From: Meiothermus sp.
Lineage (GTDB): Bacteria > Deinococcota > Deinococci > Deinococcales > Thermaceae
Direction of reading: 5' to 3'
Assembly: GCA_026004095.1 (NCBI GenBank)
Contig: BPIL01000003.1
Location: forward strand, 62,001 to 126,000
DNA: 64,000 nt
Positions 1 to 64,000 of this stretch are shown here, piece by piece. The notes below the pieces were generated by a model, which did no database searches, was not told the origin of the DNA, and was given only the letters and a program-made list of their open reading frames with translations. Numbering within the stretch: the first letter of the stretch is position 1; each line of letters starts with the position of its first letter. A program made the translations under genes and the position numbers.

Positions 1-1148
1 GCCAGGTAACGCTCGAAGGCCAGCAGGGCCGGGTGGAGTGATTTCAGGGGCATAACCCCCAGCTTGACCAAAGCCCCCCCGCCCCGGGCCCCCAGCGGCT
101 TGAGCACCTCCTCCCAGATGGTTTGCAGGTCTTCGCTGCGGCTGGGGTGCTTGAGCAGAACATAGCGGGCCTTGTCCTCGGCCTGGGCCACCAGCAGGGC
201 CAGCACCCCCGGCCACTCGGCCAGGCGCTTGCCCACCATGTCCAGCACGCTATTGGGCACCTGGGCGGCTATGGTTTGCGTGGGGAACTCGGTCAGCAGG
301 TCGCGCATGATGCGTTCGGCCAGCTCGTCCTTGAGCGCGGCGTTTTCGGCCCGCGCCCTGCGCCACTCCTCGCGCAGGTTGCCGATGGGTTTTTCGAGCT
401 CGAGGGGGCTCGAGCTAAACCACTCCCCCAGGCGGGCCAGCAGGCGGTGCTCCTGCTCGAAGAGCTCGAGGGCCTCCCAGCCAGCCATAAAGTAGATGCG
501 CGTGCCGCCTTTGTAGCGCTCGAACCGGGTTATTTTGATGGGCCCGGCCTCGCCGGTGCGGGCCACGTGCAGGCCGCCGCAGGCCACCTTGTCCCAGCCT
601 TCGATCTCCACCACCCGGATAAGCCCGGTCACCTTGGGGGCGCGGCGCAGGCCGTGGGCCGGGGCCTCCGCGTCGTTGATGAAGTAGGTTCGCACCGCCG
701 TGTTGGCATACACCGCCCAGTTGGCCAGGGCCTCGGCCTGACGGATCACCGCTTCGTCGGGTGCGCCGTCGAAGTCCATGGTGCAGACCGGGTTGAGCAT
801 ATTGACGGCCACCACGTTCCAGCCTGCGGCCCGCAAAAAGGCCTGGCCCAGCATGTGCTCGGCGGTGTGGCGTTGCATGTGCCGGTAGCGCCGGGCCCAG
901 TCGAGCTGGCCTACCACAAGCTGTCCTTCGGAAAGGGGGCTTTCCAGCCGGTGGATCACCTTGGCGTCCTCGAGCACCTCCAGCACCGCAACCCCCCCCA
1001 GGCGGCCCGTATCGCAGGCCTGGCCGCCCGAGGTGGGGTAGAAGAGGGTCTGATCGAGCACGGCGAAGTGCTTTTCGCCCTCGCTCCAGGCCCGCACCAC
1101 CCGGGCCTCAAACTGGCTTTCGTAGGGGCGATCCCAGTAAGCGCGCAC
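1..1148 (-). CDS. Alanyl-tRNA editing protein (AlaX-like, DHHA1 domain), C-terminus cut by window edge
   Basis: The reading frame opens at a GTG (1146-1148) and stays open to base 1, giving about 382 residues without a stop. The N-terminal part resembles the second additional domain of alanyl-tRNA synthetase: it has the zinc-binding HxxxH motif (HTAEH) near residue 93 and a Cys-x3-His motif (CGGLH) further on. A charged helical stretch and a DHHA1-like end follow. Proteins of this family hydrolyse Ser-tRNA(Ala) or Gly-tRNA(Ala) in the cytosol, protecting translation from mischarging. No aminoacylation domain is visible, so this is a free-standing editing protein and not alaS itself. It lies 22 bases downstream of ftsH on the same strand and could be co-transcribed with it. 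The family call is solid; the exact start is less certain because no strong Shine-Dalgarno is visible. Confidence 0.85.
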   Translation of the reverse strand, partial: MRAYWDRPYESQFEARVVRAWSEGEKHFAVLDQTLFYPTSGGQACDTGRLGGVAVLEVLEDAKVIHRLESPLSEGQLVVGQLDWARRYRHMQRHTAEHMLGQAFLRAAGWNVVAVNMLNPVCTMDFDGAPDEAVIRQAEALANWAVYANTAVRTYFINDAEAPAHGLRRAPKVTGLIRVVEIEGWDKVACGGLHVARTGEAGPIKITRFERYKGGTRIYFMAGWEALELFEQEHRLLARLGEWFSSSPLELEKPIGNLREEWRRARAENAALKDELAERIMRDLLTEFPTQTIAAQVPNSVLDMVGKRLAEWPGVLALLVAQAEDKARYVLLKHPSRSEDLQTIWEEVLKPLGARGGGALVKLGVMPLKSLHPALLAFERYL

Positions 1149-1170
1149 GCCGACAGCTTACCCAAAAACC

Positions 1171-3045
1171 TCAGGCCCCGCCCAGGTTGGGTTTGACCTT
1201 GGGCACAACGCGCGGGGGCTCTTTTTCCTCTTTGGGGGTTTCGCCGGCGGGCTCGAGGCGCTCCAGTTTCTCGCCTTCCACCACCCGTACAAACTCTTCG
1301 GCGTTCAGGGTCTCGCGCTCCAGCAGCGTCTGCGCGACCCGCTCGAGCACCTCCCTCTTTTCGGTGAGCAGGCCCAGCACCCGGTCGTGCTGCTCCTGCA
1401 ACAACTTTTGCACGGCCTCATCAATGCGCCGCGCGGTGTCCTCGGAGTACTGGCGGGTGTCGTAGCCGCCCAGGTAGGTGTCCTCGCGCACCTGGTAGGC
1501 CACCATGCCAAAGTCGGGGTGCATGCCCCACTCGGTAATCATGCGCCGGGCCAGGTCGGTGGCCTGGCGGAAGTCGTTCTCGGCCCCGGTGGTCACGTCG
1601 TCGAAAATGAGTTCCTCGGCCACCCGGCCTGCCAGGGCCACAGCGATCTGATCGGTCAGGCGCTTCTTGCTCCAGTGCAGGGTGTCCTGGCGGCTGGGCA
1701 TCATGAAGCCCATGGCCCGTCCCCGCGGCACAATGGTCACCTTGTGCACCTTGTCGGCGTGCTCGAGGAAGTGCGCCGCCAGCGCGTGCCCGGCCTCGTG
1801 GTAGGCGGTGACCTCGCGGTCTTTTTGGGTGATCACCAGGCTCTTTTTGGCGGGGCCCATCATCACCCGGTCGGCGGCTTCCTCCAGGTCTTTCATGGTG
1901 ATTTTTTTGCGGCCGTCGCGGGCGGCCAGCAGGGCCGCTTCGTTGAGCAGGTTTTCCAGATCGGCCCCCACAAAGCCGGGGGTGCGCTTGGCCAGCAGGG
2001 CCAGATCCACATCCTCGGCCAGGGGCTTGCCCTTGGCGTGAATCTTGAGGATCTGCTCACGCCCTTTCACATCGGGGGCATCAATGGCCACCTGACGGTC
2101 GAAGCGGCCCGGACGCAAGAGGGCCGGGTCGAGCACATCCGGGCGGTTGGTGGCCGCCATGATGATGATGCTGGTTTCTTTCTCGAAGCCGTCCAGCTCT
2201 ACCAGCAGTTGGTTGAGGGTCTGCTCGCGCTCGTCGTTGCCGCCGCCCACGCCGCCGCCGCGCCGGCGGCCCACCGCGTCAATTTCATCAATAAAGATGA
2301 TGCAGGGGGCATGGCGCTTGGCGGTCTCGAACAGGTCGCGCACCCGGGCGGCCCCCACCCCCACGAACATCTCCACAAAGTCGGAGCCCGAGGCGGCGAT
2401 AAAGGGCACCTTGGCCTCGCCGGCCACCGCCCGCGCGATATGGGTCTTGCCCGAGCCGGGCGGCCCCACCAGCAGCACCCCTTTGGGAATGCGGGCCCCC
2501 ATCTCGTGAAAGCGGGCCGGGGCCTTGAGAAACTCGACAATCTCCTTGAGCTCCTCTTTGGCCTCCTCGCAGCCCGCTACGTCTTTGAAGCTGGTTTTGG
2601 GGGCCTCGGTTAGCACCTTGGCCCGGCTTTTGGTGAAGCTAAAGGCGCTGTCGCCCGAAGGGCCCCGGTTGCGCGAGAAGAAAAAGAAAAGCCCGACCAG
2701 CAAACCGATGAGCAGCAACGGGATCATGAAGCCCAGCAAGGGGTTTTCCCTTCTGGGCGCGGCAATCTCCACCTGGATTTTTTTGTTGCCCCACTCGCGG
2801 ATGGTGCTGGTGTCTATGGGGCCTGGTGCAAAGGTGATGTACTGGTCGCCGTCATCGCGGCGGGTGACGTTGAGCTGCCGTCCGTCGACCGTGATTTTGG
2901 CCACCCGGCCCTGGTCAATTTCGTTGAGGAAAGTGGTATAGGCAACCTGATTGGCGGGCTGCTGATGCGAGGTCAGGCTGAAGGCCCAGGCAATCAGAAT
3001 GGCTGCCAGCAAGATAAACCATAAATTGAACGGCAGGCGGTTCAT
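1171..3045 (-). CDS. ftsH: ATP-dependent zinc metalloprotease FtsH
   Basis: Membrane-anchored AAA+ protease that degrades damaged or short-lived membrane and cytosolic proteins. From the chosen ATG the protein is 624 residues, the normal family length. A transmembrane helix follows directly after the start ([16 protein letters not shown]), then a short periplasmic domain, a second helix, the AAA module with Walker A GPPGSGKT near residues 194-201, a FIDEIDA Walker B, and the zinc-binding HEAGH near residue 415. The frame is open a further 68 codons upstream, but that extension would put a hydrophilic tail before the first membrane helix, so the internal ATG at 3043-3045 is preferred. It is divergent from the dnaK operon; both encode protein quality control. 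Confidence 0.95.
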
Positions 3046-3229
3046 TGTTTTTTTAGCGTACACCGATTTACAGGTACAAAGGTAGTCAGAAGAACCGTGT
3101 TTGCATAAGGGCTGTTTATTGCTCTTCACCCTCCCAGGCCAGCGGTGTTTTTCGCGGGTAGGGGGCCGTTCATCGCGCACTGTATCGAAGGATTTTCGTT
3201 GGATGTATGTGCGCGGCCCGGGGGTCAAA

Positions 3230-3250
3230 CTTGATAATACTAGACTCAAC
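3230..3250. promoter_or_regulatory. HAIR-like inverted repeat upstream of dnaK
   Basis: CTTGATA, seven bases, then ACTCAAC. This approximates the HspR-binding HAIR consensus CTTGAGT-N7-ACTCAAG, with 5 of 7 bases in the left arm and 6 of 7 in the right arm matching. It ends four bases before the dnaK -35 hexamer, which suits a repressor site. HspR control is an inference. Confidence 0.4.
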
Positions 3251-3254
3251 TCTA

Positions 3255-3283
3255 TTGACTATATCAATAATAACAGCTATCAT
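3255..3283 (+). promoter_or_regulatory. Sigma-A type promoter of dnaK
   Basis: TTGACT (3255-3260), a 17-base spacer and TATCAT (3278-3283), each one mismatch from the housekeeping consensus. It lies 42 bases upstream of the dnaK start in an AT-rich pocket of otherwise GC-rich DNA. A small perfect inverted repeat, TATTGA and TCAATA, overlaps the -35 and spacer. Confidence 0.6.
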
Positions 3284-3325
3284 ATAGTTCAGTGAGCCGT
3301 GCTAAGTGCGGCCAGCGGAGGATGT

Positions 3326-5191
3326 ATGGCAAAAGCCGTAGGAATTGACTTAGGAACGACCAACAGCGTGATCGCTATCATGGAAGGTGGCAGCCCGGTG
3401 GTGCTCGAGAACGCCGAGGGCGAGCGCACCACCCCCAGCGTGGTGGCCTATAAGGGAAGCGACCAGCTGGTGGGCCGGGTGGCCCGCCGCCAGGCTGTGC
3501 TCAACCCCGAGGGCACCGTCTTCGAGATCAAGCGCTTTATTGGGCGCCGGTGGGAAGAGGTGCAGGACGAGGTCAAGCGGGTGCCCTACAAAGTGGTCAA
3601 GGGCCCCGACGGCGGGGTGCGGGTGGACATCGGCGGCAAGCTCTACACCCCCGAGGAAATTTCGGCCATGATCCTGCGCAAGCTGGTGGACGATGCCTCC
3701 AAAAAGCTGGGGGAGAAGATCACCAAGGCGGTGATTACCGTACCGGCCTACTTCAATAACTCCCAGCGCGAGGCCACCGCCAACGCCGGTAGGATTGCCG
3801 GCCTCGAGGTGCTGCGCATCGTCAACGAGCCCACCGCGGCGGCCCTGGCCTATGGCCTGGACAAAAAAGGCCACGAGACCGTGCTGGTCTTCGACCTGGG
3901 TGGGGGCACCTTCGACGTGACGGTGCTGGAGATCGGCGACGGTGTGTTCGAGGTTAAGGCCACCGCGGGCGATACCCACCTGGGCGGCTCCGATTTCGAC
4001 CACGCCATCGTGAACTGGCTGGCCGAGGAGTTCAAGAAGGAGTCGGGCGGGGTGGATCTGAAGGCCGACCGGCAGGCCCTGCAGCGCCTGATTGAAGCCG
4101 CCGAGAAGGCCAAGATCGAGCTTTCGGCGGTTACCGAGACCACCATCAGCCTGCCCTTCATCGGCCTCGACCCGGTCTCCAAGACCCCCCTGCACCTCGA
4201 GCGCAAGCTCACCCGGGCCAAGTTCGAGGAGCTGATCCAGCCCCTGCTGAAGAAAATCCGCGGCCCGGTGGAACAGGCCCTGCGCGATGCCGGCCTGAGC
4301 GCCAGCCAGATTGATGAGGTGCTGCTGGTGGGGGGTTCTACCCGTGTGCCGGCGGTGCAGCAGATTGTGAAGGAGATGCTGGGCAAGGAGCCCAACCGCA
4401 GCGTCAACCCCGACGAGGTGGTGGCCCTGGGGGCGGCGGTGCAGGCCGGCGTGCTGACCGGGCAGGTGGAGGACGTGGTGTTGCTGGACGTGACCCCGCT
4501 CTCGCTGGGTGTGGAGACCAAGGGTGGGGTGTTCACGGTGCTGATTCCGCGCAACACCACCGTGCCGACCCGCAAGTCGGAAATCTTCACCACCGCCGAG
4601 CACAACCAGCCCTCGGTGGAGATCCACGTGCTGCAGGGTGAGCGCCCCATGGCCGCCGACAACAAGAGCCTGGGCCGCTTCCGCCTTGATGGCATCCCGC
4701 CCATGCCGGCCGGCGTGCCCCAGATCGAGGTGACCTTCGATATCGACGCCAACGGTATCCTGCATGCAACCGCCAAGGAGAAATCCACCGGCAAGGAAGC
4801 CTCCATTACCATCCAGAACACCACCACCCTCTCCGAGCAGGAGATCGAGCGCATGATCAAGGAAGCCGAGGCCAACGCCGAGGCCGACCGCAAGCGTAAA
4901 GAGCACGCCGATCTCAAGAACAACCTCGACGCCGCGCGCATCCAGGCCGAGCGGGTGATGGGGGAGAAGGAGAGCACCCCCGAGGCCAAGAGCCGCCTCG
5001 AGGCTGCCGTCAGCCGGGCCAAGACCCTGGTGGAGACCGACGGTTCCGACGCCGATCTGCGCCAGGCCACCGAGGAGCTGCTCGCGGCCCTGCAAGCCTA
5101 CGAGCAAGGGGCGGCCGCTGGCAGCCAGGCCCAGGGCAGCACCCCCAAGTCCGACGACGTGATTGACGCCGACTACAAACCGGCTGACTAG
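3326..5191 (+). CDS. dnaK: Molecular chaperone DnaK (Hsp70)
   Basis: ATP-driven cytosolic chaperone that binds exposed hydrophobic peptides in a cycle with DnaJ and GrpE. The protein has 621 residues. It starts with the Hsp70 signature GIDLGTTNS, has the second signature [19 protein letters not shown], the third [14 protein letters not shown], then the substrate-binding beta domain and a helical lid ending in [12 protein letters not shown], a typical DnaK tail. The frame is open nine codons further upstream, but the ATG at 3326 has GGAGGA three bases before it and begins with the family N-terminus MAKAVGID. It heads the dnaK-grpE-dnaJ operon. Confidence 0.97.
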
Positions 5192-5198
5192 GCTGCTG

Positions 5199-5237
5199 AA
5201 GGTGGGGTGTGGGGGCGCGTCTCCTGCACCCCACCTT
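5199..5237 (+). promoter_or_regulatory. Intercistronic hairpin between dnaK and grpE
   Basis: AAGGTGGGGTG (5199-5209) and CACCCCACCTT (5227-5237) form a perfect 11-bp stem with a 17-base loop in the 67-base gap after dnaK. No U-run follows, so it is not a classic terminator. It may protect the dnaK mRNA end or lower expression of grpE and dnaJ; that role is inferred. Confidence 0.6.
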
Positions 5238-5258
5238 TGGCCCACAGAGGTGCGATGT

Positions 5259-5813
5259 ATGGAGAATAAAGAACCGGTGGTTGAAACCCCTGAAGCCCAG
5301 AACGATCTGCCCGAGGTGGAGCGCCTCAAGGGCGAGGTGGAGTTTTTGAAAGCGGAGCTCGAGGCCTCCAAAAACAAATTCCTGCGCCTGTACGCCGACT
5401 TCGAAAACTACAAAAAGCGCATGGTGCAGGAGCTCGAGGCCGCCCAGCGCAACGGCAAGTTCGACGCGGTGCGGGCCTTGCTGGGCACGATGGACGACCT
5501 CGAGCGGGCTTTGGGCTTTGCCAGCGTGAAGCCCGAAGACCTGATCCCGGGCGTTAAAAGCGTGCTGGAAAACTTCACCCGCAGCCTCAAGAGCCTGGGG
5601 GTGGAGGCCGTGCCGGGGGTGGGGGCCGAGTTCGACCCGCGCTACCACGAGGCCATCGGGGCCGTGGAGGGCGAGGAGGGCAAGGTCATGCACGTCTACC
5701 AGCAGGGCTTCAAGTACGGCGACCTGCTGGTGCGGCCGGCACGGGTGGTGGTGGGCAGCGGTGCCAAACCGGAAGAGGCCGAAGGCCCGAAACCAGGCGC
5801 TGAGAGCAACTAA
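5259..5813 (+). CDS. grpE: Nucleotide exchange factor GrpE
   Basis: Releases ADP from DnaK so that substrate is discharged. The protein has 184 residues: an acidic N-terminus, a long coiled-coil helix (about residues 18-70, with LRLYADFENYKKRM typical of GrpE), and the C-terminal beta domain containing the conserved FDPRYHEAI and FKYGDLLVRPARVVV motifs. The frame is open upstream into dnaK, but the ATG at 5259 follows an AGAGG ribosome site and gives the normal length. It is the second gene of the dnaK operon, behind the intercistronic hairpin. Confidence 0.95.
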   Translation: MENKEPVVETPEAQNDLPEVERLKGEVEFLKAELEASKNKFLRLYADFENYKKRMVQELEAAQRNGKFDAVRALLGTMDDLERALGFASVKPEDLIPGVKSVLENFTRSLKSLGVEAVPGVGAEFDPRYHEAIGAVEGEEGKVMHVYQQGFKYGDLLVRPARVVVGSGAKPEEAEGPKPGAESN

Positions 5814-5862
5814 CCTCCGGTGTTCGGCCCTCGGCCACGAGTCGCATGCCTAACTTGCGGGG

Positions 5863-6744
5863 ATGAATATGGCCTACAAGGACTACTACAAAATTCTTGG
5901 GGTTTCTAGGAACGCCAGCGAGGATGAAATCAAAAAGGCCTTCAAGAAGCTGGCCCGTAAGTATCATCCGGATGTGAGCAAGGAGCCGGGGGCCGAGGAG
6001 AAATTCAAAGAGATTAACGAAGCCTACACAGTGCTGTCCGACCCGGAAAAACGCCGCTACTACGATACCTATGGTGCGGCTGCGGGCAGCGCGGGCTGGC
6101 AGGGCCCCCCGCCAGGGCAGGGCGGTTTTGGGGGCTTTACCGGGAATGTGGGCGATTTCTCCGACTTTTTCCAGCAGCTTTTTGGCGGCCGGGGTGGTTT
6201 TGGCGGCTTGGGCGACCTGTTCGAGCAGACCCCAGGCCGGGGTGCGCGCCGGGTGGCGGGCGACCTCGAGGCCGAGCTGCCCCTGAGCCTCGAGGAGGCC
6301 TACCGCGGCGGGGAAAAAACCATCTCCATTGGCTCCGAGCGCCTTACGGTGCGCATCCCACCGGGGGTGCGCGAAGGCCAGAAGATCCGCCTGGCCGGCA
6401 AGGGGCGCGCCGGGGGCGACATGTACCTGCACGTCAAGCTGCAGTCCCGGCCGGAGATGCGCCTGGAGGGCGATGACATTTACACCGTGGTGGAGGTGCC
6501 GGCCCCCATTGCGGTGGTGGGGGGCAAGGTGCGGGTGCAAACCCTCGACGGCCCGGTGGAAATCACCATTCCCAGGCGAACCCATGCCGGACGCAAGCTG
6601 CGCCTGGCCGGCAAGGGCTGGCCCCGCAAAGACAAAAGCCGGGGCGATCAGTACGCCGAGGTGCGGGTGACCATCCCCACCAACCCCAGCCCCGAGGAAG
6701 AGCGCCTGTATGCCCAACTGGCCGAGCTGATCAAGGTTCGATAG
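5863..6744 (+). CDS. dnaJ: Co-chaperone DnaJ lacking the zinc-finger region
   Basis: Hsp40 that delivers clients to DnaK and stimulates its ATPase. It has 293 residues with the J domain at about 4-70 including the HPD motif (YHPDVSK), a Gly/Phe-rich linker (about 80-125), and two beta-sandwich substrate domains. The four CxxCxGxG repeats of type I DnaJ are absent, as in the T. thermophilus protein. The first ATG (5863) follows GCGGGG; a second ATG two codons later is an equally possible start. The gap after grpE is 49 bases and the DUF4256 gene follows after 7 bases. Confidence 0.93.
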
Positions 6745-6751
6745 CGCAGAC

Positions 6752-7297
6752 ATGACCTCCAAGCAGCGCGACGATTTGCTCAGGTTGCTCAAAGACCGCT
6801 TTGAGCAGCACCCCCACCGCCACCCGGGGCTGCGCTGGGCCGACCTCGAGGCCCGCCTCCTGGCCCAGCCCGATAAGCTGGCCTCGCTTCTGGAGATGGA
6901 AAACACCGGCGGCGAGCCGGATGTGGTAGGCCACGACCCGAAGACCGGGGCTTTTATCTTTTTCGACTGCGCCCCCGAAAGCCCTAAAGGCCGCCGTAGC
7001 CTCTGCTACGACCGGGAAGCCCTTCTAGCCCGCAAGCACCACAGGCCTGCGGGCTCAGCCCTGGAGATGGCTGCAGCCATGGGCATCGAGCTTTTGACCG
7101 AGGAGCAGTACCAGGCCCTACAGCAACTGGGCCCGTTTGATACCAAGACCTCGAGCTGGCTCAAAACCCCCGAGGCCATCCGCCGGCTGGGCGGGGCCAT
7201 CTTTGGCGACCGGCGCTACGGCCGCGTGTTCATATACCACAACGGGGCCGATTCCTACTACGCGGCTCGAGGGTTTCGTGGCTGCTTGAGGGTTTGA
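6752..7297 (+). CDS. DUF4256 family protein in the dnaK operon
   Basis: A soluble 181-residue protein with the DUF4256 hallmarks throughout: a GLRW motif, the ETGGEPDVV-like MENTGGEPDVVG, DCAPESPKGRRSLCYD, LTEEQYQALQQLGPFDTKTSSW and a C-terminal YHNGADSYYAARGFRGCLRV. No enzymatic function is established for the family. It starts 7 bases after the dnaJ stop, so it is probably the last gene of the heat-shock operon. In T. thermophilus this position is held by dafA and then clpB; neither is seen here. The IS630 element begins 33 bases after its stop. Its conserved polar residues suggest an enzyme, but I cannot assign a reaction. Confidence 0.8.
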   Translation: MTSKQRDDLLRLLKDRFEQHPHRHPGLRWADLEARLLAQPDKLASLLEMENTGGEPDVVGHDPKTGAFIFFDCAPESPKGRRSLCYDREALLARKHHRPAGSALEMAAAMGIELLTEEQYQALQQLGPFDTKTSSWLKTPEAIRRLGGAIFGDRRYGRVFIYHNGADSYYAARGFRGCLRV

Positions 7298-7353
7298 TCA
7301 TACGCATTTCGGTATCCTTCACCTCTGATATGAAATCCTTTTGATTCATTCCC

Positions 7354-7914
7354 CTAACATCCCCCCGGCCACCAGTGAAATAGGGTGTAGCTCTGGATAA
7401 GCGCGGGCTGGGTTTGTAGGTAAGCGCACCGGGCTTCCACCTTGGCCCACAGCTCCTCTTCATCCTGCACCTGCCCATTGGCCACGACCGCGTCAATGAG
7501 CCCCCAGGTTCGTTCTACCGGCTGCAACTCGGGCGAGTAGGGTGGCAGATAACACAGCCCCAGGCCCTTGGCTGGCTCCACCCGCCCCGAGGTGTGCCAG
7601 CCAGCCTGATCCAGCACCACCAGTACCAGCTTGCCCGCCCCCGCCCCCCGTAGCCGGGCAAAGGCCTCCAACACCAACTGGAACCCCTCCACCGAGACCG
7701 AGGGCAGCAGCCAGTACTCGCTTTCCCCCGTACCCGGTCTTATGAAGGCGTACACATACAGCCAGCGATAGCGGGGCCGCTCCTGCGCTAGCGGCGTCCT
7801 CCCTCGCAAGGCCCATACCCGTCGGCGGATGGGCTTCAGCCCTATTCGGTGCTCATCAAAGCCCCACACCTCCAACTCCAGTTCAGGAAAGAGCAACCTG
7901 AACAGGAAAACCAT
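7354..7914 (-). CDS. IS630 transposase, ORF B (DDE catalytic half), copy 1
   Basis: A 186-residue frame carrying the catalytic core: first Asp in WGFDEHRIGL, second Asp in VLVVLDQAGWH, and the Glu in LQPVERTWG, in the DDE order of the IS630/Tc1 superfamily. It overlaps the stop of ORF A (stop and ATG share bases) and lies in the -1 frame, so the active transposase is expected to be an ORF A-ORF B fusion made by ribosomal slippage. Translation from its own ATG by re-initiation is also possible. The residues needed for catalysis are present, so the copy may be active. Confidence 0.88.
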   Translation of the reverse strand: MVFLFRLLFPELELEVWGFDEHRIGLKPIRRRVWALRGRTPLAQERPRYRWLYVYAFIRPGTGESEYWLLPSVSVEGFQLVLEAFARLRGAGAGKLVLVVLDQAGWHTSGRVEPAKGLGLCYLPPYSPELQPVERTWGLIDAVVANGQVQDEEELWAKVEARCAYLQTQPALIQSYTLFHWWPGGC

Positions 7915-8426
7915 CAGAAAGAGCTTTTTTTGAAAGCCTCCTGCCGCTTCGCATCCGCCTCCCGGTGGCGCGGCCGGGGGCGCAGCGGGGCCAGGCCCAG
8001 GCGACGCATCCAGTACCAGGCCCGCCGCCCATCCACCGGACGTCCCAGCCTTTCAGCCAGCCACTCCGCAGCGTTGCGAATGCTCCAAAGCCCGTCCCTG
8101 GGATGGGGCTGGAGGAGGGCCTGGCGGAAGCCCTCCTGGAGTTCGGGCGGTACGAGGGGGGCCCGGCCTTTGTTCTCGTGCCGCAGATTCTTCATGGGCA
8201 GGCCCTGATTGTAGCGGTGGATTACCTGACGCACCCAGCGATCGGTATAGCCCAGATTCCTGGCTACCTCGGGGATGCTCTGACCCCTGGCCAGCAGCCA
8301 GAGAGCGTGCCAGCGGGCGCGTTCGGTGTGGTCTTGGGACTCCCGGTAGAGGGCGTGGAGGTTATCCGGATGGTGTCGCAGTTGGAGTTCCAACCGGGGG
8401 CGGCGCTGATGTTGGGCCAGTTGCAT
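7914..8426 (-). CDS. IS630 transposase, ORF A (DNA-binding half), copy 1
   Basis: A 170-residue frame with a helix-turn-helix DNA-binding region: the segment IPEVARNLGYTDRWVRQVIHRYNQ (about residues 50-73) is typical of the winged-helix arm of IS630 transposases. It ends in KRQEAFKKSSF at a run of seven A on the coding strand followed by G, directly before the stop, where a -1 slip would join it to ORF B. Its ATG is 36 bases inside the element end. Confidence 0.85.
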   Translation of the reverse strand: MQLAQHQRRPRLELQLRHHPDNLHALYRESQDHTERARWHALWLLARGQSIPEVARNLGYTDRWVRQVIHRYNQGLPMKNLRHENKGRAPLVPPELQEGFRQALLQPHPRDGLWSIRNAAEWLAERLGRPVDGRRAWYWMRRLGLAPLRPRPRHREADAKRQEAFKKSSF

Positions 8427-8513
8427 GGCTCCATTTTAGTGGAAAGAGTCTTGAAGATTTCTTATGACTACGTCCAACAGTGAAGGATTCAAGCGGAAAG
8501 GGTATCAGAGGCT

Positions 8514-8549
8514 GCAAAACAGAGCGGCGCAGTTTACAGGCTGCGCCGC
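8514..8549 (-). terminator. Rho-independent terminator of tRNA-Leu
   Basis: Read on the minus strand, GCGGCGCAG and CTGCGCCGC form a perfect 9-bp stem with an 8-base loop, followed by TCTGTTTT. It begins 17 bases downstream of the tRNA-Leu 3' end. Confidence 0.7.
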
Positions 8550-8565
8550 AATCGCTTTGTATGGC

Positions 8566-8652
8566 TGGTGCCGGGAGCGGGACTTGAACCCGCATGAGCT
8601 TGCGCTCGCTACCCCCTCAAGATAGTGTGTCTACCAGTTCCACCATCCCGGC
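8566..8652 (-). tRNA. tRNA-Leu (anticodon GAG)
   Basis: A full class II cloverleaf of 87 bases with encoded CCA. The acceptor stem is GCCGGGA paired with TCCCGGC. The D-loop region carries TGGTAGACAC, the anticodon stem CTATC/GGTAG encloses loop TTGAGGG, the variable arm is long as expected for leucine, and the T-loop is GGGTTCAAGTCCC. It decodes CUC/CUU codons. It lies 103 bases from the end of IS copy 1. Confidence 0.95.
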
Positions 8653-8910
8653 AGGCAAAACTAAGGTTAGTCGGGGGCTGCGTCCTTGTCAAGGCCAAGC
8701 ACATCCCGGGCAACCAGCAGCGAAGCCTGAAACATACCTGGTTTATGCGGCGCTAACCTGGTTGAAAATCTGCTGTATAACAGGGTCAGCCTATGCTGGG
8801 TTCGAGCCAACCCGGGTCTGCTACATGACCTTGGCGAACTCTGCCAGCCCCCGACGCCCCAGTAAAAAGAGCGTGCTGGAATTTTGGAGTCATGCAGGAG
8901 GAAATAAGCA

Positions 8911-10308
8911 ATGGAGGACTTGAAGCAGAAACTTCAGCAAGCCTGGCAGAACCTCAAGACCCAGGAGCTCGAGGGGGCAAAGGCCCAGGAGCTGTACCAC
9001 CAGACCGTCTGGCCGCTGCTGCTCGAGCTTTGGCGAAATGAGCCCCAGGTGTATCCCCTGCGAGAAACCTTCGATGTATCCATCCACACCCTGGGCACCA
9101 GCCCGGAAGCCACCACCCTGGCCGCTTTGGGGCTGGGTGCGGGCGAGGTATACGTTTTGCACACCCCCGAGAGCAGACGCTACCTCGAGCAGCTTCAGCG
9201 CGACCTGGGCCGCTCGGTTTATCCGATAGAAATCGGTAAAAGCGATGTGACCCGCCTGTACCAGGTCGTTGGCGAGCAGGTGCGCAAGCATCCAGGCAAA
9301 AAAATCGCCCTCGACCTTACCAGCGGTACCAAGGCCATGAGCGCAGGCATGGCCGCAGCAGGCTATTTCCTCCAGCGGGTTTACCCCAGTTTACGGGTAG
9401 CCTATGTGGACAACGACAACTTCGATACCACCTTGAGGAAGCCAGTAGCGGGAACTGAGAGGCTGATCCTGCTACCTAACCCTCACGAGGTGTTGGGCGA
9501 CCTGGACGAACACCTGGCCCAGGAGCTTTACAAGGCGCGGGAGTTTGGTAAGGCCGCAGATCGCTTTAATGCGCTGAAACAGAAAACCGGCCAGGGGGGG
9601 TTCGATCTCTATGCTGCGGCCTGCGAGATGTACCAGCGCTGGTACGCCCTGGACTTCGAGGGTGCTCTAAGCAACGCTCAGCGGCTTCTGGCATTTCTGA
9701 CCCAGGATGCTTACCGAAACCATTCCTTGGCTCGCCATGCGGGACGCCTGAAGGAGCAGAAGGAGGGTCTCGAGGCCATTGGGGCCCTGCTCGAGTCCCA
9801 GAGCCTAAGCGACCCTAAAGGCGCCCTGTGGCTTACCGCTACCCTAATTCAGCTCGGCGATGAGCGCAGGGAGCGACAACCGGTGCTGGCAGCGCTTTAT
9901 TACTACCGCAGCCTCGAGCTAATCCTGCAGCACCGCCTGGCCCGGCGGGGGCGGGACGCCGATAGCCCTGACCTGAGCGAGGTGGAACAGCAAGCCATGC
10001 GACAGTATTTAGCGCGTTGGCTGGGCGAACAGCCAGAGAATATACGAATCTCTGGCAAACTTGGTCTTCTGGAGGCTGTAGCCCTGCTTCGACACCTGGG
10101 TGATTCCAGCATCGGTTTTTCCGATAGCGATATGCGGGGCTATCAGGGCGTACTCAAAGGACGCAATAAAAGCCTCCTGATACACGGCTTGCAAGTTAGT
10201 AAAAAAGGTGAGCTGGAGAAACTGCGGGAGTTCAGCCGTAAGCTCTACCAAAAAGCACGGGAGGAAACTGGTTTGAACCCGGCCGTGGAGCCAGTAAGCC
10301 TGTCGTGA
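8911..10308 (+). CDS. CARF-domain protein, TIGR02710/Cas02710 family (first of tandem pair)
   Basis: A 465-residue soluble protein. After a short helical N-terminus, residues about 50-180 form a Rossmann-like CARF domain: HTLGTSPEATTLAALGL at the ligand-binding start and the diagnostic DLTSGTKAMSAGMAAAG near 134-150, the signature of TIGR02710 proteins. The rest is helical, and GRNKSLLIHG near 417-426 fits the R-x6-H motif of HEPN ribonucleases. CARF domains sense cyclic oligoadenylates made by type III CRISPR effectors, and HEPN partners cleave RNA; applying that here is inference. There is a strong AGGAGG ribosome site, and a paralogue follows after 57 bases. No cas gene or repeat array is within the window. 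Confidence 0.8.
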   Translation: MEDLKQKLQQAWQNLKTQELEGAKAQELYHQTVWPLLLELWRNEPQVYPLRETFDVSIHTLGTSPEATTLAALGLGAGEVYVLHTPESRRYLEQLQRDLGRSVYPIEIGKSDVTRLYQVVGEQVRKHPGKKIALDLTSGTKAMSAGMAAAGYFLQRVYPSLRVAYVDNDNFDTTLRKPVAGTERLILLPNPHEVLGDLDEHLAQELYKAREFGKAADRFNALKQKTGQGGFDLYAAACEMYQRWYALDFEGALSNAQRLLAFLTQDAYRNHSLARHAGRLKEQKEGLEAIGALLESQSLSDPKGALWLTATLIQLGDERRERQPVLAALYYYRSLELILQHRLARRGRDADSPDLSEVEQQAMRQYLARWLGEQPENIRISGKLGLLEAVALLRHLGDSSIGFSDSDMRGYQGVLKGRNKSLLIHGLQVSKKGELEKLREFSRKLYQKAREETGLNPAVEPVSLS

Positions 10309-10365
10309 CCCTCCGATGCGTACAAAAGCCCTTCGAGTGCACGCGGGGTTTGGTAGATTGGGGGT

Positions 10366-11577
10366 GTGCAGGAGCAACCAAACAAAGTTTTGATTCTGGG
10401 GGTGGGGGAAACCTTGGAGCCCCTCGAGTTTGCCCTGACCGAGCACACCCCGCAGGGGGTGGTTTTTATAGCCAGCCAGCGTACGCAGGCGGTGGCGGGG
10501 GAGCTTATCCGGCGGTATGGCGATGGGTTGCGCTACCATACCCTGCTGCTCGACGACCACGAAGACCTAGGCGAGGTGTTCCGCAAGGGGCGCTTGGCAC
10601 TGCAAAAGGCCCTCGAGTGGGAGGCGCGGCCCATTGTGGCCGATATCACCGGGGGCACCAAAACCATGTCGGCGGGGCTGGTGCTGGCCCTTACCGGGCA
10701 GGGCGTTACCTTTAGCTACGTGGGCGGCGAGGCCCGCGACGACCGTGGGCGGGTGAAAAGCGGCAGCGAGCGGCTGCGGCTGCTGGAAGACCCCACCTAC
10801 CGCTACGGCCTGCGCGAGTGGGAGGGTTTCCGGCGGGCCTGGAAGCAGTGCGACTACCGGGCCGCCCAGGAGTTTCTGGACGAACTGCTGGCCCGGCCCC
10901 TAACCCCCTCCGAAAAGCGCTTTTACGAGCACCTGAAGGGGATTACCGAGGGCATGCTGGAGTGGGACCTGTTCTACCACAAGGCGGCCTGGCAGAAGCT
11001 GGAAGCACACCTCGAGCCCGCCCTTGCCATTGCCGAGGCCTGGGGGCACGGAACCAAGGTGCGGGTGTTGCAGGAATTGCAGCAGGCCCAAGTCCGGCTG
11101 CGAACCATCCTGGATCGGGAGGGCAAGCCCACCTTTGCCCTGCTGGCCGACCTTTTAGCCAACGCCCAGCGCCGGGCCTCCAGGGGCCGCCACGACGACG
11201 CGTTGGCCCGGCTGTACCGGGCGGTGGAGCTGGCCGCCGAGGCCGACCTGTACGAGCGGCACCAGATTGTGCTGAGCGACCCCAAAAGCTATCCGCAGGC
11301 AGCCCAGCACCTTGCTCAACAGATTCAGAGGGCCACCGGCCTCAAGGATCGGCTGTCCCTGGCGGCTACCATAGATGGGGTATTGGGGCAGTCCCAGACC
11401 CTACCCCAGCGGCTCTACGCGGCCTACCTGGGCGAGCTAGGGAACCTGCTCCAAGCGCGTCACAACAGCATTCTGGCTCATGGGTTTACCCCGGTGAAGC
11501 AGGAATCGTGGGAGAAACTTTATAAGTCCCTTGAGGGCCTGGGCCTCGAGGCCGCCCCTGCCTGGCCTACCTGGTAG
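10366..11577 (+). CDS. CARF-domain protein, TIGR02710/Cas02710 family (second of tandem pair)
   Basis: A 403-residue paralogue of the preceding gene. The CARF domain lies at the very N-terminus (VLILGVGETLEPLEFAL, then ADITGGTKTMSAGLVLAL near 92-108), so the upstream helices of the first protein are missing. The C-terminal helical region ends with RHNSILAHG near 365-373, again an R-x6-H arrangement like HEPN nucleases. The start is GTG at 10366; no strong ribosome site is obvious. Both genes are probably one transcript. They may act as a heteromeric or redundant pair of ligand-gated RNases, in the manner of Csm6 and Csx1 (inferred). The B12 riboswitch begins about 70 bases downstream. Confidence 0.8.
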   Translation: MQEQPNKVLILGVGETLEPLEFALTEHTPQGVVFIASQRTQAVAGELIRRYGDGLRYHTLLLDDHEDLGEVFRKGRLALQKALEWEARPIVADITGGTKTMSAGLVLALTGQGVTFSYVGGEARDDRGRVKSGSERLRLLEDPTYRYGLREWEGFRRAWKQCDYRAAQEFLDELLARPLTPSEKRFYEHLKGITEGMLEWDLFYHKAAWQKLEAHLEPALAIAEAWGHGTKVRVLQELQQAQVRLRTILDREGKPTFALLADLLANAQRRASRGRHDDALARLYRAVELAAEADLYERHQIVLSDPKSYPQAAQHLAQQIQRATGLKDRLSLAATIDGVLGQSQTLPQRLYAAYLGELGNLLQARHNSILAHGFTPVKQESWEKLYKSLEGLGLEAAPAWPTW

Positions 11578-11649
11578 GCGCTTGTCGGGTGGGTCTTGGG
11601 GGTGTAGCCTGGGAACAGGCCCGTTAGGGCCCGACAACCCGGTCAAGTT

Positions 11650-11765
11650 TTGGTGCCTGGGCGCGTAGCCCTGGCTTAAAGTGGGGAAGTCCGGTGAAAG
11701 TCCGGCACTGTCGCGCAGCGGTAACGGTGCGTTGATCGCCCGAAGTCCGAATACCTGCCAAAACG
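11650..11765 (+). ncRNA. Cobalamin (AdoCbl) riboswitch
   Basis: The leader carries the conserved B12-box elements in order: AAGTCCGGTGAAAGTCCGG, the core GCACTGTCGCGCAGCGGTAA, and AGTCCGAATACCTGCC near 11742-11759. It precedes the B12 uptake operon, which is expected to be switched off when adenosylcobalamin binds. The expression platform probably lies in 11766-11880, where GGGCG and CGCCC (11846-11863) can pair around a T-run shortly before the btuF ribosome site. Edges are approximate. Confidence 0.9.
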
Positions 11766-11893
11766 CCTTCCTAACTCCGATACGGAAGGCACCTCTCGCA
11801 AGAAGGGGGAGTTTCGGGGAACCTGTTTAGCGTCCTCACTCCCGAGGGCGATTTTTTACGCCCAGCGGCGAGACCGGGTTGGGGAGGGACGCG

Positions 11894-12775
11894 ATGAAAA
11901 GAACTTTCTGGCTTTTGCTTCTGGCTCTAAGCTTTGCACTGCTGACCTCTGGGCTGGCCCAGCCGTTCCCGCGCACCCTGACCGACGACCTGGGCCGCAG
12001 CGTTACGCTCAAGGCCGCTCCTCAGCGCATTGTAGCCATGCTGCCCTCGGTCACCGAGACGGTGTGCGCCCTGAATGCCTGTGGGCGGCTGGTGGGGGTG
12101 GACGACTTCTCCGATTTCCCCGAGCAGGTCAAGCGGCTGCCCAAGGTGGGGGGGCTGTATAACCCCAACCTCGAGGCCATCCTGGCCCTCAAGCCCGACC
12201 TAGTGATCGTCTCGGTCTACGGCAAGTTGCACGAGGGGCTCGAGCGGGCCGGGGTGGCTGCCTTTGCCATCAAGCCCGAGACCTACGACGATATCTTCCG
12301 CACCACCCGCCTGCTGGGCCGGGTGCTGGGTCTGGAGGCCCAGGCCGAGCGGCTGGTGGCGCAAATTCAGCGCGAGGTGTACGCGGTGGAGACCCGCGCG
12401 GCCAAGGCCACCCAGCGCCCCACGGTCTACTACGAGATTGACCCCACGCCCTACACGGTGGGGCCTGAGTCCTTCATCGGTGTGCTGATTACCAAGGCCC
12501 GGGGCCAGAACATCATTCCCAAGGAGCTGGGGCTCTTCCCCCAGATCAGCCCCGAGCTGGTGGTGCAGAAGAACCCCGCCATTATCGTGCTCACCCACCC
12601 AGGGGCTGCCGAACTGTCCAGGCGGGCGGGCTGGGCAGGGGTGGCGGCCATCCGCAACCAGCGCATCTGCACCTTTACCGGCCAGCAGGATAACCTGCTT
12701 TCGCGCCCCGGCCCGCGGGTGGCCCAGGGCTTGCAACTGCTGGTGGGCTGCTTCCACCCGGAACTGCGCCGCTAG
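11894..12775 (+). CDS. btuF: Cobalamin ABC transporter, substrate-binding protein
   Basis: Secreted or periplasmic binding protein that hands corrinoids to BtuCD. It has 293 residues: a Sec signal peptide (KRTFWLLLLALSFALLTSGLAQ), then the two-lobe fold of cluster A-II binding proteins with the typical opening TDDLGRSVTLKAAPQRIVAMLPSVTETVCAL and a long central helix. The ATG at 11894 has GGGGAGGG just upstream; an in-frame TTG 15 bases earlier overlaps that ribosome site and is rejected. It is the first gene after the B12 riboswitch. A role in iron-siderophore uptake is possible from the family alone, but the riboswitch and cob genes favour B12. Confidence 0.88.
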   Translation: MKRTFWLLLLALSFALLTSGLAQPFPRTLTDDLGRSVTLKAAPQRIVAMLPSVTETVCALNACGRLVGVDDFSDFPEQVKRLPKVGGLYNPNLEAILALKPDLVIVSVYGKLHEGLERAGVAAFAIKPETYDDIFRTTRLLGRVLGLEAQAERLVAQIQREVYAVETRAAKATQRPTVYYEIDPTPYTVGPESFIGVLITKARGQNIIPKELGLFPQISPELVVQKNPAIIVLTHPGAAELSRRAGWAGVAAIRNQRICTFTGQQDNLLSRPGPRVAQGLQLLVGCFHPELRR

Positions 12776-12780
12776 GGGGC

Positions 12781-13842
12781 ATGGTGCACACCCCAGCCCT
12801 CACCACACCTAAGCGCGGGGTGGCGGCGGGGCTTCTCCCGCGGCTGTGGGTTTTTGCTGCTCTGCTAGTGCTGCTGGGGCTGGGCGGGCTGCTGGGGCTC
12901 TGGTATGGGGCGGTGCAGATACCAGCCCAGGAGGTGCTGAGGGCCCTGCTGGGCTGGCAAGACAACCCCATCGTCACCGAGCTGCGCCTGCCCAGGGTGC
13001 TGGGGGCCATCCTGGTGGGGGCCGCGCTGGGCCTCTCGGGGGCGGCTTTCCAGGGCCTGTTCCGCAACCCTTTGGCCGACCCCTACCTGATGGGTTCGGC
13101 GGCGGGGGCGGCCTTTGGGGTCACACTGGCGGTGAGCCTGGCCGGTGGCTTGAGCGGTGCATTTGCGCAACACGCCATTTTTAGCTTCCTGCCTTTCTCA
13201 GCTACCTGGTTTGGCTTTTTGGGTGCTGTAGGGGCGGTGCTGGTGGTGTTGCTGCTTTCAGGGGGGGCCGGCCGCACCCACGACCTGATTCTGGCCGGGG
13301 TGGTGGTGGGAAGCATACTGGTGGGCCTGACCAGCTACCTGATGCTGCAGGGCGCCGATCGGGTGCGGGCGGTGTTCGCCTACACGCTGGGTAACCTATC
13401 TTTCATAAGCTGGCCGGGGGTGGGGGCGCTGGCCGGTTATCTGCTTTTTACTCTGCCGGTCTTTTTGTTGCTGGGTCGCACCCTCAACGCCCTCACCCTG
13501 GGCGAGGAGACCGCCCGCAGCCTGGGATTGCCGCTGGAAGGTCTTAAGCTACTCCTGATTGGGGTCTGTACGCTGCTGACCGCTGCGGCGGTGGCCCAGG
13601 CCGGTATCATCGGTTTTGTGGGCCTGGTGGCCCCGCATATGCTCCGGCGGCTCCTGGGGGGCGACTACCGCTACTTGCTGCCGGCCTCGGCCCTGGGGGG
13701 GGCGGTGCTGCTACTCTGGGCCGACCTGGGGGCGCGGGTGCTGGTGGCCCCGGCGGAGCTGCCGGTGGGCATCGTGACCACGCTGCTGGGGGGGCCCTTC
13801 TTTTTGTACCTGCTGTGGCGGGAGCGGAGGCGGTATGGCTAG
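12781..13842 (+). CDS. btuC: Cobalamin ABC transporter, permease (FecCD family)
   Basis: A 353-residue inner-membrane permease with about ten hydrophobic segments. It shows the FecCD/BtuC hallmarks: LRLPRVLGAILVGAALGLSGAAFQGLFRNPLADPYLMG near residues 61-100 and the coupling-helix region GFVGLVAPHMLRRLLGGDYR near 278-297. It starts 5 bases after btuF and overlaps btuD by 8 bases, as in a tightly coupled transporter operon. Confidence 0.92.
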   Translation: MVHTPALTTPKRGVAAGLLPRLWVFAALLVLLGLGGLLGLWYGAVQIPAQEVLRALLGWQDNPIVTELRLPRVLGAILVGAALGLSGAAFQGLFRNPLADPYLMGSAAGAAFGVTLAVSLAGGLSGAFAQHAIFSFLPFSATWFGFLGAVGAVLVVLLLSGGAGRTHDLILAGVVVGSILVGLTSYLMLQGADRVRAVFAYTLGNLSFISWPGVGALAGYLLFTLPVFLLLGRTLNALTLGEETARSLGLPLEGLKLLLIGVCTLLTAAAVAQAGIIGFVGLVAPHMLRRLLGGDYRYLLPASALGGAVLLLWADLGARVLVAPAELPVGIVTTLLGGPFFLYLLWRERRRYG

Positions 13843-14635
13843 GCTTCCCCACTCCGATGGTGCGGCAATTCCCCGGGGGCTGGCGGCCCACAATCTGGGT
13901 TTTTCGTACCGGCACAGAAGGGTGCTCGAGGGCCTTGGTCTGCACCTGGAGCCAGGGGAGTGGCTGGCGTTGCTGGGGCCCAACGGCTCGGGGAAGTCCA
14001 CCCTGCTGCGCCTGTTGGCTGGGCTTTTGCGGCCCACCACAGGCGGGGTGTACCTGGAGGGTCGGCCCCTGGGGGGGTGCTCGAGCTGGCTGCGGGGCCA
14101 GCAGATCGCCTTTCTACCGCAGAACGGCGGCTACCCCGAGGATCTCACGGTGGAAGAGGTGGTGGCCCTGGGCCGCATCCCGCACCTGGGCTTGCTGGGG
14201 CGGGAGGGCCGGGCCGACTGGGAAGCGGTGGAATGGGCCATGCAGCAGACCCAGGTGAGCGGGTTCCGCCACCGACGGCTCCCCACCCTCTCGGGCGGCG
14301 AACGCCAGCGGGTGCTCCTGGCCCGGGCGCTGGCGGCGCGGCCCAGATTTTTGTTGCTGGACGAGCCCACCAACCATCTCGACCTGCACCACCAGGCCGA
14401 GTTTCTGGCCCTGGTGGCGGGTTTGCGGGCGCAAGGGCTGGGTATCCTGACGGTGCTGCACGATCCCAACCTGGCCGCTAGGGCGGATCGGGTGGCTTTC
14501 CTAATGGAAGGCAGGCTGCTGGCCCTGGGCCGTCCCGCCGAGGTGCTCGACCAGTCCTTGCTGCAAAGGGTGTACGGGGCGGGGGTGCGGGTGCACCGGG
14601 TGAAAGACCGGCCGGTGGTGGTGTTGGAGGAATAG
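13835..14635 (+). CDS. btuD: Cobalamin ABC transporter, ATP-binding protein
   Basis: A 266-residue ATPase subunit. The Walker A motif is GPNGSGKST (near residue 48), the Q-loop follows in IAFLPQNGG, the ABC signature is LSGGERQRV, and Walker B with the catalytic Glu is FLLLDEPTNHLD, followed by an H-loop in TVLHDPNLAA. It belongs to the iron/B12 importer class. It overlaps the end of btuC and abuts the next gene with no gap. Confidence 0.92.
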   Translation: MARLPHSDGAAIPRGLAAHNLGFSYRHRRVLEGLGLHLEPGEWLALLGPNGSGKSTLLRLLAGLLRPTTGGVYLEGRPLGGCSSWLRGQQIAFLPQNGGYPEDLTVEEVVALGRIPHLGLLGREGRADWEAVEWAMQQTQVSGFRHRRLPTLSGGERQRVLLARALAARPRFLLLDEPTNHLDLHHQAEFLALVAGLRAQGLGILTVLHDPNLAARADRVAFLMEGRLLALGRPAEVLDQSLLQRVYGAGVRVHRVKDRPVVVLEE

Positions 14636-14974
14636 ATGCAGGCCAGCTTGAAAGTCACCGAGAAGCTGCTTTTGCTCGACCTGGGAGAGGTGCGTCGCCT
14701 GGTCACCCAGGATGGCCCCTGCCTGGCCCGCTACATCGCCGTGGCGCAGGAGGCCCGCATCCGCTGTGTCCGTCCTGCACGGGCCCGGCTGATGCGGCTG
14801 GGGGTTGCTCCTGGCGAGACCCTGCTGTATACCCTGCCCGGGGATCCGCTGGACTTCGAGCAGGAAGGCGCCAACTTGTTGCTGCCAGGCCTCCGGTTGT
14901 ATCTGGAAGGGCCGCCGGAGTTCGTAGAGACCCCGCTGTACGCCTGGGTGGAAAGGGGGGGCGGATGCGGGTAG
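14636..14974 (+). CDS. Unknown 112-residue protein in the B12 operon
   Basis: A small soluble protein that I do not recognise. Its ATG follows the btuD stop immediately and its end overlaps the next gene by 10 bases, so it sits inside the cobalamin operon by translational coupling. It contains two Cys (GPCLARY and RIRCVRPARARL), a basic patch, then a Leu/Pro-rich stretch (GANLLLPGLRLYLEGPPEF). Reading frame and codon use match its neighbours, so it is very likely a real gene. A role in corrinoid uptake or handling is a guess from position only. Confidence 0.6.
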   Translation: MQASLKVTEKLLLLDLGEVRRLVTQDGPCLARYIAVAQEARIRCVRPARARLMRLGVAPGETLLYTLPGDPLDFEQEGANLLLPGLRLYLEGPPEFVETPLYAWVERGGGCG

Positions 14975-15816
14975 CCAGCCTGGTGCCTGCGGCCACCGAG
15001 ATACTGCGCTTTTTGGGGGTGGAGCCGGTGGGGGTCTCGCACTGCTGCGCCGTGACAGATAAGCCCGTGCTTACCGAGAGCATCCTACCCCAAGGACTTT
15101 CGCAAGCCGAGATAGACCAGCGGGTGCGCCAGGCCGCCCAGGCCGGTCAGAGCCTGTACCGGGTGCGCACAGAGGTGCTCGAGGCCCTCCAGCCCGATCT
15201 GATCCTGACCCAGGGGGTCTGCGAGGTGTGTGCGGTGGGGCCCAGCGAGCTGCGCCAGGCGGTGGACTGCCTATCTTTTGGGGTGCCCACCCTCAGCCTG
15301 CAGGGCACCCGGCTGGCCCATCTGTGGGACGATCTGCGGGCGGTGGCGGCAGCCACCGGGGTCTCGGCCGAGGCGGGGATTGAGGAGCTGCAGGGCCGGC
15401 TCGAGCGGGTGCGGCGGGCCGTGGCTGGGCGAAAGCGGCCCCGCGTGGCCTTGGTGGAGTGGCTCGAGCCCCCTTTTTTGGGCGGCCACTGGGTGCCCGA
15501 CCTGATCGAGGCCGCTGGGGGTGCGCCCTTGGGGGCCAGCCCCGAAGCGCCCAGCTTCCGCACCACCTGGGAGGAAATAGCCGCTTTGCAGCCCGAGGTG
15601 CTGCTGTTTTCCTTTTGCGGCTACGGCCTGGGGGCGGCCCTGCGGGATCTGGCCGGCTGGGCAAACCCCCTGTCCGGGGTGGAGTGCTGGGCGCTGGACT
15701 CGGCCTACTTCTGTGCCCTGACCCCCCGGGTGGTGCGGGGGGTGGAGATTCTGGCTGGGATTCTGCACCCCGGGGCCTGGCCGCCGCCCTCGCCCGCTGA
15801 GGCTTTGCGGAGGTGA
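14965..15816 (+). CDS. Cytosolic corrinoid-binding protein, BtuF-like without signal peptide
   Basis: A 283-residue protein of the periplasmic-binding fold (VASLVPAATEILRFLGVEPVGVSH at the start, LQPDLILTQGVCEVCAVGPSEL and LQPEVLLFSFCGYGLG later). It has no signal peptide, so it should act in the cytosol, unlike btuF in the same operon. Proteins of this kind are annotated as cobalamin-binding and are often found beside cob genes; several Cys (SHCCAV, CEVCAV) are notable. It may bind incoming corrinoids for the salvage enzymes encoded downstream. The start overlaps the preceding gene. Confidence 0.75.
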   Translation: MRVASLVPAATEILRFLGVEPVGVSHCCAVTDKPVLTESILPQGLSQAEIDQRVRQAAQAGQSLYRVRTEVLEALQPDLILTQGVCEVCAVGPSELRQAVDCLSFGVPTLSLQGTRLAHLWDDLRAVAAATGVSAEAGIEELQGRLERVRRAVAGRKRPRVALVEWLEPPFLGGHWVPDLIEAAGGAPLGASPEAPSFRTTWEEIAALQPEVLLFSFCGYGLGAALRDLAGWANPLSGVECWALDSAYFCALTPRVVRGVEILAGILHPGAWPPPSPAEALRR

Positions 15817-15819
15817 AGG

Positions 15820-16365
15820 ATGTGCGAGCTCTGGCTGGTGCGCCACGGAGAGACCACCTGGAACCAGGAGGGGCGGCTCACGGGCTGGAGCGATGTGCCC
15901 CTTACCGCGCTGGGCGAGCAGCAGGCCCGGGCGCTGTCGGGCTGGCTGGCCGCCGAACGCTTCGAGCGGGTGGTGGCCTCCGATCTGCAACGGGCCATCC
16001 AGACCGCCCGGCTGGCCTACGGCGAACCCCAGGAAGTCTCGGCGGCGCTGCGCGAGCTCGAGTTCGGCCAGCTCGAGGGCCTGCGGTGGGCCGAGCTGCC
16101 CGAGGCCTACAAAGCGGCGCTCCTGGCCTTTGATGGGTTCCAGGCGCCCGGAGGGGAGTCCACCGCCCAGTTGCGACGCCGGGTGTACGGCTTCTTCGAC
16201 CGCCTGCCGGCGGGCCGCCACCTGGTCTTCACCCACGGGGGGGTGCTGCGCATGGTGCTGCGGGAGCTGGATCAAGACCGCTTCCTGCCGCCCTGCGCGG
16301 TGGTGGGGGTGGACTGGGCGCACAAGCGGGTGCGCTTCGTGCGGACACCCGAGAACGGAGGGTGA
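15820..16365 (+). CDS. cobC: Histidine phosphatase, probable alpha-ribazole-5'-phosphate phosphatase
   Basis: A 181-residue member of the phosphoglycerate mutase/histidine phosphatase family. The phosphoacceptor motif is LVRHGETTWN at residues 6-15, and the second His lies in VFTHGGVLRMV. In the nucleotide-loop pathway CobC removes the phosphate of alpha-ribazole phosphate or of adenosylcobalamin-5'-phosphate. The family is broad, and the assignment rests on its place between B12 transport and cobU-cobT. Confidence 0.85.
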   Translation: MCELWLVRHGETTWNQEGRLTGWSDVPLTALGEQQARALSGWLAAERFERVVASDLQRAIQTARLAYGEPQEVSAALRELEFGQLEGLRWAELPEAYKAALLAFDGFQAPGGESTAQLRRRVYGFFDRLPAGRHLVFTHGGVLRMVLRELDQDRFLPPCAVVGVDWAHKRVRFVRTPENGG

Positions 16366-16371
16366 GGCCCT

Positions 16372-16881
16372 GTGCAGAACCATCTGGTGCTCATTACGGG
16401 GGGGGCCAGGGCCGGCAAGAGCCGCTTTGCCCAGGCCCAGGCCCAGGCCCTGGGGCAGGCGCAGGTGAGCTTTATCGCTACGGCGGAGCCGCTGGACGGG
16501 GAGATGCGCCAGCACATCGCCAAGCACCGGGCCGAGCGCCCCCCCGCCTGGGAAACCCTGGAGGCCCCGCTCGAGGTGCCCCAGGCCCTGCAGCAGGCCC
16601 GGCATGGGGTGGTGCTGCTAGACTGCCTGACCTTGTGGGTCTCCAACCTGATGCTGGCCGGGCTCGAGGTGCTGCCCGCGCTCGAGCACCTGCTGGCGGT
16701 TCGGGCCCAGACCGGCAAGACCCTGCTGGTGGTCACCAACGAGGTGGGCCTGGGCATCGTGCCCGAGAACCCCCTGGCCCGGCGCTACCGCGACCTGCTG
16801 GGAACGGCCAACGCCCGCGTTGCCCAGGAGGCCCACCGGGTCTACCTGCTGGTGGCGGGCATTCCGGTACAGATCAAATAG
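16372..16881 (+). CDS. cobU: Adenosylcobinamide kinase / adenosylcobinamide-phosphate guanylyltransferase
   Basis: Bifunctional enzyme that phosphorylates adenosylcobinamide and then transfers GMP to it, giving AdoCbi-GDP. It has 169 residues with the P-loop GGARAGKSRFA near the start, the guanylylation-region motif FIATAEPLDGEMRQHIAKHRAERP, and LLDCLTLWVSNL and VVTNEVGLGIVP, all typical of CobU. Translation starts at GTG (16372). It is followed by cobT after 6 bases. Confidence 0.95.
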   Translation: MQNHLVLITGGARAGKSRFAQAQAQALGQAQVSFIATAEPLDGEMRQHIAKHRAERPPAWETLEAPLEVPQALQQARHGVVLLDCLTLWVSNLMLAGLEVLPALEHLLAVRAQTGKTLLVVTNEVGLGIVPENPLARRYRDLLGTANARVAQEAHRVYLLVAGIPVQIK

Positions 16882-16887
16882 TCTATT

Positions 16888-17931
16888 ATGCGCTTCAACA
16901 TCCCACCCATCCCCCAAGAATGGCTGGCCCAGGCCCGCGCCCACCAGGATCAGCTCACCAAGCCGCCGGGCTCGCTGGGCTATCTGGAGGAACTGGGGGT
17001 TCGCCTGGCCGCCATCCAGCAGACCCTGCGCCCCACCCTGGGCAAAGGCGCTGTGATCGTCTGCGCCGCCGACCACGGGGTGACCGCCGAGGGCGTCTCG
17101 GCCTACCCATCCGAGGTGACCGCCCAGATGCTCCTGAACTTTCGGGCGGGGGGCGCGGCCATCAATCAAATTGCTCGAGCCGCCGACGCCCAGGTTTACG
17201 TGCTCGACGTGGGCATCAACTCCCCCGTTCCGTCGCCGGAGCGGGTGCGCTCGGGCACCGGCAACATCGCCCAGGAGGCCGCCATGACCCGCGCCGAAGC
17301 CGAGCAGGCCATCCGTGTTGGGGCCGAGGCCGCCCGTCGGGCCATCGCCGAGGGCGCTACCCTCCTGGCCGCCGGCGATATGGGCATCGGCAATACCACC
17401 GCTGCGGCAGCCCTCACCGCGGCCTTGCTGGGCCTGGAGGCCGAGGCGGTGACCGGGCGCGGTACCGGGGTGGACGAGGCCCGCTACCAGCAAAAGGTGC
17501 AGGTCGTCCGCAGGGCGCTGCAGCGGGCTCAGGCCCGCCTGGGCGACCTTGCCCAAGCCGGGCCGCTCGAGCTGCTCACGGAGCTGGGGGGGCTGGAAAT
17601 TGCGGCGGTAGCGGGGGTCTTCCTGGCCGGGGCCGAGGCCGGCCTGCCGTTGGTCACCGACGGTTTCCCGGTAACCGCCGGGGCTTTGCTGGCCTGCCGC
17701 ATCGAGCCGAACGTGCGCGAATATCTTTTCGCCGGACACCGCTCGCTGGAGCCGGGGCATAGAAGGCAGCTAGAGGCCCTGAAGCTCAGACCCATCCTCG
17801 AGCTGGATATGCGCCTGGGCGAGGGCACCGGGGCGGTTTTGAGCTTTCCCATCCTGCGGGCGGCGGCCTCGGTAATGGCAGGGATGGCTACCTTTGCCCA
17901 GGCCGGGGTGTCGCAAGCCGGAGGGCCGTAG
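16888..17931 (+). CDS. cobT: Nicotinate-nucleotide-dimethylbenzimidazole phosphoribosyltransferase
   Basis: Makes alpha-ribazole phosphate, the lower-ligand precursor, from dimethylbenzimidazole and nicotinate mononucleotide. It has 347 residues, the usual length, with the motifs TKPPGSLGYLEELGVRLA, VCAADHGVTAEGVSAYPSEVT, DMGIGNTTAAAAL and, near the C-terminus, LDMRLGEGTGAVLS containing the catalytic Glu. The operon would continue to cobS, but IS copy 2 begins 31 bases after the cobT stop. Confidence 0.95.
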   Translation: MRFNIPPIPQEWLAQARAHQDQLTKPPGSLGYLEELGVRLAAIQQTLRPTLGKGAVIVCAADHGVTAEGVSAYPSEVTAQMLLNFRAGGAAINQIARAADAQVYVLDVGINSPVPSPERVRSGTGNIAQEAAMTRAEAEQAIRVGAEAARRAIAEGATLLAAGDMGIGNTTAAAALTAALLGLEAEAVTGRGTGVDEARYQQKVQVVRRALQRAQARLGDLAQAGPLELLTELGGLEIAAVAGVFLAGAEAGLPLVTDGFPVTAGALLACRIEPNVREYLFAGHRSLEPGHRRQLEALKLRPILELDMRLGEGTGAVLSFPILRAAASVMAGMATFAQAGVSQAGGP

Positions 17932-17997
17932 AAATCGGGGGGGCCTGGGCTGCAACTGATAAGAAATCTTCAAGACTCTTTCCACTAAAATGGAGCC

Positions 17998-18510
17998 ATG
18001 CAACTGGCCCAACATCAGCGCCGCCCCCGGTTGGAACTCCAACTGCGACACCATCCGGATAACCTCCACGCCCTCTACCGGGAGTCCCAAGACCACACCG
18101 AACGCGCCCGCTGGCACGCTCTCTGGCTGCTGGCCAGGGGTCAGAGCATCCCCGAGGTAGCCAGGAATCTGGGCTATACCGATCGCTGGGTGCGTCAGGT
18201 AATCCACCGCTACAATCAGGGCCTGCCCATGAAGAATCTGCGGCACGAGAACAAAGGCCGGGCCCCCCTCGTACCGCCCGAACTCCAGGAGGGCTTCCGC
18301 CAGGCCCTCCTCCAGCCCCATCCCAGGGACGGGCTTTGGAGCATTCGCAACGCTGCGGAGTGGCTGGCTGAAAGGCTGGGACGTCCGGTGGATGGGCGGC
18401 GGGCCTGGTACTGGATGCGTCGCCTGGGCCTGGCCCCGCTGCGCCCCCGGCCGCGCCACCGGGAGGCGGATGCGAAGCGGCAGGAGGCTTTCAAAAAAAG
18501 CTCTTTCTGA
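17998..18510 (+). CDS. IS630 transposase, ORF A (DNA-binding half), copy 2
   Basis: Identical in sequence to the ORF A of copy 1: 170 residues with the helix-turn-helix segment around residues 50-73. The frame ends at TTC AAA AAA AGC TCT TTC TGA; the seven-A run at about 18493-18499 is the likely slip site for making the fused transposase. Reading through in the -1 frame would join KRQEAFKK to KLFLMVFLF of ORF B. Confidence 0.85.
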   Translation: MQLAQHQRRPRLELQLRHHPDNLHALYRESQDHTERARWHALWLLARGQSIPEVARNLGYTDRWVRQVIHRYNQGLPMKNLRHENKGRAPLVPPELQEGFRQALLQPHPRDGLWSIRNAAEWLAERLGRPVDGRRAWYWMRRLGLAPLRPRPRHREADAKRQEAFKKSSF

Positions 18511-19070
18511 TGGTTTTCCTGTTCAGGTTGCTCTTTCCTGAACTGGAGTTGGAGGTGTGGGGCTTTGATGAGCACCGAATAGGGCTGAAGCCCATCCGCC
18601 GACGGGTATGGGCCTTGCGAGGGAGGACGCCGCTAGCGCAGGAGCGGCCCCGCTATCGCTGGCTGTATGTGTACGCCTTCATAAGACCGGGTACGGGGGA
18701 AAGCGAGTACTGGCTGCTGCCCTCGGTCTCGGTGGAGGGGTTCCAGTTGGTGTTGGAGGCCTTTGCCCGGCTACGGGGGGCGGGGGCGGGCAAGCTGGTA
18801 CTGGTGGTGCTGGATCAGGCTGGCTGGCACACCTCGGGGCGGGTGGAGCCAGCCAAGGGCCTGGGGCTGTGTTATCTGCCACCCTACTCGCCCGAGTTGC
18901 AGCCGGTAGAACGAACCTGGGGGCTCATTGACGCGGTCGTGGCCAATGGGCAGGTGCAGGATGAAGAGGAGCTGTGGGCCAAGGTGGAAGCCCGGTGCGC
19001 TTACCTACAAACCCAGCCCGCGCTTATCCAGAGCTACACCCTATTTCACTGGTGGCCGGGGGGATGTTAG
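18510..19070 (+). CDS. IS630 transposase, ORF B (DDE catalytic half), copy 2
   Basis: Identical to ORF B of copy 1: 186 residues with the catalytic Asp in WGFDEHRIG, Asp in LDQAGWH and Glu in VERTWG. It lies in the -1 frame relative to ORF A, with stop and start overlapping. The catalytic residues are complete. Confidence 0.88.
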   Translation: MVFLFRLLFPELELEVWGFDEHRIGLKPIRRRVWALRGRTPLAQERPRYRWLYVYAFIRPGTGESEYWLLPSVSVEGFQLVLEAFARLRGAGAGKLVLVVLDQAGWHTSGRVEPAKGLGLCYLPPYSPELQPVERTWGLIDAVVANGQVQDEEELWAKVEARCAYLQTQPALIQSYTLFHWWPGGC

Positions 19071-19136
19071 GGGAATGAATCAAAAGGATTTCATATGAGA
19101 AGCCAGAAGAAGTAAAATGGTCACAAGGAAACAAAA

Positions 19137-19370
19137 ATGGCGAGGGTAGAACTCAAAGAAAACGTAGACTACTACATCGAAAACGGTCTCTACGTTTTCA
19201 CCGGGGCCTATCACCGCAAGCGCGGCTACTGTTGTGGCTCCAGGTGCCGCCACTGTCCTTATCCCAAAGAAATTCAGGCCCAGACCGTGCAACTGCGGCT
19301 CGAGGGCCGTCCCATTAAGACCAAAGAAGAGTTCGAGGCGCGTTTTGGGGCGGTTCTGGTACAACCTTAA
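19137..19370 (+). CDS. DUF5522 small cysteine-rich protein
   Basis: A 77-residue protein with a compact Cys cluster YCCGSRCRHCPYP near residues 30-42 and the preceding VFTGAYHRKRG, the pattern of the DUF5522 family. The cysteines suggest zinc or Fe-S binding; no function is established. Its stop is directly followed by the cobS start, so the two are co-translated. Since IS copy 2 separates them from the upstream cobalamin genes, they may now depend on a promoter in or near the IS. Confidence 0.75.
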   Translation: MARVELKENVDYYIENGLYVFTGAYHRKRGYCCGSRCRHCPYPKEIQAQTVQLRLEGRPIKTKEEFEARFGAVLVQP

Positions 19371-19371
19371 G

Positions 19372-20070
19372 GTGCGCCCTTTCTGGCTGGCCGTAGGCTT
19401 TCTAACCACGTTTCCCGTGCCCCACCTGGGTGAGGTCAAAGACGGCGAAATGAAGGCCGCCTCGGCCTTCTACCCCCTGGCGGGCTACCTGATTGGCGGG
19501 GTGCTGGCGCTGGTGGCGTGGCTGACCGCTGCCCTGCCCGACGGTCTGCAAGGGGCCATCCTGCTGGCGGTCTGGCTGGCCTGCACCGGCATGCTCCACC
19601 TGGACGGCCTGCTGGACTCCGCCGACGCCCTGCTCTCCATGAAGCCCCCCGCCGAGCGCCTGCGCATCCTGGGCGATGTGCACCTGGGCAGCTTTGCCTT
19701 TGGGGTGGGGTTTGTGGTGCTGCTCCTGAAGTGGCAGTTGCTGGCCTCGAGCCCCCCGCCCTGGCTGCTTTTGTGCCTGCCCGCCCTGGTGCGCTTTGCT
19801 TTGCTCCTGCCCATGAACCTCTTTCCGGCGGCCCGCAAGGAGGGCCTGGGGGCCCGCAGCCGTGAGGGTCGAGTCTTACCGGCCTTGCTGTTTGCCCTGC
19901 CAGCCATCTACTTCTTCCCCTGGGTTGCGCTGGCCGTGGTTGCGGCGATGCTACTGCTGGCCTCCTGGGCTGCCAGAAGGCTGGGCGGCGGGCTTTCCGG
20001 CGATGTGTACGGGGCGCTGGTGGAGCTGGGGGAGGTGGCGGGCTTGTTGGTGGGGGTGTGTGAAATGTAG
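19372..20070 (+). CDS. cobS: Adenosylcobinamide-GDP ribazoletransferase (cobalamin synthase)
   Basis: Integral membrane enzyme that joins AdoCbi-GDP to alpha-ribazole, the last step of nucleotide-loop assembly. The protein has 232 residues with several membrane helices and the conserved acidic motif GMLHLDGLLDSADALLS near residues 79-95. The frame is open 46 codons upstream, overlapping the DUF5522 gene, but that extension lacks membrane character. The GTG at 19372, one base after the upstream stop, gives the family-like start VRPFWLAVGFLTTFPVP. Confidence 0.9.
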   Translation: MRPFWLAVGFLTTFPVPHLGEVKDGEMKAASAFYPLAGYLIGGVLALVAWLTAALPDGLQGAILLAVWLACTGMLHLDGLLDSADALLSMKPPAERLRILGDVHLGSFAFGVGFVVLLLKWQLLASSPPPWLLLCLPALVRFALLLPMNLFPAARKEGLGARSREGRVLPALLFALPAIYFFPWVALAVVAAMLLLASWAARRLGGGLSGDVYGALVELGEVAGLLVGVCEM

Positions 20071-20134
20071 CTTGTGCTACACATTGGGGGGGGGTTTGGT
20101 CTAGATTGCGAAAAAACGTTCCGAAGGGGGCATT

Positions 20135-20896
20135 ATGCTACATAATCGCAAGGCACTGGCTTGGCTGATGGCGGCGTTGCTGGTATTGGCGGGGTGCTCG
20201 AGCACGCCCAGGGTGGTGGAAACAAAGCCAAACCTAACCGCTGTATCCTCAGAAATCCGGGCGCAAATAGAGGCCAATCCGGAATTCCAACTCGTAGCGC
20301 GTCTGGCGGCACAGGAAGGAAAATACCTTAACTGGTCGGATTCAAGATTATCCAAAGATTCCTCGCACGGAACTTTGGTCTACATCCCGCTTTTGCTTGC
20401 TCAAGACCGCGTTCAACTGGTTGTTGTCAACTATAGTGAAAATAACATCAACATAACTGTTACGAGCGGAGATATTGTCAATAACGAAGAAATGATTCTG
20501 CGCACCGTAGATTTTGACCGCAACGTGGTCGCAATGGTGCGGATTACTTCGGAATTGAGTGCCTTTTCCTCGACCTCAGTCAAGATGTACGAAATCGGAA
20601 GCATAAATAATCAGGCTCAATCTCTTGATGAACTTTTCAGGCCAGTAGGGTCAAAAAAAGTGAACCTTGATGAAGTAAGTCAACAGCAGAGGCCCTGTGG
20701 TCGGGAAGAAGCACTTGTGGCAGCTGCTAGTGCCGCATATGCTGCTGCACAAGCAGCTGTAGGGTCAGCGTGCGGTTGGGGAGCACTTTTTTGGACTCCT
20801 CAATGTTGGATTGCTATAGGGGTTCTTGCATCGGCATCCATTTACCTAGGGGTTGCTTTAGGCGATTTACGTAACTGCTATGCTAGGAATGGATAG
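20135..20896 (+). CDS. Unknown lipoprotein with C-terminal membrane segments
   Basis: A 253-residue protein not recognised. It begins with a lipoprotein signal (KALAWLMAALLVLAGCSS), so Cys20 should be lipidated. The middle is hydrophilic and beta-rich (QDRVQLVVVNYSENNINITVTSGDI), and the end has an Ala-rich segment and a hydrophobic stretch (CWIAIGVLASASIYLGVAL) with several Cys. Base composition is clearly more AT-rich than the flanking genes, which suggests transfer from elsewhere. It overlaps the next gene by 17 bases. Its first codons resemble the leader of the pseudogene at 21218. Confidence 0.6.
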   Translation: MLHNRKALAWLMAALLVLAGCSSTPRVVETKPNLTAVSSEIRAQIEANPEFQLVARLAAQEGKYLNWSDSRLSKDSSHGTLVYIPLLLAQDRVQLVVVNYSENNINITVTSGDIVNNEEMILRTVDFDRNVVAMVRITSELSAFSSTSVKMYEIGSINNQAQSLDELFRPVGSKKVNLDEVSQQQRPCGREEALVAAASAAYAAAQAAVGSACGWGALFWTPQCWIAIGVLASASIYLGVALGDLRNCYARNG

Positions 20897-21212
20897 TAAT
20901 TGTCAGGAGGCGGCCGTGTTTGCTGTAAGAAATCCTAAGGTACTTAACGAGGTAAGCAAGTATCTATTCAGGCTGGCTGCAAGTTTCTTCCTCATCAATG
21001 TTTTCACCAACCTGGTAATTCTCCGCAAATCGCCGGTTCTCACTGATTTTTTGTATCTTGTCATGGCGGTGGGGCTGCTGGTTTTATCGTTTACTACCAT
21101 TGGTAAGGCGAAACATCCCGATCCGGATTTGCAGCCGTTCGTAGACGTATCTCTGTTCATTAGTGGCCTGCTGGTTCTGGTTTCCTCGCTCATCGTAGTT
21201 TTTGCAGGTTAG
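20880..21212 (+). CDS. Unknown small membrane protein
   Basis: A 110-residue protein with three likely membrane helices: around residues 29-48 (LFRLAASFFLINVFTNLVIL), 55-72 (FLYLVMAVGLLVLSFTTI) and 91-109 (LFISGLLVLVSSLIVVFAG). No family is recognised. It overlaps the upstream lipoprotein gene by 17 bases and is probably translated with it. A second start at MDSNC three codons in is possible. Composition is AT-rich like its neighbour. Confidence 0.55.
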   Translation: MLGMDSNCQEAAVFAVRNPKVLNEVSKYLFRLAASFFLINVFTNLVILRKSPVLTDFLYLVMAVGLLVLSFTTIGKAKHPDPDLQPFVDVSLFISGLLVLVSSLIVVFAG

Positions 21213-21217
21213 GAGGT

Positions 21218-21910
21218 ATTACGCTACACAACTGCAAAGCGGCAGCTTGGCTTGTCATGGGTTTATTTGTACTGTCCGGTTGCGTGGCGCCAGTCCTGGT
21301 TCCTCAACCGGGGCGCACGTACCAGGCCTAGCTTGAAGAACTGCGTGGGATGTCGCGCATCGAGGTGAGTCCCGGCGAGGCTATCCAGGCCGTTATGCAA
21401 GCTGTACGGGAGACCTCGCCCGAGTACTGGCGGCAGACCTTACCGCCGGAGATTCTGAGCGGTATCACTGCTCCTGATGGACGGTTGGATGCGGCTAGGG
21501 TTCGCCTTGAGACGCCGCTTAGGGTGGAAAGTCTGGTGCGCCCTACCCCCGATGAGGTGATGCAGCTCGCCGCGCTCAACCGCTCAGAGGCTCTACGGAT
21601 TGCCCAGGCTACGCCCGATCTGGCTCGCTTGCGTGCGGAGAACCCCCAGGAATTCGAAGCCATGGTGGAACTCATTGCCCTGGAAAAAGCCCGTGCCCTC
21701 GAGGTGGCCTACTCGGGCTACTACGTTTTTCCCGTCCGGGTCGAAGGGGTGGGCCTGGTGGGTGAGGTTTACGTGAGCCTGGCCCGGCTGGAGGGCCGCG
21801 CGCCGAGCCTTGCGGCTGCTCAGTACCCGGCGCCCCGTTCGAGCCTGCCTTACCTGAGCCTGGCGCAGGCCCAGCAACTGTCTGGCAGTGCGCAGGGGGG
21901 CGGCTCGTGA
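21218..21910 (+). pseudogene. Decayed lipoprotein gene (lost start, in-frame TAG)
   Basis: After AGGAGG (21211-21216) the frame reads ATT ACG CTA CAC AAC TGC and encodes a lipoprotein leader ending in LVMGLFVLSGCVAP, matching the leader of the gene at 20135 where the ACG is ATG. Thirty-six codons on, a TAG (21329-21331) interrupts; the same frame then stays open for 193 further codons (21332-21907). The last 186, from an ATG at 21350, form a mostly polar protein with LSLAQAQQLSG near its end. I read this as one lipoprotein gene broken by a start mutation and a nonsense mutation. The 186-residue portion could still be translated from 21350 without its signal. Confidence 0.55.
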
Positions 21911-22086
21911 GCCTGTCCGGTCTGGTGGAGGGTCTCACCCGCGAGGCCATCTGGCTGTTTGGCGAGGTGGCTGTACACGCCAAGAGCGGTCAACGCTACC
22001 GGCTGACGCGCAAGCTCGAGGCTGCTGGCCTTACAGTTAGCGCTCGGGGCTTCAGGCTGGCAGTTGGGCTCGAGGTGCTTCCATGA
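21907..22086 (+). CDS. Small unknown protein, 59 residues
   Basis: A GTG start overlaps the TGA of the preceding frame (GTGA), the usual geometry of translational coupling. The peptide begins SLSGLVEGLTREAIWLFGEVAVHAKSG and is amphipathic with many basic residues. No family is recognised. Codon use is consistent with coding. If the upstream gene is dead, this one may be poorly translated. Confidence 0.35.
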   Translation: MSLSGLVEGLTREAIWLFGEVAVHAKSGQRYRLTRKLEAAGLTVSARGFRLAVGLEVLP

Positions 22087-22155
22087 GCAAGTGGTGGCGA
22101 ACGTTGCTGCCGTGTTCCTCCTTTCAACACGGCGACACCCCAGTCCACAGTAAAT

Positions 22156-22187
22156 GCCCAGCACGGCGGTTTTTCGCCGTACTGGGC
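22156..22187. terminator. Strong hairpin between convergent genes
   Basis: GCCCAG-C-ACGGCG and CGCCGT-A-CTGGGC pair over 12 of 13 positions around GTTTTT. It lies between the rightward lipoprotein cluster and the leftward amine oxidase pseudogene, where a bidirectional terminator is expected, although no good T-run follows on either strand. Confidence 0.45.
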
Positions 22188-22216
22188 AGTCTGCGGTGTC
22201 TCTGGCTAATACCCCG

Positions 22217-23524
22217 TCACGCCCCCAAGGGCAGGGCGGGTCGCAAGGTTTCGGAACGGGGGATCGAATAGGTGAGCGCGCGGGCTTGCAGGACTTCGCG
22301 GGCGGCCCGCCGTCCGCTGGCATAGGCCCCGTGCACGGTGGCGGCCCAGGCGTTGGAGGCGGTGTGTTCGCCGGCGAAGAAGAGCCGGTTGCCCACCGGC
22401 TGGGCCAGGATGCGGCGGGCCTGGGAGGCCCCCACGCTGGCCTTGGAGTAGGCCCCCAGGGTGTAGGGGTCGTCCTGCCAGTGGGCCAGCCGGGCCCGGC
22501 GGGGGGTAAGGTCGGGGCGGCCTAAGGCCTGGCGCAGGGTTTGCAGGGCGTTCTGCAGGGCCTCTTCTTCCGGCAGGGCCAGCAGCTCGCGGGCCCTGGG
22601 GCCGGTGGCTAAGGCGGTTAGAATCTCGAAGTTTACGTCGTGGCCGGCGGTGCTGCTCCACCACTCGTCGGGGCTGTGGCCGGGCACGTAAAGCTCCACG
22701 ATGCCGGGCGGGAGGATGGGTTCGTCGAACAGGAAGAAGAGCTTAACCGCGTCCGCAATGCCCAACCGGTGCAGTGCTTCTTGCTTAGCCTTGGGCAGCT
22801 CGGGCACAAAGCGGATCTTACCGGCTTTCAGCACACCCAGGGGCACGGCGACTACGGCCTGGTCGGCCAGGAAGACCCGCCCATCGGTGGTAAGGGCCTT
22901 GACGCCAAAAGGGCCCCACTCGAGCGTCTCCACCACGGCCCCCAGCCGGATGTCCAGTGAGGTCGCAAGTTTTATCGCTAGTTAATCGTAGCCCTCGAGG
23001 ATGCGGTAATCCCCTTCCTCGGCGGACTTGTCGCACAGAAACTCCAGCGCGGCCTGCGCGCTCAGGGTTTCTGGAGCATCGAAGTCGGAGATGTACTCTT
23101 GCAGCTTGTAGGGGATTTTGTGGCCCTCGAGCCGGTTGCGCTGGAGGTACGCGGCCAGCGACTCCTCGCCGATGGCCTGGGGCCAGTCCACCATCCGAAT
23201 GTTGTTGTAGCCCAGCGCCTCGCAGCCGATCTCGGCAATGGTGCGCAGGCTGCCATCCGGCAGGCGCACCAGGGTGTCGTCCTGCTGGTTGAAGTAGTGG
23301 GTGCGCAGGCCAAACTGTGCGGGGAGGGGATAGGTGGGAACCTGGCTGCTGTGGATGAATTCCGCGCCCAGCTCGATAGGTACAGCAGCAAAACTTCTAT
23401 CGGTGCGGATGCGTCCTCCGACGCGGTGTTGGGCTTCAAGAACGGTAACCTGATGCTTCGCTTTCTGTAGGTCTTGGGCCGCGGCCAGGCCAGCGGCTCC
23501 GGCGCCTATGACGAGCGTTTTCAT
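22217..23524 (-). pseudogene. FAD-dependent amine oxidase with in-frame stop
   Basis: One frame of 436 codons encodes a flavin monoamine oxidase. The N-terminus has the FAD-binding GxGxxG motif (VIGAGAAGLAAAQDL) and VGGRIRT; the C-terminus has the second FAD contact NRLFFAGEHTASNAWAATVHGAYASGRRAA. A single TAA (22982-22984) follows EGYD, and the same frame continues directly with LAIKLATSLDIRLGAVVETLEWG, as an intact enzyme would. A CAA, AAA or GAA codon at that spot would restore the gene. Either this is a recent nonsense mutation or two fragments are made: 180 residues, and about 240 from GTG at 22936. Confidence 0.85.
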
Positions 23525-23870
23525 GCGAATCTACCTTTTTACACTTCTGCAAACCTTTCTCCCGAGAATTGTTCTGGATGCTCGGGCATCACCCTGCCGA
23601 CTTAGTCGCTCCATCGCACGGTGGCATACCGTGTGGTGGCAGTTCGTCGAATTGCTTGTAATCAAGATCCAACCAGCAATGGGAAGTTCCTTGCGGTGTT
23701 CGATCAACCTCCTTTCTGGCTTGGTTTCCCCTCGGCGGGGTAGGTTTAGTTTAGCTCGAGGGCCCAAAGCCCGATGAAGGATTACGCACAATTGAGGCAA
23801 AAACCGTATTTTTTGTTACGGCAAAGCACCGGCAAACGAATCCTGGACATGATAGTGCCATATTTCGCAA
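23525..23870. other. Non-coding or undetermined stretch upstream of the amine oxidase
   Basis: About 350 bases, more AT-rich than average. The only candidate is a leftward 58-codon frame from a TTG at 23707 to 23531 with a strong AAAGGAGG before it; its composition is not convincing and it matches nothing I know. I see no RNA motif here. Confidence 0.3.
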
Positions 23871-23886
23871 TTGCATATTTATGCAA
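23871..23886. promoter_or_regulatory. Inverted repeat in AT-rich spacer
   Basis: TTGCAT-ATTT-ATGCAA is a perfect 6-bp inverted repeat in an unusually AT-rich spot. It may be an operator or part of a promoter; nothing more can be said. Confidence 0.25.
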
Positions 23887-23914
23887 ATAGAAAACGCGGC
23901 TCGAGCAGGCCGCG
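23885..23914 (-). terminator. Terminator-like hairpin downstream of a gene remnant
   Basis: On the minus strand CGCGGC and GCCGCG pair around an 8-base loop and are followed by TTTTCTATTTGC. It lies 3' of the remnant at 23983-24287 and fits its former terminator. Confidence 0.45.
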
Positions 23915-23982
23915 CTCGGGTTGAGCCAGCACACCACCAGAACGCATGGATGATTAGCTATGCGCATAGGCCGGCCACTATT

Positions 23983-24287
23983 GCGGCGTCGAGGTCGGCA
24001 GCTCGAGCAGGGCCAGGATTTTCTCCAGCCGCTCGCGCTCGCTCAAAAACCCCAGCCCCCGGCAGCGCACCAGAGGGCTTGCGGGCGGCACAGCCCGTCC
24101 ACGCTCTCGCCGGGCAGCCCAGGTACATGGCGGAGTCGTACTGGAAAACCGGCCGGCGCCGGCAGCAAGGCGGCGTCCTCGAGGTTCATCACCCCCAGGC
24201 GGGGCAGCGGAGCTTTTCGGAGAGCTGGGCTGCACGCTCCGCAAAACCTGCTTGCTGCTGGAGGTGTATGGGGTCGGGCTCGAGCAT
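23983..24287 (-). pseudogene. Frameshifted remnant of a small Cys-containing protein
   Basis: Pieces of plausible protein lie in successive frames: MLEPDPIHLQQQAGFAERAA then LSEKLRCPAWG from an ATG at 24287, next NLEDAALLPAPAG, then VFQYDSAMYLGCP, and finally LGFLSERERLEKILALLELP. Each is protein-like and the order is collinear, so I interpret a single small gene, possibly a zinc-ribbon protein (Cys-Pro pairs), broken by several indels. Terminators lie on both sides. The original family is not identified. Confidence 0.35.
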
Positions 24288-24308
24288 GCTTCATTATGCA
24301 GCGGAAGC

Positions 24309-24333
24309 AAAAAAGCGCTCCACAGGGGAGCGC
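24309..24333 (-). terminator. Rho-independent terminator of the fbc operon
   Basis: On the minus strand GCGCTCC and GGAGCGC form a perfect 7-bp stem with a 5-base loop, followed by six T. It lies 18 bases beyond the fbcB stop. Confidence 0.9.
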
Positions 24334-24351
24334 CTTGGGACGGAACAAGCC

Positions 24352-25641
24352 TTAATCGTCGGCAGCGGAGCCTTTACCAATCAGCTTAATCTCGGGCTCC
24401 CGGTTCCAGTCCTTGCCGTAGATGGCCTTCATGATGATGTAGCAGACCACCCCGGTAATAACCGGCACGATAAAGACCAGTACCCACAGCAGCCCGTTGG
24501 AGAGGCCCAGATCCACCTTGTAGCCGGCCAGGGTGCTCATAATGTAGAACATCAGCATCCCCACCACAAAGCTGGTGCGGAAGGGGTGCTGACTGGGGAG
24601 CTCGAGGTAGCGCTGCTTCTCTTTGGAGTAGTCCAGGAAGGGGATGGCCAGGGCCCCCAGGATGATGATGGTGGGTACCAGGATGCCGCCCCAGAACTGC
24701 GGGCCAAAGGTGGCCCCCAGGAACTCAAAGCGCCAGTTGGCCGGGATGATTTGCAAGATCCCGTAGATCCACATGAAGTACCAGTCCGGCTTGACCGCTG
24801 GGGTGTTGGCGGTGGGGGGGCCAAAAGCCTGCACCGGGTGGGCCAGGAAAGCCCCGGCGATGAAGGTGGTCACAGCGATGTAGACCAGAAACAGAATGCC
24901 CATCATCGCGGCCTGCTGCGGGAAGAGCGGCACCCCCACAATCTTGCCCGGTGCCACCTTTTCGGCGTACTTGGGCTGGGTGTGCTTCTGCTTGATCATG
25001 ATGGTCAGGTGCACACCTATCAGCGCGATCAGGGCCAGCGGCAGCCAGAGCACGTGAATGGGGAAGAGCCGGGGGATGGTCTGGGTGTTGGTGGGTGAAA
25101 GCTCACCGGCAAAGAGAATATCCGAGAGCAGCTTGCCCACCCAGGGGGCCGCCGCGCCAATCTCGTAGCCGATCTTGGTGGCGGTGAGGGCATAGTTGTC
25201 GAAGGGCAGGGCGTATCCGGTGAAGGCCGTGATGATGGCGAGCACCAGCAAAAACACCCCCACAATCCAGTTCAGCTCGCGGGGGTTTTTGTAGGCCCCG
25301 GTCAGGTGGATGCGCAGCATGTGCAGGAAGGCAGCGGCAATCATGATGTGGGCGGCCCAGTGGTGCAGCGAGCGGATCACCGCCCCAAAGGGCAGCGAGT
25401 CGATGTAGAGAATCGAGTAGTAGGCGGCCGGCACTTCCTGCCCGCCCGAGAGCGAGCCCGAGACTGGGCGGATGGACGGCTCGTAGTTGAGGGTCAGGAA
25501 AATGCCGGTGAGCACCAGGGTAACGAAGGAAAACAGGGTGATCTCGCCCAAAAAGAACGAGTGGTGCACCGGGAAAGCCTTGCGGAAAGCCTTGGCGTAA
25601 AGCTTTCCTAGACTCAAGCGATCGTCTAGCCACTGATACAT
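24352..25641 (-). CDS. fbcB: Cytochrome b subunit of the bc complex
   Basis: Di-haem membrane subunit of the menaquinol-cytochrome c oxidoreductase, which carries electrons from quinol and pumps protons. It has 429 residues with roughly nine to ten membrane helices. Haem-ligand His pairs are visible in HHWAAHIMIAAAFLHMLRIHLTGAY and further on in FPIHVLWLPLALIALIGVHL, and the Qo-site stretch is KPDWYFMWIYGILQ (a PDWY motif in place of PEWY). It is the last gene of the fbcC-fbcX-fbcF-fbcB operon, the order known for T. thermophilus. Confidence 0.93.
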   Translation of the reverse strand: MYQWLDDRLSLGKLYAKAFRKAFPVHHSFFLGEITLFSFVTLVLTGIFLTLNYEPSIRPVSGSLSGGQEVPAAYYSILYIDSLPFGAVIRSLHHWAAHIMIAAAFLHMLRIHLTGAYKNPRELNWIVGVFLLVLAIITAFTGYALPFDNYALTATKIGYEIGAAAPWVGKLLSDILFAGELSPTNTQTIPRLFPIHVLWLPLALIALIGVHLTIMIKQKHTQPKYAEKVAPGKIVGVPLFPQQAAMMGILFLVYIAVTTFIAGAFLAHPVQAFGPPTANTPAVKPDWYFMWIYGILQIIPANWRFEFLGATFGPQFWGGILVPTIIILGALAIPFLDYSKEKQRYLELPSQHPFRTSFVVGMLMFYIMSTLAGYKVDLGLSNGLLWVLVFIVPVITGVVCYIIMKAIYGKDWNREPEIKLIGKGSAADD

Positions 25642-25650
25642 ACTTCCTCC

Positions 25651-26295
25651 CTAGACATCGACCCCTGGCTTGCCCAGGAACTCGCCTGCCACCACCACCT
25701 TGCCCCCCTCAACCTTGACCGGGAGCTGGGGAACGGGTGCGGGAACAGGGCCGCCCACCACCTTGGCCTGGTTGTAGATGTCGTACTTGCCGCCGTGGCA
25801 GGGGCACAGCCAGGTGTCGTTTTGCCACTGGCTGACGGTGCAGCCCAGGTGCTTGCAGACTGCCGAGTAGGCCAGTACCCCTTCGGGCGAGGCGTGCTGG
25901 CGGGTCTCCGGGCTCATTTTGGCCGGGTCGGCCAGGATGACCATGATGGTGTTGGTGATCAGGTCTTTCTTGACCACATTCTCGGGGCTTTTGGGGAAAG
26001 CGATGATGAAGGGGATCCTTTCCCGTTGAGCGGCCCGCAGGTCGTCCAGCGTAATCTCTTGCTCGGCTTTGGGGCCGGTGGCAAAAACCAGGACATCACC
26101 CACCGCCACCGGTTCTTTGCTGGGAATCTTTTCTTCGCGGGGTACCAGACCTGCGCCCACCCACAGGGTCGAGAGCACCGCGGCTCCTGCGCTCACGCCG
26201 ATGGCCGCCTGCAGGATGGCCCGGCGGGTGGCGTGGGCCTGGGGGTCTTCGTGGTGGTGCTCGTGGTGATGGGCAGTGGCTTCATGATCGGCCAT
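25651..26295 (-). CDS. fbcF: Rieske iron-sulfur protein of the bc complex
   Basis: Carries the [2Fe-2S] cluster that takes the first electron from quinol. It has 214 residues: a His-rich N-terminus (ATAHHHEHHHEDPQAH), a membrane anchor with a Tat-like TRRAILQAAIGVSAG, then the Rieske domain with CKHLGC near residue 145 and CPCHGG near 163. The frame is open five codons upstream, but ATG 26295 has GGAGG eight bases before it. It overlaps nothing and sits 9 bases before fbcB. Confidence 0.94.
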   Translation of the reverse strand: MADHEATAHHHEHHHEDPQAHATRRAILQAAIGVSAGAAVLSTLWVGAGLVPREEKIPSKEPVAVGDVLVFATGPKAEQEITLDDLRAAQRERIPFIIAFPKSPENVVKKDLITNTIMVILADPAKMSPETRQHASPEGVLAYSAVCKHLGCTVSQWQNDTWLCPCHGGKYDIYNQAKVVGGPVPAPVPQLPVKVEGGKVVVAGEFLGKPGVDV

Positions 26296-26316
26296 TGTCA
26301 AATCCTCCAAACGCTG

Positions 26317-26808
26317 CTACCAGGGGAAGTCGCTTTTCTCGTCCTCGGCCAGGACTTCTTCTGGCACGAAGTATTTTTTGTAGATGGCAATGAGCAGGGC
26401 CAGGATGAGCATCATCGAGGCAAACACCCCGGCCTGTAAGGTGGTGGCGTTGTAGTAGCCAATCTCGGGGTTGTTGGCGAACACCAAAGTGCGCACGAAG
26501 AAGCCCGAGAGCATCACCAGTAGAAGCGAGAGCACCACCCCAGCCACCATGGGCAGGCTGCTGGGTTCAGGTTCGTGTTTGCCGGGGCGCAGCTCGGAGC
26601 CCTCGAGCCAGTTGCTCAACAGCCCGATAAATCCATAAATGAACAGCACCATGGCAAAGGCCATCAGCCCGATGTTGCCCACCGTGAGGTGGGGCACCAC
26701 CCCGGCCTCGTGCACTACCCGCATCCGGTCGTTGAGGTAGGCCATCAGAAACAACGCCGCCGAGAAGACCAGGGCGAAGTAGGGAACTACCGTGTCGTTG
26801 CGATACAT
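26317..26808 (-). CDS. fbcX: Membrane subunit FbcX of the bc complex operon
   Basis: A 163-residue membrane protein with four likely helices (about residues 7-24, 47-66, 87-108 and 125-144) and a charged C-terminus PEEVLAEDEKSDFPW. Its sequence gives no cofactor motif. In T. thermophilus the gene between the cytochrome c and the Rieske gene is called fbcX and is thought to belong to the complex; position, size and topology match here. The precise role is unknown. Confidence 0.8.
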   Translation of the reverse strand: MYRNDTVVPYFALVFSAALFLMAYLNDRMRVVHEAGVVPHLTVGNIGLMAFAMVLFIYGFIGLLSNWLEGSELRPGKHEPEPSSLPMVAGVVLSLLLVMLSGFFVRTLVFANNPEIGYYNATTLQAGVFASMMLILALLIAIYKKYFVPEEVLAEDEKSDFPW

Positions 26809-26817
26809 GCTCCCTCC

Positions 26818-27561
26818 TCAGCGGGCGGCCTTGAACTCGTCCGGGGTTACGCCGCCAAACTTGTTGCTCCAGCTATTTTTGATGTAGGTGGCCACAGCCG
26901 CCAGCTCCTCGTCGGAGAGCTGGGCAAAGGCGGGCATACCGCCCTTGCCTTTGAGCAGGATGTTGATGACATAGGCTTTGTCGGCCACGTTCTTGCTGCC
27001 ATCGAGTGCCGGGAAGACCCCCGGAAGGCCCTTTCCGGTGGCCTGGTGGCAGCCGGCGCAGTTGGCGCTGTAGACCTGCTCGCCCTTGGCTTTGAGGGCC
27101 TCGTCCACTGCCGCGACAGGGCCGCCGTGGGCGCCCGCCTCGGCGACCGCGGGGGGTTTGGCGACTTCCTCGAGGGTCTTGTTGGTTACCCCGGTAGCAG
27201 CAAAGAAGAGCCAGACCCCCCCTAGAATGGCGGCGGTGGCAATGGCCGCAGCCAGCCCGGGAAAGCGCTCGCGGGTGGGCTTAATATCGGGGTCGGCCAC
27301 CCGCAAGGTGACGTCCAGGATGCCCGAGACCTCCTTGCCTTCCTCGAGGCCCTGCAACAGCACCCCAGGGGTGTTGGCTACCTTGAAGGGCACTTCCTTT
27401 ACGTCTTTGGCCCCGTTGGTGTAGTGGGTGACTACCCGGAGCAGGTGCTCCCCGTCGCTCAGGGAGCGGGTATCGTAGGTAACTTTGAAGGGGGGTTGGG
27501 TGAGCACCTGCACGGGCTCGGTGCCGCCGTCCAGATAGACTTCGATTCGCTCAATCGGCAT
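26818..27561 (-). CDS. fbcC: Cytochrome c subunit of the bc complex
   Basis: A 247-residue membrane-bound c-type cytochrome that accepts electrons from the Rieske protein. Its N-terminal ~95 residues form a beta-rich cytosolic domain (RIEVYLDGGTEPVQVLTQPPFKVTYD). One membrane helix (AAAIATAAILGGVWLFFAAT, about 104-123) follows, then a linker and a class I cytochrome c domain with the haem site CAGCH near residue 170 and the axial Met likely in GGMPAF. The start has GGAGG nearby. It is the first gene of the operon; no clear promoter hexamers are seen in 27562-27740. Confidence 0.9.
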   Translation of the reverse strand: MPIERIEVYLDGGTEPVQVLTQPPFKVTYDTRSLSDGEHLLRVVTHYTNGAKDVKEVPFKVANTPGVLLQGLEEGKEVSGILDVTLRVADPDIKPTRERFPGLAAAIATAAILGGVWLFFAATGVTNKTLEEVAKPPAVAEAGAHGGPVAAVDEALKAKGEQVYSANCAGCHQATGKGLPGVFPALDGSKNVADKAYVINILLKGKGGMPAFAQLSDEELAAVATYIKNSWSNKFGGVTPDEFKAAR

Positions 27562-27742
27562 CGCTTGGTTCCTCCTGGCCAGGCCCGTTCAGGGGGGCTG
27601 GGCACTGCTTTCAAGACTACCAGAAAATTAGGGGCCTGCGCCCCGGTAAGACCATCATAAAAACTCGTTGAGGGGCAAATGTCCCTAGCAGGGGCTGCAA
27701 CAATAAAAGCTTGCGTGCCCCAAATTGTAGCTTGGAGTAAGT

Positions 27743-28504
27743 TTAGGAATTGGCCCGTAACAGGGCCACGCTCCGGCGCACACCCCCCTCGCCGCCCGAT
27801 ACCTCGAGGGCCGCAGTACCGCCGAAGTTTTCCAGCAGCTTCCGCACCCAGGCCCAGTCCACGGCCCCTTCCCCACAGGGCAGGTGCTCGTCTTGGATGC
27901 CCCGGTTATCGTGCAGATGAAGATGCAGCAGGCGGTGGCCCAGCAGGTGGTGGTACTCCTGGGGGCCGGTGGGGCCCCGCTGGATAAGCGCGTGGCCCAC
28001 ATCCAGGCAGAAGCCGTACTGGGGGTGGGCCTCCAGCAGGTTCCGCAGTTCGCTGGGGGTTTCAAGCAGATCGGTTGTCTCAAGACCCAGGTTTTCCAGC
28101 GCCACCGGTATGGCCAGTTCGAGCTGCTCGAGGGCCTGATGGGCGAGCTGGTGGGCGTGGTTCACGGCCTCGGGCAGCCGCAGCGGAACCAGGCCGGTGT
28201 GCAGCACCCCGCAGGCCGCGCCGATCTGGGCCCCGAACTCGATGGCCCGCTGGGTGCGCTCGAGGGAGAGCCGCCGCACCTCCGGCACCAGCGAGACCAG
28301 GTTCCAGTCCACAAAAGGCAGGTGTACGGTAAACCCCACCCCGGCGGCCCGGCCCATCTCAGCCAGCTCCCGGGCCTTGGGCAGCCGGGGATCCATCTCG
28401 TGTTGGTCAAAGGCGATTTCCAGAAACAGGCCCAGCTCGGCGGCCAGCTCGAAGGATTGCCGGTAGCTGAGACCAGCGGTAAGGGGACTAAAACCCAGTT
28501 TCAT
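27743..28504 (-). CDS. Sugar phosphate isomerase/epimerase family (TIM barrel)
   Basis: A 253-residue soluble protein of the xylose-isomerase-like TIM-barrel/AP-endonuclease 2 superfamily. Metal-ligand residues of the fold are visible: His in VHLPF, His in GVLHTG, Glu in VALENLG, the CLDVGHA strand, HLHLHDN, and the terminal Glu in ALEVSG. The substrate cannot be told from sequence. It stands alone, upstream of the fbc operon on the same strand with about 180 bases between. Confidence 0.75.
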   Translation of the reverse strand: MKLGFSPLTAGLSYRQSFELAAELGLFLEIAFDQHEMDPRLPKARELAEMGRAAGVGFTVHLPFVDWNLVSLVPEVRRLSLERTQRAIEFGAQIGAACGVLHTGLVPLRLPEAVNHAHQLAHQALEQLELAIPVALENLGLETTDLLETPSELRNLLEAHPQYGFCLDVGHALIQRGPTGPQEYHHLLGHRLLHLHLHDNRGIQDEHLPCGEGAVDWAWVRKLLENFGGTAALEVSGGEGGVRRSVALLRANS

Positions 28505-28599
28505 ATAGAAAAACCGGGTGGATTATACCGCCTGGGCGTTGGGGGTATGGCGTTACATGGTCTGCGGGGCTGGCTTAACTCTGGAACAGTGCAGGTTTT

Positions 28600-30417
28600 T
28601 CAGAACTCCTCATCCCACTCCACGATGGTCTCGCTGGTCAGGCCGGGGTGCGGCTTGGTGCTGGCGGCGGCCCCCGCTGCACTGCCCGCAGCGGTCTGGG
28701 CTAAGGTGGAGCTGCGGCTGCGCTGTACTGGGGTGCGCTGGTTTTGCAACAAACCGAACTGGGTTGCGATGCCCCGCAGGCCAATGGTGGCGAAGATGAT
28801 CACCAAGAACACCGTCAGGCCCCAGAACAACTGGGCCACCAGGTTTTGCTGAATGGACAGGTTGGTGAGAACGCTCAGGAAGGGCAGCCGACCGTAGCGC
28901 GGGTCGGACAGGATGGAGCCGATGTAGGATAGGCCTTCCATCATGGCTGGCAGCAGCAGGAAGAAAAAGGCCAGGCCCAGGAAGCGCCAGTAGACGTTGC
29001 GCCCGCCGAAGGTCAGCTTAAGCAGGTAAAGCGGGAAGAAGGCCAGCAGTCCGGCCAGGATGAACAGAAAAGCCCGGGGGATGCCCAGGATGGTTTGCAG
29101 CAGCCAGATCTGCAGGCTATGGAAAGCCCCTAGGCTCCTGCCCTCCAGAACCAGGGCGTTTTCCAACAGCTCCCCCGAAAGCACCGTGAAGTCGCTGGTG
29201 CGCAGACCCACGGCGTTCTCGGCCAGGTCGAGCACCCGGTTGGTGCGTTGGGCCAGCTCGGGTCGCAGGGCCTCGATTAGGGGAGCGATGGCTGTTCTGT
29301 AGCGGGCGCTGACCTGGGCCAGGGTGCGGCGGGCGAGGTCGGTCTGCCCGTTTTCAACCTGGGCCTGGGCTTCCAGCAGGCGTCCGCGCACCTCCAGCAG
29401 GGCCCGTTTCCAGTCGTCAATGCTGTAAACGCCGGCCCCTGTCAGGCTGTCGGCCACACGCTCGAGCTGGCGGCTATCTTTGATCAGAAAGCGCAGATCC
29501 CCCAGCAATTGCTGGTAGGCATCCGGGGTAGGGGCCGCCTGGACGGCCGGGCGGGTTTGCACTGCAATGGCCGGGGCCGTTTCCCTGGGGGCCGGGGGGG
29601 TGCGGGGGGCCTCTAGGCGAACCCCCCCAGCGGCCGGGGGGGTTTGGGTGGTGGTGGTGGGGTTACTTCGCCGCTGGCTCTGGGGGCTCGAGGCCGCTCT
29701 TAGGAAGTTCTGAGCCTGGGTGACCAACCCCTGCACATCGCTTTTGAAACCGCCCAGGTTGCCGCTGGAGAGCTTGCCCAGGGCATCCACAAAGGCTTTG
29801 GCGCTGAGCCCACGGGCGCGGGGCGAGTCTTGCACGATCAGGTAGAGGGCATAGGCCCGGGTGGCCTCGAGGTAGGCCCGCACGGCACTGGTCTGGGCCT
29901 GGGCCCGCTGGAGGGCATTGGTGATACCCTGGGCATAGGTGCGCTCAAACAAACGACGCACCCCCTCCAGGTTGTTTGCGGCGGCCAGGGTTTGCACCTG
30001 GGCCTGGAGGCTGTTGGGCAGTCCGCTGGCCGAGAGCACTTTGGGCAGCAGGCGGTTGGCGTCGGCGCTGTTGCCCGCTGCGAGGGCGCTAAAGTAGTTG
30101 TCGTACAGGGCCTTGCCCAGGATGGCCTTAATGATCTGGATGCGGGCCTCGAGGTCGGCGCTGCTGCGGCGCGCCAGGGCCTGGCGGGCATCGGCCAGGG
30201 ATTGTTGTATGCCCTCACGCAGCACCGGGGGCAATTCACCGGCCCCTTTGCGGAAGTTGTCCTCGGCCTGGGCCAGGAGCTCGAGGGCCCGTGCGGGGTT
30301 GCTGTTTTGTAGCGTGCGCACCTGATCCAAGATGGGTGCGAGCTGGTCGTACAGGTTGAGGGCCGGAGTGGCCCAGGCCAGGCTAAATAGCGCGATTATC
30401 GCGAACCAACGCTTCAT
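28600..30417 (-). CDS. Unknown large membrane protein with periplasmic helical domain
   Basis: A 605-residue protein with a Sec-type signal (WFAIIALFSLAWATPA), a long helical, Ala/Leu/Gln-rich extracytoplasmic region (about 20-380) broken by a Thr/Pro-rich linker (SNPTTTTQTPPAAGGV), and four or so membrane helices near the C-terminus (LQIWLLQTILGIPRAFLFILAGLLAFFPLY and beyond), ending in a short Ser/Ala-rich cytosolic tail. I recognise no family. The second ATG (30417) is 8 bases from GGAGG and preferred over the one at 30423. It follows 12 bases after a roadblock-type gene, so the pair probably work together. Confidence 0.65.
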   Translation of the reverse strand: MKRWFAIIALFSLAWATPALNLYDQLAPILDQVRTLQNSNPARALELLAQAEDNFRKGAGELPPVLREGIQQSLADARQALARRSSADLEARIQIIKAILGKALYDNYFSALAAGNSADANRLLPKVLSASGLPNSLQAQVQTLAAANNLEGVRRLFERTYAQGITNALQRAQAQTSAVRAYLEATRAYALYLIVQDSPRARGLSAKAFVDALGKLSSGNLGGFKSDVQGLVTQAQNFLRAASSPQSQRRSNPTTTTQTPPAAGGVRLEAPRTPPAPRETAPAIAVQTRPAVQAAPTPDAYQQLLGDLRFLIKDSRQLERVADSLTGAGVYSIDDWKRALLEVRGRLLEAQAQVENGQTDLARRTLAQVSARYRTAIAPLIEALRPELAQRTNRVLDLAENAVGLRTSDFTVLSGELLENALVLEGRSLGAFHSLQIWLLQTILGIPRAFLFILAGLLAFFPLYLLKLTFGGRNVYWRFLGLAFFFLLLPAMMEGLSYIGSILSDPRYGRLPFLSVLTNLSIQQNLVAQLFWGLTVFLVIIFATIGLRGIATQFGLLQNQRTPVQRSRSSTLAQTAAGSAAGAAASTKPHPGLTSETIVEWDEEF

Positions 30418-30429
30418 GGTCATAACCTC

Positions 30430-31059
30430 CTATTGCTCGGCGCCCACCTGGAGGGCTTCGATCTTGCCCATTCGGTACAGCAGTTGCCCCAGATTGGCCT
30501 CGTTGCGCGTGAGCACAGCCAGGTAACCTTGCCCCAGGGGGCGCAGCACCAGCTGAGCCTCTCTGAACACAGTGTAAAACACCCGGTAACTCCCTTTACG
30601 GTCAAGTAACCGGTGCATGGTCGAAAGAAGCTCGACCAGACTCTCGCTGTAGGCTCCCAGGCGCAATTCTCGTCCGTAACTGGACTCCAGCACCACCGCC
30701 AGCACCCCTTCTTTGCGAGCCAGTTCCAGCACCAGGCGCTGGCGCTCAGACTCGCTTTGCAGATCTATGTACTCGGCCAGATCGGTGACCTCGAGGGTAG
30801 GAGCTGCCACTGGCTGGGGGCTGCGGGCTTGGGTTTTGAGCTGCTGAGCCAACTGCTTTAGCTCGGGCAGAAGCCCATTCATCGGCAGGATCTCTCTGAT
30901 TTCTCGCTGCAACGGCCCCTCGATCAGTTCGGCCCAGCGCTGCGGCTCCAGTGCCTCGGGCGACTGCCCCCCCAGCGCCCGTTTGAGCAGGCTGCTGGCT
31001 GCCAGGGGCGAGACCACCTGGGACAGGGCCTCGATGATTTTTTGTGCGGTTCTGTCCAA
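30430..31059 (-). CDS. Roadblock/LC7-like domain protein
   Basis: About 209 residues. The C-terminal part (about 115-205) has the roadblock pattern, beta-helix-beta: GVLAVVLESSYGRELRLGAYSESLVELLSTMHRLL then LVLRPLGQGYLAVLTRNEANLGQLLYRMGKI. The N-terminal half is helical. In bacteria such proteins regulate small GTPases of the MglA type that set cell polarity and gliding or pilus behaviour; no GTPase lies nearby. The frame opens at GTG 31071, but GGAGG lies inside that stretch and points to the TTG at 31059. It is encoded directly upstream of the large membrane protein. Confidence 0.6.
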   Translation of the reverse strand: MDRTAQKIIEALSQVVSPLAASSLLKRALGGQSPEALEPQRWAELIEGPLQREIREILPMNGLLPELKQLAQQLKTQARSPQPVAAPTLEVTDLAEYIDLQSESERQRLVLELARKEGVLAVVLESSYGRELRLGAYSESLVELLSTMHRLLDRKGSYRVFYTVFREAQLVLRPLGQGYLAVLTRNEANLGQLLYRMGKIEALQVGAEQ

Positions 31060-31192
31060 TTGTCCTCCCACGCTGGGTTCAAGCCGGAAAGTCCTAAGCC
31101 AGGCCCGGCCTGGGAATGATTATAGTGAAGGGCTTGCCAAAAACCGGGTCATCTTGTACCATACCCGTTGCCTGCTCGAACAGGCTCCCTGT

Positions 31193-31266
31193 TGGGGCAT
31201 CGTCTAACGGCAGGACTACGGATTCTGGCTCCGTCAATCGTGGTTCGAATCCACGTGCCCCAGCCA
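31193..31266 (+). tRNA. tRNA-Gln (anticodon CTG)
   Basis: A 74-base cloverleaf with encoded CCA: acceptor TGGGGCA/TGCCCCA, D-loop CTAACGGCAGG, anticodon stem ACGGA/TCCGT around TTCTGGC, and T-arm GTGGTTCGAATCCAC. It decodes CAG. The U1-A72 pair is typical of tRNA-Gln. Confidence 0.95.
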
Positions 31267-31332
31267 GATTTATCTCGAAGGGCTGCACCCCGACCTAAGT
31301 GCAGGGCAGCACCTCCGGGATAAACCCAATCC

Positions 31333-31407
31333 GGCCCCATCGACTAGCGGTTAGGTCACCGCCCTTTCAAGGCGGCGGCAGGGGTTCGAATCCCCTTGGG
31401 GTCACCA
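31333..31407 (+). tRNA. tRNA-Glu (anticodon TTC)
   Basis: A 75-base cloverleaf with encoded CCA: acceptor GGCCCCA/TGGGGTC, D-loop CTAGCGGTTAGG, anticodon stem CCGCC/GGCGG around CTTTCAA, and T-arm GGGGTTCGAATCCCC. It follows tRNA-Gln by 66 bases and is probably co-transcribed. Confidence 0.95.
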
Positions 31408-31455
31408 ACAGCCCTCGGTTCGCGCCGGGGGTTTTAGCTTTGTGAGAGCCCACCC

Positions 31456-32559
31456 ATGAACCCGGTAACCAACGCCCAACGTTTACGCCTGACCTGGGGC
31501 AGCGCCCTGGGGCTGTTCATGACCGGGGCCATTGGGGCGGCGGTGGGGGCGGCCATTCCCCAGTGGCAGGCCGGGTTTGGCGTGGGCCCCGAGCTGGCCT
31601 GGTACTTCAACCTGTTTTTTGTGGGGGCCTTGCTGGGCATTTTCCTGGGCAGCCGGATGCGCCGGCGCCACCCCTGGCTGGCCCTGGCCCTGCTGGTTGA
31701 GGGGCTGGGCCTGCTATTAATGGCCCTGACCCCCCAGATGAGCGGGGTCTTTGGGGCGGCTTTGCTGCTGGGCCTGGGGGTGGCGGTGGTCAACTTCCAC
31801 TGCAACGCCCTGCCCCTCGAGCTCTACCCCAAGGGCCAACTGGTCGTGCTCTACCGCGTCAACACAGCCTTTGGGGTGGGGGCAGTGCTGGCCCCCTTGT
31901 TGCTGGTGGGGCTGGGCTGGCGGGTGGGCTACGCGGTGCTGGCGCTGGTGGCCCTGGCGGCGGCGGGCCTGTTGTGGAAAGCCCCCGCGGCGCGGGCACG
32001 TCCCCAGGCCGAAGCAACCCGCACACCTTCGGGTTTGCTGCCCTTTGTGCTGCTGGCAGCGGTCTCGTATGTGGCGGTGGAGCTGGTGGTCTCGAGCTTC
32101 TCCGGCCTCTACCTGCGCCACCTGGGCTACGACCCCCGCTGGGTGGGGGTGCTGCTCTCGCTGTACTGGGTGAGCCTGACCCTGGGCCGCTGGCTCCTGG
32201 CCGACTTCGTAGCCGCCAACCCCCTGGCCCGGCTGGTGGGGCTGCACCTGGCGGCGCTGCTGGTGGTGGGGTGCTACTTTGTGCCCCCTTTGGCCTGGGT
32301 TTTTCCGCTGGTGGGGTTCTGGGTGGCCCCCACCTTCCCTACCCTTTATGCCTTCACCGAGAAGCACATCGGCTACGGTGGGCTGGCCTTTTTGTTTTAT
32401 GCGGCGGCGGTGGGCAGCAACCTGATCCCGGCGGGATTTGCCCTGCTGCCCAGGGAAACGCTAGCCACCGGTATGCTTTTGGTGGTGGCCTGGATGGCCG
32501 GCATGACCTACCTGCTCTGGAGGAAAAGTGAAGCTGAGGGCCCTGCTCTTCGATCTTGA
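31456..32559 (+). CDS. Major facilitator superfamily transporter
   Basis: A 367-residue protein with about eleven to twelve hydrophobic helices and the MFS loop motif after helix 2 in degenerate form (GSRMRRRHPWLALA). It resembles sugar-type or general efflux MFS proteins (VVNFHCNALPLELYPKG, FPTLYAFTEKHIG near helix 9-10). The substrate is not predictable. Its end overlaps the HAD gene by 32 bases, so they form an operon. Confidence 0.75.
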   Translation: MNPVTNAQRLRLTWGSALGLFMTGAIGAAVGAAIPQWQAGFGVGPELAWYFNLFFVGALLGIFLGSRMRRRHPWLALALLVEGLGLLLMALTPQMSGVFGAALLLGLGVAVVNFHCNALPLELYPKGQLVVLYRVNTAFGVGAVLAPLLLVGLGWRVGYAVLALVALAAAGLLWKAPAARARPQAEATRTPSGLLPFVLLAAVSYVAVELVVSSFSGLYLRHLGYDPRWVGVLLSLYWVSLTLGRWLLADFVAANPLARLVGLHLAALLVVGCYFVPPLAWVFPLVGFWVAPTFPTLYAFTEKHIGYGGLAFLFYAAAVGSNLIPAGFALLPRETLATGMLLVVAWMAGMTYLLWRKSEAEGPALRS

Positions 32560-33178
32560 CGGCACCCTGGCCGACACCGACCGCCTGCACGAGCAGGCCT
32601 GGCTCGAGGGCCTAGCCCGCTACGGCATCCAGGGCGATCACCACTTCTACCAGACCCAGATCAGCGGCGGCCTCAACCCCGAGATTGTAGCGCGCCTCTT
32701 GCCCCAGCTTTCCCAGGCCCAGGGTGCGGCCTTCCTCGAGCAAAAAGAGGCCCGCTTCCGCGAGCTGGCCTCCGAGGTGCAACCCCTGCCCGGCCTAAAG
32801 GCGCTGTGGGACTGGGCCCAAAGCCAGGGTTTGCGCCAGGCTCTGGTGAGCAACGCCCCCAGGGAGAACGCCCACTACCTGCTAAAGCGGCTGGGGCTAA
32901 TGTTCGACCCCATCGTCCTGTCCGAAGACCTGCCCGCCGGCAAGCCCGACCCGCTGCCCTACCAAACGGCCCTGCAGCACCTAAACCTCGCCCCCCAGGA
33001 GGCCCTGGCCTTCGAGGACTCCCCCTCCGGGGTGCGCTCGGCGGTGGGGGCCGGCATCCCCACCGTGGCCCTCACCACCGGCCACCCACCCGAGGCCCTG
33101 GCCCAGGCGGGGGCTTTTTTGTGCATCCCCGACTACACCGACCCGCGCCTGTGGGACTGGCTGCGGGCGCTGGGCTAA
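32528..33178 (+). CDS. HAD-family phosphatase, beta-phosphoglucomutase-like
   Basis: A 216-residue HAD hydrolase. Motif I LLFDLDGTLADTDRLH gives the nucleophile Asp and acid/base Asp, the cap domain follows, motif II is ALVSNAP, and motifs III/IV are GKPDPLPYQTAL and LAFEDSPSGVRSAVGAG. This subclass dephosphorylates sugar phosphates or isomerises beta-glucose-1-phosphate. Translation starts at GTG 32528 inside the MFS gene. Confidence 0.85.
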   Translation: MKLRALLFDLDGTLADTDRLHEQAWLEGLARYGIQGDHHFYQTQISGGLNPEIVARLLPQLSQAQGAAFLEQKEARFRELASEVQPLPGLKALWDWAQSQGLRQALVSNAPRENAHYLLKRLGLMFDPIVLSEDLPAGKPDPLPYQTALQHLNLAPQEALAFEDSPSGVRSAVGAGIPTVALTTGHPPEALAQAGAFLCIPDYTDPRLWDWLRALG

Positions 33179-33254
33179 GCCCCCTACCGCCGATTTTTTC
33201 TCGACCTGGGGCCCCCGCGGGAAGCGCAAACAGGCGTGGCTTCCCGTGGGGTAT

Positions 33255-33710
33255 CTAGTAGACCCAGGGAATCAGCTTTTTGACCCGCTGGCGGTAGGCG
33301 CTGTACTCGGGGAAGCGCTCTTGAAGCCAGGTTTCCTCGAGGCTGGCCTTGCGGTCGAGCCAGACAAACAGCAGCCCGCACAACAGAAGCGTCCAGAGGT
33401 TCAGGTGGGCCAGGCTGCTGCCCAGCGCCCACAGCAGCACCCCGCAGTAGATGGGATGCCGCACCACCCGGTAGAGCCCCTGCTGCACCAGGTAGCCCCC
33501 CGGCCTGGGTTTGGGCAGAGCAGTCAGGTTGCGGCCCAGTTGCCAGGCCGCCAGCAGCAGCACCCCCAGCCCCACCCAGGCCAGCCCCCGCCCCAGCCCC
33601 CCCAGCCAGGGCGGGCTAAAGGAAGGCGTAACCCACAAAGCCAGCACCAGCAGGCCCAGCAGGGCAAACTGCCCCACCACATACCCCTCGCCCCGCTCGC
33701 CCAGGCGCAT
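33255..33710 (-). CDS. Isoprenylcysteine carboxyl methyltransferase-like membrane protein
   Basis: A 151-residue protein with about four membrane helices and the ICMT/PEMT C-terminal motif: LVQQGLYRVVRHPIYCGVLLWALG, then LDRKASLEETWLQERFPEYSAYRQRVKKLIPW. These residues bind S-adenosylmethionine at the membrane face. The methyl acceptor in bacteria is usually unknown; quinone, lipid or protein are all possible. It is convergent with the HAD gene and stands alone. Confidence 0.8.
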   Translation of the reverse strand: MRLGERGEGYVVGQFALLGLLVLALWVTPSFSPPWLGGLGRGLAWVGLGVLLLAAWQLGRNLTALPKPRPGGYLVQQGLYRVVRHPIYCGVLLWALGSSLAHLNLWTLLLCGLLFVWLDRKASLEETWLQERFPEYSAYRQRVKKLIPWVY

Positions 33711-33918
33711 GGCTTCAGGATACAGGGGTTGGGGTGCATTTGGGGCTTGTGAAGGCGGGAAAATGGGATAAAATCTGACTCCAAAGTAGCCGGAACCTAT
33801 AAACCTAGGCCGAAAGACGAACCCTGGATACCTACCTGTACCAAGCTAGAAAAGGAGGGATATTTGAATGAAAGAAGCCTACATCAGGAAGCAGATAAAC
33901 TTGCGGTATAGTTACTAG

Positions 33919-35755
33919 TTGTGCCACTTCCATCGGAGTTAAACGTCAATGAGTTATACACCTCGCTCACTTTTTAGGCTTCTTGAAGACATTGACGCTC
34001 ATCGCATATTACTCCCGCACATTCAACGTCCTTTTGTGTGGGAGAGAGAACAAATGGGCAAGCTGTTCGACAGCCTAATGCGTGAATATCCAATACAGAC
34101 TTTTCTGTTTTGGCGCACAAAAGAGGAAATACGCGCTCGACGCTTCATGCCAGTGATTGATTTCGACGCTGATTTGTCTACGCTTTACGACATGAATCGC
34201 TCTGCGGCGGGTATCGAAAAGGTTTTTGTACTTGATGGACAACAACGCCTACAAACGCTGCACGCGATTTTTCGTGGTGGAATACACGATGATTCAAACG
34301 CAATCGAAGAAGCATATTTCGACATCACGGCGGGTGATGTAGAAGTTGATAACGGCGACGTTTTACACAAGTTGATATTCAGTGCTCAGCCACTAGAGTT
34401 GCCGTTTTTCCGTGTCCGCGACCTAACAGAAAAGTATGCGAATGGCAATCCGCTGAACATTGCGGACGAGATAAACGATTTACTTGAAGACAAACTTCAG
34501 GAAGAAACCGAGAAGCGAAGGTTACGCGAGCGGCGTGTAAGGGCTAACCTGCAACAACTTCACTCAATCTTGAATCATGATAAGCATTTTTGGGTTGATG
34601 AACTGGACGGTGTTGCAAAACAATACCCATACCGCCGAATCCTTGAGATTTTCGTCCGCGTCAATTCGGGCGGGACAAAACTTACAGCCGGCGATTTGAT
34701 GTTCGCGGCGATGAAAGAAGGCTGGGATGACATTGAAGAACGCGTTGAGCAAGTTGTAAACCTTCTTAACGGCGGGAAACTCGGTATTGACAGCGATTTT
34801 GTTCTTAAATGTCTCCTGCTCGCTCATGGTGAAGGTGCTGAAATACAGAAAGAGAAATTCTATGGCGCGCGTGGTGAAACGCTCATACAGCATATTGAGC
34901 AAACGTGGGATAGAGCTGAAAAAGCCTTTCAGCAGTTACGCGATTTTATCGTACACGATATACGCATGTTTTCTGACAAGCTGGTTCGTAGTTACAACGC
35001 CCTGATACCTGTTTTCGACTTCCTTTTTCACAACCCTCAACCGAATGAAGCGAATCGCTTACTTATGGCGGCTTATTATCACAAAGCGCAACTGTTCAAC
35101 TGGTATAGAAGTTCCACCGACTCAATTTTGAACACCTTGCATTCTGTCGTAGGCAAGGATAATGGTGGTGCTTTTCCCTTGAGCGAGATAAAGAAATACT
35201 TTGGTATGTCTCACGGCTATTCTGTGGAATTGCAGGAGTCGCACTTGTCGGAGAACCGTCTGCGGGCAATAATTTTGAACATTGTCTATTGTGACCGTTG
35301 GGGCAACTCGCCATTTGATGTGGCATATAAAGGCAACGAGCCGCACATAGACCACATCTACCCGCAATACATGCTCAGAAATCGTTTAGGATATGGAAGC
35401 ACAGAGATAAACGACATAGGCAACTTGCGTTTTGTAGGCGCAACAGACAACATTCGCAAGCGAGCCGAACTTCCCGAATCGTATTTCAATCGCCTAAAAC
35501 AACAAGGCATCCCGATTGATAAACACTTGCTTGTTTCTGAATATGCCGACAATCCGCTATTACTGAAATTCGATGCAGTTACCTTTGATGCATTTCGGCA
35601 GAAACGAAGGGAAGAAATATGGAAATCGGCAAAGCGAGTCGTAGACCCTGAGATTCTGGAGCAGGGTAACCCCAGTTGATCAAAAGGGGCGGCATAACAA
35701 CGGGTTGCAGGCGACGCCGCTCTGCTTCGCTACGTGCCGCGCTTGAACCTCACTG
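33919..35755 (+). mobile_element. Solitary integron-type gene cassette with defence-like gene
   Basis: The AT-richer 1,837-bp segment is bounded by GTTGTGC on both sides (33918-33924 and 35755-35761), as if recombination took place between G and TTGTGC. It contains one gene, starting 30 bases inside the left boundary and ending 12 bases before an attC-like palindrome. This is the layout of an integron gene cassette inserted as a single unit. No integron integrase is in the window, so the cassette would have been delivered in trans. The interpretation is inferred from structure. Confidence 0.6.
33949..35679 (+). CDS. DUF262 and HNH-type (GmrSD-like) protein, probable anti-phage nuclease
   Basis: A 576-residue protein. 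The N-terminal DUF262 domain begins with LPHIQRPFVWEREQMGKLFDSLMREYPIQTFLFW and has the core motif VLDGQQRLQTLHAIF near residues 93-107, a ParB/sulfiredoxin-like nucleotide site. The C-terminus has EPHIDHIYPQ near 463-472 with IGNLRF and N-x-R downstream, like the DUF1524 HNH nuclease. A DUF262 plus DUF1524 pair is the make-up of GmrSD-type restriction enzymes, which cut modified phage DNA; that function here is inferred. Composition is far more AT-rich than the chromosome. It is the only gene of the putative cassette. No methylase or other partner is adjacent. Confidence 0.8.
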   Translation: MSYTPRSLFRLLEDIDAHRILLPHIQRPFVWEREQMGKLFDSLMREYPIQTFLFWRTKEEIRARRFMPVIDFDADLSTLYDMNRSAAGIEKVFVLDGQQRLQTLHAIFRGGIHDDSNAIEEAYFDITAGDVEVDNGDVLHKLIFSAQPLELPFFRVRDLTEKYANGNPLNIADEINDLLEDKLQEETEKRRLRERRVRANLQQLHSILNHDKHFWVDELDGVAKQYPYRRILEIFVRVNSGGTKLTAGDLMFAAMKEGWDDIEERVEQVVNLLNGGKLGIDSDFVLKCLLLAHGEGAEIQKEKFYGARGETLIQHIEQTWDRAEKAFQQLRDFIVHDIRMFSDKLVRSYNALIPVFDFLFHNPQPNEANRLLMAAYYHKAQLFNWYRSSTDSILNTLHSVVGKDNGGAFPLSEIKKYFGMSHGYSVELQESHLSENRLRAIILNIVYCDRWGNSPFDVAYKGNEPHIDHIYPQYMLRNRLGYGSTEINDIGNLRFVGATDNIRKRAELPESYFNRLKQQGIPIDKHLLVSEYADNPLLLKFDAVTFDAFRQKRREEIWKSAKRVVDPEILEQGNPS

Positions 35756-35761
35756 TTGTGC
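35692..35761 (+). repeat. attC-like recombination site
   Basis: A 70-base imperfect palindrome. The outer arms GCATAAC (35692-35698) and GTTGTGC (35755-35761) pair with one G-T wobble. The inner arms GGTTGCAGGCG (35703-35713) and GCGCTTGAACC (35739-35749) pair with one unpaired extra G in the left arm, the extrahelical feature of attC sites. A variable GC-rich loop lies between. Size and arm spacing fit the 57-141 base attC range; the outer arms deviate slightly from RYYYAAC/GTTRRRY. Confidence 0.65.
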
Positions 35762-35883
35762 TGAACTGCGAAGAAGCATTGCATTAGCACAGTGAGGGAA
35801 ATTACCCCTGCCCTCGAGTCCACTCCACTCCAGCCAGAGTGCCCTAGGCTCAGGTAAAGATGGGCAAAGGTTGCAATCCCAGT

Positions 35884-36537
35884 TCAGTTGCGCCGCAGCA
35901 CCTCGGCATCGGCGGGCCGTTTGCGCAGGGTCTGGGGGGTTAGGTTGGCCCGGCGGAAGTTGGTGAGATTAAGGTCGGCCAGCACCTTGTTGCTGCTGTC
36001 GCGCAGGGTGATGGAGAGGGGGCGGGGGTCGGACTTGAGAACCAGAATTTCCATGCTGGCAAAGCCCAGCGAGGCGTCCTTGGGGGCGCCGCCAATGCGC
36101 CAGGCCGGGCCGGCGGGGGTGTTTTGCTCGCCCAGAAGCCGCAGCGTGACCCGCTGGGTGAGCTCCTCGAAGTCGCCCAGGTCGGTCAGGTTGAAGCCCA
36201 GGCCTTCGATGCGGGCTTTGGCGCGGGGCTGGATGATGAGCTGGTTGGTCAGGAACAGGTAGTTCCAGACTTCCCTATCCGAGATCACCACGAAGTTGCC
36301 CTCGAGGGCGGCGGGTTTTCTGAACTCGACCCGGGCGAGCTGCTCCTTGCCCGGAATCACCTGGAGCCGGAAATCGGCCTCCTGGGTGCTGCCGTCGGGT
36401 AGCTGCACCTTGCCCGTGACGGTGGCCTCCCAGGGCGAACGTTCCAGGTTGGCCTGCACCTGGCGGGTAATTTCGGCGATGCTCTGGGCCGTAGCCAGCC
36501 CAAGGGATAGGAAGGCGATTGCCAGTAGTTTTTTCAT
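35884..36537 (-). CDS. LolA-like outer-membrane lipoprotein-sorting protein
   Basis: A 217-residue exported protein with a signal peptide (KKLLAIAFLSLGLATAQ) and the half-barrel pattern of the LolA/LppX family: WEATVTGKVQLPDGSTQEADFRLQVIPGKEQLARVEFRKPAALEGNFVVISDREVWNYLFLTNQ. In Thermaceae such proteins are thought to escort lipoproteins or lipids across the periplasm. The start overlaps the end of the upstream barrel-like gene by 4 bases, so the two are co-translated. It lies next to the cassette but has normal composition. Confidence 0.7.
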   Translation of the reverse strand: MKKLLAIAFLSLGLATAQSIAEITRQVQANLERSPWEATVTGKVQLPDGSTQEADFRLQVIPGKEQLARVEFRKPAALEGNFVVISDREVWNYLFLTNQLIIQPRAKARIEGLGFNLTDLGDFEELTQRVTLRLLGEQNTPAGPAWRIGGAPKDASLGFASMEILVLKSDPRPLSITLRDSSNKVLADLNLTNFRRANLTPQTLRKRPADAEVLRRN

Positions 36538-37382
36538 TCACTGCCTCCAAAACTGAGCCGGTAGCGCAACCACAGCGAAAAACTGCCCTCGTAGCTTGCG
36601 TCGGCGCGGAAGCCGTAGGCCTCCACTCCCAGGGTAGCAGCCCAGGGGTAGGCCACGGTTAGGCGCAGCTTAAGAGTGTTGAGCTGCTCCTCGTCTAAAG
36701 GCGTGCTTAGGGCCGCTTCCAGCCGGTTGAGCTGCCCGGCCCGCAGGGTGGCCTCGAGCAGCGTCCCAGCTTCGTCCAGCTCGCCCCGCCAGCCCAGGAG
36801 GCCGTACAGGCGCGAGTCGTCCACCCCCAGCCCAAAGGTGTAGGTTTTTTCCTGCCGCAGGGCATAGCTCAGCTCCCCCGAACCGCTAGCGGTACCTGCC
36901 AGGCTGTTTTTGAAGCCCAGTTGCAGGCCCAGGGTTTGCCGGGGCTCGAGGCGGTAGCGTCCGCCGAGCCCCAGCTTCAACCCGCCTTCGGCCTCGTCGC
37001 CCACCCACAGGCTCGAGCGCAGGGTGTTGCTGTACAGGGCTTCTAGGCTGGCGGCCACCGGGCCCAGGACGGCGCCGGCCCCGGCCTGCAAGCCCCAGCC
37101 GGCAAAGCCCAGGCTAAAGCCTGCGCCGTAGCTCAGCCGGCCCAGGGCGCTCAGCTCCAGCGCGCCGTTCAACCCCAGGCCCAGCGCATCGCGCTGCAAC
37201 CGTGCGCGTAGCTCCAGCTCGCCCAGCGGGAGGGTGGCCTCGAGGGTGGGGGTCAGGTGGTCGGGCGACAGGCGGCCAAAAAGCCCAAAGGTGAGGGACT
37301 GCCCAAAGCCGAGGGCCGCAAGCTGAAAACAGAAGGCAAGTACAACAAAGCGCACAGCGTGAGGGTATCGCAGAATCTTCAT
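36534..37382 (-). CDS. Putative outer-membrane beta-barrel protein
   Basis: About 282 residues with a signal peptide (VRFVVLAFCFQLAALGFGQS) followed by repeated amphipathic beta-strands rich in Gly, Leu and Tyr (LSYGAGFSLGFAGWGLQAGAGAVLG, LGLQLGFKNSLAG, SFSLWLRYRLSF) and a terminal aromatic strand, the look of an outer-membrane barrel. No specific family is recognised. The frame opens further upstream at 37457 but the ATG at 37382, directly behind GTGAGG, gives a sensible signal peptide; 37391 is an alternative. It is coupled to the LolA-like gene. Confidence 0.55.
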   Translation of the reverse strand: MKILRYPHAVRFVVLAFCFQLAALGFGQSLTFGLFGRLSPDHLTPTLEATLPLGELELRARLQRDALGLGLNGALELSALGRLSYGAGFSLGFAGWGLQAGAGAVLGPVAASLEALYSNTLRSSLWVGDEAEGGLKLGLGGRYRLEPRQTLGLQLGFKNSLAGTASGSGELSYALRQEKTYTFGLGVDDSRLYGLLGWRGELDEAGTLLEATLRAGQLNRLEAALSTPLDEEQLNTLKLRLTVAYPWAATLGVEAYGFRADASYEGSFSLWLRYRLSFGGSE

Positions 37383-37496
37383 CCTCACCATGGTAGCTTC
37401 TGGGCCCCCAAATGGGGGTGGCGCCGGCTTCCTGGGTGGTGCGCGGGCATGTACCAACTTTCGGGATTGGCGTTCAAATGTCAGAATAGGTGCGCT

Positions 37497-38036
37497 ATGG
37501 CGAACCTCAAGAACCTACCGGTTGGGAAAAAAGCCCCTGAAATTGTCCACATGGTGATCGAAGTGCCGCGCGGCTCTTCCAACAAGTACGAGTACGACCC
37601 CGACCTCGAGGCCATCAAGCTCGACCGGGTGCTGCCTACCGCCCAGTTCTACCCCGGCGACTACGGCTTCATCCCCTCCACCCTGGCCGAGGACGGCGAC
37701 CCCCTGGATGGCATCATCCTCTCCACCTACCCCCTCTTGCCGGGCGTGGTGGTGGATGTGCGGATTGTGGGCATGGTGGATATGCAGGACGAAAAAGGCG
37801 GCGATGCCAAAATCATCGGGGTGGTGGCCGAAGACCCCCGCTGGGATCACATCCAGGATCTGAGCGACGTGCCCACCGCCTACAAACAGGAGATCCAGAA
37901 CTTCTTCGAGACCTACAAGGCCCTGGAAGCCCACAAGGGCAAGTGGGTCAAGGTGGCAGGCTGGAAAGACCGGGCCGGGGCCGTGGCCGAGGTGCAGGCC
38001 TGCATCGAACGCTTCAAGCAGACCAAGGCTCAATAA
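37497..38036 (+). CDS. ppa: Inorganic pyrophosphatase
   Basis: Cytosolic family I pyrophosphatase that hydrolyses PPi and drives biosynthesis forward. It has 179 residues, the family length. The active-site signature is [10 protein letters not shown] near residue 67, with the upstream [13 protein letters not shown] and [13 protein letters not shown] and the later [12 protein letters not shown], which supply metal and phosphate ligands. The frame is open 80 codons upstream, but [10 protein letters not shown] at 37497 matches the family N-terminus. Confidence 0.96.
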
Positions 38037-38128
38037 CAGGGCTTCGAAGAAAAAAACCAGCGTGGTCAAGCCCGGGTTTGCTTGACCGGTTTGCGCATTT
38101 GTGGTTATGTAATCAAGCGAGCTTGCTT

Positions 38129-38560
38129 ATGGCCTTGCAACAGCGAATAGAATCCTTGCTGAGAGCGCTGGGGGTGCCCGATCTGAATGTCGAAGTACCC
38201 TCTGTGGCCGATGAGGAGGGCTTTCTCGAGGCCCTCGAGGCGGCCATTACCAGCTTTGTAGAGGACGGCGAGGACGACCAAAGCCCCCTGGGCCTGATCG
38301 AGGCCGATCCTTCGGCCTACGACCTCTCCGACGAACCCGACCACGAGGAGTTACAGAATGCTGTGCGGGACTTCATGAATGCGGGGGATTCCCAGCTCAC
38401 CCTGATCACCCCCGAAAGCCCCATCCAGCCCGATGGCGGCGAGAACCCCAGCAAGTTCTGGGTGTTTCTCCTGCAGATGCCCTCGCTCTCTGAACACCGC
38501 TGGTGGGCCATTGTGGACAAAAACGGCCGCCACGACACCTACAACTACGGGGTCATCTAA
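38129..38560 (+). CDS. Unknown acidic protein, 143 residues
   Basis: A soluble, strongly acidic protein ([42 protein letters not shown]) with a more structured C-terminal half, [36 protein letters not shown]. It has no signal peptide and I recognise no family. The start ATG 38129 is chosen because the upstream extension overlaps ppa in another frame. It lies 92 bases after ppa, beyond a 7-bp hairpin (GTCAAGC/GCTTGAC, 38065-38086). Confidence 0.5.
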
Positions 38561-38595
38561 GTACCCTACCACTGATTTTTCTCATTCCGGGGCGC

Positions 38596-39591
38596 TTAGC
38601 CGCCAATCCCCACCATCACCCGCTCGCGCAGGGTGGGTAGGGTGTTGCCAAAGGCCGGTTTGCGGTCGGTGGCCAGCAGAATGGCGTCTACCAGGGCCTC
38701 GACAGGGTTCTCGGCCTCGAAGGCCCAGGCGATGTCCATCTCCAGGTCGGTCAGCAAACAGGGCCGGATTTTTTTGTCGGCGGTCAGGCGCAGGCGGGAG
38801 CACTTGGAGCAAAAAGGCTCGGTAACCGGGTTGATAAAGCCCACCGTACCCACCGCGCCGGGGATGCGGTAAACCCGCGCGGGGGCGGTGGGGTCGTGAT
38901 CCACGCGCTCGAGGGGGCCAAAGTGGGCCTCGATTCTGGCGCGGGTCTCGGCCCCGCTGATAAAGCGGGCGTGGTAGAGCTCGGGGTTGGAGTTGTCGAG
39001 GTGCATATACTCCAGGAAGCGCACCTCGAGGGGTTTGTCCAGCGAGAGCGAGGCCAGCGGGATTACCTCCTGTTCGTTCATGCCCCGGATCATCACCGCG
39101 TTGATTTTGACCGGGTGCATGCCCAGCTCCCAGGCGGTTTCGATGGCCTCCCAGACCTTCTCGACCTGCCCGCCCCGGGTCATGGTTCGGAAGACCTCGG
39201 GGGTCACCGCGTCCATCGAGAGGTTGATGCGTTTGAGCCCTGCGCTTAGAAGCTCCTTGGCCTTTCGCTTGAACAGGAGGCCGTTGGTGGTGATGGCGAT
39301 GTCGGGGATGCCCAGCTCGCTGGCTGCCGCGATCATCTGGGGTAGCTCTTTGCGCACCAGGGGCTCGCCGCCGGTAAAGCGCACCGACTCCAGACCTAGT
39401 AGCTGCATGGCCCGCAGGAAGTGGCGGGTGTCTTCAACCGAGAGGGTACCCGGGGGTTCCGACTGCTCCCAGCCCAGCGGATGGCAGTACAGGCAGTGCA
39501 GGTTGCAACGCGGCGTGACCGAGAGCCGCAGATCCTTGATGATGCGCCCGTATTGGTCAATGAGTTTCACGCTGGCTACCCCGTGTTGCAC
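38596..39591 (-). CDS. moaA: GTP 3',8-cyclase MoaA (molybdenum cofactor biosynthesis)
   Basis: Radical-SAM enzyme that with MoaC converts GTP to cyclic pyranopterin monophosphate. It has 331 residues. The N-terminal cluster motif is CNLHCLYC (Cys-x3-Cys-x2-Cys, residues ~29-36), the GGEP SAM motif is in RFTGGEPLVRK, and the C-terminal second cluster motif is CSKCSRLRLTADKKIRPCL. No other moa gene is adjacent. An ATG a few codons in is possible, but 39591 has a plausible leader. Confidence 0.95.
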   Translation of the reverse strand: MQHGVASVKLIDQYGRIIKDLRLSVTPRCNLHCLYCHPLGWEQSEPPGTLSVEDTRHFLRAMQLLGLESVRFTGGEPLVRKELPQMIAAASELGIPDIAITTNGLLFKRKAKELLSAGLKRINLSMDAVTPEVFRTMTRGGQVEKVWEAIETAWELGMHPVKINAVMIRGMNEQEVIPLASLSLDKPLEVRFLEYMHLDNSNPELYHARFISGAETRARIEAHFGPLERVDHDPTAPARVYRIPGAVGTVGFINPVTEPFCSKCSRLRLTADKKIRPCLLTDLEMDIAWAFEAENPVEALVDAILLATDRKPAFGNTLPTLRERVMVGIGG

Positions 39592-39680
39592 ATTCTAACA
39601 ACACGGTGAGTCCACGGCGCAAGGCCGGTTACAAACTCCCTGTTACATTCCCTCGAGCCCCGTCAAACTAAACTAAAGCC

Positions 39681-40088
39681 ATGAAGACGGTGGTGTTGTT
39701 CGATGGCGTCTGCAATCTATGCCACCGCACCGTGCAGTTCATTCTCCGGCACGACAAGGCCCAGCGCTTTGTATTTGCCTCGCAGCAGTCCGAGATTGGG
39801 CAGCAACTGCTTCGCCGATACGGTGTGCCTACCGAGACGGCCCTGGCCGATAGCGTGGTGGTCATCGAGGGGGCGCGGGTATGGCTGGAGTCGGACGCCG
39901 CCCTGTACATCCTCTACCGGCTGGGGGGGGTGTGGCGCGCGGCGGCTGTGCTGCGTTTCCTGCCCAAGCGATGGCGGGACTGGGCCTACCGGCTGGTAGC
40001 CAAAAACCGCTACCGCCTTTTTGGGCGGCTCGAGCGCTGTATGATGCCAACCCCCGAACTCAAGAAGCGCTTTTTAGATGCTTTGTAA
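39681..40088 (+). CDS. DCC family thiol-disulfide oxidoreductase (DUF393)
   Basis: A 135-residue protein with the family-defining start VVLFDGVCNLCHRTVQFILRHD, in which D-G-x-C-x2-C forms a thioredoxin-like redox centre. The end carries RWRDWAYRLVAKNRYRLFGR, also typical. Cellular partners are not known. It lies 51 bases before the patatin gene on the same strand. Confidence 0.85.
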   Translation: MKTVVLFDGVCNLCHRTVQFILRHDKAQRFVFASQQSEIGQQLLRRYGVPTETALADSVVVIEGARVWLESDAALYILYRLGGVWRAAAVLRFLPKRWRDWAYRLVAKNRYRLFGRLERCMMPTPELKKRFLDAL

Positions 40089-40139
40089 GTAGCGCTTGTC
40101 TAAATGGAATAACAAGCGGCTTGGGGTTAGGCTGGAGGC

Positions 40140-40970
40140 ATGGCGGAGTCTAAGCGCTTTGGAATGGCTTTGGGCGGCGGGGGGGCCCGGGGGTATGCCC
40201 ACATCGGGGTGCTGCGGGTTTTGGAGCGCGAAGGCTTCCGCCCCAGTGTGATGGCCGGAACCAGCATGGGCAGCATTATGGCGGCCTTTTTCGCAGCGGG
40301 TCACTCGGCCGGTCGGGTACAGGAGATCTTGTCCCAGATGTCCTTTTGGCGTTTTTTAGATCTGAACCCCCTGAGCGATATGCTCAACTTCAGCGAGCTG
40401 GTGCGCTTTTTGGAGCCCCACCTGCCCCGCCGGATAGAGGATTTCCCCATCCCGCTGGGCATCACCGCTACCGACCTGGTTACCGGAACCGAGGTCTATT
40501 TTCGCCAGGGCGATGTGTTCCAGGCCATTCGGGCTTCGATCGCCTATCCAGGGGTGATCAGCCCCATCTGGGTGGGCGAGCAACTGCTGGCCGACGGTGG
40601 CATTCTGAACCAGATTCCGGTGGATCTGGCCCGCTTTTTGGGGGCGGAGCGGGTGATTGCGGTGGACGTGACCCCGCTGGAGGTGCTGCACGAGCACCCA
40701 CAGAAGAAAACCTGGTGGCAGCAGATTTTCCGCCGGGGTACGGATACCAACCCCATCCAGAACGTGTACCGTTCGGTGGAGATTATGCAGATCCGGCTGG
40801 CCGAGGTAAAGCTGGCGGTCTCGCGTCCCGACCTGATCTTGCGGCCCAGCCTCGAGGGCATCGGGCTTTTTAGCTTCCAGCAGCTCGAGCAGGCCATCCA
40901 GGATGGTGAGGCGGCTGCCGAAGGGAAGCTCGAGGAAATCCGCGAACTGCTGGTTACGGAGTCGAACTGA
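40140..40970 (+). CDS. Patatin-like phospholipase
   Basis: A 276-residue lipid acyl hydrolase. The oxyanion-hole motif is GGGGARGYAHIGVLR (about residues 11-25), the nucleophile serine lies in AGTSMGSIMAAFF, and the catalytic Asp in LADGGILNQIPVDLAR. There is no signal peptide, so it acts in the cytosol or at the inner membrane face, probably on phospholipids. Its 3' end overlaps the convergent pyrD by 17 bases. Confidence 0.9.
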   Translation: MAESKRFGMALGGGGARGYAHIGVLRVLEREGFRPSVMAGTSMGSIMAAFFAAGHSAGRVQEILSQMSFWRFLDLNPLSDMLNFSELVRFLEPHLPRRIEDFPIPLGITATDLVTGTEVYFRQGDVFQAIRASIAYPGVISPIWVGEQLLADGGILNQIPVDLARFLGAERVIAVDVTPLEVLHEHPQKKTWWQQIFRRGTDTNPIQNVYRSVEIMQIRLAEVKLAVSRPDLILRPSLEGIGLFSFQQLEQAIQDGEAAAEGKLEEIRELLVTESN

Positions 40971-42021
40971 GCTCTTTCAGGCTGCGCACACCTTCTCGCT
41001 CCATTCTTTGCAGCAGCCCCCTGCACAGCTTTTTCACCATCAGGGGCCCCTCGTAGACCAGGCCGGTATACACCTGCACCAGGGTGGCCCCGTTCTCCAG
41101 CCGTTGCCACACGTCCTCCGGGCTGAAAATACCCCCCACCGAGACAATGGGCAGGCGGCCTTGTAGCCGCGCGTGCAGGTATCGGAGCACCTCGAGCGAG
41201 CGCGCCCGCAAGGGCCTGCCCGAAAGGCCGCCGGCTTCGTCTATGGGGGTTTGCAGGCCGGTGCGGGCGGTGGTGGTGTTGGTGGCGATCAGGCCCGCGA
41301 GCCGGTAATCTTCCACCAGGCCCAGAATCTCGTCGATCTGTTCCCAGGTCAGGTCGGGGGCAATTTTGAGCAGCAGGGGCTTCCGGCCCTGCACAAACCC
41401 GGTGAGCGCGGCCAGCAGCTCTTCCAGCCGCGCTTTGTCCTGCAAGGCCCGGAGGCCCGGCGTGTTGGGGGAGCTTACGTTGATGGCGAAGTAGTCGCCA
41501 TAGGGCCAGAGGCGGGAGAGGCTTTGCAGGTAGTCCTGGGGGGCTTCCTCCAGGGGGGTGACCCTGGACTTGCCCAGGTTGATGCCCAGCGGCACCGGGG
41601 GCCGGCCAAAGGTTTGTTGCAAGCGTTCGAGCCTTTGGGCGATGGCCTCGGCCCCCTCGTTGTTGAAGCCCATGCGGTTGATTAGCGCCTGATCCTGGGG
41701 CAGCCGAAACAGGCGGGGCCTGGGGTTGCCCGGCTGGGGCAGGGCTGTAACCGAGCCAATCTCCACGTGCCCGAAGCCCAGGGCGGCCCAGGTTCGCACG
41801 GCCACCGCGTTTTTGTCGAAACCCGCGGCCAGGCCGATGGGGTTGGGGAAGCGCAGGCCAAACGCCGCGACCTCGAGGCGCGGGTCGCCCAGGCTGAAGA
41901 ACCGGCGGATGAGCTCGAGGCTGGGCCCCCGCTGCCCCAGCCAGGCCAGGCCGTGCATCACCCGCTCGTGGACGTTCTCGGGGTCTTGGCGGAACAGCCA
42001 GGGTTTGAGAAGCTCGTACAC
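40954..42021 (-). CDS. pyrD: Dihydroorotate dehydrogenase (quinone), class 2
   Basis: FMN enzyme of pyrimidine synthesis that oxidises dihydroorotate with quinone as acceptor. It has 355 residues with the class 2 N-terminal helical membrane-docking segment (YELLKPWLFRQDPENVHERVMHGL), FGLRFPNPIGLAAGFDKN, the catalytic-Ser segment FAINVSSPNTPGLRALQ, and the FMN-phosphate site SVGGIFSPEDVWQRLENGATLVQVYTGLVYEG. Translation starts at GTG. Confidence 0.95.
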   Translation of the reverse strand: MYELLKPWLFRQDPENVHERVMHGLAWLGQRGPSLELIRRFFSLGDPRLEVAAFGLRFPNPIGLAAGFDKNAVAVRTWAALGFGHVEIGSVTALPQPGNPRPRLFRLPQDQALINRMGFNNEGAEAIAQRLERLQQTFGRPPVPLGINLGKSRVTPLEEAPQDYLQSLSRLWPYGDYFAINVSSPNTPGLRALQDKARLEELLAALTGFVQGRKPLLLKIAPDLTWEQIDEILGLVEDYRLAGLIATNTTTARTGLQTPIDEAGGLSGRPLRARSLEVLRYLHARLQGRLPIVSVGGIFSPEDVWQRLENGATLVQVYTGLVYEGPLMVKKLCRGLLQRMEREGVRSLKELSSTP

Positions 42022-42062
42022 CGGAAAAGGATAGCAGGGGGCGGGGAGGGGGGGAAGGGTTT

Positions 42063-43247
42063 CTAGCGGTACTGGGCCAGCAGGTGCTTGGCGATGATCA
42101 CCTTCAACACCTCGCTGGTGCCCTCCCCGATGCGGGTTAGGCGGGCGTCGCGCCAGTAGCGCTCGACCGGGTACTCCTTGATGTAGCCGTAGCCGCCCAG
42201 GATCTGAATGGCCTCGTCGCAGGCCTGCACCGCTACCTCCGAGGCAAAGAGCTTGGCCTGGGCCGCGGCCGGGCCGAAGGGCTTACCGGCGTCGCGCAGT
42301 TCGGCGGCCTTCAGGTACAAGAGCCGGGCGGCTTCTAGCTGCGTAGCCATATCGGCCAGCTTGTGTGAGACCGCCTGGAACTCGGCGATGGGCCTGCCAA
42401 ACTGCTCGCGCTCGAGGGCATACTTGGTAGCAAACTCCAGAGCGGCCCGCCCCAGCCCCACCGCCATGGCGGCAATGCCGATGCGCCCGCCTTCCAGCAC
42501 CTTCATCACATCGTAGAAGCCCTTGCCCCGCTCACCCAGCAGGGCTTCTTTGGGCAAGGTAATATCCTCAAAGATTATCTGCGCGGTGTCCGAAGCGTTT
42601 AGCCCCAGCTTCTTCTCCTTGCGCCCAATCCGCAGGCCTGGAATGGGAGCCTCGAATACCAGCGCTGAGAGTCCCAGGTGCTTCTTTTCCTCGCTGGGGG
42701 CGGCATCGGTGCGGGCGTTGACCACATACACCCCGGCCACCGACCCCTGGGTGATGAACTGCTTGGAGCCGTTCAGTACCCAGTTCGAGCCGGTGTCTTC
42801 GGCTTTGGTGCGCATGGCTGCCGCGTCCGAGCCGCTGCCCGGTTCGGTGAGGCCCCAGGCTCCCAGCACCTCGGCGGAAGCCAGCCGGGGTAGATAGTGC
42901 CGCTTTTGCTGCTCGTTGCCGGCAATCAGGATATGGCCGGTGCACAGGCTGTTGTGTGAGGCCACGGTAAGCGCCAGCGAACCATCTACCGCTGCGATTT
43001 CTTCGATAATACGGGCAAAAGTACGGGTAGAGAGCCCAGCCCCGCCGTACTGCTCGGGCACCTGAGCCCCCATCACGCCCATCTGGCCCAGCTTCCTCAC
43101 GATTTCAAACGGAAAGGCGCCGGTCTCGTCGCGCTCGGCGGCGGTGGGGGCCACCTCGGCCTGCAAAAAATCCCGCAGAGCGCCGATAATCTGGCGCTCC
43201 TCACTATCCAGCTCAAACCATAAATCCCTGGGGCGATCGGCGATCAT
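42063..43247 (-). CDS. Acyl-CoA dehydrogenase
   Basis: A 394-residue flavoenzyme that introduces the alpha-beta double bond in acyl-CoA. It shows the ACAD signatures [21 protein letters not shown] and [38 protein letters not shown], with the catalytic Glu in the latter region. The closest family is short/medium-chain or isovaleryl type; substrate is not resolved. GGAGGAACTCAAAATG gives a clear start. A 24-base palindrome lies 20 bases upstream and may be the operator. Confidence 0.9.
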
Positions 43248-43266
43248 TTTGAGTTCCTCCGTGGTT

Positions 43267-43290
43267 CAAATATATCACTTTTTATATTTG
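43267..43290. promoter_or_regulatory. Palindromic operator candidate upstream of acyl-CoA dehydrogenase
   Basis: CAAATATA and TATATTTG form a perfect 8-bp inverted repeat with an 8-base spacer, 20 bases before the start of the acyl-CoA dehydrogenase gene and inside an AT-rich promoter region. TetR-type fatty-acid regulators bind sites of similar size; the regulator is not known. Confidence 0.45.
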
Positions 43291-43441
43291 GTGTTGCAAA
43301 TACGTTACATTTGGAGCCTCCAGACGGGCGCGGCTTTGTGGTCAAGCAGACTGGGGATGGTATAGTGAGGTATCGTGAATCCCCAACAGCTTTGGTACAT
43401 CTGAGCTATGGGATTGCGTGTGGTTTTGGAGGAACGCTTGA

Positions 43442-43819
43442 ATGGAGCTTGAAGCCGGTGCAATCGTAGAAGGTCGTGTTACACGAATTATGGAGTTTGG
43501 GGCTTTTGTGGAGTTTCCCAACGGTGAGTCGGGGCTGGTGCATATCTCGCAGGTGGCCCACGAGTTCGTCAAGAACATCCGCGACCATTTGAATGAGGGG
43601 GATGTGGTCTCGGTGTTGGTCTTGGGACGCGACGAGAAAGGCCGCCTGGATCTTTCCATCAAAGAGCTGATCCCGGCCCCAGTGGAGCCCCCCCGGCCCA
43701 AGCGCTTGCCCCGCCAGGCTCCCGAGTTTGAGAACAAACTCAAAAGCTTTTTGCGCGGCGCTGGAGGTTTTGGCGGCGGTAAAAAGCCCGGTGGCAAGGG
43801 TGGGCGCAAGCGCCGCTAG
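43442..43819 (+). CDS. S1 RNA-binding domain protein
   Basis: A 125-residue protein. Residues 5-77 form one S1 domain (GAIVEGRVTRIMEFGAFVEFPNGESGLVHISQVAHEFVKNIRDHLNEGDVVSVLVLGRDEKGRLDLSIKEL), followed by a basic Gly/Lys-rich tail (GFGGGKKPGGKGGRKRR) suited to nucleic-acid binding. It resembles stand-alone S1 proteins such as general stress protein 13 that associate with ribosomes or RNA. It has its own terminator. Confidence 0.85.
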   Translation: MELEAGAIVEGRVTRIMEFGAFVEFPNGESGLVHISQVAHEFVKNIRDHLNEGDVVSVLVLGRDEKGRLDLSIKELIPAPVEPPRPKRLPRQAPEFENKLKSFLRGAGGFGGGKKPGGKGGRKRR

Positions 43820-43837
43820 GTTTTGTCGGTAAAGCAG

Positions 43838-43870
43838 GCCGCTCCAAAGGAATGCCCTGGAGCGGCTTTT
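43838..43870 (+). terminator. Rho-independent terminator of the S1 gene
   Basis: GCCGCTCC (43838-43845) and GGAGCGGC (43859-43866) pair perfectly over 8 bp with a 13-base loop, followed by TTTT. Confidence 0.8.
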
Positions 43871-43979
43871 GGCTATGGTTATCTGGAGGTGTCAGCGAGA
43901 ATACCTCCCATAGCATTTTTGCCTGTAGCGGGGAAATTGTGCCACTGAGAAGTAAAAAAGCACTGGGTCTATTGCATCT

Positions 43980-44774
43980 TTATTCCTGTGCATCATCCCA
44001 GCTCATGCCCATGATGCTGTAGCCCGCATCCACATACACCGTCTGGCCGGTGGTGCCGCTGGATAGGGGGGAGAGCAGGTACAGGCCCAGGTTGCCCACC
44101 TCCTCATGGGTGATCATGCGACCCAGGGGGGCCGTGGCGTTGTACTTGGCTACCATCTTGCGAAAGCCGGGGATGCTCATGGCCGCCACGGTGCGAATAG
44201 CCCCGGCGCTGATGGCGTTGACCCGGATGTTTTTCTTGCCCAACTCATAGGCCAGGTAGCGCACGCTGGCTTCCAGGGCGGCTTTGGCAATGCCCATTAC
44301 GTTGTACCGGGGCACCACCTTTTCGGAGGCGTAGTAGGTCAGGGTGACCAGGCTACCCCCTTCCCGAAGCAGCGGCTCGGCTTCGCGGGCTACGGCGACC
44401 AGCGAGTAGGCCGAGACCTGCAGGGCGGTGTTCCAGTCGGCGGCGGTGGTCTCGATGAAACGACCTTCCATGGCGGCGCGGGGGGCAAAGGCGATGGAGT
44501 GCACCAGATAGTCGAGGCCGCCCCAGGCCTGCCCCAGGTCGGCGAACATGGCCTTGAGGGCGGCTTCGTCGGTGACATCCACCTGGTACAAGCGCCGATT
44601 GGGACGGCCCGCGGTGAGTTTTTCGAGCTTTTCCCGGAGTCGCTCGCCCTGGTAGCTGAAGGCCACCTCGGCCCCGGCCGCGTGTAGCTTTTCGGCGATA
44701 GCCCAGCCCAGGCTATGCTCGTTGGTGACACCCATGACCAGGGCTTTTTTGCCGGAAAGATCAATCGGAACCAT
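43980..44774 (-). CDS. fabI: Enoyl-[acyl-carrier-protein] reductase (NADH)
   Basis: Final reductive step of each fatty-acid elongation cycle. It has 264 residues of the atypical short-chain dehydrogenase FabI: MGVTNEHSLGWAIAEKLHAAG near the N-terminus binds the cofactor, HSIAFAPRAAM lines the pocket, and the catalytic pair is the Tyr and Lys of RYNVMGIAKAAL (Tyr-x6-Lys). LSSGTTGQTVYVDAGYSIMGM closes the protein. Confidence 0.95.
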   Translation of the reverse strand: MVPIDLSGKKALVMGVTNEHSLGWAIAEKLHAAGAEVAFSYQGERLREKLEKLTAGRPNRRLYQVDVTDEAALKAMFADLGQAWGGLDYLVHSIAFAPRAAMEGRFIETTAADWNTALQVSAYSLVAVAREAEPLLREGGSLVTLTYYASEKVVPRYNVMGIAKAALEASVRYLAYELGKKNIRVNAISAGAIRTVAAMSIPGFRKMVAKYNATAPLGRMITHEEVGNLGLYLLSPLSSGTTGQTVYVDAGYSIMGMSWDDAQE

Positions 44775-45096
44775 AACCCCTGTATCTTACCCGCACCTGC
44801 TCGAGGGTGGGCAAATTCAAGTGAGGCGCCTCATGATGTAGCTGGATTACGCTGTTGGGTACATGGTTCGTTCTCCGCTCCAATTCAGCACAAATACCTT
44901 CAAGACCAGGTTTTGTAGCGGTGATGCAGGTGCTTCAACTGGGATTGGTGGTGCGGGGGGTATCCAGCGCCGGTCTACCTGGAGGGCCTGGTCTGCTGGC
45001 CTTGCACCCGCCGGATGTACGAGGCTTTTGATGGCTTGTAGCTGGGGACTAAATGTTGTATTTCATCTGGAAGATTGGTTTTTGTAGAATGCCATC
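44775..45096. other. Intergenic region without recognised feature
   Basis: About 320 bases between the divergent fabI and the DinB-like gene. Short frames here have no convincing coding character. It should hold both promoters, but I see no clear hexamer pair, terminator or RNA motif. Confidence 0.4.
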
Positions 45097-45636
45097 ATGT
45101 CTTCCGCCCAGGAGATGCTGTCGCGCTTTGGCGATGCGGCCCATTGCCTGCGCCATTTGGAGCGTTCACGGCAAGAGCTTTTGCAATTGGTGGAGGGTCT
45201 CACCGACGAGACCTTGTTGAGACGACCTGGGACAGAGGTTTGGAGTCCCGCTGAGGTGCTCGAGCACCTTGCGCTGGTGGAGGAGTCGGCGGGAAAAATT
45301 ATCCGGCGTCTGCGCAAGGTCGCCCTGGGCGAGGCCGAGCCCTTCCCGCCCCCGCCGCCTGGCCGAACCCGGCCCGATGGCCGCTTGCTGGCCCCACCCC
45401 AGATGGAGCCCCGAGGGGGTCTAACCCGTGCACAACTGCTAGAGCGCCTGGAGGCGGTGCGCCAACGCCTGCTGCTCGAGGTGGCCGAAAGCGGGGAGCG
45501 CCTGCCCTGGCCCCCTACCTATGCCCACCCCTTTTTCGGTGAGCTGACCGCCCTCGGCTGGCTACAGACCCTGGCCTACCACGAGCGGCATCATCTGCAG
45601 CAGCTCCGCCACCGGTTGAGCACCCTGGAACCCTGA
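45097..45636 (+). CDS. DinB-like superfamily protein
   Basis: A 179-residue four-helix-bundle protein. The likely metal-binding His residues are in WSPAEVLEHLALVEE (about residue 53) and in LAYHERHHLQQLRHRL near the C-terminus (His-x3-His), the DinB/YfiT pattern. Members include bacillithiol or mycothiol S-transferases and metal-dependent hydrolases. In a lineage that appears to use bacillithiol (see 48112-49548) a thiol-transferase role is possible but unproven. Confidence 0.75.
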   Translation: MSSAQEMLSRFGDAAHCLRHLERSRQELLQLVEGLTDETLLRRPGTEVWSPAEVLEHLALVEESAGKIIRRLRKVALGEAEPFPPPPPGRTRPDGRLLAPPQMEPRGGLTRAQLLERLEAVRQRLLLEVAESGERLPWPPTYAHPFFGELTALGWLQTLAYHERHHLQQLRHRLSTLEP

Positions 45637-45725
45637 GATCTAAAGGTTTATGAGCGGCGTATAAATTGATGGCAAGGGCCTATGTACCTGCTCCCAACTG
45701 TTAGGCTCTAGCTAAGGAGGGGTCT

Positions 45726-45929
45726 ATGATTCCCAACGTAGGCAGCACAGACCGGCTGGTTCGCTACATCCTGGCAGCGGTGTTTTTTCTGATCGCTTTT
45801 TTCGGTAGCAGCGGCGTCTGGGCCTGGGTGTTTGGGCTGCTGGGGGTGGTCATGGTGGTAACTGCTACCCTCAACTTCTGCCCCATCTGGGCAATGCTCA
45901 AGATTAATACTCGAGGGAAGGCCTCTTAA
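45726..45929 (+). CDS. DUF2892 small membrane protein
   Basis: A 67-residue protein with the start NVGSTDRLVRYILAAVFFLIAFFG and a second helix WVFGLLGVVMVVTATLNFCPIWAML. This is the two-helix DUF2892 (YgaP-tail) pattern with a conserved Asn-Phe-Cys-Pro turn. The function is unknown; in YgaP the domain anchors a rhodanese. An AAGGAGGG site precedes the ATG, and a terminator follows. Confidence 0.85.
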   Translation: MIPNVGSTDRLVRYILAAVFFLIAFFGSSGVWAWVFGLLGVVMVVTATLNFCPIWAMLKINTRGKAS

Positions 45930-45947
45930 CTTCACTGCTTCCCCGCT

Positions 45948-45970
45948 CCGGCCGTGAAGGCCGGGGTTTT
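45948..45970 (+). terminator. Rho-independent terminator after the DUF2892 gene
   Basis: CCGGCC-GTGAA-GGCCGG followed by GGTTTT. It separates the small membrane protein from the secreted nuclease gene. Confidence 0.8.
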
Positions 45971-46017
45971 GATTGGCGGTAGGGGCTCGTTTCGGATACA
46001 GTTTGCCTGGAGGATAT

Positions 46018-47961
46018 ATGGAGCCATTTTTGCGCATAGGGGTTTTATCGCTTCTCCTAGCGGGGTTGTTTGCGTACACACCCTTGGGAATGGGCCCGCA
46101 CGGGCTTCTATCTTTCGGTGCGTCCTCTGAGTGCGATCTGCCTTACACCCCGATCTACAAAATTCAGGGCAGCGGGATGTCGGCAGCCATCACCGGCGAT
46201 GTGGCAACCAAAGGCGTGGTGGTGGGGGATTTCGAAGGCCCCACCCCGGCCCTGCGGGGCTTCTACATCCAAGACCCCGGCGGCGACGGAGATGTGAGCA
46301 CCTCCGACGGCATCTTTGTGTTCAACGCGAACAACGACAGCGTACGCCTGGGCGAAATGGTACGGGTGGTGGGAACCGCGGGTGAGTTCCAGGATCAGAC
46401 CCAGATTAGCGCGACCTCCATTACCAGGTGCGGAACCGGCACCGTCACCCCCACCGACGTGACCCTGCCCTTTGCCTCGGCCACCGAGGCCGAGCGCTAC
46501 GAGGGTATGCTGGTGCGGCTGCCCCAGACCCTTTATGTAACCGAGCACTTTCAGCTTGGGCGCTTTGGGCAGGTGGTGCTCTCCTCCGGTGGGCGGCTGA
46601 AGCAGCCCACCCACATCACCACCCCTGGTGCAGCGGCCAACGCCCTGCAAGCCCGGAACAGCCTCAACCGCATCATCCTGGACGATGCCCTGCAGAACCA
46701 GAACCCCGATCCCATCCTGTTTGGCCGGAACGGCCAGCCCCTTAGCGCCAGCAACACCCTGCGCGGTGGTGATACCGCAACCGGCATCGTGGGGGTGATG
46801 ACCTACACCTGGGCCGGCAACGCGGCCAGTGGAAACGCCTATCGGGTGCGGCCCGTTGGGGCCCTGAATGGGTACGTTAATTTTGTAGCGGCCAACCCAC
46901 GCCCAGCCGCCCCGCCCGCGGTGGGGGGCACGCTGCGGGTGGTGGGGTTCAATCTGCTCAATTTCTTCAACACCTTTGACGGCCTGCCGGACACCGTGGA
47001 CAACTGCACCTACGGGCTGGGCGGAGCCCCCGCCGACTGCCGCGGGGCCGATACCCCGGCCGAGTTTGACCGCCAGTGGCCCAAAACGGTGGCGGCCATC
47101 CTGGCTATGAACCCGGATGTGCTGGGGCTCAACGAGCTCGAGAACGACGGGTACGGCCCCGATAGCGCCATCGCCTTTTTGGTGAATAAACTCAATGAAG
47201 CCACCGCCCCGGGAACCTATGCTTTTATTGACGTGGACGCAGCCACCGGGCAGGTGAACGCCCTGGGCACCGACGCCATCAAGGTGGGCCTGATTTACAA
47301 GCCGGCCCGCGTGACCCCGGTGGGCCGAACTGCGGTGCTTAACACCCCGGCCTTTATTAACGGCGGCGACAGCGCCCCGCGCAACCGGGCTTCGCTGGCC
47401 CAGGCCTTCCGGCAAAACGACAACGGGGCCATTTTTATCGTGAACGTGAACCACCTCAAGAGCAAGGGCTCGCCCTGCGACCTGCCGGATCAGGGCGACG
47501 GCCAGGGCAACTGTAACGCGGTGCGCACCAAGGCTGTCCAGCAACTGGTGGCCTGGCTGGCGACGAACCCCACCGGCGTGGCCGACCCGGATGTACTCTT
47601 GATTGGCGACTACAACGCTTATGCCCAGGAAGACCCCATTGCCACGCTCAAGAAGGCTGGCTTTATCAACCTGCTCGAGGCCCGCCTGGGCCCCGATGCC
47701 TACTCCTATGTGTTTGATGGGCAGTGGGGCTACCTGGACTACGCGCTGGCCTCGCCCTCGCTGAATGCCCAGGTGTCGGGGGTGGCTGAGTACCACATCA
47801 ATGCCGACGAACCCAACGTTCTTGACTACAACACCAACTTCAAAACCCCCAACCTGCAGGCTGTCCTTTATGCCCCAGATCAATACCGTGTTTCTGACCA
47901 CGACCCGGTGGTGGTGGGGTTGAATCTGAGGGCAGAATCACAGCCCCCGGCCAGACCGTAG
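46018..47961 (+). CDS. Secreted ExeM/NucH-like endonuclease
   Basis: A 647-residue exported protein. After a signal peptide (IGVLSLLLAGLFAYTPLG), an N-terminal beta domain of the OB type carries YIQDPGGDGDVSTSDGIFVF and VRVVGTAGEFQDQTQIS (about residues 60-140). The catalytic endonuclease/exonuclease/phosphatase domain occupies about 305-640: RVVGFNLLNFFNTFD, VLGLNELENDGYGPDSAI, NVNHLKSKGSPC, LLIGDYNAYAQEDP and RVSDHDPVVVGL, with metal and catalytic residues in the last four. It is likely used to degrade extracellular DNA for nutrients or biofilm release. ATG 46018 has GGAGGA at the right distance. Two pairs of Cys suggest disulfides. Confidence 0.85.
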   Translation: MEPFLRIGVLSLLLAGLFAYTPLGMGPHGLLSFGASSECDLPYTPIYKIQGSGMSAAITGDVATKGVVVGDFEGPTPALRGFYIQDPGGDGDVSTSDGIFVFNANNDSVRLGEMVRVVGTAGEFQDQTQISATSITRCGTGTVTPTDVTLPFASATEAERYEGMLVRLPQTLYVTEHFQLGRFGQVVLSSGGRLKQPTHITTPGAAANALQARNSLNRIILDDALQNQNPDPILFGRNGQPLSASNTLRGGDTATGIVGVMTYTWAGNAASGNAYRVRPVGALNGYVNFVAANPRPAAPPAVGGTLRVVGFNLLNFFNTFDGLPDTVDNCTYGLGGAPADCRGADTPAEFDRQWPKTVAAILAMNPDVLGLNELENDGYGPDSAIAFLVNKLNEATAPGTYAFIDVDAATGQVNALGTDAIKVGLIYKPARVTPVGRTAVLNTPAFINGGDSAPRNRASLAQAFRQNDNGAIFIVNVNHLKSKGSPCDLPDQGDGQGNCNAVRTKAVQQLVAWLATNPTGVADPDVLLIGDYNAYAQEDPIATLKKAGFINLLEARLGPDAYSYVFDGQWGYLDYALASPSLNAQVSGVAEYHINADEPNVLDYNTNFKTPNLQAVLYAPDQYRVSDHDPVVVGLNLRAESQPPARP

Positions 47962-48111
47962 GGCCGGGGTTATGTCGGCGGTCGCACGGCAGGAGACCTC
48001 TGGACGCGGCCTGTCAAGGCTGCGCTTGAATCCTTCACCGCCGTGCGCAGTCGGAGGTGAGGGATTCGGGCCGACCGGTTCCAGAAGTGAGCAATACTGA
48101 CGGAATGCGTA

Positions 48112-48759
48112 TCAGAGCGTGTCGAGGCGGGCCCGCAGTTGTTGGGCGCGCTCAAATAGCGGCGTGGCCTGGGGGTTGGCTTGCTCAAACTGCAGGATGG
48201 TCATGGGGTGGATGTGGTGCTCGTCGGGGTTGCCAAACAGGGAGTTGAGCAGTTCGAACTCCTCCTGCGAGCGTAGCGAGGCGTCCTCGCGGAACATGTT
48301 GAGGTAGGCCCAGGCGAACTGCTGCTCGCTGATTGCTCCGCTCAGGTAGGCGTCCAGAAGCCGCTTGTAGGGCTCGAGGTTGCTTCTACCCCCTTCTTGT
48401 GCGGGTTCGACCTTTACATCCGGGAGGTGTTGCTGGAAGAGGGCCTCGAGGTTTTCCAGGGTGATCTCCCAGTTGTTCAGCTCGAAAAGCGGCTGGCCGT
48501 TGCGGAACAGAATAATTTGCGGGGAGTGGTGCACAATGCCGGTGCGCTCGGCCACCCGGTTCGAGGCTGGGCGGTGCTCCACCACCTTGATGATGCCCAC
48601 CGGAATTTCGGGCCGCTCGCGCAGCATTTTTTCGACGTTGCCCCAGCCCTGCATGGTCTTGTGGCAGGTGCCGGCCTTGAAGATGGCCGTGATGGGTTTG
48701 CTGTCGATAAAAGCGTCGGCCTCTTCGGGGGTGGTGATGGCGAACATGCGCTCTCTCAT
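48112..48759 (-). CDS. Monothiol bacilliredoxin-like protein (BrxC/YtxJ, DUF2847) with C-terminal extension
   Basis: A 215-residue protein. The first ~105 residues have a thioredoxin fold of the YtxJ type: [22 protein letters not shown] with the single active Cys, then [39 protein letters not shown]. The remaining ~100 residues are helical and not recognised. BrxC proteins reduce bacillithiol-mixed disulfides. The next upstream gene is a BshB-like deacetylase of bacillithiol synthesis, which supports the call. The start may be the Met four codons further in (48747). Confidence 0.7.
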
Positions 48760-48813
48760 GGGTTTGAGTCTAACCCTCGAGGCCGCCCATAACCGTCAGC
48801 CGGAACACTTCCC

Positions 48814-49548
48814 CTAAGGCCGGGCATACCAGAGCAGTTCGTGTTGTATGGGCCCTTCATAACCTGCTAGGTGGAAGGTTTCGCTGGCTAGCCGGGAGCT
48901 AAAGCGATCCATAAAGTTGAGCACCGAGAGGGCCTGGGAGCGGTGCTGGGCCATGGCCCGCAGTTTTTGCAGCAGCACCTCCATGGGCAGGTGGCGCACG
49001 TGGTTGGGGGGCAGCCAGCCCTCCAGATACTCCGGCAGCGGTTGTGGGGAGGCGTAAAAGAATAGCTTGATCTTCTGTCCGGACTTTTCTACGGCCTTCA
49101 CCACAAACCGATGGGTGGCGACGTGGTCGGGGTGGCGGTTGGAGCCGTTGGGGCCAAAGGTAATGATGGCCCTGGGCCGCAGCACCTCGAGGCGCCACAG
49201 CAACAGATCGACAATTTCGGGGTGATCGGCCACGCCCTGCGGGGTGGAAAAACCGTGGCCCCTGGCTTCGCCGTCCACCGGGTTGTTGGGTAGACCGTTG
49301 GGGAAATCGTAGAGCTCGAGGTGGCCCAGTTTGAGAATTTGCGCCGCCCGCTGTAGCTCCTGGGCTCGCAGTTCACCCAACTCCTCCGGCCTGCACAGCC
49401 CCAGGGTTCGCCCGGCCTCGCCTTTGGTAAGGGTGATCAGGCCGGTCTCCAGCCCCCAGTCGGCGTATTGAATGAGCGTTCCGCCTGCGCCGAACACCTC
49501 GTCGTCGGGGTGAGGCACCACCACCAGCAAGTCCATGGGCTCTATCAT
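48814..49548 (-). CDS. PIG-L/LmbE deacetylase, probable bacillithiol biosynthesis deacetylase
   Basis: A 244-residue zinc deacetylase. The metal motif is VVPHPDDEVFGAGGTL near the N-terminus (His-Pro-Asp-Asp) and the third ligand is in SNRHPDHVATHRFV. BshB removes the acetyl group from GlcNAc-malate during bacillithiol synthesis, and the fit to that branch is good (GEAGRTLG, LYDFPNGLPNN). The frame begins at 49572; an ATG at 49548 behind AGGTGG is chosen and 49536 is also possible. It lies downstream of the pectin operon on the same strand. Confidence 0.75.
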   Translation of the reverse strand: MIEPMDLLVVVPHPDDEVFGAGGTLIQYADWGLETGLITLTKGEAGRTLGLCRPEELGELRAQELQRAAQILKLGHLELYDFPNGLPNNPVDGEARGHGFSTPQGVADHPEIVDLLLWRLEVLRPRAIITFGPNGSNRHPDHVATHRFVVKAVEKSGQKIKLFFYASPQPLPEYLEGWLPPNHVRHLPMEVLLQKLRAMAQHRSQALSVLNFMDRFSSRLASETFHLAGYEGPIQHELLWYARP

Positions 49549-49581
49549 GGCCCACCTACACGGCCCGCGCAACCGCAGCGC

Positions 49582-50718
49582 TCAGAGCTCGAGCAGATAC
49601 AGGTTGACCCGCCCGCCCCGGTCGGAAGCATAGAGGATGCGCTTCCCGTCCCAGCTCCAGGTGGGGTGGCAGTGGCTGGCCTGGGTGTGCCAGGAGGTGC
49701 CGTGCTCGCACAGCACCTCGAGCCGGGCCTGCTCCCCGGAGATATCGATGAGCACCAGGTTGTCGGCATCATCGCCCACCAGCAGGGTGTTGGAGGGGTT
49801 GGCGTGGTAATGGTTGCAGTAAAAAGGCATCTCGATCCGGCGTACCAGCCGCCCTTCGCGATCCATCAGGCCCACATATGGACGGAAGTTGTCTGGAGAG
49901 GGGGATTGCACCACCGCCTGGGTCTTGGCGGAGGTGATGGTGCCGTCGTGGCCGGGGCCGCGGTTATCGAAGAAAATCAGCCCATCCTGGGTCCAGAACT
50001 CGTGGCCGACCGAGTCCTGCTCATCCTGGCGAAAGATGGGTTTTACTTGCCGGGCGGCCAGGTCGAGCAGCCAGATGCGCTGGGTTACCAGGTTCCAGGG
50101 GCCTTCGTGGCAGAACATGGCCAGGGTGGGGTCGTCCGGTGCGAACTGGAAGTGCCCCAGCCAGTGGGTGTCGCAGTGAACGTCGAACCAGCTCGAGCCG
50201 TCGGTGCGGGCCAGGGTGATGCGTCCATCCTTGATCTGATAGAAACTCTCCTTAAAGCCCCCGTAGTTGACGTTGGTGTTGACGGCCTTAACCCGTTCGT
50301 TGCGGGCAAACCCCACATACCGGCGGTTGGGGCTGATCGAAGGGGAGTAGAGGTTGTAGTCCCCTTTGTCTTCGTAGAGCACGGTGGTTTTCCCGGTGCG
50401 GGTGTTCAAAAGCTTAACCTTTCCGGCCGTCAGGTAGGCGATCAGCTCGCTGTCGGGGGTTTTGGTGACACTGCCAACTGGCTGGTCTTCGTCGGTAAGC
50501 TGGGTGATCTCGCCGGTCAGGTAGTTCAGGCGAAAGAGGTTGTAGTGCGGGTTTTCGTGCGGGGCGCGTTCCTGCTTGGCGGCCCGGTCTGAGCGGAAGA
50601 TGATCTCGGGCCGGGTGAGATCGAAGGCGTTTTCGGTGAAGTAGAGGTGTACGTTGTTCCCTCGGTCGGTGAGCTGGGTGATGAGCCGACCGGTTCGAGG
50701 GTCGCGGAACTGGCGCAT
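49582..50718 (-). CDS. ogl: Oligogalacturonate lyase
   Basis: Cytosolic family PL22 enzyme that splits unsaturated digalacturonate into 5-keto-4-deoxyuronate (DKI). It has 378 residues arranged as a seven-bladed beta-propeller with repeats like ITQLTDRGNNVHLYFT and ITQLTDEDQPVGSV. Candidate metal-site His residues are in DTHWLGHFQF, FCHEGPWNLVTQRIW, DSVGHEFWT and CNHYHANPSN. The ATG at 50718 has AGGAG nearby; eight upstream codons are rejected. It is the last sugar-specific gene of the pectin operon. Confidence 0.9.
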   Translation of the reverse strand: MRQFRDPRTGRLITQLTDRGNNVHLYFTENAFDLTRPEIIFRSDRAAKQERAPHENPHYNLFRLNYLTGEITQLTDEDQPVGSVTKTPDSELIAYLTAGKVKLLNTRTGKTTVLYEDKGDYNLYSPSISPNRRYVGFARNERVKAVNTNVNYGGFKESFYQIKDGRITLARTDGSSWFDVHCDTHWLGHFQFAPDDPTLAMFCHEGPWNLVTQRIWLLDLAARQVKPIFRQDEQDSVGHEFWTQDGLIFFDNRGPGHDGTITSAKTQAVVQSPSPDNFRPYVGLMDREGRLVRRIEMPFYCNHYHANPSNTLLVGDDADNLVLIDISGEQARLEVLCEHGTSWHTQASHCHPTWSWDGKRILYASDRGGRVNLYLLEL

Positions 50719-50771
50719 GGTGTCTCCTTGCATCAATGGCACGGTTAGGGCCCGATCCTCCAGGGGGCCGG

Positions 50772-51107
50772 CTACTCCGGATGGGCGGTGGGGCCATCCA
50801 GCAGATCCTCGCGCAGAGGGGAGAACACATCGAGCAGTTCCCCCGCCTCCAGCGCCTCGGCGCCGTGCTCGAGGCCGCCGGGGATGAGCAGGCTTTCACC
50901 TGCAACCACCTCCCGCGCCTCCTGGCCCAGCCAGAAGCGGAAGCGTCCGCTCAGTACCTGGGTAAGCTGCTCGTGTGGGTGGGTGTGCGCGGTGCCTGCT
51001 GCGCCTTTGGCAAAACGAACCCGCACCGCCATCATGCGCTGGCCTAAAGCCACCAGCCGGCGTTCGATGCCTGGTTCCACGGCTTCCCAATCTCCGTTTA
51101 ACTGCAT
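50772..51107 (-). CDS. kdgF: KdgF-like cupin of uronate degradation
   Basis: A 111-residue single-domain cupin. Metal ligands of the fold are visible in AHTHPHEQLTQVLSGRFRFWLG (two His and a Gln/Glu position) and IPGGLEHGAEAL. KdgF converts unsaturated galacturonate into the linear DKI form, and the gene lies between ogl and kdgK. The ATG at 51107 has GGAG five bases upstream, while the GTG two codons earlier overlaps that ribosome site. Confidence 0.8.
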   Translation of the reverse strand: MQLNGDWEAVEPGIERRLVALGQRMMAVRVRFAKGAAGTAHTHPHEQLTQVLSGRFRFWLGQEAREVVAGESLLIPGGLEHGAEALEAGELLDVFSPLREDLLDGPTAHPE

Positions 51108-51116
51108 GTGCACTCC

Positions 51117-52055
51117 TCAAGCCAGATCAGATGGTTCCAGTGGCCAGGGTCTGGGGGGTATGGCGCCCCGGTAGGCCAGTTTGGCCGCGGCCAGGCGGTT
51201 GGCCTGGAGGGCTGCCTCGAGGGGGTTCCACCCTTGCAACAACCCGTGCAGGAAGGCGCCGTTCCAGGCATCCCCGGCCCCCGTGGTGTCGCGAACCTGG
51301 TGAGGAGAAGCCGGAGGGACGTGCTGGATCTGACCCTCCCAGCCCAGCCAGGCCCCCGCGGCCCCTGCCTTGAGCCCCACCCGTGGGACGTACTGCAGGA
51401 GAACCCGCAAGGCTGCGGGGGCCTCGAGGTGCTCCAGGCCCCACAGGGCCAGATCGGCCGGGAGGCTCGGCAGCAGCAGGTCTACATAGGGGAGGATTTC
51501 CCCCAGGGCTTGCCGGGCGGCCTCCAGCCCCCCGCGCAGGGCCCACAGGCGGGGGCGGTAGTTGGGGTCAAAGGCCACCCAGAGACCTGCTGAACGGGCC
51601 TGCTCGGCAGCCCGCAGCGTGGCCGCCTGGGCCGAGGGCGAGATGGCCTGGGTGATGCCGGAGAGCAGCAGCAGGCGGGCGCCGGCCAGGTAGGCGGGCT
51701 GGATGTGTTCGGGGGAGAGCCTCGAGGCGGCGCTGCCCTGGCGCCGGTAGGTGAACTCGCGCTCGCCATTCTCCAGCAGCGAGATGAAGTACACCCCGTT
51801 CTCCCCCTCGACCAGGGGGGCCAGGGTTGTGTCTACACCCTCGGCCTGCCAGGCCTGGAGCAGCCCCGGGCCAAAGGGATCGTTGCCCACCAGGGTGATA
51901 AAGCCGGTGGCACTGCCCAGCCGGGCCGCGGCCACCAGCGCGTTGAGCACGTCCCCCCCAAACGAGCGGGTAAAGGTGCGGGCCTGGCCCAGGGGCTCCT
52001 CGGTAAAGAACTCCACCATACACTCGCCCAGGCCGATGAGCGCAGGCATGCTCAT
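51117..52055 (-). CDS. kdgK: 2-dehydro-3-deoxygluconate kinase (PfkB family)
   Basis: Phosphorylates KDG to KDPG. It has 312 residues with the PfkB N-terminal motif SFGGDVLNALVAAARLGS and the C-terminal active-site signature DTTGAGDAWNGAFLHGLL containing the catalytic Asp and anion hole. It overlaps eda by 4 bases (ATGA), indicating coupled translation; KdgK makes the substrate of Eda. Confidence 0.93.
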   Translation of the reverse strand: MSMPALIGLGECMVEFFTEEPLGQARTFTRSFGGDVLNALVAAARLGSATGFITLVGNDPFGPGLLQAWQAEGVDTTLAPLVEGENGVYFISLLENGEREFTYRRQGSAASRLSPEHIQPAYLAGARLLLLSGITQAISPSAQAATLRAAEQARSAGLWVAFDPNYRPRLWALRGGLEAARQALGEILPYVDLLLPSLPADLALWGLEHLEAPAALRVLLQYVPRVGLKAGAAGAWLGWEGQIQHVPPASPHQVRDTTGAGDAWNGAFLHGLLQGWNPLEAALQANRLAAAKLAYRGAIPPRPWPLEPSDLA

Positions 52056-52693
52056 ACCACCCCCGCTTCCGCCAGGGCCTGGCGGGTGGCGGCCTCGATG
52101 GCCGCCCAGTCGCCTTGCTCGAGCGCCGCCTTGGGAAAGAGGTTGGAGCCCAGGCCCACCGCCCAGACCCCCGCCTGGAGGTAAGCCGGTACTTCGCCGG
52201 GCCGGATACCCCCGGTCGCCAGGATCTTCAGATGGGGCAAAGGCCCCAGCAAGTCCTTGATGTAGGCCAGGCCCCCGCTCGAGCCCGCCGGAAAAACCTT
52301 GACCATCTGGGCCCCCAGGCCCAGGGCCCGCACAATCTCGCTGGGGGTCAGCACCCCCGGCAGGTAGGGCACACCCGTTTCGCTGGCTAGGGCCAGCAGA
52401 TCCTCGCCCAGGTGGGGGCTGACCAGAAACTCCGCGCCGGCCTCGAGGGCGGCCCGTCCTTCCTCTGCCGTCATGACCGTACCGGCCCCCAGTCGGACGT
52501 GTGCGGGGAGTTGCTGGCGCAGCGTGCGCAGGGCCTCGAGGGCGCCGGGGGTGGTAAAAGTAACCTCGAGAACCTGCAAACCGGCCCGCACGGCCGCCAG
52601 CGCCGCTTCCACCGCCGCAGCGGATGTGCTGCTGCGCAGAATCCCCACCACCCGGGCCGCGGCCAGGGTCTGCATGAAGTTGGGTTGGCTCAC
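52052..52693 (-). CDS. eda: 2-dehydro-3-deoxy-phosphogluconate aldolase
   Basis: Splits KDPG to pyruvate and glyceraldehyde-3-phosphate. It has 213 residues with the class I aldolase strands VVGILRSSTS, LQVLEVTFTTPGALEAL (Glu), GAGTVMTAEE, FLVSPH and MVKVFPAGSSGG, which contains the Schiff-base Lys. The frame is open to 52726, but the GGAGG (about 52700-52704) sits six bases before a GTG at 52693, so that start is chosen over the ATG at 52699, which abuts it. Confidence 0.93.
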   Translation of the reverse strand: MSQPNFMQTLAAARVVGILRSSTSAAAVEAALAAVRAGLQVLEVTFTTPGALEALRTLRQQLPAHVRLGAGTVMTAEEGRAALEAGAEFLVSPHLGEDLLALASETGVPYLPGVLTPSEIVRALGLGAQMVKVFPAGSSGGLAYIKDLLGPLPHLKILATGGIRPGEVPAYLQAGVWAVGLGSNLFPKAALEQGDWAAIEAATRQALAEAGVV

Positions 52694-52703
52694 AGGCATC
52701 CTC

Positions 52704-53459
52704 CTACCGGGCCATCCAGCCCCCATCCACCACCAGAACGTGCCCGTGGACGTAGTCGGAGGCGGACGAGGCCAGAAAAATGGCCGCGCCTACCAGGTCA
52801 GACGGCTGGCCCCAGCGCCCGGCGGGGATGCGCTCGAGGATCTGCCTCGAGCGCTCGGGGTCGGCCCGCAGGGCTGCGGTGTTGTCGGTGGCGATGTAGC
52901 CGGGGGCGATGGCATTAACGTTGAGCCCTCTGGCGGCCCACTCGTTGGCCAGGGCTTTGGTGAGCCCGGCCACCGCGTGCTTGGCCGCGGTGTAAGAGGG
53001 AACCCGGATACCCCCCTGGAACGAGAGCAGCGAGGCGATGTTGATGATCTTGCCCCGGCCCCGTTTCAGCATTCCTTGCCCCGCCGTCTGGGAGAGGCGC
53101 CAGACCGCGTTCAGGTTAAGCTCGATTACCTCCTGCCAGTCGGTATCGCTAAAGTGTTCGGCCCACTCCCGCCGGATGATGCCGGCGTTGTTGACCAGGA
53201 TATCCAGAGGCCCCAGGGCCGCCTCGGTCTCGGCGATGGCTCGAGCCGCCGATTCCGGCTGCATCAGATTGGCCTGCACCAGGTGAAAGCGCCGTCCAGC
53301 GGCCTGCACGGCCTGCCGGGTCTGCGCTGCATCGGCGGTATGGGTCACGATCGCCACATCGGCCCCGGCCTGGGCCAGCCCGATGGCGATGGCCTGGCCG
53401 ATGCCCACGGCCCCGCCAGTGACCAGCGCGACCCGGCCTTCCAGCGAAAACATCTGCAC
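52704..53459 (-). CDS. kduD: 2-deoxy-D-gluconate 3-dehydrogenase (KduD type)
   Basis: Short-chain dehydrogenase that reduces 2,5-diketo-3-deoxygluconate to KDG. It has 251 residues: cofactor motif TGGAVGIGQAIAIGLAQAG, LVNNAGI, the catalytic Ser (IASLLSFQGG), and Tyr and Lys in SYTAAKHAVAGL. The GTG start at 53459 lies six bases after AGGAGG; an ATG two codons later is an alternative. It sits between the isomerase and eda, in pathway order. Confidence 0.9.
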   Translation of the reverse strand: MQMFSLEGRVALVTGGAVGIGQAIAIGLAQAGADVAIVTHTADAAQTRQAVQAAGRRFHLVQANLMQPESAARAIAETEAALGPLDILVNNAGIIRREWAEHFSDTDWQEVIELNLNAVWRLSQTAGQGMLKRGRGKIINIASLLSFQGGIRVPSYTAAKHAVAGLTKALANEWAARGLNVNAIAPGYIATDNTAALRADPERSRQILERIPAGRWGQPSDLVGAAIFLASSASDYVHGHVLVVDGGWMAR

Positions 53460-53470
53460 CTTCAGCCTCC

Positions 53471-54268
53471 TCACACCATGCCCACGGTTTTCTGTACCCA
53501 GGCCAGGTCGGGGTCGAAGCGCACCCCCTGCCGCCGCCCGTCGCCGGCCAGGAACCACAGGTAGTAGCCGGTGTAGCCGGGGGCGCTCACGTAGGTGTGG
53601 TAGCCATGCGGAATGGAGAGCAGGGTCTCGTCCTTCACCACATAGGTCTGGTCGTAGCCGCGCTCGGGGCTGTAGTGGCGGGTCAGCCCCCAGCCTTCCG
53701 GGGAGGAGATGCGGAAATAGTACATCTCTTCGTGGAATACCTCGCTCCCCTGGGCGGTTTCGTGTTTGTGGGGCGGGTAGGTGCTCCAGTTGCCGCTGGG
53801 GGTGATGGTCTCGCCCACGATCAGGCGGCTGGCCGGGCGCCCATCGGGCTCGACCAGGATTTCCCGGAACTGGCGGGTGAAGTTCAGGGTGCCCCAGCGG
53901 CCGGTGTTCACCTGCTCGGGGCGGATTTCGTAGGGCTCGGTCTCCAGATCGCTGGGGGCGGAGGGCAGGGCGGCCTCGAAGCGGGTAAGGGCGCGCACCC
54001 GGAAGCGCTGGCCTCGAGGTAAGTAAACGCTGTGGGGGCTGCCCGCGAACACACTGGGCCGGCCACCGATCGGGGCAAACTTTCGCCCGCCCACCTCGAG
54101 CTCCGCTTTGCCGGAGAGCGCCACCAGCAGTATCTCGCGCTCGCCGGTCTGGCCCTCATAGCTCTGGCCGGCCTCGAGGTTGAGCTTGGCGAAGGCCAGC
54201 AGTTGACAGGCCTCGTCGGCAAGGGGCAGGAGGCCCGAACCTTGGGGGATGGTGTGAAAGTACTTCAT
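53471..54268 (-). CDS. IolB/KduI-family isomerase (5-deoxyglucuronate or 5-keto-4-deoxyuronate isomerase)
   Basis: A 265-residue two-cupin protein. The metal-binding core is STYPPHKHETAQGSEVFHEEMYYFRI near residues 155-180, followed by SIPHGYHTYVSAPGYTGYYLWFLAG, which closely follows IolB of inositol breakdown. No other iol gene is present. In this operon the missing step is DKI to diketo-deoxygluconate, normally done by KduI, a member of the same PF04962 family. I therefore infer that this protein does the KduI reaction. It lies 11 bases before kduD. Confidence 0.8.
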   Translation of the reverse strand: MKYFHTIPQGSGLLPLADEACQLLAFAKLNLEAGQSYEGQTGEREILLVALSGKAELEVGGRKFAPIGGRPSVFAGSPHSVYLPRGQRFRVRALTRFEAALPSAPSDLETEPYEIRPEQVNTGRWGTLNFTRQFREILVEPDGRPASRLIVGETITPSGNWSTYPPHKHETAQGSEVFHEEMYYFRISSPEGWGLTRHYSPERGYDQTYVVKDETLLSIPHGYHTYVSAPGYTGYYLWFLAGDGRRQGVRFDPDLAWVQKTVGMV

Positions 54269-54320
54269 CGGATGGTTCCGCTCCTTTTGGGGGAGGGGCC
54301 GCTAGCGACCCCTCTAGGGC

Positions 54321-55853
54321 TTACTTGAGGTATCCGCTTTCTCGGAGGGTTTTGGCCGCTGCTTCCTCGTACTGCTCGAAACGCACATTGCGCAGGCCGC
54401 TCAGGAACTGGCCCCAGCTTGCGTCGCTGATGGGCCGCTGGCCCAGCGCAAACTGCACCAGGTTTTCCGATACGTAGCGCTCGATGTCGGCCTGGTTGGC
54501 GGCGGCCTTCACGACCAGGTCGCCGGTGCGGTCGATCCAGTTGCCCTGCCGCTGGGCCTGGGCCATGAGCTGGTGCATCACATATTTACGCCCACCCACA
54601 TTGATCTCGGGGTAGCGGCCGCGCATCTCCAGGGGGTTGCCGTTGAAGGCCAGCCAGCGCATCTGGGTGTAGCTCCCGCGCACGCTGATGGGGATCTGGG
54701 TGTTGATGGTGGGAACATTGTTGGGCAGGGTGTAGTCGGTCTTGTAGCGCCCCCAGCCCAGCAGGAAGTACCCTTCGCCGCTGTGGGCCCACTCGAGGAA
54801 GCGCGCGATGGCCGGGCCTTTGCCCGCGTCCATAGCCCGCTTGGAGACCGCGTAGAGCCAGCCAGCCGAGGAGTAGGTGCCCATGGCGCTTTTGCCCTCG
54901 GGGCCTTTGGGTGGGGGGAGCATGAGCAGCTCCGCGCCGGGGTTGTTGGCGTGGAAGTTCTGCAAGCCCGCCTGCAAACCGCCTACGCTTTCAAAAAACA
55001 TCCCATAGCGGCCCTGCTGCCAGCGGGTGCGCAGATCAGCCCGGCGCATGGTGGCCCAGTCGGGGTCAATAACCTTGGCCTCCACCAGCCGTCGGATGTA
55101 CTCGGTGGCCCGGCGGAAGTTGGGGTCGCGCAGATTGGCGGCGAAGGCTTTGGGGTTGTAGTTCCAGGTGCCCGCTACCCCGTAAGCCCCATAGACCCAC
55201 TGAAAGTGGTTGCCCAAACCCAGCCCCGGCAGGATACCGGCCGTATCAAAATCAATCACCCCGCCGAAACCAAAGGTGTCGTTGCGGCCATTGCCGTCCG
55301 GGTCGCGCTCGGTAAAGGCCCTGGCTACTTCGAAAAATTCTTCCAGGGTGGTAGGCGCCTTAAGTCCAAGCTTATCGAGCCAGTCCTTACGCACCCAGAT
55401 GGCGTACTGGCGGCTCAGGGTTACCGGCTCCTGCAAACCGTAGATCTGCCCATTGGTGGTGACCAGCAGGTTGCGCCTGGCATCGCTGTAGCGCTCGGCG
55501 GTGCGTTTGGGCATCTGAGGCAGAAGGCTGTTGACCGGGGCGAGCTGGCCTTGCTGCACCAGGCGGTCGAAAAGGGCCAGGCTGCGCACCTCGAAGAGGT
55601 CGGGTAGGTCGTTGGCGGCAGCCAGCGCGCCCAGGCGGTTGTCCCCATCGGCCCCGGTGGGCAGCATGGTGAACCTGAGGTTGATCCCCAGCTTCTCCCG
55701 CACCAGGCGGTAGACCTCCCAGTTGGCCGGTGGGGCCGGGGCCTCGGGGTTGGCCGCGTACAGGGCCACGCTGAGGTCGGTCAGGTTGGCCTGGGCCAGC
55801 GCGCCTGGAGCGGCCAGGAGCAAAGAACACAAGACTCTAGCGCCAATCTTCAT
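54321..55853 (-). CDS. ABC transporter substrate-binding protein (oligogalacturonide-type)
   Basis: A 510-residue extracellular sugar-binding protein with a signal peptide (KIGARVLCSLLLAAPGALAQA) and no lipobox Cys. It is of the large class found with LplB/LplC permeases (NWEVYRLVREKLGINLRFTMLP, LPDLFEVRSLALFDRLVQQGQL, YAIWVRKDWLDKLGLKAPTTLEEFFEVARAFTERDPDGNGRNDT with a calcium-site-like DPDGNGRND loop). The substrate is probably unsaturated oligogalacturonides, from the operon. It starts 10 bases after the permease gene. Confidence 0.85.
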   Translation of the reverse strand: MKIGARVLCSLLLAAPGALAQANLTDLSVALYAANPEAPAPPANWEVYRLVREKLGINLRFTMLPTGADGDNRLGALAAANDLPDLFEVRSLALFDRLVQQGQLAPVNSLLPQMPKRTAERYSDARRNLLVTTNGQIYGLQEPVTLSRQYAIWVRKDWLDKLGLKAPTTLEEFFEVARAFTERDPDGNGRNDTFGFGGVIDFDTAGILPGLGLGNHFQWVYGAYGVAGTWNYNPKAFAANLRDPNFRRATEYIRRLVEAKVIDPDWATMRRADLRTRWQQGRYGMFFESVGGLQAGLQNFHANNPGAELLMLPPPKGPEGKSAMGTYSSAGWLYAVSKRAMDAGKGPAIARFLEWAHSGEGYFLLGWGRYKTDYTLPNNVPTINTQIPISVRGSYTQMRWLAFNGNPLEMRGRYPEINVGGRKYVMHQLMAQAQRQGNWIDRTGDLVVKAAANQADIERYVSENLVQFALGQRPISDASWGQFLSGLRNVRFEQYEEAAAKTLRESGYLK

Positions 55854-55862
55854 ACGTACCTC

Positions 55863-56732
55863 CTATTCCTTCACGCTGCCGATCAGCACACCCTTGGTGA
55901 AATAACGCTGGATCCAGGGGTATACCAGAAGCATCGGTAGCGTGATAAGGACAACCGCCGCCATCTTCAGAGCCTCCGCCGGCGCAGCCTGGGCCGCCGT
56001 GCCCTCTACGTACTCGGCCACGTTGAGGCCGGTCAGGATGTCCCGCAGCACCACCGGTAAAGGCATCAGGCTGCGGTCGGAAAGAAAGAGGATGGGCTCG
56101 AAGAAGTTGTTCCAGTTAGCCACGCCGTAGAACAGCCCAATGGTCAGGAGGATGGGCCGGGACAGGGGCAGCACCACGTGCCACAGCACCTGCCAGTCGT
56201 TGGCCCCATCTATGCGGGCGGCCTCCTCGAGGCTCTCGGGCAGGCTCTGAAAGAAGGTTTTCATCACCAAAAGGTTGTAGACGCTCACCGCCCCGTTGAG
56301 CAGCACCGACCAGTAGGTGTTGAGCAGGCCCAGATCCTTGACCACCAGGAAGGTGGGAATCAGGCCGGCGTTGAACAAAAAGGTGAAGAGAATCAGGCCC
56401 ACAAACAGGTTCCTGCCGGGCAGTTCGCGGCGTGAAAGAGGGTAGGCGGCCAGCACGGTAAGGGTCAGGCTGATGGCCACACCGCCCAGGGTGAGCACCA
56501 GGCTGTTGAGCGCGGCCCGCCAGATGGTGGGCTGGAAAACGAGCTGGGCGTAGGCTTCAAAAGACCAGTCCCAGGGGGCCAGGAACAGACTGGGGCTTTT
56601 GCCAAAGGGCAGCAGCGAGATCATCACCACGTACCACAGGGGCACCAGGGTGACCACCAGCACCCCCACCAGGAACAGGTCGATGCTCCACTCAAAGAGG
56701 CGGTCGCCGGGAGATAGGCTGCGCTTTTTCAA
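55863..56732 (-). CDS. ABC transporter permease (LplC/YtcP type)
   Basis: A 289-residue inner-membrane subunit with six hydrophobic helices and the EAA coupling motif EEAARIDGANDWQVLWHVVLPLSRPI near 180-205. It starts with TTG (56732), which lies behind AGGAGGTGCATC. It pairs with the next upstream permease; no ATPase gene is in the operon, so a shared ATPase such as MsmK-type must serve it. Confidence 0.9.
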   Translation of the reverse strand: MKKRSLSPGDRLFEWSIDLFLVGVLVVTLVPLWYVVMISLLPFGKSPSLFLAPWDWSFEAYAQLVFQPTIWRAALNSLVLTLGGVAISLTLTVLAAYPLSRRELPGRNLFVGLILFTFLFNAGLIPTFLVVKDLGLLNTYWSVLLNGAVSVYNLLVMKTFFQSLPESLEEAARIDGANDWQVLWHVVLPLSRPILLTIGLFYGVANWNNFFEPILFLSDRSLMPLPVVLRDILTGLNVAEYVEGTAAQAAPAEALKMAAVVLITLPMLLVYPWIQRYFTKGVLIGSVKE

Positions 56733-56742
56733 GATGCACCTC

Positions 56743-57690
56743 CTAGTACAGGCTGCTGCCGGTAAAGCGCCGGGCCAGGCGGTTCGCCACCACGATCAAG
56801 ACCAGGCCGATCAGGCCCTTGAACAGGCCCACCGCTGTAGCCAGGCTGAACTGAAAGTTTTGAATGCCCTGCCGGTACACCCAGGTGTCGATGATGTCCC
56901 CCACGCTGTAGACCGGCAGCGAGTACAGGACAAAGATTTGGTGAAAGCCCGCGTCCAGGATGCTTCCGATCTTGAGCAGCACCACCAGCACCAGTACATC
57001 CATCAGCCCCGGCAGGGAGATATGGCGCACCTGTTGCCAGCGCGAGGCTCCGTCGATGGCGGCGGCTTCGTAGAGGGCCGGGTTGATGGAAAGCAGGGCG
57101 GCCAGAAATAGAATCGCGCTCCAGCCGGTCTCTTTCCAGACCTCCGAGAGCACCACCACCGGCTGGAAGGTGGCGGTGGAGGTGAGGAAGGGGATGGGCT
57201 CGAGGCCCAGCGCCCGCAAACCGTGGTTCAGCAGGCCCTCGCTGGGGGAGAGCATGGCCAGCAGAATGCCGTAGACGATGACCCACGACAAAAAGTGCGG
57301 TAGGTAGCTCATGGTCTGCACCACCCGGGCCAGAAAGCGCCGGCTGGTTTCGTGCAGGGCAATTGCCAGTAGGATGGCGGGGGGAATACCCAGCGCGATC
57401 TTGGCCAGGCTGATCACGAGGGTGTTGGCTAAAAGCTGACCAAAGTAGTAAGAGCTGAAGAAGTCCTGAAAGTGCTGCAGGCCCACCCACGGGCTGCTCC
57501 AGACCCCCAGCGTGGGCTGGAAGTCCTTAAAGGCGATCTGGGCGTTCCACAAGGGCCAGTAGCGAAAAACCAGAAAGTAGAGCAGGCCGGGCAGCAGCAT
57601 CAGGTAAAGCAGCCGGTAGCGCCAGATCCGGCGGACGAGGGTTGCAGGCCCGTTGTGGCCAGCCAGGCTTTTTGCGGTTGCGGGGTTCAT
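56743..57690 (-). CDS. ABC transporter permease (LplB/YteP type)
   Basis: A 315-residue inner-membrane subunit with six helices and the coupling motif YEAAAIDGASRWQQVRHISLPGLMDVL. The cytosolic N-terminus and LYFLVFRYWPLWNAQIAFKDFQP are typical of LplB-like permeases for complex or acidic oligosaccharides. Its ATG overlaps the stop of the LacI gene (ATGA), so the regulator and importer are translated from one mRNA. Confidence 0.9.
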   Translation of the reverse strand: MNPATAKSLAGHNGPATLVRRIWRYRLLYLMLLPGLLYFLVFRYWPLWNAQIAFKDFQPTLGVWSSPWVGLQHFQDFFSSYYFGQLLANTLVISLAKIALGIPPAILLAIALHETSRRFLARVVQTMSYLPHFLSWVIVYGILLAMLSPSEGLLNHGLRALGLEPIPFLTSTATFQPVVVLSEVWKETGWSAILFLAALLSINPALYEAAAIDGASRWQQVRHISLPGLMDVLVLVVLLKIGSILDAGFHQIFVLYSLPVYSVGDIIDTWVYRQGIQNFQFSLATAVGLFKGLIGLVLIVVANRLARRFTGSSLY

Positions 57691-58715
57691 ACTTTTTCTC
57701 CGGGGATTCGGGGGGGTGCGCTCGATTCCCGAACGATCAGCTCGCTGGGAAACTCCACCAGCACGTCGCGCACCTGCTCGCCGGCCTTGGCCTTGATGAT
57801 CAGATCCACCATGGCCTGGCCCATGGCTTGAATGGGATGCGCTACGGTGGTCAGGCTGGGGTGGGAGTGGGCCGCGGTGGGGATGTCGTCGAAGCCCACC
57901 ACCGAGAGGTCTTGCGGCACCTGCAAACCCCGGGCCTGGGCCGCGGCGATAACCCCAAAGGCGGTGAGGTCGCTGGCCGCGAAGATGGCGGTGGGGGGCT
58001 CCTCGAGGCTCAAAAGCTCATGGCCGGCCTCCACCCCCCGCTGCTGGGTGAAGTCCCCGGGCCGCACCAGCCGCTCATCCCACAGCCCCGCCGCCAGCAT
58101 GCACTCCCGGTAGGCGCGCAGGCGCTCGGTGGCCTGGCTGGAGTGGGCCGCTCCGGTGATAAAACCGATGCGCCGGTGGCCCAGGGCCAGCAGGTGCCGC
58201 ACAGCGGCCAGGGAACCCTCGAAGCTGTCGGCCCGCACCACCGGGAGGTGGGTTGGTGCGCCGAAATGGTTGACCAGCACCACCGGGGCGCGGCTGCGCT
58301 CGAGGCTGGCTAAAAAGCCCGCCGACCCAATCGGCACCACTATGATCAGTCCGTCGGCCAGCCCACCGAGCAGGGCCCCCACCCGCTCGCGCTCCCGCTC
58401 CGGGTCGCGTGAGGTGGTAAACACCGCCAGGTCGTAGCCCATCTGGCTGGCCGCATCGGCCGCGGCCCGCGCCAACTCGGCAAAATACGGGCTGACCAGC
58501 TCGGGAATGACCATCCCCAGAATCTGGGTGGGGTGCCCGCGCAGGCTACGCGCCGCCGTATTGGCTACGTAGCCGAGCTGGTTGGCGGCCTGGAGCACCC
58601 GGGCCCGGGTGGCCTCCGAGAAGCGCCCTTTGTTGTTGAGCACCCTGGAGACGGTGATGATGGAGACCCCGGCGAGGCGGGCCACATGAGCTAAGGTAAC
58701 CTTTTCGCTAGACAT
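57687..58715 (-). CDS. LacI-family regulator of the pectin-fragment operon
   Basis: A 342-residue transcription factor: helix-turn-helix TLAHVARLAGVSIITVSRVLNNKGRFSEATRARVLQ, the hinge helix (AARSLRGHPT), and a periplasmic-binding-like effector domain (LGMVIPELVSPYFAELARAAADAA, and the closing VPQDLSVVGFDDIPTAAHSHPSLTTVAHP). It is first in the leftward operon, so it probably represses itself and the transport and catabolic genes until a uronate intermediate binds. The promoter is at 58766-58794. Confidence 0.9.
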   Translation of the reverse strand: MSSEKVTLAHVARLAGVSIITVSRVLNNKGRFSEATRARVLQAANQLGYVANTAARSLRGHPTQILGMVIPELVSPYFAELARAAADAASQMGYDLAVFTTSRDPERERERVGALLGGLADGLIIVVPIGSAGFLASLERSRAPVVLVNHFGAPTHLPVVRADSFEGSLAAVRHLLALGHRRIGFITGAAHSSQATERLRAYRECMLAAGLWDERLVRPGDFTQQRGVEAGHELLSLEEPPTAIFAASDLTAFGVIAAAQARGLQVPQDLSVVGFDDIPTAAHSHPSLTTVAHPIQAMGQAMVDLIIKAKAGEQVRDVLVEFPSELIVRESSAPPRIPGEKV

Positions 58716-58765
58716 TTAATTTTGCCATCCTTACGAGGTATTTTTTTGAGATAACGTTAGCGCAA

Positions 58766-58794
58766 ACAATATCACCCATCCTTCCTACTGTCAA
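58766..58794 (-). promoter_or_regulatory. Promoter and operator of the leftward uronate operon
   Basis: On the minus strand TTGACA (58794-58789), a 17-base spacer and TATTGT (58771-58766). Directly downstream lies TTGCGCTAACGTTA (about 58765-58752), a LacI-type site with the palindromic core TAACGTTA, where a repressor would block initiation. Confidence 0.6.
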
Positions 58795-58826
58795 CCCTGG
58801 GCGGCGGTCGCGCATCAAACAGGCAC

Positions 58827-58855
58827 TTGACAGCGCTTTCAAAATCTGATTTACT
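58827..58855 (+). promoter_or_regulatory. Promoter of the second LacI gene with overlapping operator
   Basis: TTGACA (58827-58832), a 17-base spacer and TTTACT (58850-58855). The near-palindrome TGACAGCGCTTTCA (58828-58841) overlaps the -35 and shares its right half with the perfect operator at 59962-59979, which points to autorepression. Confidence 0.6.
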
Positions 58856-58892
58856 CTTCCCTCAGAAACCTAAAGCAGTTCTAGAGGTCAGC

Positions 58893-59921
58893 ATGCGCGA
58901 AGCCGTAACCCTTAGCGATGTAGCCCGTGAGGCCGGAGTCTCGCCCAGCACCGTTTCGCGGGTGATCAATGGCACGGCTCGAGTAGCTGCCAGCAAGCGG
59001 GAAGCCGTTCTCAGGGCCATTGAGCGCCTGCACTACCGCCCCAACATCATGGCTAAGGGCCTGGCCCAGGGTCGCTCGCTCACCATCGGGGTCATCACCC
59101 AGGAGATCAGCAGCCCCTACTACGCCGAGATGCTCAAGGGGGTGGAACAGGCCCTCGAGGGCACCGCCTACCACCCCATCTTTGCCAGCGGACACTGGCG
59201 GGTTGACCAGGAAGAGGCGGCCTTGAAGGTGCTGGTGGGCCGCCAGGTGGATGGTCTGATCGTGATGGACGGCAGCGTGCCGGAGGAGCGCCTGAAGGAA
59301 CTGGCCCACACCATGCCGGTGGTGGTGGTGGGCCGCAGGATACCAGGTTTGCAATGCCTGGGTATAGACAACCGACGGGCAGCCTATGAGGGCGTCCAGC
59401 ACCTGATTGAGCTGGGCCATCGCCGGATTGCCCACATTGCCGGCCCCACCTCCCATCCCGACTCTATCGAGCGCCTCGAGGGCTACCGGGCGGCCCTCGA
59501 GGATGCCCATATCCCCTTCGACCCCGCCTTGGTGGTGGTGGGGGACTACATGGAGCAGTCCGGGGTGCTGGCCGTCGAGGCGCTGCTGGCTCGAGGCGCT
59601 CTGTTCACCGCCATTTTCGCCGCCAACGACCAGATGGCCTACGGCGCCAATGTGGCCCTGTACCGCCGGGGAATTCGCGTTCCCCACGATGTCTCGCTGG
59701 TGGGCTTCGACGATCTACCCAGCTCCAGCTACTTCACCCCACCCCTCACCACCGTCCGCCAGCCGGGCCCGGCCATGGGCTGGGAGGCTGCGCGCCTGAT
59801 GCTGGCCCTCCTCGAGGGGCGCGATTACACCCCTAAACCCCTCTCCACCCACCTGGTGGTACGGGAATCCACAGCCCTGATCCGTTCTACGGGCGCCCTG
59901 GCTGCGCACCTGTTGACCTGA
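58893..59921 (+). CDS. LacI-family regulator of the xylan/xylo-oligosaccharide cluster
   Basis: A 342-residue transcription factor. The DNA-binding head is TLSDVAREAGVSPSTVSRVINGTARVAASKREAVLRAIERLHYRPN, followed by the hinge (NIMAKGLAQGRS) and the effector domain (IGVITQEISSPYYAEMLKGVEQAL, HDVSLVGFDDLPSSSYFTPPLTTVRQP). The frame opens at 58827, but the ATG at 58893 has GAGGT before it and begins the canonical LacI head. It is divergent from the uronate operon and upstream of an ABC importer and a xylanase, its probable targets. Confidence 0.9.
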   Translation: MREAVTLSDVAREAGVSPSTVSRVINGTARVAASKREAVLRAIERLHYRPNIMAKGLAQGRSLTIGVITQEISSPYYAEMLKGVEQALEGTAYHPIFASGHWRVDQEEAALKVLVGRQVDGLIVMDGSVPEERLKELAHTMPVVVVGRRIPGLQCLGIDNRRAAYEGVQHLIELGHRRIAHIAGPTSHPDSIERLEGYRAALEDAHIPFDPALVVVGDYMEQSGVLAVEALLARGALFTAIFAANDQMAYGANVALYRRGIRVPHDVSLVGFDDLPSSSYFTPPLTTVRQPGPAMGWEAARLMLALLEGRDYTPKPLSTHLVVRESTALIRSTGALAAHLLT

Positions 59922-59961
59922 CGGCTGGAGTGAAGGAGGTGATGAAGGCTATCTGAATAAC

Positions 59962-59979
59962 TTTGAAAGCGCTTTCAAA
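59962..59979. promoter_or_regulatory. Perfect LacI-type operator before the sugar ABC operon
   Basis: TTTGAAAGCGCTTTCAAA, an 18-base perfect palindrome with the CG centre of LacI-family sites, 36 bases before the start of the binding-protein gene. A partial copy lies at the regulator's own promoter (58828-58841). It may overlap a -35 (TTGAAA). Confidence 0.75.
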
Positions 59980-60015
59980 ACCGGCTTAGGCAATCTGCTT
60001 GTTTAGGAGGAAACC

Positions 60016-61248
60016 ATGAAGCAAATCCCATCGCTGCTGGCACTGCTGGTACTGTTTGGACTGGGCCTGGCCCAGAAAACCACCCTCACGGTTGGGGTCT
60101 TTCCCAACCTGGACGACGCCCTTAAAGCCCAGATACAGCTGTTCAACAAGAAGTACCCCGACGTCGAGGTCAAGCTGGTAATCCAGCAGTACGCCGACCA
60201 CCACAACGCCCTCACCACCGCCCTGGCTACCGGGCAGGGCCTGCCCGACGTGGCGGCCATCGAGATTGGCTTTGTGGGCCGCTTTGCCGAGGGGCAGGGT
60301 TTCGAGGATCTGAACAAGGCCCCCTACAACGCCGGGCAGTACAAGCGGTTCTTTACCCCCTACACCATCGCCCAGGCCACCGCGTCGGATGGCCGGTTTA
60401 TTGCCATGCCGGTGGACATCGGCCCCGGCACCTTCTTCTACCGGGTGGATATCCTGCAAAAAGCCGGTGTAGACCCCAAGAACATGATGACCTGGCCGGG
60501 CTACATTGCAGCAGGCCGCAAGATCAAGGCCACCACCGGCGCTTTCCTGATTGCCGATGCTTCCGATGTGGCCTGGATCAATATCTTCGCCACCACCCCG
60601 GCCAATACCAGCCCCTACTTCGATGCCCAGGGCAAGGTGATTGTGGACAGCCCCCGCTTTGTGCGGGCCTTTGAGCTGGCTAAAAACATTCGTGCGGCTG
60701 GGCTGGATGCCCGGGTTGGGGCCTGGACCAACGAGTGGTACGATGCTTTCAAAAAAGGTACCGTGGCCACGCAGTTCTCTGGGGCCTGGCTGCAAGGCCA
60801 CCTGCAAAACTGGATGGCCCCCGAAACCAAGGGACTGTGGCGGGTGCAGCAACTGCCCGAGGGGATGTACGCGTCCTGGGGTGGTAGCTTCTACGCCATT
60901 CCCACCACTTCCAAGAACAAGGCCCTGGCCTGGGAGCTCATCAAGTTTGTAACTACCACCAAAGAAGCGCAGGTGGCTGCTTTTAGGGCCATCGGCGCCT
61001 TCCCCTCTCTATTGTCGGCCCAGGAAGACCCCTCCTTTAACGAGCCCATTGAGTTCTTGGGTGGTCAGCAGGCCCGGCTGCTCTGGCGCGACGCAGCCCG
61101 CCGGGTCAAGCCCCTCAAAGCTAATAAGTATGACCGCATCGCCAACGAGATTCTGACCCAGGCGCTGTCCCAGGTGCTGGACGAGGGCAAGGACATCCAG
61201 GCTGCCCTGACTGAAGCCAAGCGGCTCATCGAACGCCGTATGCGCTAG
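60016..61248 (+). CDS. Sugar ABC transporter substrate-binding protein
   Basis: A 410-residue family 1 extracellular solute-binding protein with signal peptide IPSLLALLVLFGLGLAQ. Typical features are FNKKYPDVEVKLVIQQYADHHNALTTALATGQGLPDVAAIE and, later, FKKGTVATQFSGAWLQGHLQNW. The substrate is probably xylo-oligosaccharides, from the xylanase downstream. AGGAGG precedes the ATG, and the LacI operator lies just upstream. Confidence 0.88.
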   Translation: MKQIPSLLALLVLFGLGLAQKTTLTVGVFPNLDDALKAQIQLFNKKYPDVEVKLVIQQYADHHNALTTALATGQGLPDVAAIEIGFVGRFAEGQGFEDLNKAPYNAGQYKRFFTPYTIAQATASDGRFIAMPVDIGPGTFFYRVDILQKAGVDPKNMMTWPGYIAAGRKIKATTGAFLIADASDVAWINIFATTPANTSPYFDAQGKVIVDSPRFVRAFELAKNIRAAGLDARVGAWTNEWYDAFKKGTVATQFSGAWLQGHLQNWMAPETKGLWRVQQLPEGMYASWGGSFYAIPTTSKNKALAWELIKFVTTTKEAQVAAFRAIGAFPSLLSAQEDPSFNEPIEFLGGQQARLLWRDAARRVKPLKANKYDRIANEILTQALSQVLDEGKDIQAALTEAKRLIERRMR

Positions 61249-61257
61249 CCCAACGGG

Positions 61258-61281
61258 GGGAGGAGGGTAGGCCCTTCTCCC
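61258..61281 (+). promoter_or_regulatory. Hairpin between binding-protein and permease genes
   Basis: GGGAGGAGGG and CCCTTCTCCC pair over 9 of 10 positions around a 4-base loop, followed by TCTTTC. Such stems after a binding-protein gene often stabilise its mRNA or terminate partially, so the binding protein exceeds the permeases (family knowledge). Confidence 0.55.
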
Positions 61282-61299
61282 TCTTTCTGAGGAGCATCC

Positions 61300-62283
61300 G
61301 TGCGAAAGTCTGTTCGCATCCCAACCTCCGGCCATGCCGGCCCCAGCCTGGCTATGCGCTGGAGCAGCTTCCAGCGCCGCTATGCGCCCTACATTTTTGT
61401 CAGTCCCTTTTTCATCCTTTTCCTGATTTTTGGCCTGTACCCCACGCTGTTTTCTCTGTACATGTCCTTTCAGGCCTGGACGCCCAGCGACGGGTGGGGC
61501 CGGTGGAAGTACGTGGGCCTCGAGAACTACACCTTCACCCTGACCGACCCCATGTTCTGGCGCTCCATGTGGAACACCGTCTGGCTGGGGGTGTTCTCGG
61601 GTATCCCACAGCACCTGATTGCCATTCCGCTGGCCTTTGTGATTCACATGGTGCTCAGCCGCTTCAAGACCTTTGTCACGGCGGTTTACTTCCTCCCCTA
61701 CATCACTTCTTCGGTGGCCATTGCCCTCATCTTCAACACCCTTTTTGCCACCAACAACGGTGTTATCAACCTGGTGATCGCCCACCTCAACACCTGGCCT
61801 CTGCTGGGTGCGCTGCTGCCCGACCAGAACATCAACTGGTTCACCAGCGCCAACATCAAGTACGCCCTTGCACTGGTGGTAATCTGGCAGTTTACCGGCT
61901 GGAACACTCTGCTCTACCTCTCGGCCATCCAGGCCATTCCCAAAGACCTTTACGAAGCCGCTGCGGTGGATGGGGCCACCCGCGTTCAGCAGTTCCGCTA
62001 CATCACCCTGCCCCTTCTGCGGCCCATGATGTTTTTTGCTGTTAGCCTCACCATCATTGGCAACATGCAGCTTTTTGAGCAGCCCTTTGTGTTGCTGAAC
62101 GGGGGCGCCAGCGCGGCCACACCGGGGGGACAGACCGCCACCATGTACATGTACCGCACGGCTTTTGAGTGGCTTGAGATGGGCACGGCGGCTTCCATCG
62201 CCTGGATACTCTTCGTTTTTATCGGCATACTCACCTACCTCAACAACCTGATTTTTGGGCGTGCAGCTCGAGGAGGCGATTAG
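61300..62283 (+). CDS. Sugar ABC transporter permease (MalF-like)
   Basis: A 327-residue inner-membrane subunit with six helices after a ~30-residue cytosolic start (FVSPFFILFLIFGLYPTLFSLYMSFQAW begins helix 1). The coupling motif is YEAAAVDGATRVQQFRYITLPLLRPM. Translation starts at GTG (61300), preceded by GAGGAG. The next permease begins 2 bases after its stop. Confidence 0.92.
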   Translation: MRKSVRIPTSGHAGPSLAMRWSSFQRRYAPYIFVSPFFILFLIFGLYPTLFSLYMSFQAWTPSDGWGRWKYVGLENYTFTLTDPMFWRSMWNTVWLGVFSGIPQHLIAIPLAFVIHMVLSRFKTFVTAVYFLPYITSSVAIALIFNTLFATNNGVINLVIAHLNTWPLLGALLPDQNINWFTSANIKYALALVVIWQFTGWNTLLYLSAIQAIPKDLYEAAAVDGATRVQQFRYITLPLLRPMMFFAVSLTIIGNMQLFEQPFVLLNGGASAATPGGQTATMYMYRTAFEWLEMGTAASIAWILFVFIGILTYLNNLIFGRAARGGD

Positions 62284-62284
62284 T

Positions 62285-63124
62285 ATGGCTCGAGTTTCCC
62301 CGGGGGGTTGGCTGCTGCGCCTGGGGGGGTACGCCCTCCTGGTGCTGGGTGGGGTGCTGACCATCGCGCCGTTCTACTTTATGTTCGTGTTTGCGACGCA
62401 CCAGCGCTCGGAAATTTTCGGCTTTCCACCCCCCATCTGGTTTGGAGAACACTTCCTGACCAACTACCAGATTCTGATCGAGAAGATACCCTTCTGGCGG
62501 GCTTACTGGAACAACTTTTACCTGGCCCTGATGACCACCATCACCAGCCTGTTCTTTTGCAGTCTGGCTGGTTTTGGCTTTGCCATGTACCAGTTCCGCT
62601 GGCGCGAACAGCTCTTTGCGGTGGTCATGGCGACCTTGTTGATACCCGCCATTCTCAACCTGATTCCCTTCTATTTGCTCATCTACCAGATCGGCTGGAT
62701 CAACACCCCCAAAGCCCTCTGGGTGCCGGCCATGGCCGGTGCGCTGGGCATCTTCCTGATGCGGCAGTACATCATCTCGGCCATTCCCAAGGAACTGGTG
62801 GATGCGGCGCGAATTGATGGCTGCAGCGAGTTCCAGATTTACTGGCGCATCGTGCTGCCCCTGATCCGCCCGGCCCTGGGCACCCTGGGCCTGATTACCT
62901 TTATCGGCTCATGGAACCGCTTTGCCGATGTGAACGTGATTATGCGTACCCAGGAGACCAAAACCCTGCCGGTGGTGCTGCGCACCCTGCAAGGGGCCAC
63001 CGACGTGGAGTGGGGGGCCATTATGGCCGGGACGGCCCTGCTGGTTGCCCCGCTGCTGCTGGTGTTTGCCCTGGCGGCCCGGCAGCTCATGGAGGGGTTG
63101 ACCTCGGGGGCGGTCAAGAGCTAA
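62285..63124 (+). CDS. Sugar ABC transporter permease (MalG-like)
   Basis: A 279-residue inner-membrane subunit with six helices and the coupling motif VDAARIDGCSEFQIYWRIVLPLIRPAL. The frame is open ten codons upstream into the preceding gene; ATG 62285 behind GAGGAGGCG is preferred. No ATPase gene follows, so an ATPase encoded elsewhere must energise this importer. Confidence 0.92.
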   Translation: MARVSPGGWLLRLGGYALLVLGGVLTIAPFYFMFVFATHQRSEIFGFPPPIWFGEHFLTNYQILIEKIPFWRAYWNNFYLALMTTITSLFFCSLAGFGFAMYQFRWREQLFAVVMATLLIPAILNLIPFYLLIYQIGWINTPKALWVPAMAGALGIFLMRQYIISAIPKELVDAARIDGCSEFQIYWRIVLPLIRPALGTLGLITFIGSWNRFADVNVIMRTQETKTLPVVLRTLQGATDVEWGAIMAGTALLVAPLLLVFALAARQLMEGLTSGAVKS

Positions 63125-63213
63125 GGCGGCACGGAAAAGTTGAAGAACGGTTCCACCTTATGGGCCGGGCTCGAGGTTCATTACGGCCGATTCCATACGC
63201 GATAGGAGGTTAG

Positions 63214-64000
63214 ATGTACCTAACTCGCTGGACTTTCGTGGGGGTTTGCTTGGGACTGATGGTATGGGCCCAGCCCGGCCCGCCGCTGCGAAGCCTGGCC
63301 GAGGCTCGGAAAATTCAGATCGGAGCGGCTGTGGAACCGAGTCTGCTGCTGCAGGAACCCCAGTACGCCCAGGTGCTGGCTCGGGAGTTCAACCTGGTGG
63401 TGGCCGAGAACGTGATGAAGTGGGGGGCCTTGCAGACCGCTCGAGGTGAGTACAACTTTGCCGCTGCCGACCTGCTTCTGAACTTTGCCCAGAGGAACCG
63501 GCAGGCGGTGCGGGGGCATACCCTGGTCTGGCACCAGCAACTGCCCCGCTGGATGTACGGCAGTTTTACCTCGGCCGAGATGGAGGCCATCCTGAGCGAT
63601 CACATCCGCACCGTGGTGGGGCGTTACCGCGGCCAAATCGCCTACTGGGACGTGGTGAACGAGGCGATCGGCGACGATGCCCGGCTGCGCTCGACGCCCT
63701 TCGATGTGCTGCCCGGCTACCTGGAAAAAGCCTTTCGGCTGGCCCGTGCGGCCGACCCCAGCGCCAAGCTGTTCTACAACGACTACGGGGCCGAGGGCCT
63801 GGGGGCCAAGTCGGATGCCATCTACGCGCTTCTGAAGGAGCTCAGAGCAAGGGGGGTGCCGGTGGATGGGGTGGGCTTCCAGGTGCACGTGGACTCGAGC
63901 TTCTCCCCCAGGCAGGTGCGGATGGCCGAGAACCTCGAGCGCTTCGCCCAGCTCGGACTGGAAATTCACATCACCGAGATGGACGTGCTGCTAAGTGGCA
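63214..64000 (+). CDS. Secreted endo-1,4-beta-xylanase (GH10), C-terminus cut by window edge
   Basis: Hydrolyses xylan backbones outside the cell, feeding the importer encoded upstream. 262 residues are present. A signal peptide (WTFVGVCLGLMVWAQ) precedes the GH10 barrel: VVAENVMKWGALQ, VRGHTLVWHQQLPRWM, the acid/base Glu in YWDVVNEAIGDD, and the nucleophile Glu in LEIHITEMDV close to the window end. GGAGG lies upstream of the ATG. It follows the MalG-like gene by 89 bases and is likely in the same LacI-controlled operon. Confidence 0.93.
   Translation, partial: MYLTRWTFVGVCLGLMVWAQPGPPLRSLAEARKIQIGAAVEPSLLLQEPQYAQVLAREFNLVVAENVMKWGALQTARGEYNFAAADLLLNFAQRNRQAVRGHTLVWHQQLPRWMYGSFTSAEMEAILSDHIRTVVGRYRGQIAYWDVVNEAIGDDARLRSTPFDVLPGYLEKAFRLARAADPSAKLFYNDYGAEGLGAKSDAIYALLKELRARGVPVDGVGFQVHVDSSFSPRQVRMAENLERFAQLGLEIHITEMDVLLSG

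Follow-up and report, generated by a model that had tools for sequence, protein, structure and literature searches.

A DUF262 gene cassette beside an apparent integrase remnant in Meiothermus: probably a chromosomal integron whose integrase has been lost

Introduction

The locus described here raises the question of how a DUF262/HNH gene framed by two GTTGTGC heptamers came to lie in a Meiothermus chromosome, and what kind of system its surroundings belong to. In the 64-kb stretch of DNA that was analysed (the window), the heptamers at 33918 and 35755, the gene that they flank and the 70-base palindrome behind it (35692-35761) are all located where a first-pass annotation had placed them. That annotation described a solitary integron-style cassette carrying a GmrSD-like gene, with an attC-like site, no integrase nearby and, in Thermaceae, no integron system known to be established. 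The list of integron-bearing phyla given in a 2021 review does not include Deinococcota (PMC8618304). A search at the level of titles, in which subscription journals were thinly covered, found no report of integrons in Meiothermus, Thermaceae, Thermus or Deinococcota/Deinococcus-Thermus. The reading developed below from the sequence is that the window very probably contains a chromosomal integron whose integrase has been lost and which retains one cassette.

Results

The element is bordered on the left by a host gene for a PEMT/ICMT-like methyltransferase (33255..33710, minus strand; Pfam PEMT, E 8.3e-12), which forms the same border in a related genome, G006, and on the right by a host LolA-like gene (35884..36537, minus strand; Pfam LolA_like) that has a match in all 50 family genomes. 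Between them lies the integrated gene cassette (33919..35755, plus strand), which starts with its own TTGTGC, ends with the G of the R' core of attC and is delimited by the cores, the covariance match and the attI motif. Both the cargo gene (33949..35679, ATG start) and the attC site (35692..35761) are on the plus strand, the latter at a distance of 1774 bp from the crossover. The GC content of 500-base windows wholly within the element is 0.44-0.48, compared with 0.58-0.71 away from it (30000-40000). An inverted repeat at 35748-35797 (22 nt, 73%) straddles the right cassette junction. As GTTGTGC occurs in the window at chance frequency (six copies versus 9.1 by chance) and the hairpin is unremarkable, neither of the two alone counts as proof, and both heptamer frequency and hairpin stability were dropped as evidence for attC.

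For the attC site, a calibrated covariance model (R1) was built from 18 sites of IMG/VR viral contigs that were picked without the window. Its seeds came from a generic R''...R' pattern that yielded 20 loci in IMG/VR, of which four were used, contributing six sites (L073), four sites (L079), seven of eight sites (L087) and a single site (L076; the other three loci are repeat arrays), while the remaining 16 were left out as by eye non-attC or unneeded. In the training alignment, 92.7% of cells are paired under the named structure and nine pairs changed on both sides. At a limit of E 10, R1 matches the window once, at 35692-35761 on the plus strand (32.5 bits, E 2.7e-7), and at that limit the same site is its sole match in the window's genome (84.5% complete; E 1.2e-5), so that the proposed attC-like site was borne out and the suggested genome-wide look for further copies of the palindrome returned only this one. 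The cores GCATAAC (R'') and GTTGTGC (R') are complementary at six of seven positions with one T-G wobble, AAC and GTT being present, and the L''/L' arms with one bulged G were scored together with the cores in the 32.5-bit match. The fold itself has stability z-scores of -0.31 and 0.01 (-1.21 and -0.66 with simple shuffles) and stem probabilities of 0.56-0.63, and is weaker than those of seven other family attC sites that were folded (z -2.8 to -4.9); a few folds in the training set of 18 are no better, for instance that of L087h with z -0.05 and -0.69. The identity of the attC site rests on sequence and structure jointly, and not on fold stability. Nothing in Rfam matched over 33700-36000 at E 1.

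At the opposite end of the cassette, the left core is part of an attI site, which extends as far as the crossover at G|TTGTGC (33897..33918, plus strand; crossover 33918|33919). The attI sites of the family, as seen in 15 other sites, have a common left half ending in ...TACTAG or nearly so, and are divergent after the crossover. The consensus used for collecting these sites was read by eye, and the window was in view at the time, which involves some circularity; the resulting cores represent 15 distinct places out of 27 loci, one duplicate having been dropped. A motif made from them, with the window excluded, has its best position in the 64 kb, both strands considered, at 33897-33920, with 24.7 bits; the next are the start of the attC (17.1 bits) and a position with 10.1 bits. 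Because 14 of the 15 training sites outscore it (range 16.3-41.6 bits, in-sample), the window attI is regarded as a real yet somewhat divergent member. Among four genomes, exact matches to a pattern derived from the window attI were restricted to G000 and G017, and matches with three mismatches were equally common in the control. The 14 loci with an attC match include ten with an attI core, nine of them in the same orientation and one (L160) in the opposite, and four without a core by the scan.

The region leading to the crossover may also contain a leader (33850..33918, plus strand) composed of the Shine-Dalgarno-like AAAAGGAGGG (33850-33859) and a 16-codon ORF (33868-33918) whose TAG stop lies at the attI crossover. 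Since this arrangement of start codon, SD-like motif and TAG at the crossover is present in just seven of the 16 attI sites compared, that of the window among them, the predicted ORF is only suggestive as an aid to cassette expression; it is antisense to intI, which could hold the frame open for other reasons. A candidate Pc, a promoter-like TTGTGA-16-TAAAAT directed at the cassette (33747..33774, plus strand), matches 9/12, and the count of promoter-like sites is at chance level (three found versus 2.2 expected from shuffles).

The DNA behind the attI looks like what decay has left of the 5' end of an integron integrase gene, comprising approximately its first 40 codons on the minus strand (33751..33895, limits approximate). 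In a multiple alignment, the reverse complement of 33751-33918 continues from the attI/intI start as in relatives. When the left flank was compared with profiles lacking G006, the matches were not significant, with E 0.95 and 1.4 for 13 sequences and E 0.17 for six; a shuffled control beat the window with the 13-sequence profile (4.6 versus 3.2 bits) and did not do so with the six-sequence profile, and tblastn with five IntI proteins gave no match in this flank at E 0.01. With no significant direct match to intI, the remnant call is retained only through a better-preserved relic in G006 (contig C9, L125 9218-9421), which is recognized by attI+intI profiles free of G006 and the window (E 1e-9 and 4.6e-12) and lies immediately upstream of the methyltransferase orthologue, the same neighbour as in the window. 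The relic alone matches the window at 33924-33751 (E 3.9e-6), and a profile including it at 33915-33805 (E 1e-6; next match E 3.3); the match through the relic amounts to 22.9 bits, of which 7.6 bits are composition bias. Across the 40 loci that surround the two neighbour genes, an intI-remnant match at E 1 was obtained only in the window and in G006, the latter being a training member. With the left core assigned to attI and an apparent integrase remnant behind it, the earlier description of a solitary cassette with no integrase nearby needs to be revised.

In relatives, the same locus has different contents. In G006 another ORF, of 272 aa and with its own attC (38.3 bits), comes after the attI relic. 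Behind that cassette (L125 7670-8271, G006:C9) are a PemK-like toxin gene and a small partner gene, perhaps a second cassette. The same cassette as in the window, with both cores, is present in the sister genome G017. Conservation of the gene in all relatives, which had been named as an observation against a cassette, was not seen: the cargo gene is near-identical in G017 only, and is split there (L037) at window position ~34075 by an insert ~865 bases long that has a 269-aa transposase-like frame. Of the relatives that lack the cargo gene at this place, G009 is the closest; there, ~33725-35871 is replaced by a short stretch, and R1 has no match at the locus. As the element is found in G006 and in the window and is absent from the closer G009, its absence there suggests a loss of the element. 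None of the relatives compared had the predicted empty site with a single GTTGTGC at the junction; the arithmetic of an excision of 33919-35755 is right, but the seamless chromosome expected from it lacks support, G009 being without the whole of ~33725-35871. In other species the interval beside the LolA-like gene holds different open frames, unrelated to those here (L019 in G010, L020 in G019 and L014 in G005), which makes it a variable spot. At L040 (G013:C3, 833-2137), three attC sites and small ORFs, one of them RibD_C-like, are located ~1.8 kb from the G013 LolA-like orthologue.

Integrons are not confined to this locus, as integrase genes, attI and attC sites occur elsewhere in the same genus and family, contrary to the initial view that no integron system was established in Thermaceae. 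Matches to TIGR02249 (IntI) above the curated cut-off were obtained in six of 50 family genomes (G004, with one stop; G008; G011, incomplete; G013; G018; G020) and in seven of 111 genomes of the phylum. Weak matches below the cut-off are present in all 50 genomes and in 14 of 14 controls, as expected for tyrosine recombinases, and none of the controls exceeded the cut-off. The IntI of G018 lies within a 3.27-Mb contig, scores 464.7 bits to TIGR02249 and matches IntI4 (2A3V) with E 4.9e-87, far better than XerA. At E 0.1, R1 has matches in 19 of 50 family genomes, several of these matches adjoining integrases; the 20 kb around the G013 integrase gave none. Used as a DNA query, the G004 attI/intI start found 27 places in 15 of 50 genomes and no match in the window's own genome. 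An insertion-like element with two copies in the window (7323-8226 and 18198-19096) is ~93% identical to L067 343-1208 beside the G008 integrase, and part of the ~7200-8300 region matches a transposase region of Thermus plasmids only (7/7 records).

Entry of cassettes into attI as circles would leave an R'' in attC that is complementary to the left-junction core and not to the neighbouring R'. This signature was found in nine of 12 other attI-linked cassettes, where R'' matches the left core at 7/7 positions and its own R' at only 4-6; two of the remaining three have 6/7, and one is a weak match with 2/7 (L159, probably no attC). In the window, R'' matches the left core and its own R' equally, at 6/7 each.

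The cargo gene encodes a 576-aa protein with a DUF262/GmrSD_N domain (E 4.5e-27, 95.9 bits, above the Pfam cut-off of 33.2) and an HNH-like HIDHIYP motif, and together with the covariance match this supports the original proposal of an integron gene cassette with attC and a GmrSD-like gene. The protein matches the PADLOC family HEC-05 (E 5.3e-68), itself a defence candidate only, and the solved DUF262 protein 7P9K, which we take to be BrxU (E 1.5e-26; residues 10-513 align, the HIDHIYP motif included). It resembles these single-chain GmrSD-like nucleases in the combination of DUF262 with an HNH-like C-terminal motif and differs in that its GmrSD_C match (14.1 bits) is under the Pfam cut-off of 23. 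The product, if made, is probably a nuclease-like defence protein. Integrons can carry phage-defence genes. Homologues were also found in one of 38 candidate stretches of genome contigs (from a Candidatus Solibacter MAG, with 71% over its best segment), in 373 plasmid records by protein (the best from Bradyrhizobium, 54-55%) and, distantly, in six phage records; none was confirmed in viral contigs.

Discussion

The order of features in the window, namely the methyltransferase gene, the putative intI remnant on the opposite strand, attI, the DUF262/HNH cassette, attC and the LolA-like gene, is readily accounted for by an integron that has lost its integrase. The cassette would have entered as a circle through recombination between attI and attC at G|TTGTGC, driven by an integrase, and the integrase gene may have decayed later, freezing the cassette in place. 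If the cargo is expressed, its promoter is probably in or near the intI remnant, with possible help from the leader ORF, and the function of its product would be in defence. Sequence comparisons point to this history at several places: the attC and attI sites, the apparent homology of the left flank to the G006 relic, the different cassette in G006, and the integrases and cassettes elsewhere in the family.

A wider interpretation, which appears doubtful, is that the family has a dispersed integron system in which each chromosome would carry several small attI platforms with a shortened intI, one or a few cassettes and, in some, a TAG leader ORF at the crossover; such docking sites would be filled by an integrase in trans or from rare donors, and the window would be one of them, with a defence cassette. 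It is unlikely, for the window itself, that the attI/attC pair is still usable and is served by the integrase of another replicon or strain. Decay has gone less far in attI and attC than in intI, and stop-free integrases are present in the genus, but these belong to a second sequence type (L065-L069), which disfavours service in trans, whereas the window attI belongs to the other type, and the integrases observed for that type are truncated or have stops; the window attC and attI also both score below most others.

Very unlikely is the insertion of a single cassette into a secondary, non-attI site of the chromosome by an integrase acting in trans. Such an event would be consistent with the single attC of the window's genome and with the result of the IntI search, proposed with the first-pass annotation, in which nothing exceeded the TIGR02249 cut-off in this genome (84% complete) or in G017 (99% complete). 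A random junction, however, would neither resemble attI nor carry intI homology, whereas the junction is the top attI match in the window and its flank is homologous to the attI/intI relic beside the same gene in G006. Finally, it is hardly credible that the palindrome is a plain terminator or a repeat arisen by chance, with the DUF262 gene having arrived otherwise, for despite the chance-level heptamer, the weak fold and the lack of an attC covariance match in the homologue regions of the distant Solibacter MAG and of two Bradyrhizobium plasmids, the single covariance match lies at the predicted place, no T-run terminator was found at the palindrome, and an attI at the opposite end means that two independent ends agree.

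The favoured reading, an integron that has lost its integrase, can be compared with known systems. With sedentary chromosomal integrons the locus shares a putative intI divergent from the array, an adjacent attI and a cassette attC in the expected orientation, as well as, in the relatives of the window, the R''/left-core signature; it differs in having a single cassette and what looks like a mere fragment of intI, and in a host lineage outside the phyla listed in the 2021 review. A CALIN, the attC cluster without integrase defined by IntegronFinder, would likewise have attC without a functional intI, but the default requires two attC sites (PMC9024848), whereas the window's genome has one, accompanied by attI and a probable intI remnant. 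In class 1 integrons, ORF-11, a short ORF with a Shine-Dalgarno motif across attI1, raises translation of the first cassette (PMC8876359). The short ORF of the window similarly reads across attI toward the first cassette behind an SD-like motif; it stops on a TAG inside attI, at the crossover, whereas the stop in attI1 usually comes from the cassette core.

Apparently, this is a known kind of system in a lineage without an earlier report, and it would extend integrons to a deep-branching thermophilic lineage. It would also provide a route by which foreign genes, including defence candidates, may be delivered into this lineage. The locus may illustrate how an integron dies, the integrase going first and the docking site and cassette last. 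As relatives have intact integrases and sites, attI x attC recombination in a thermophile would be directly testable.
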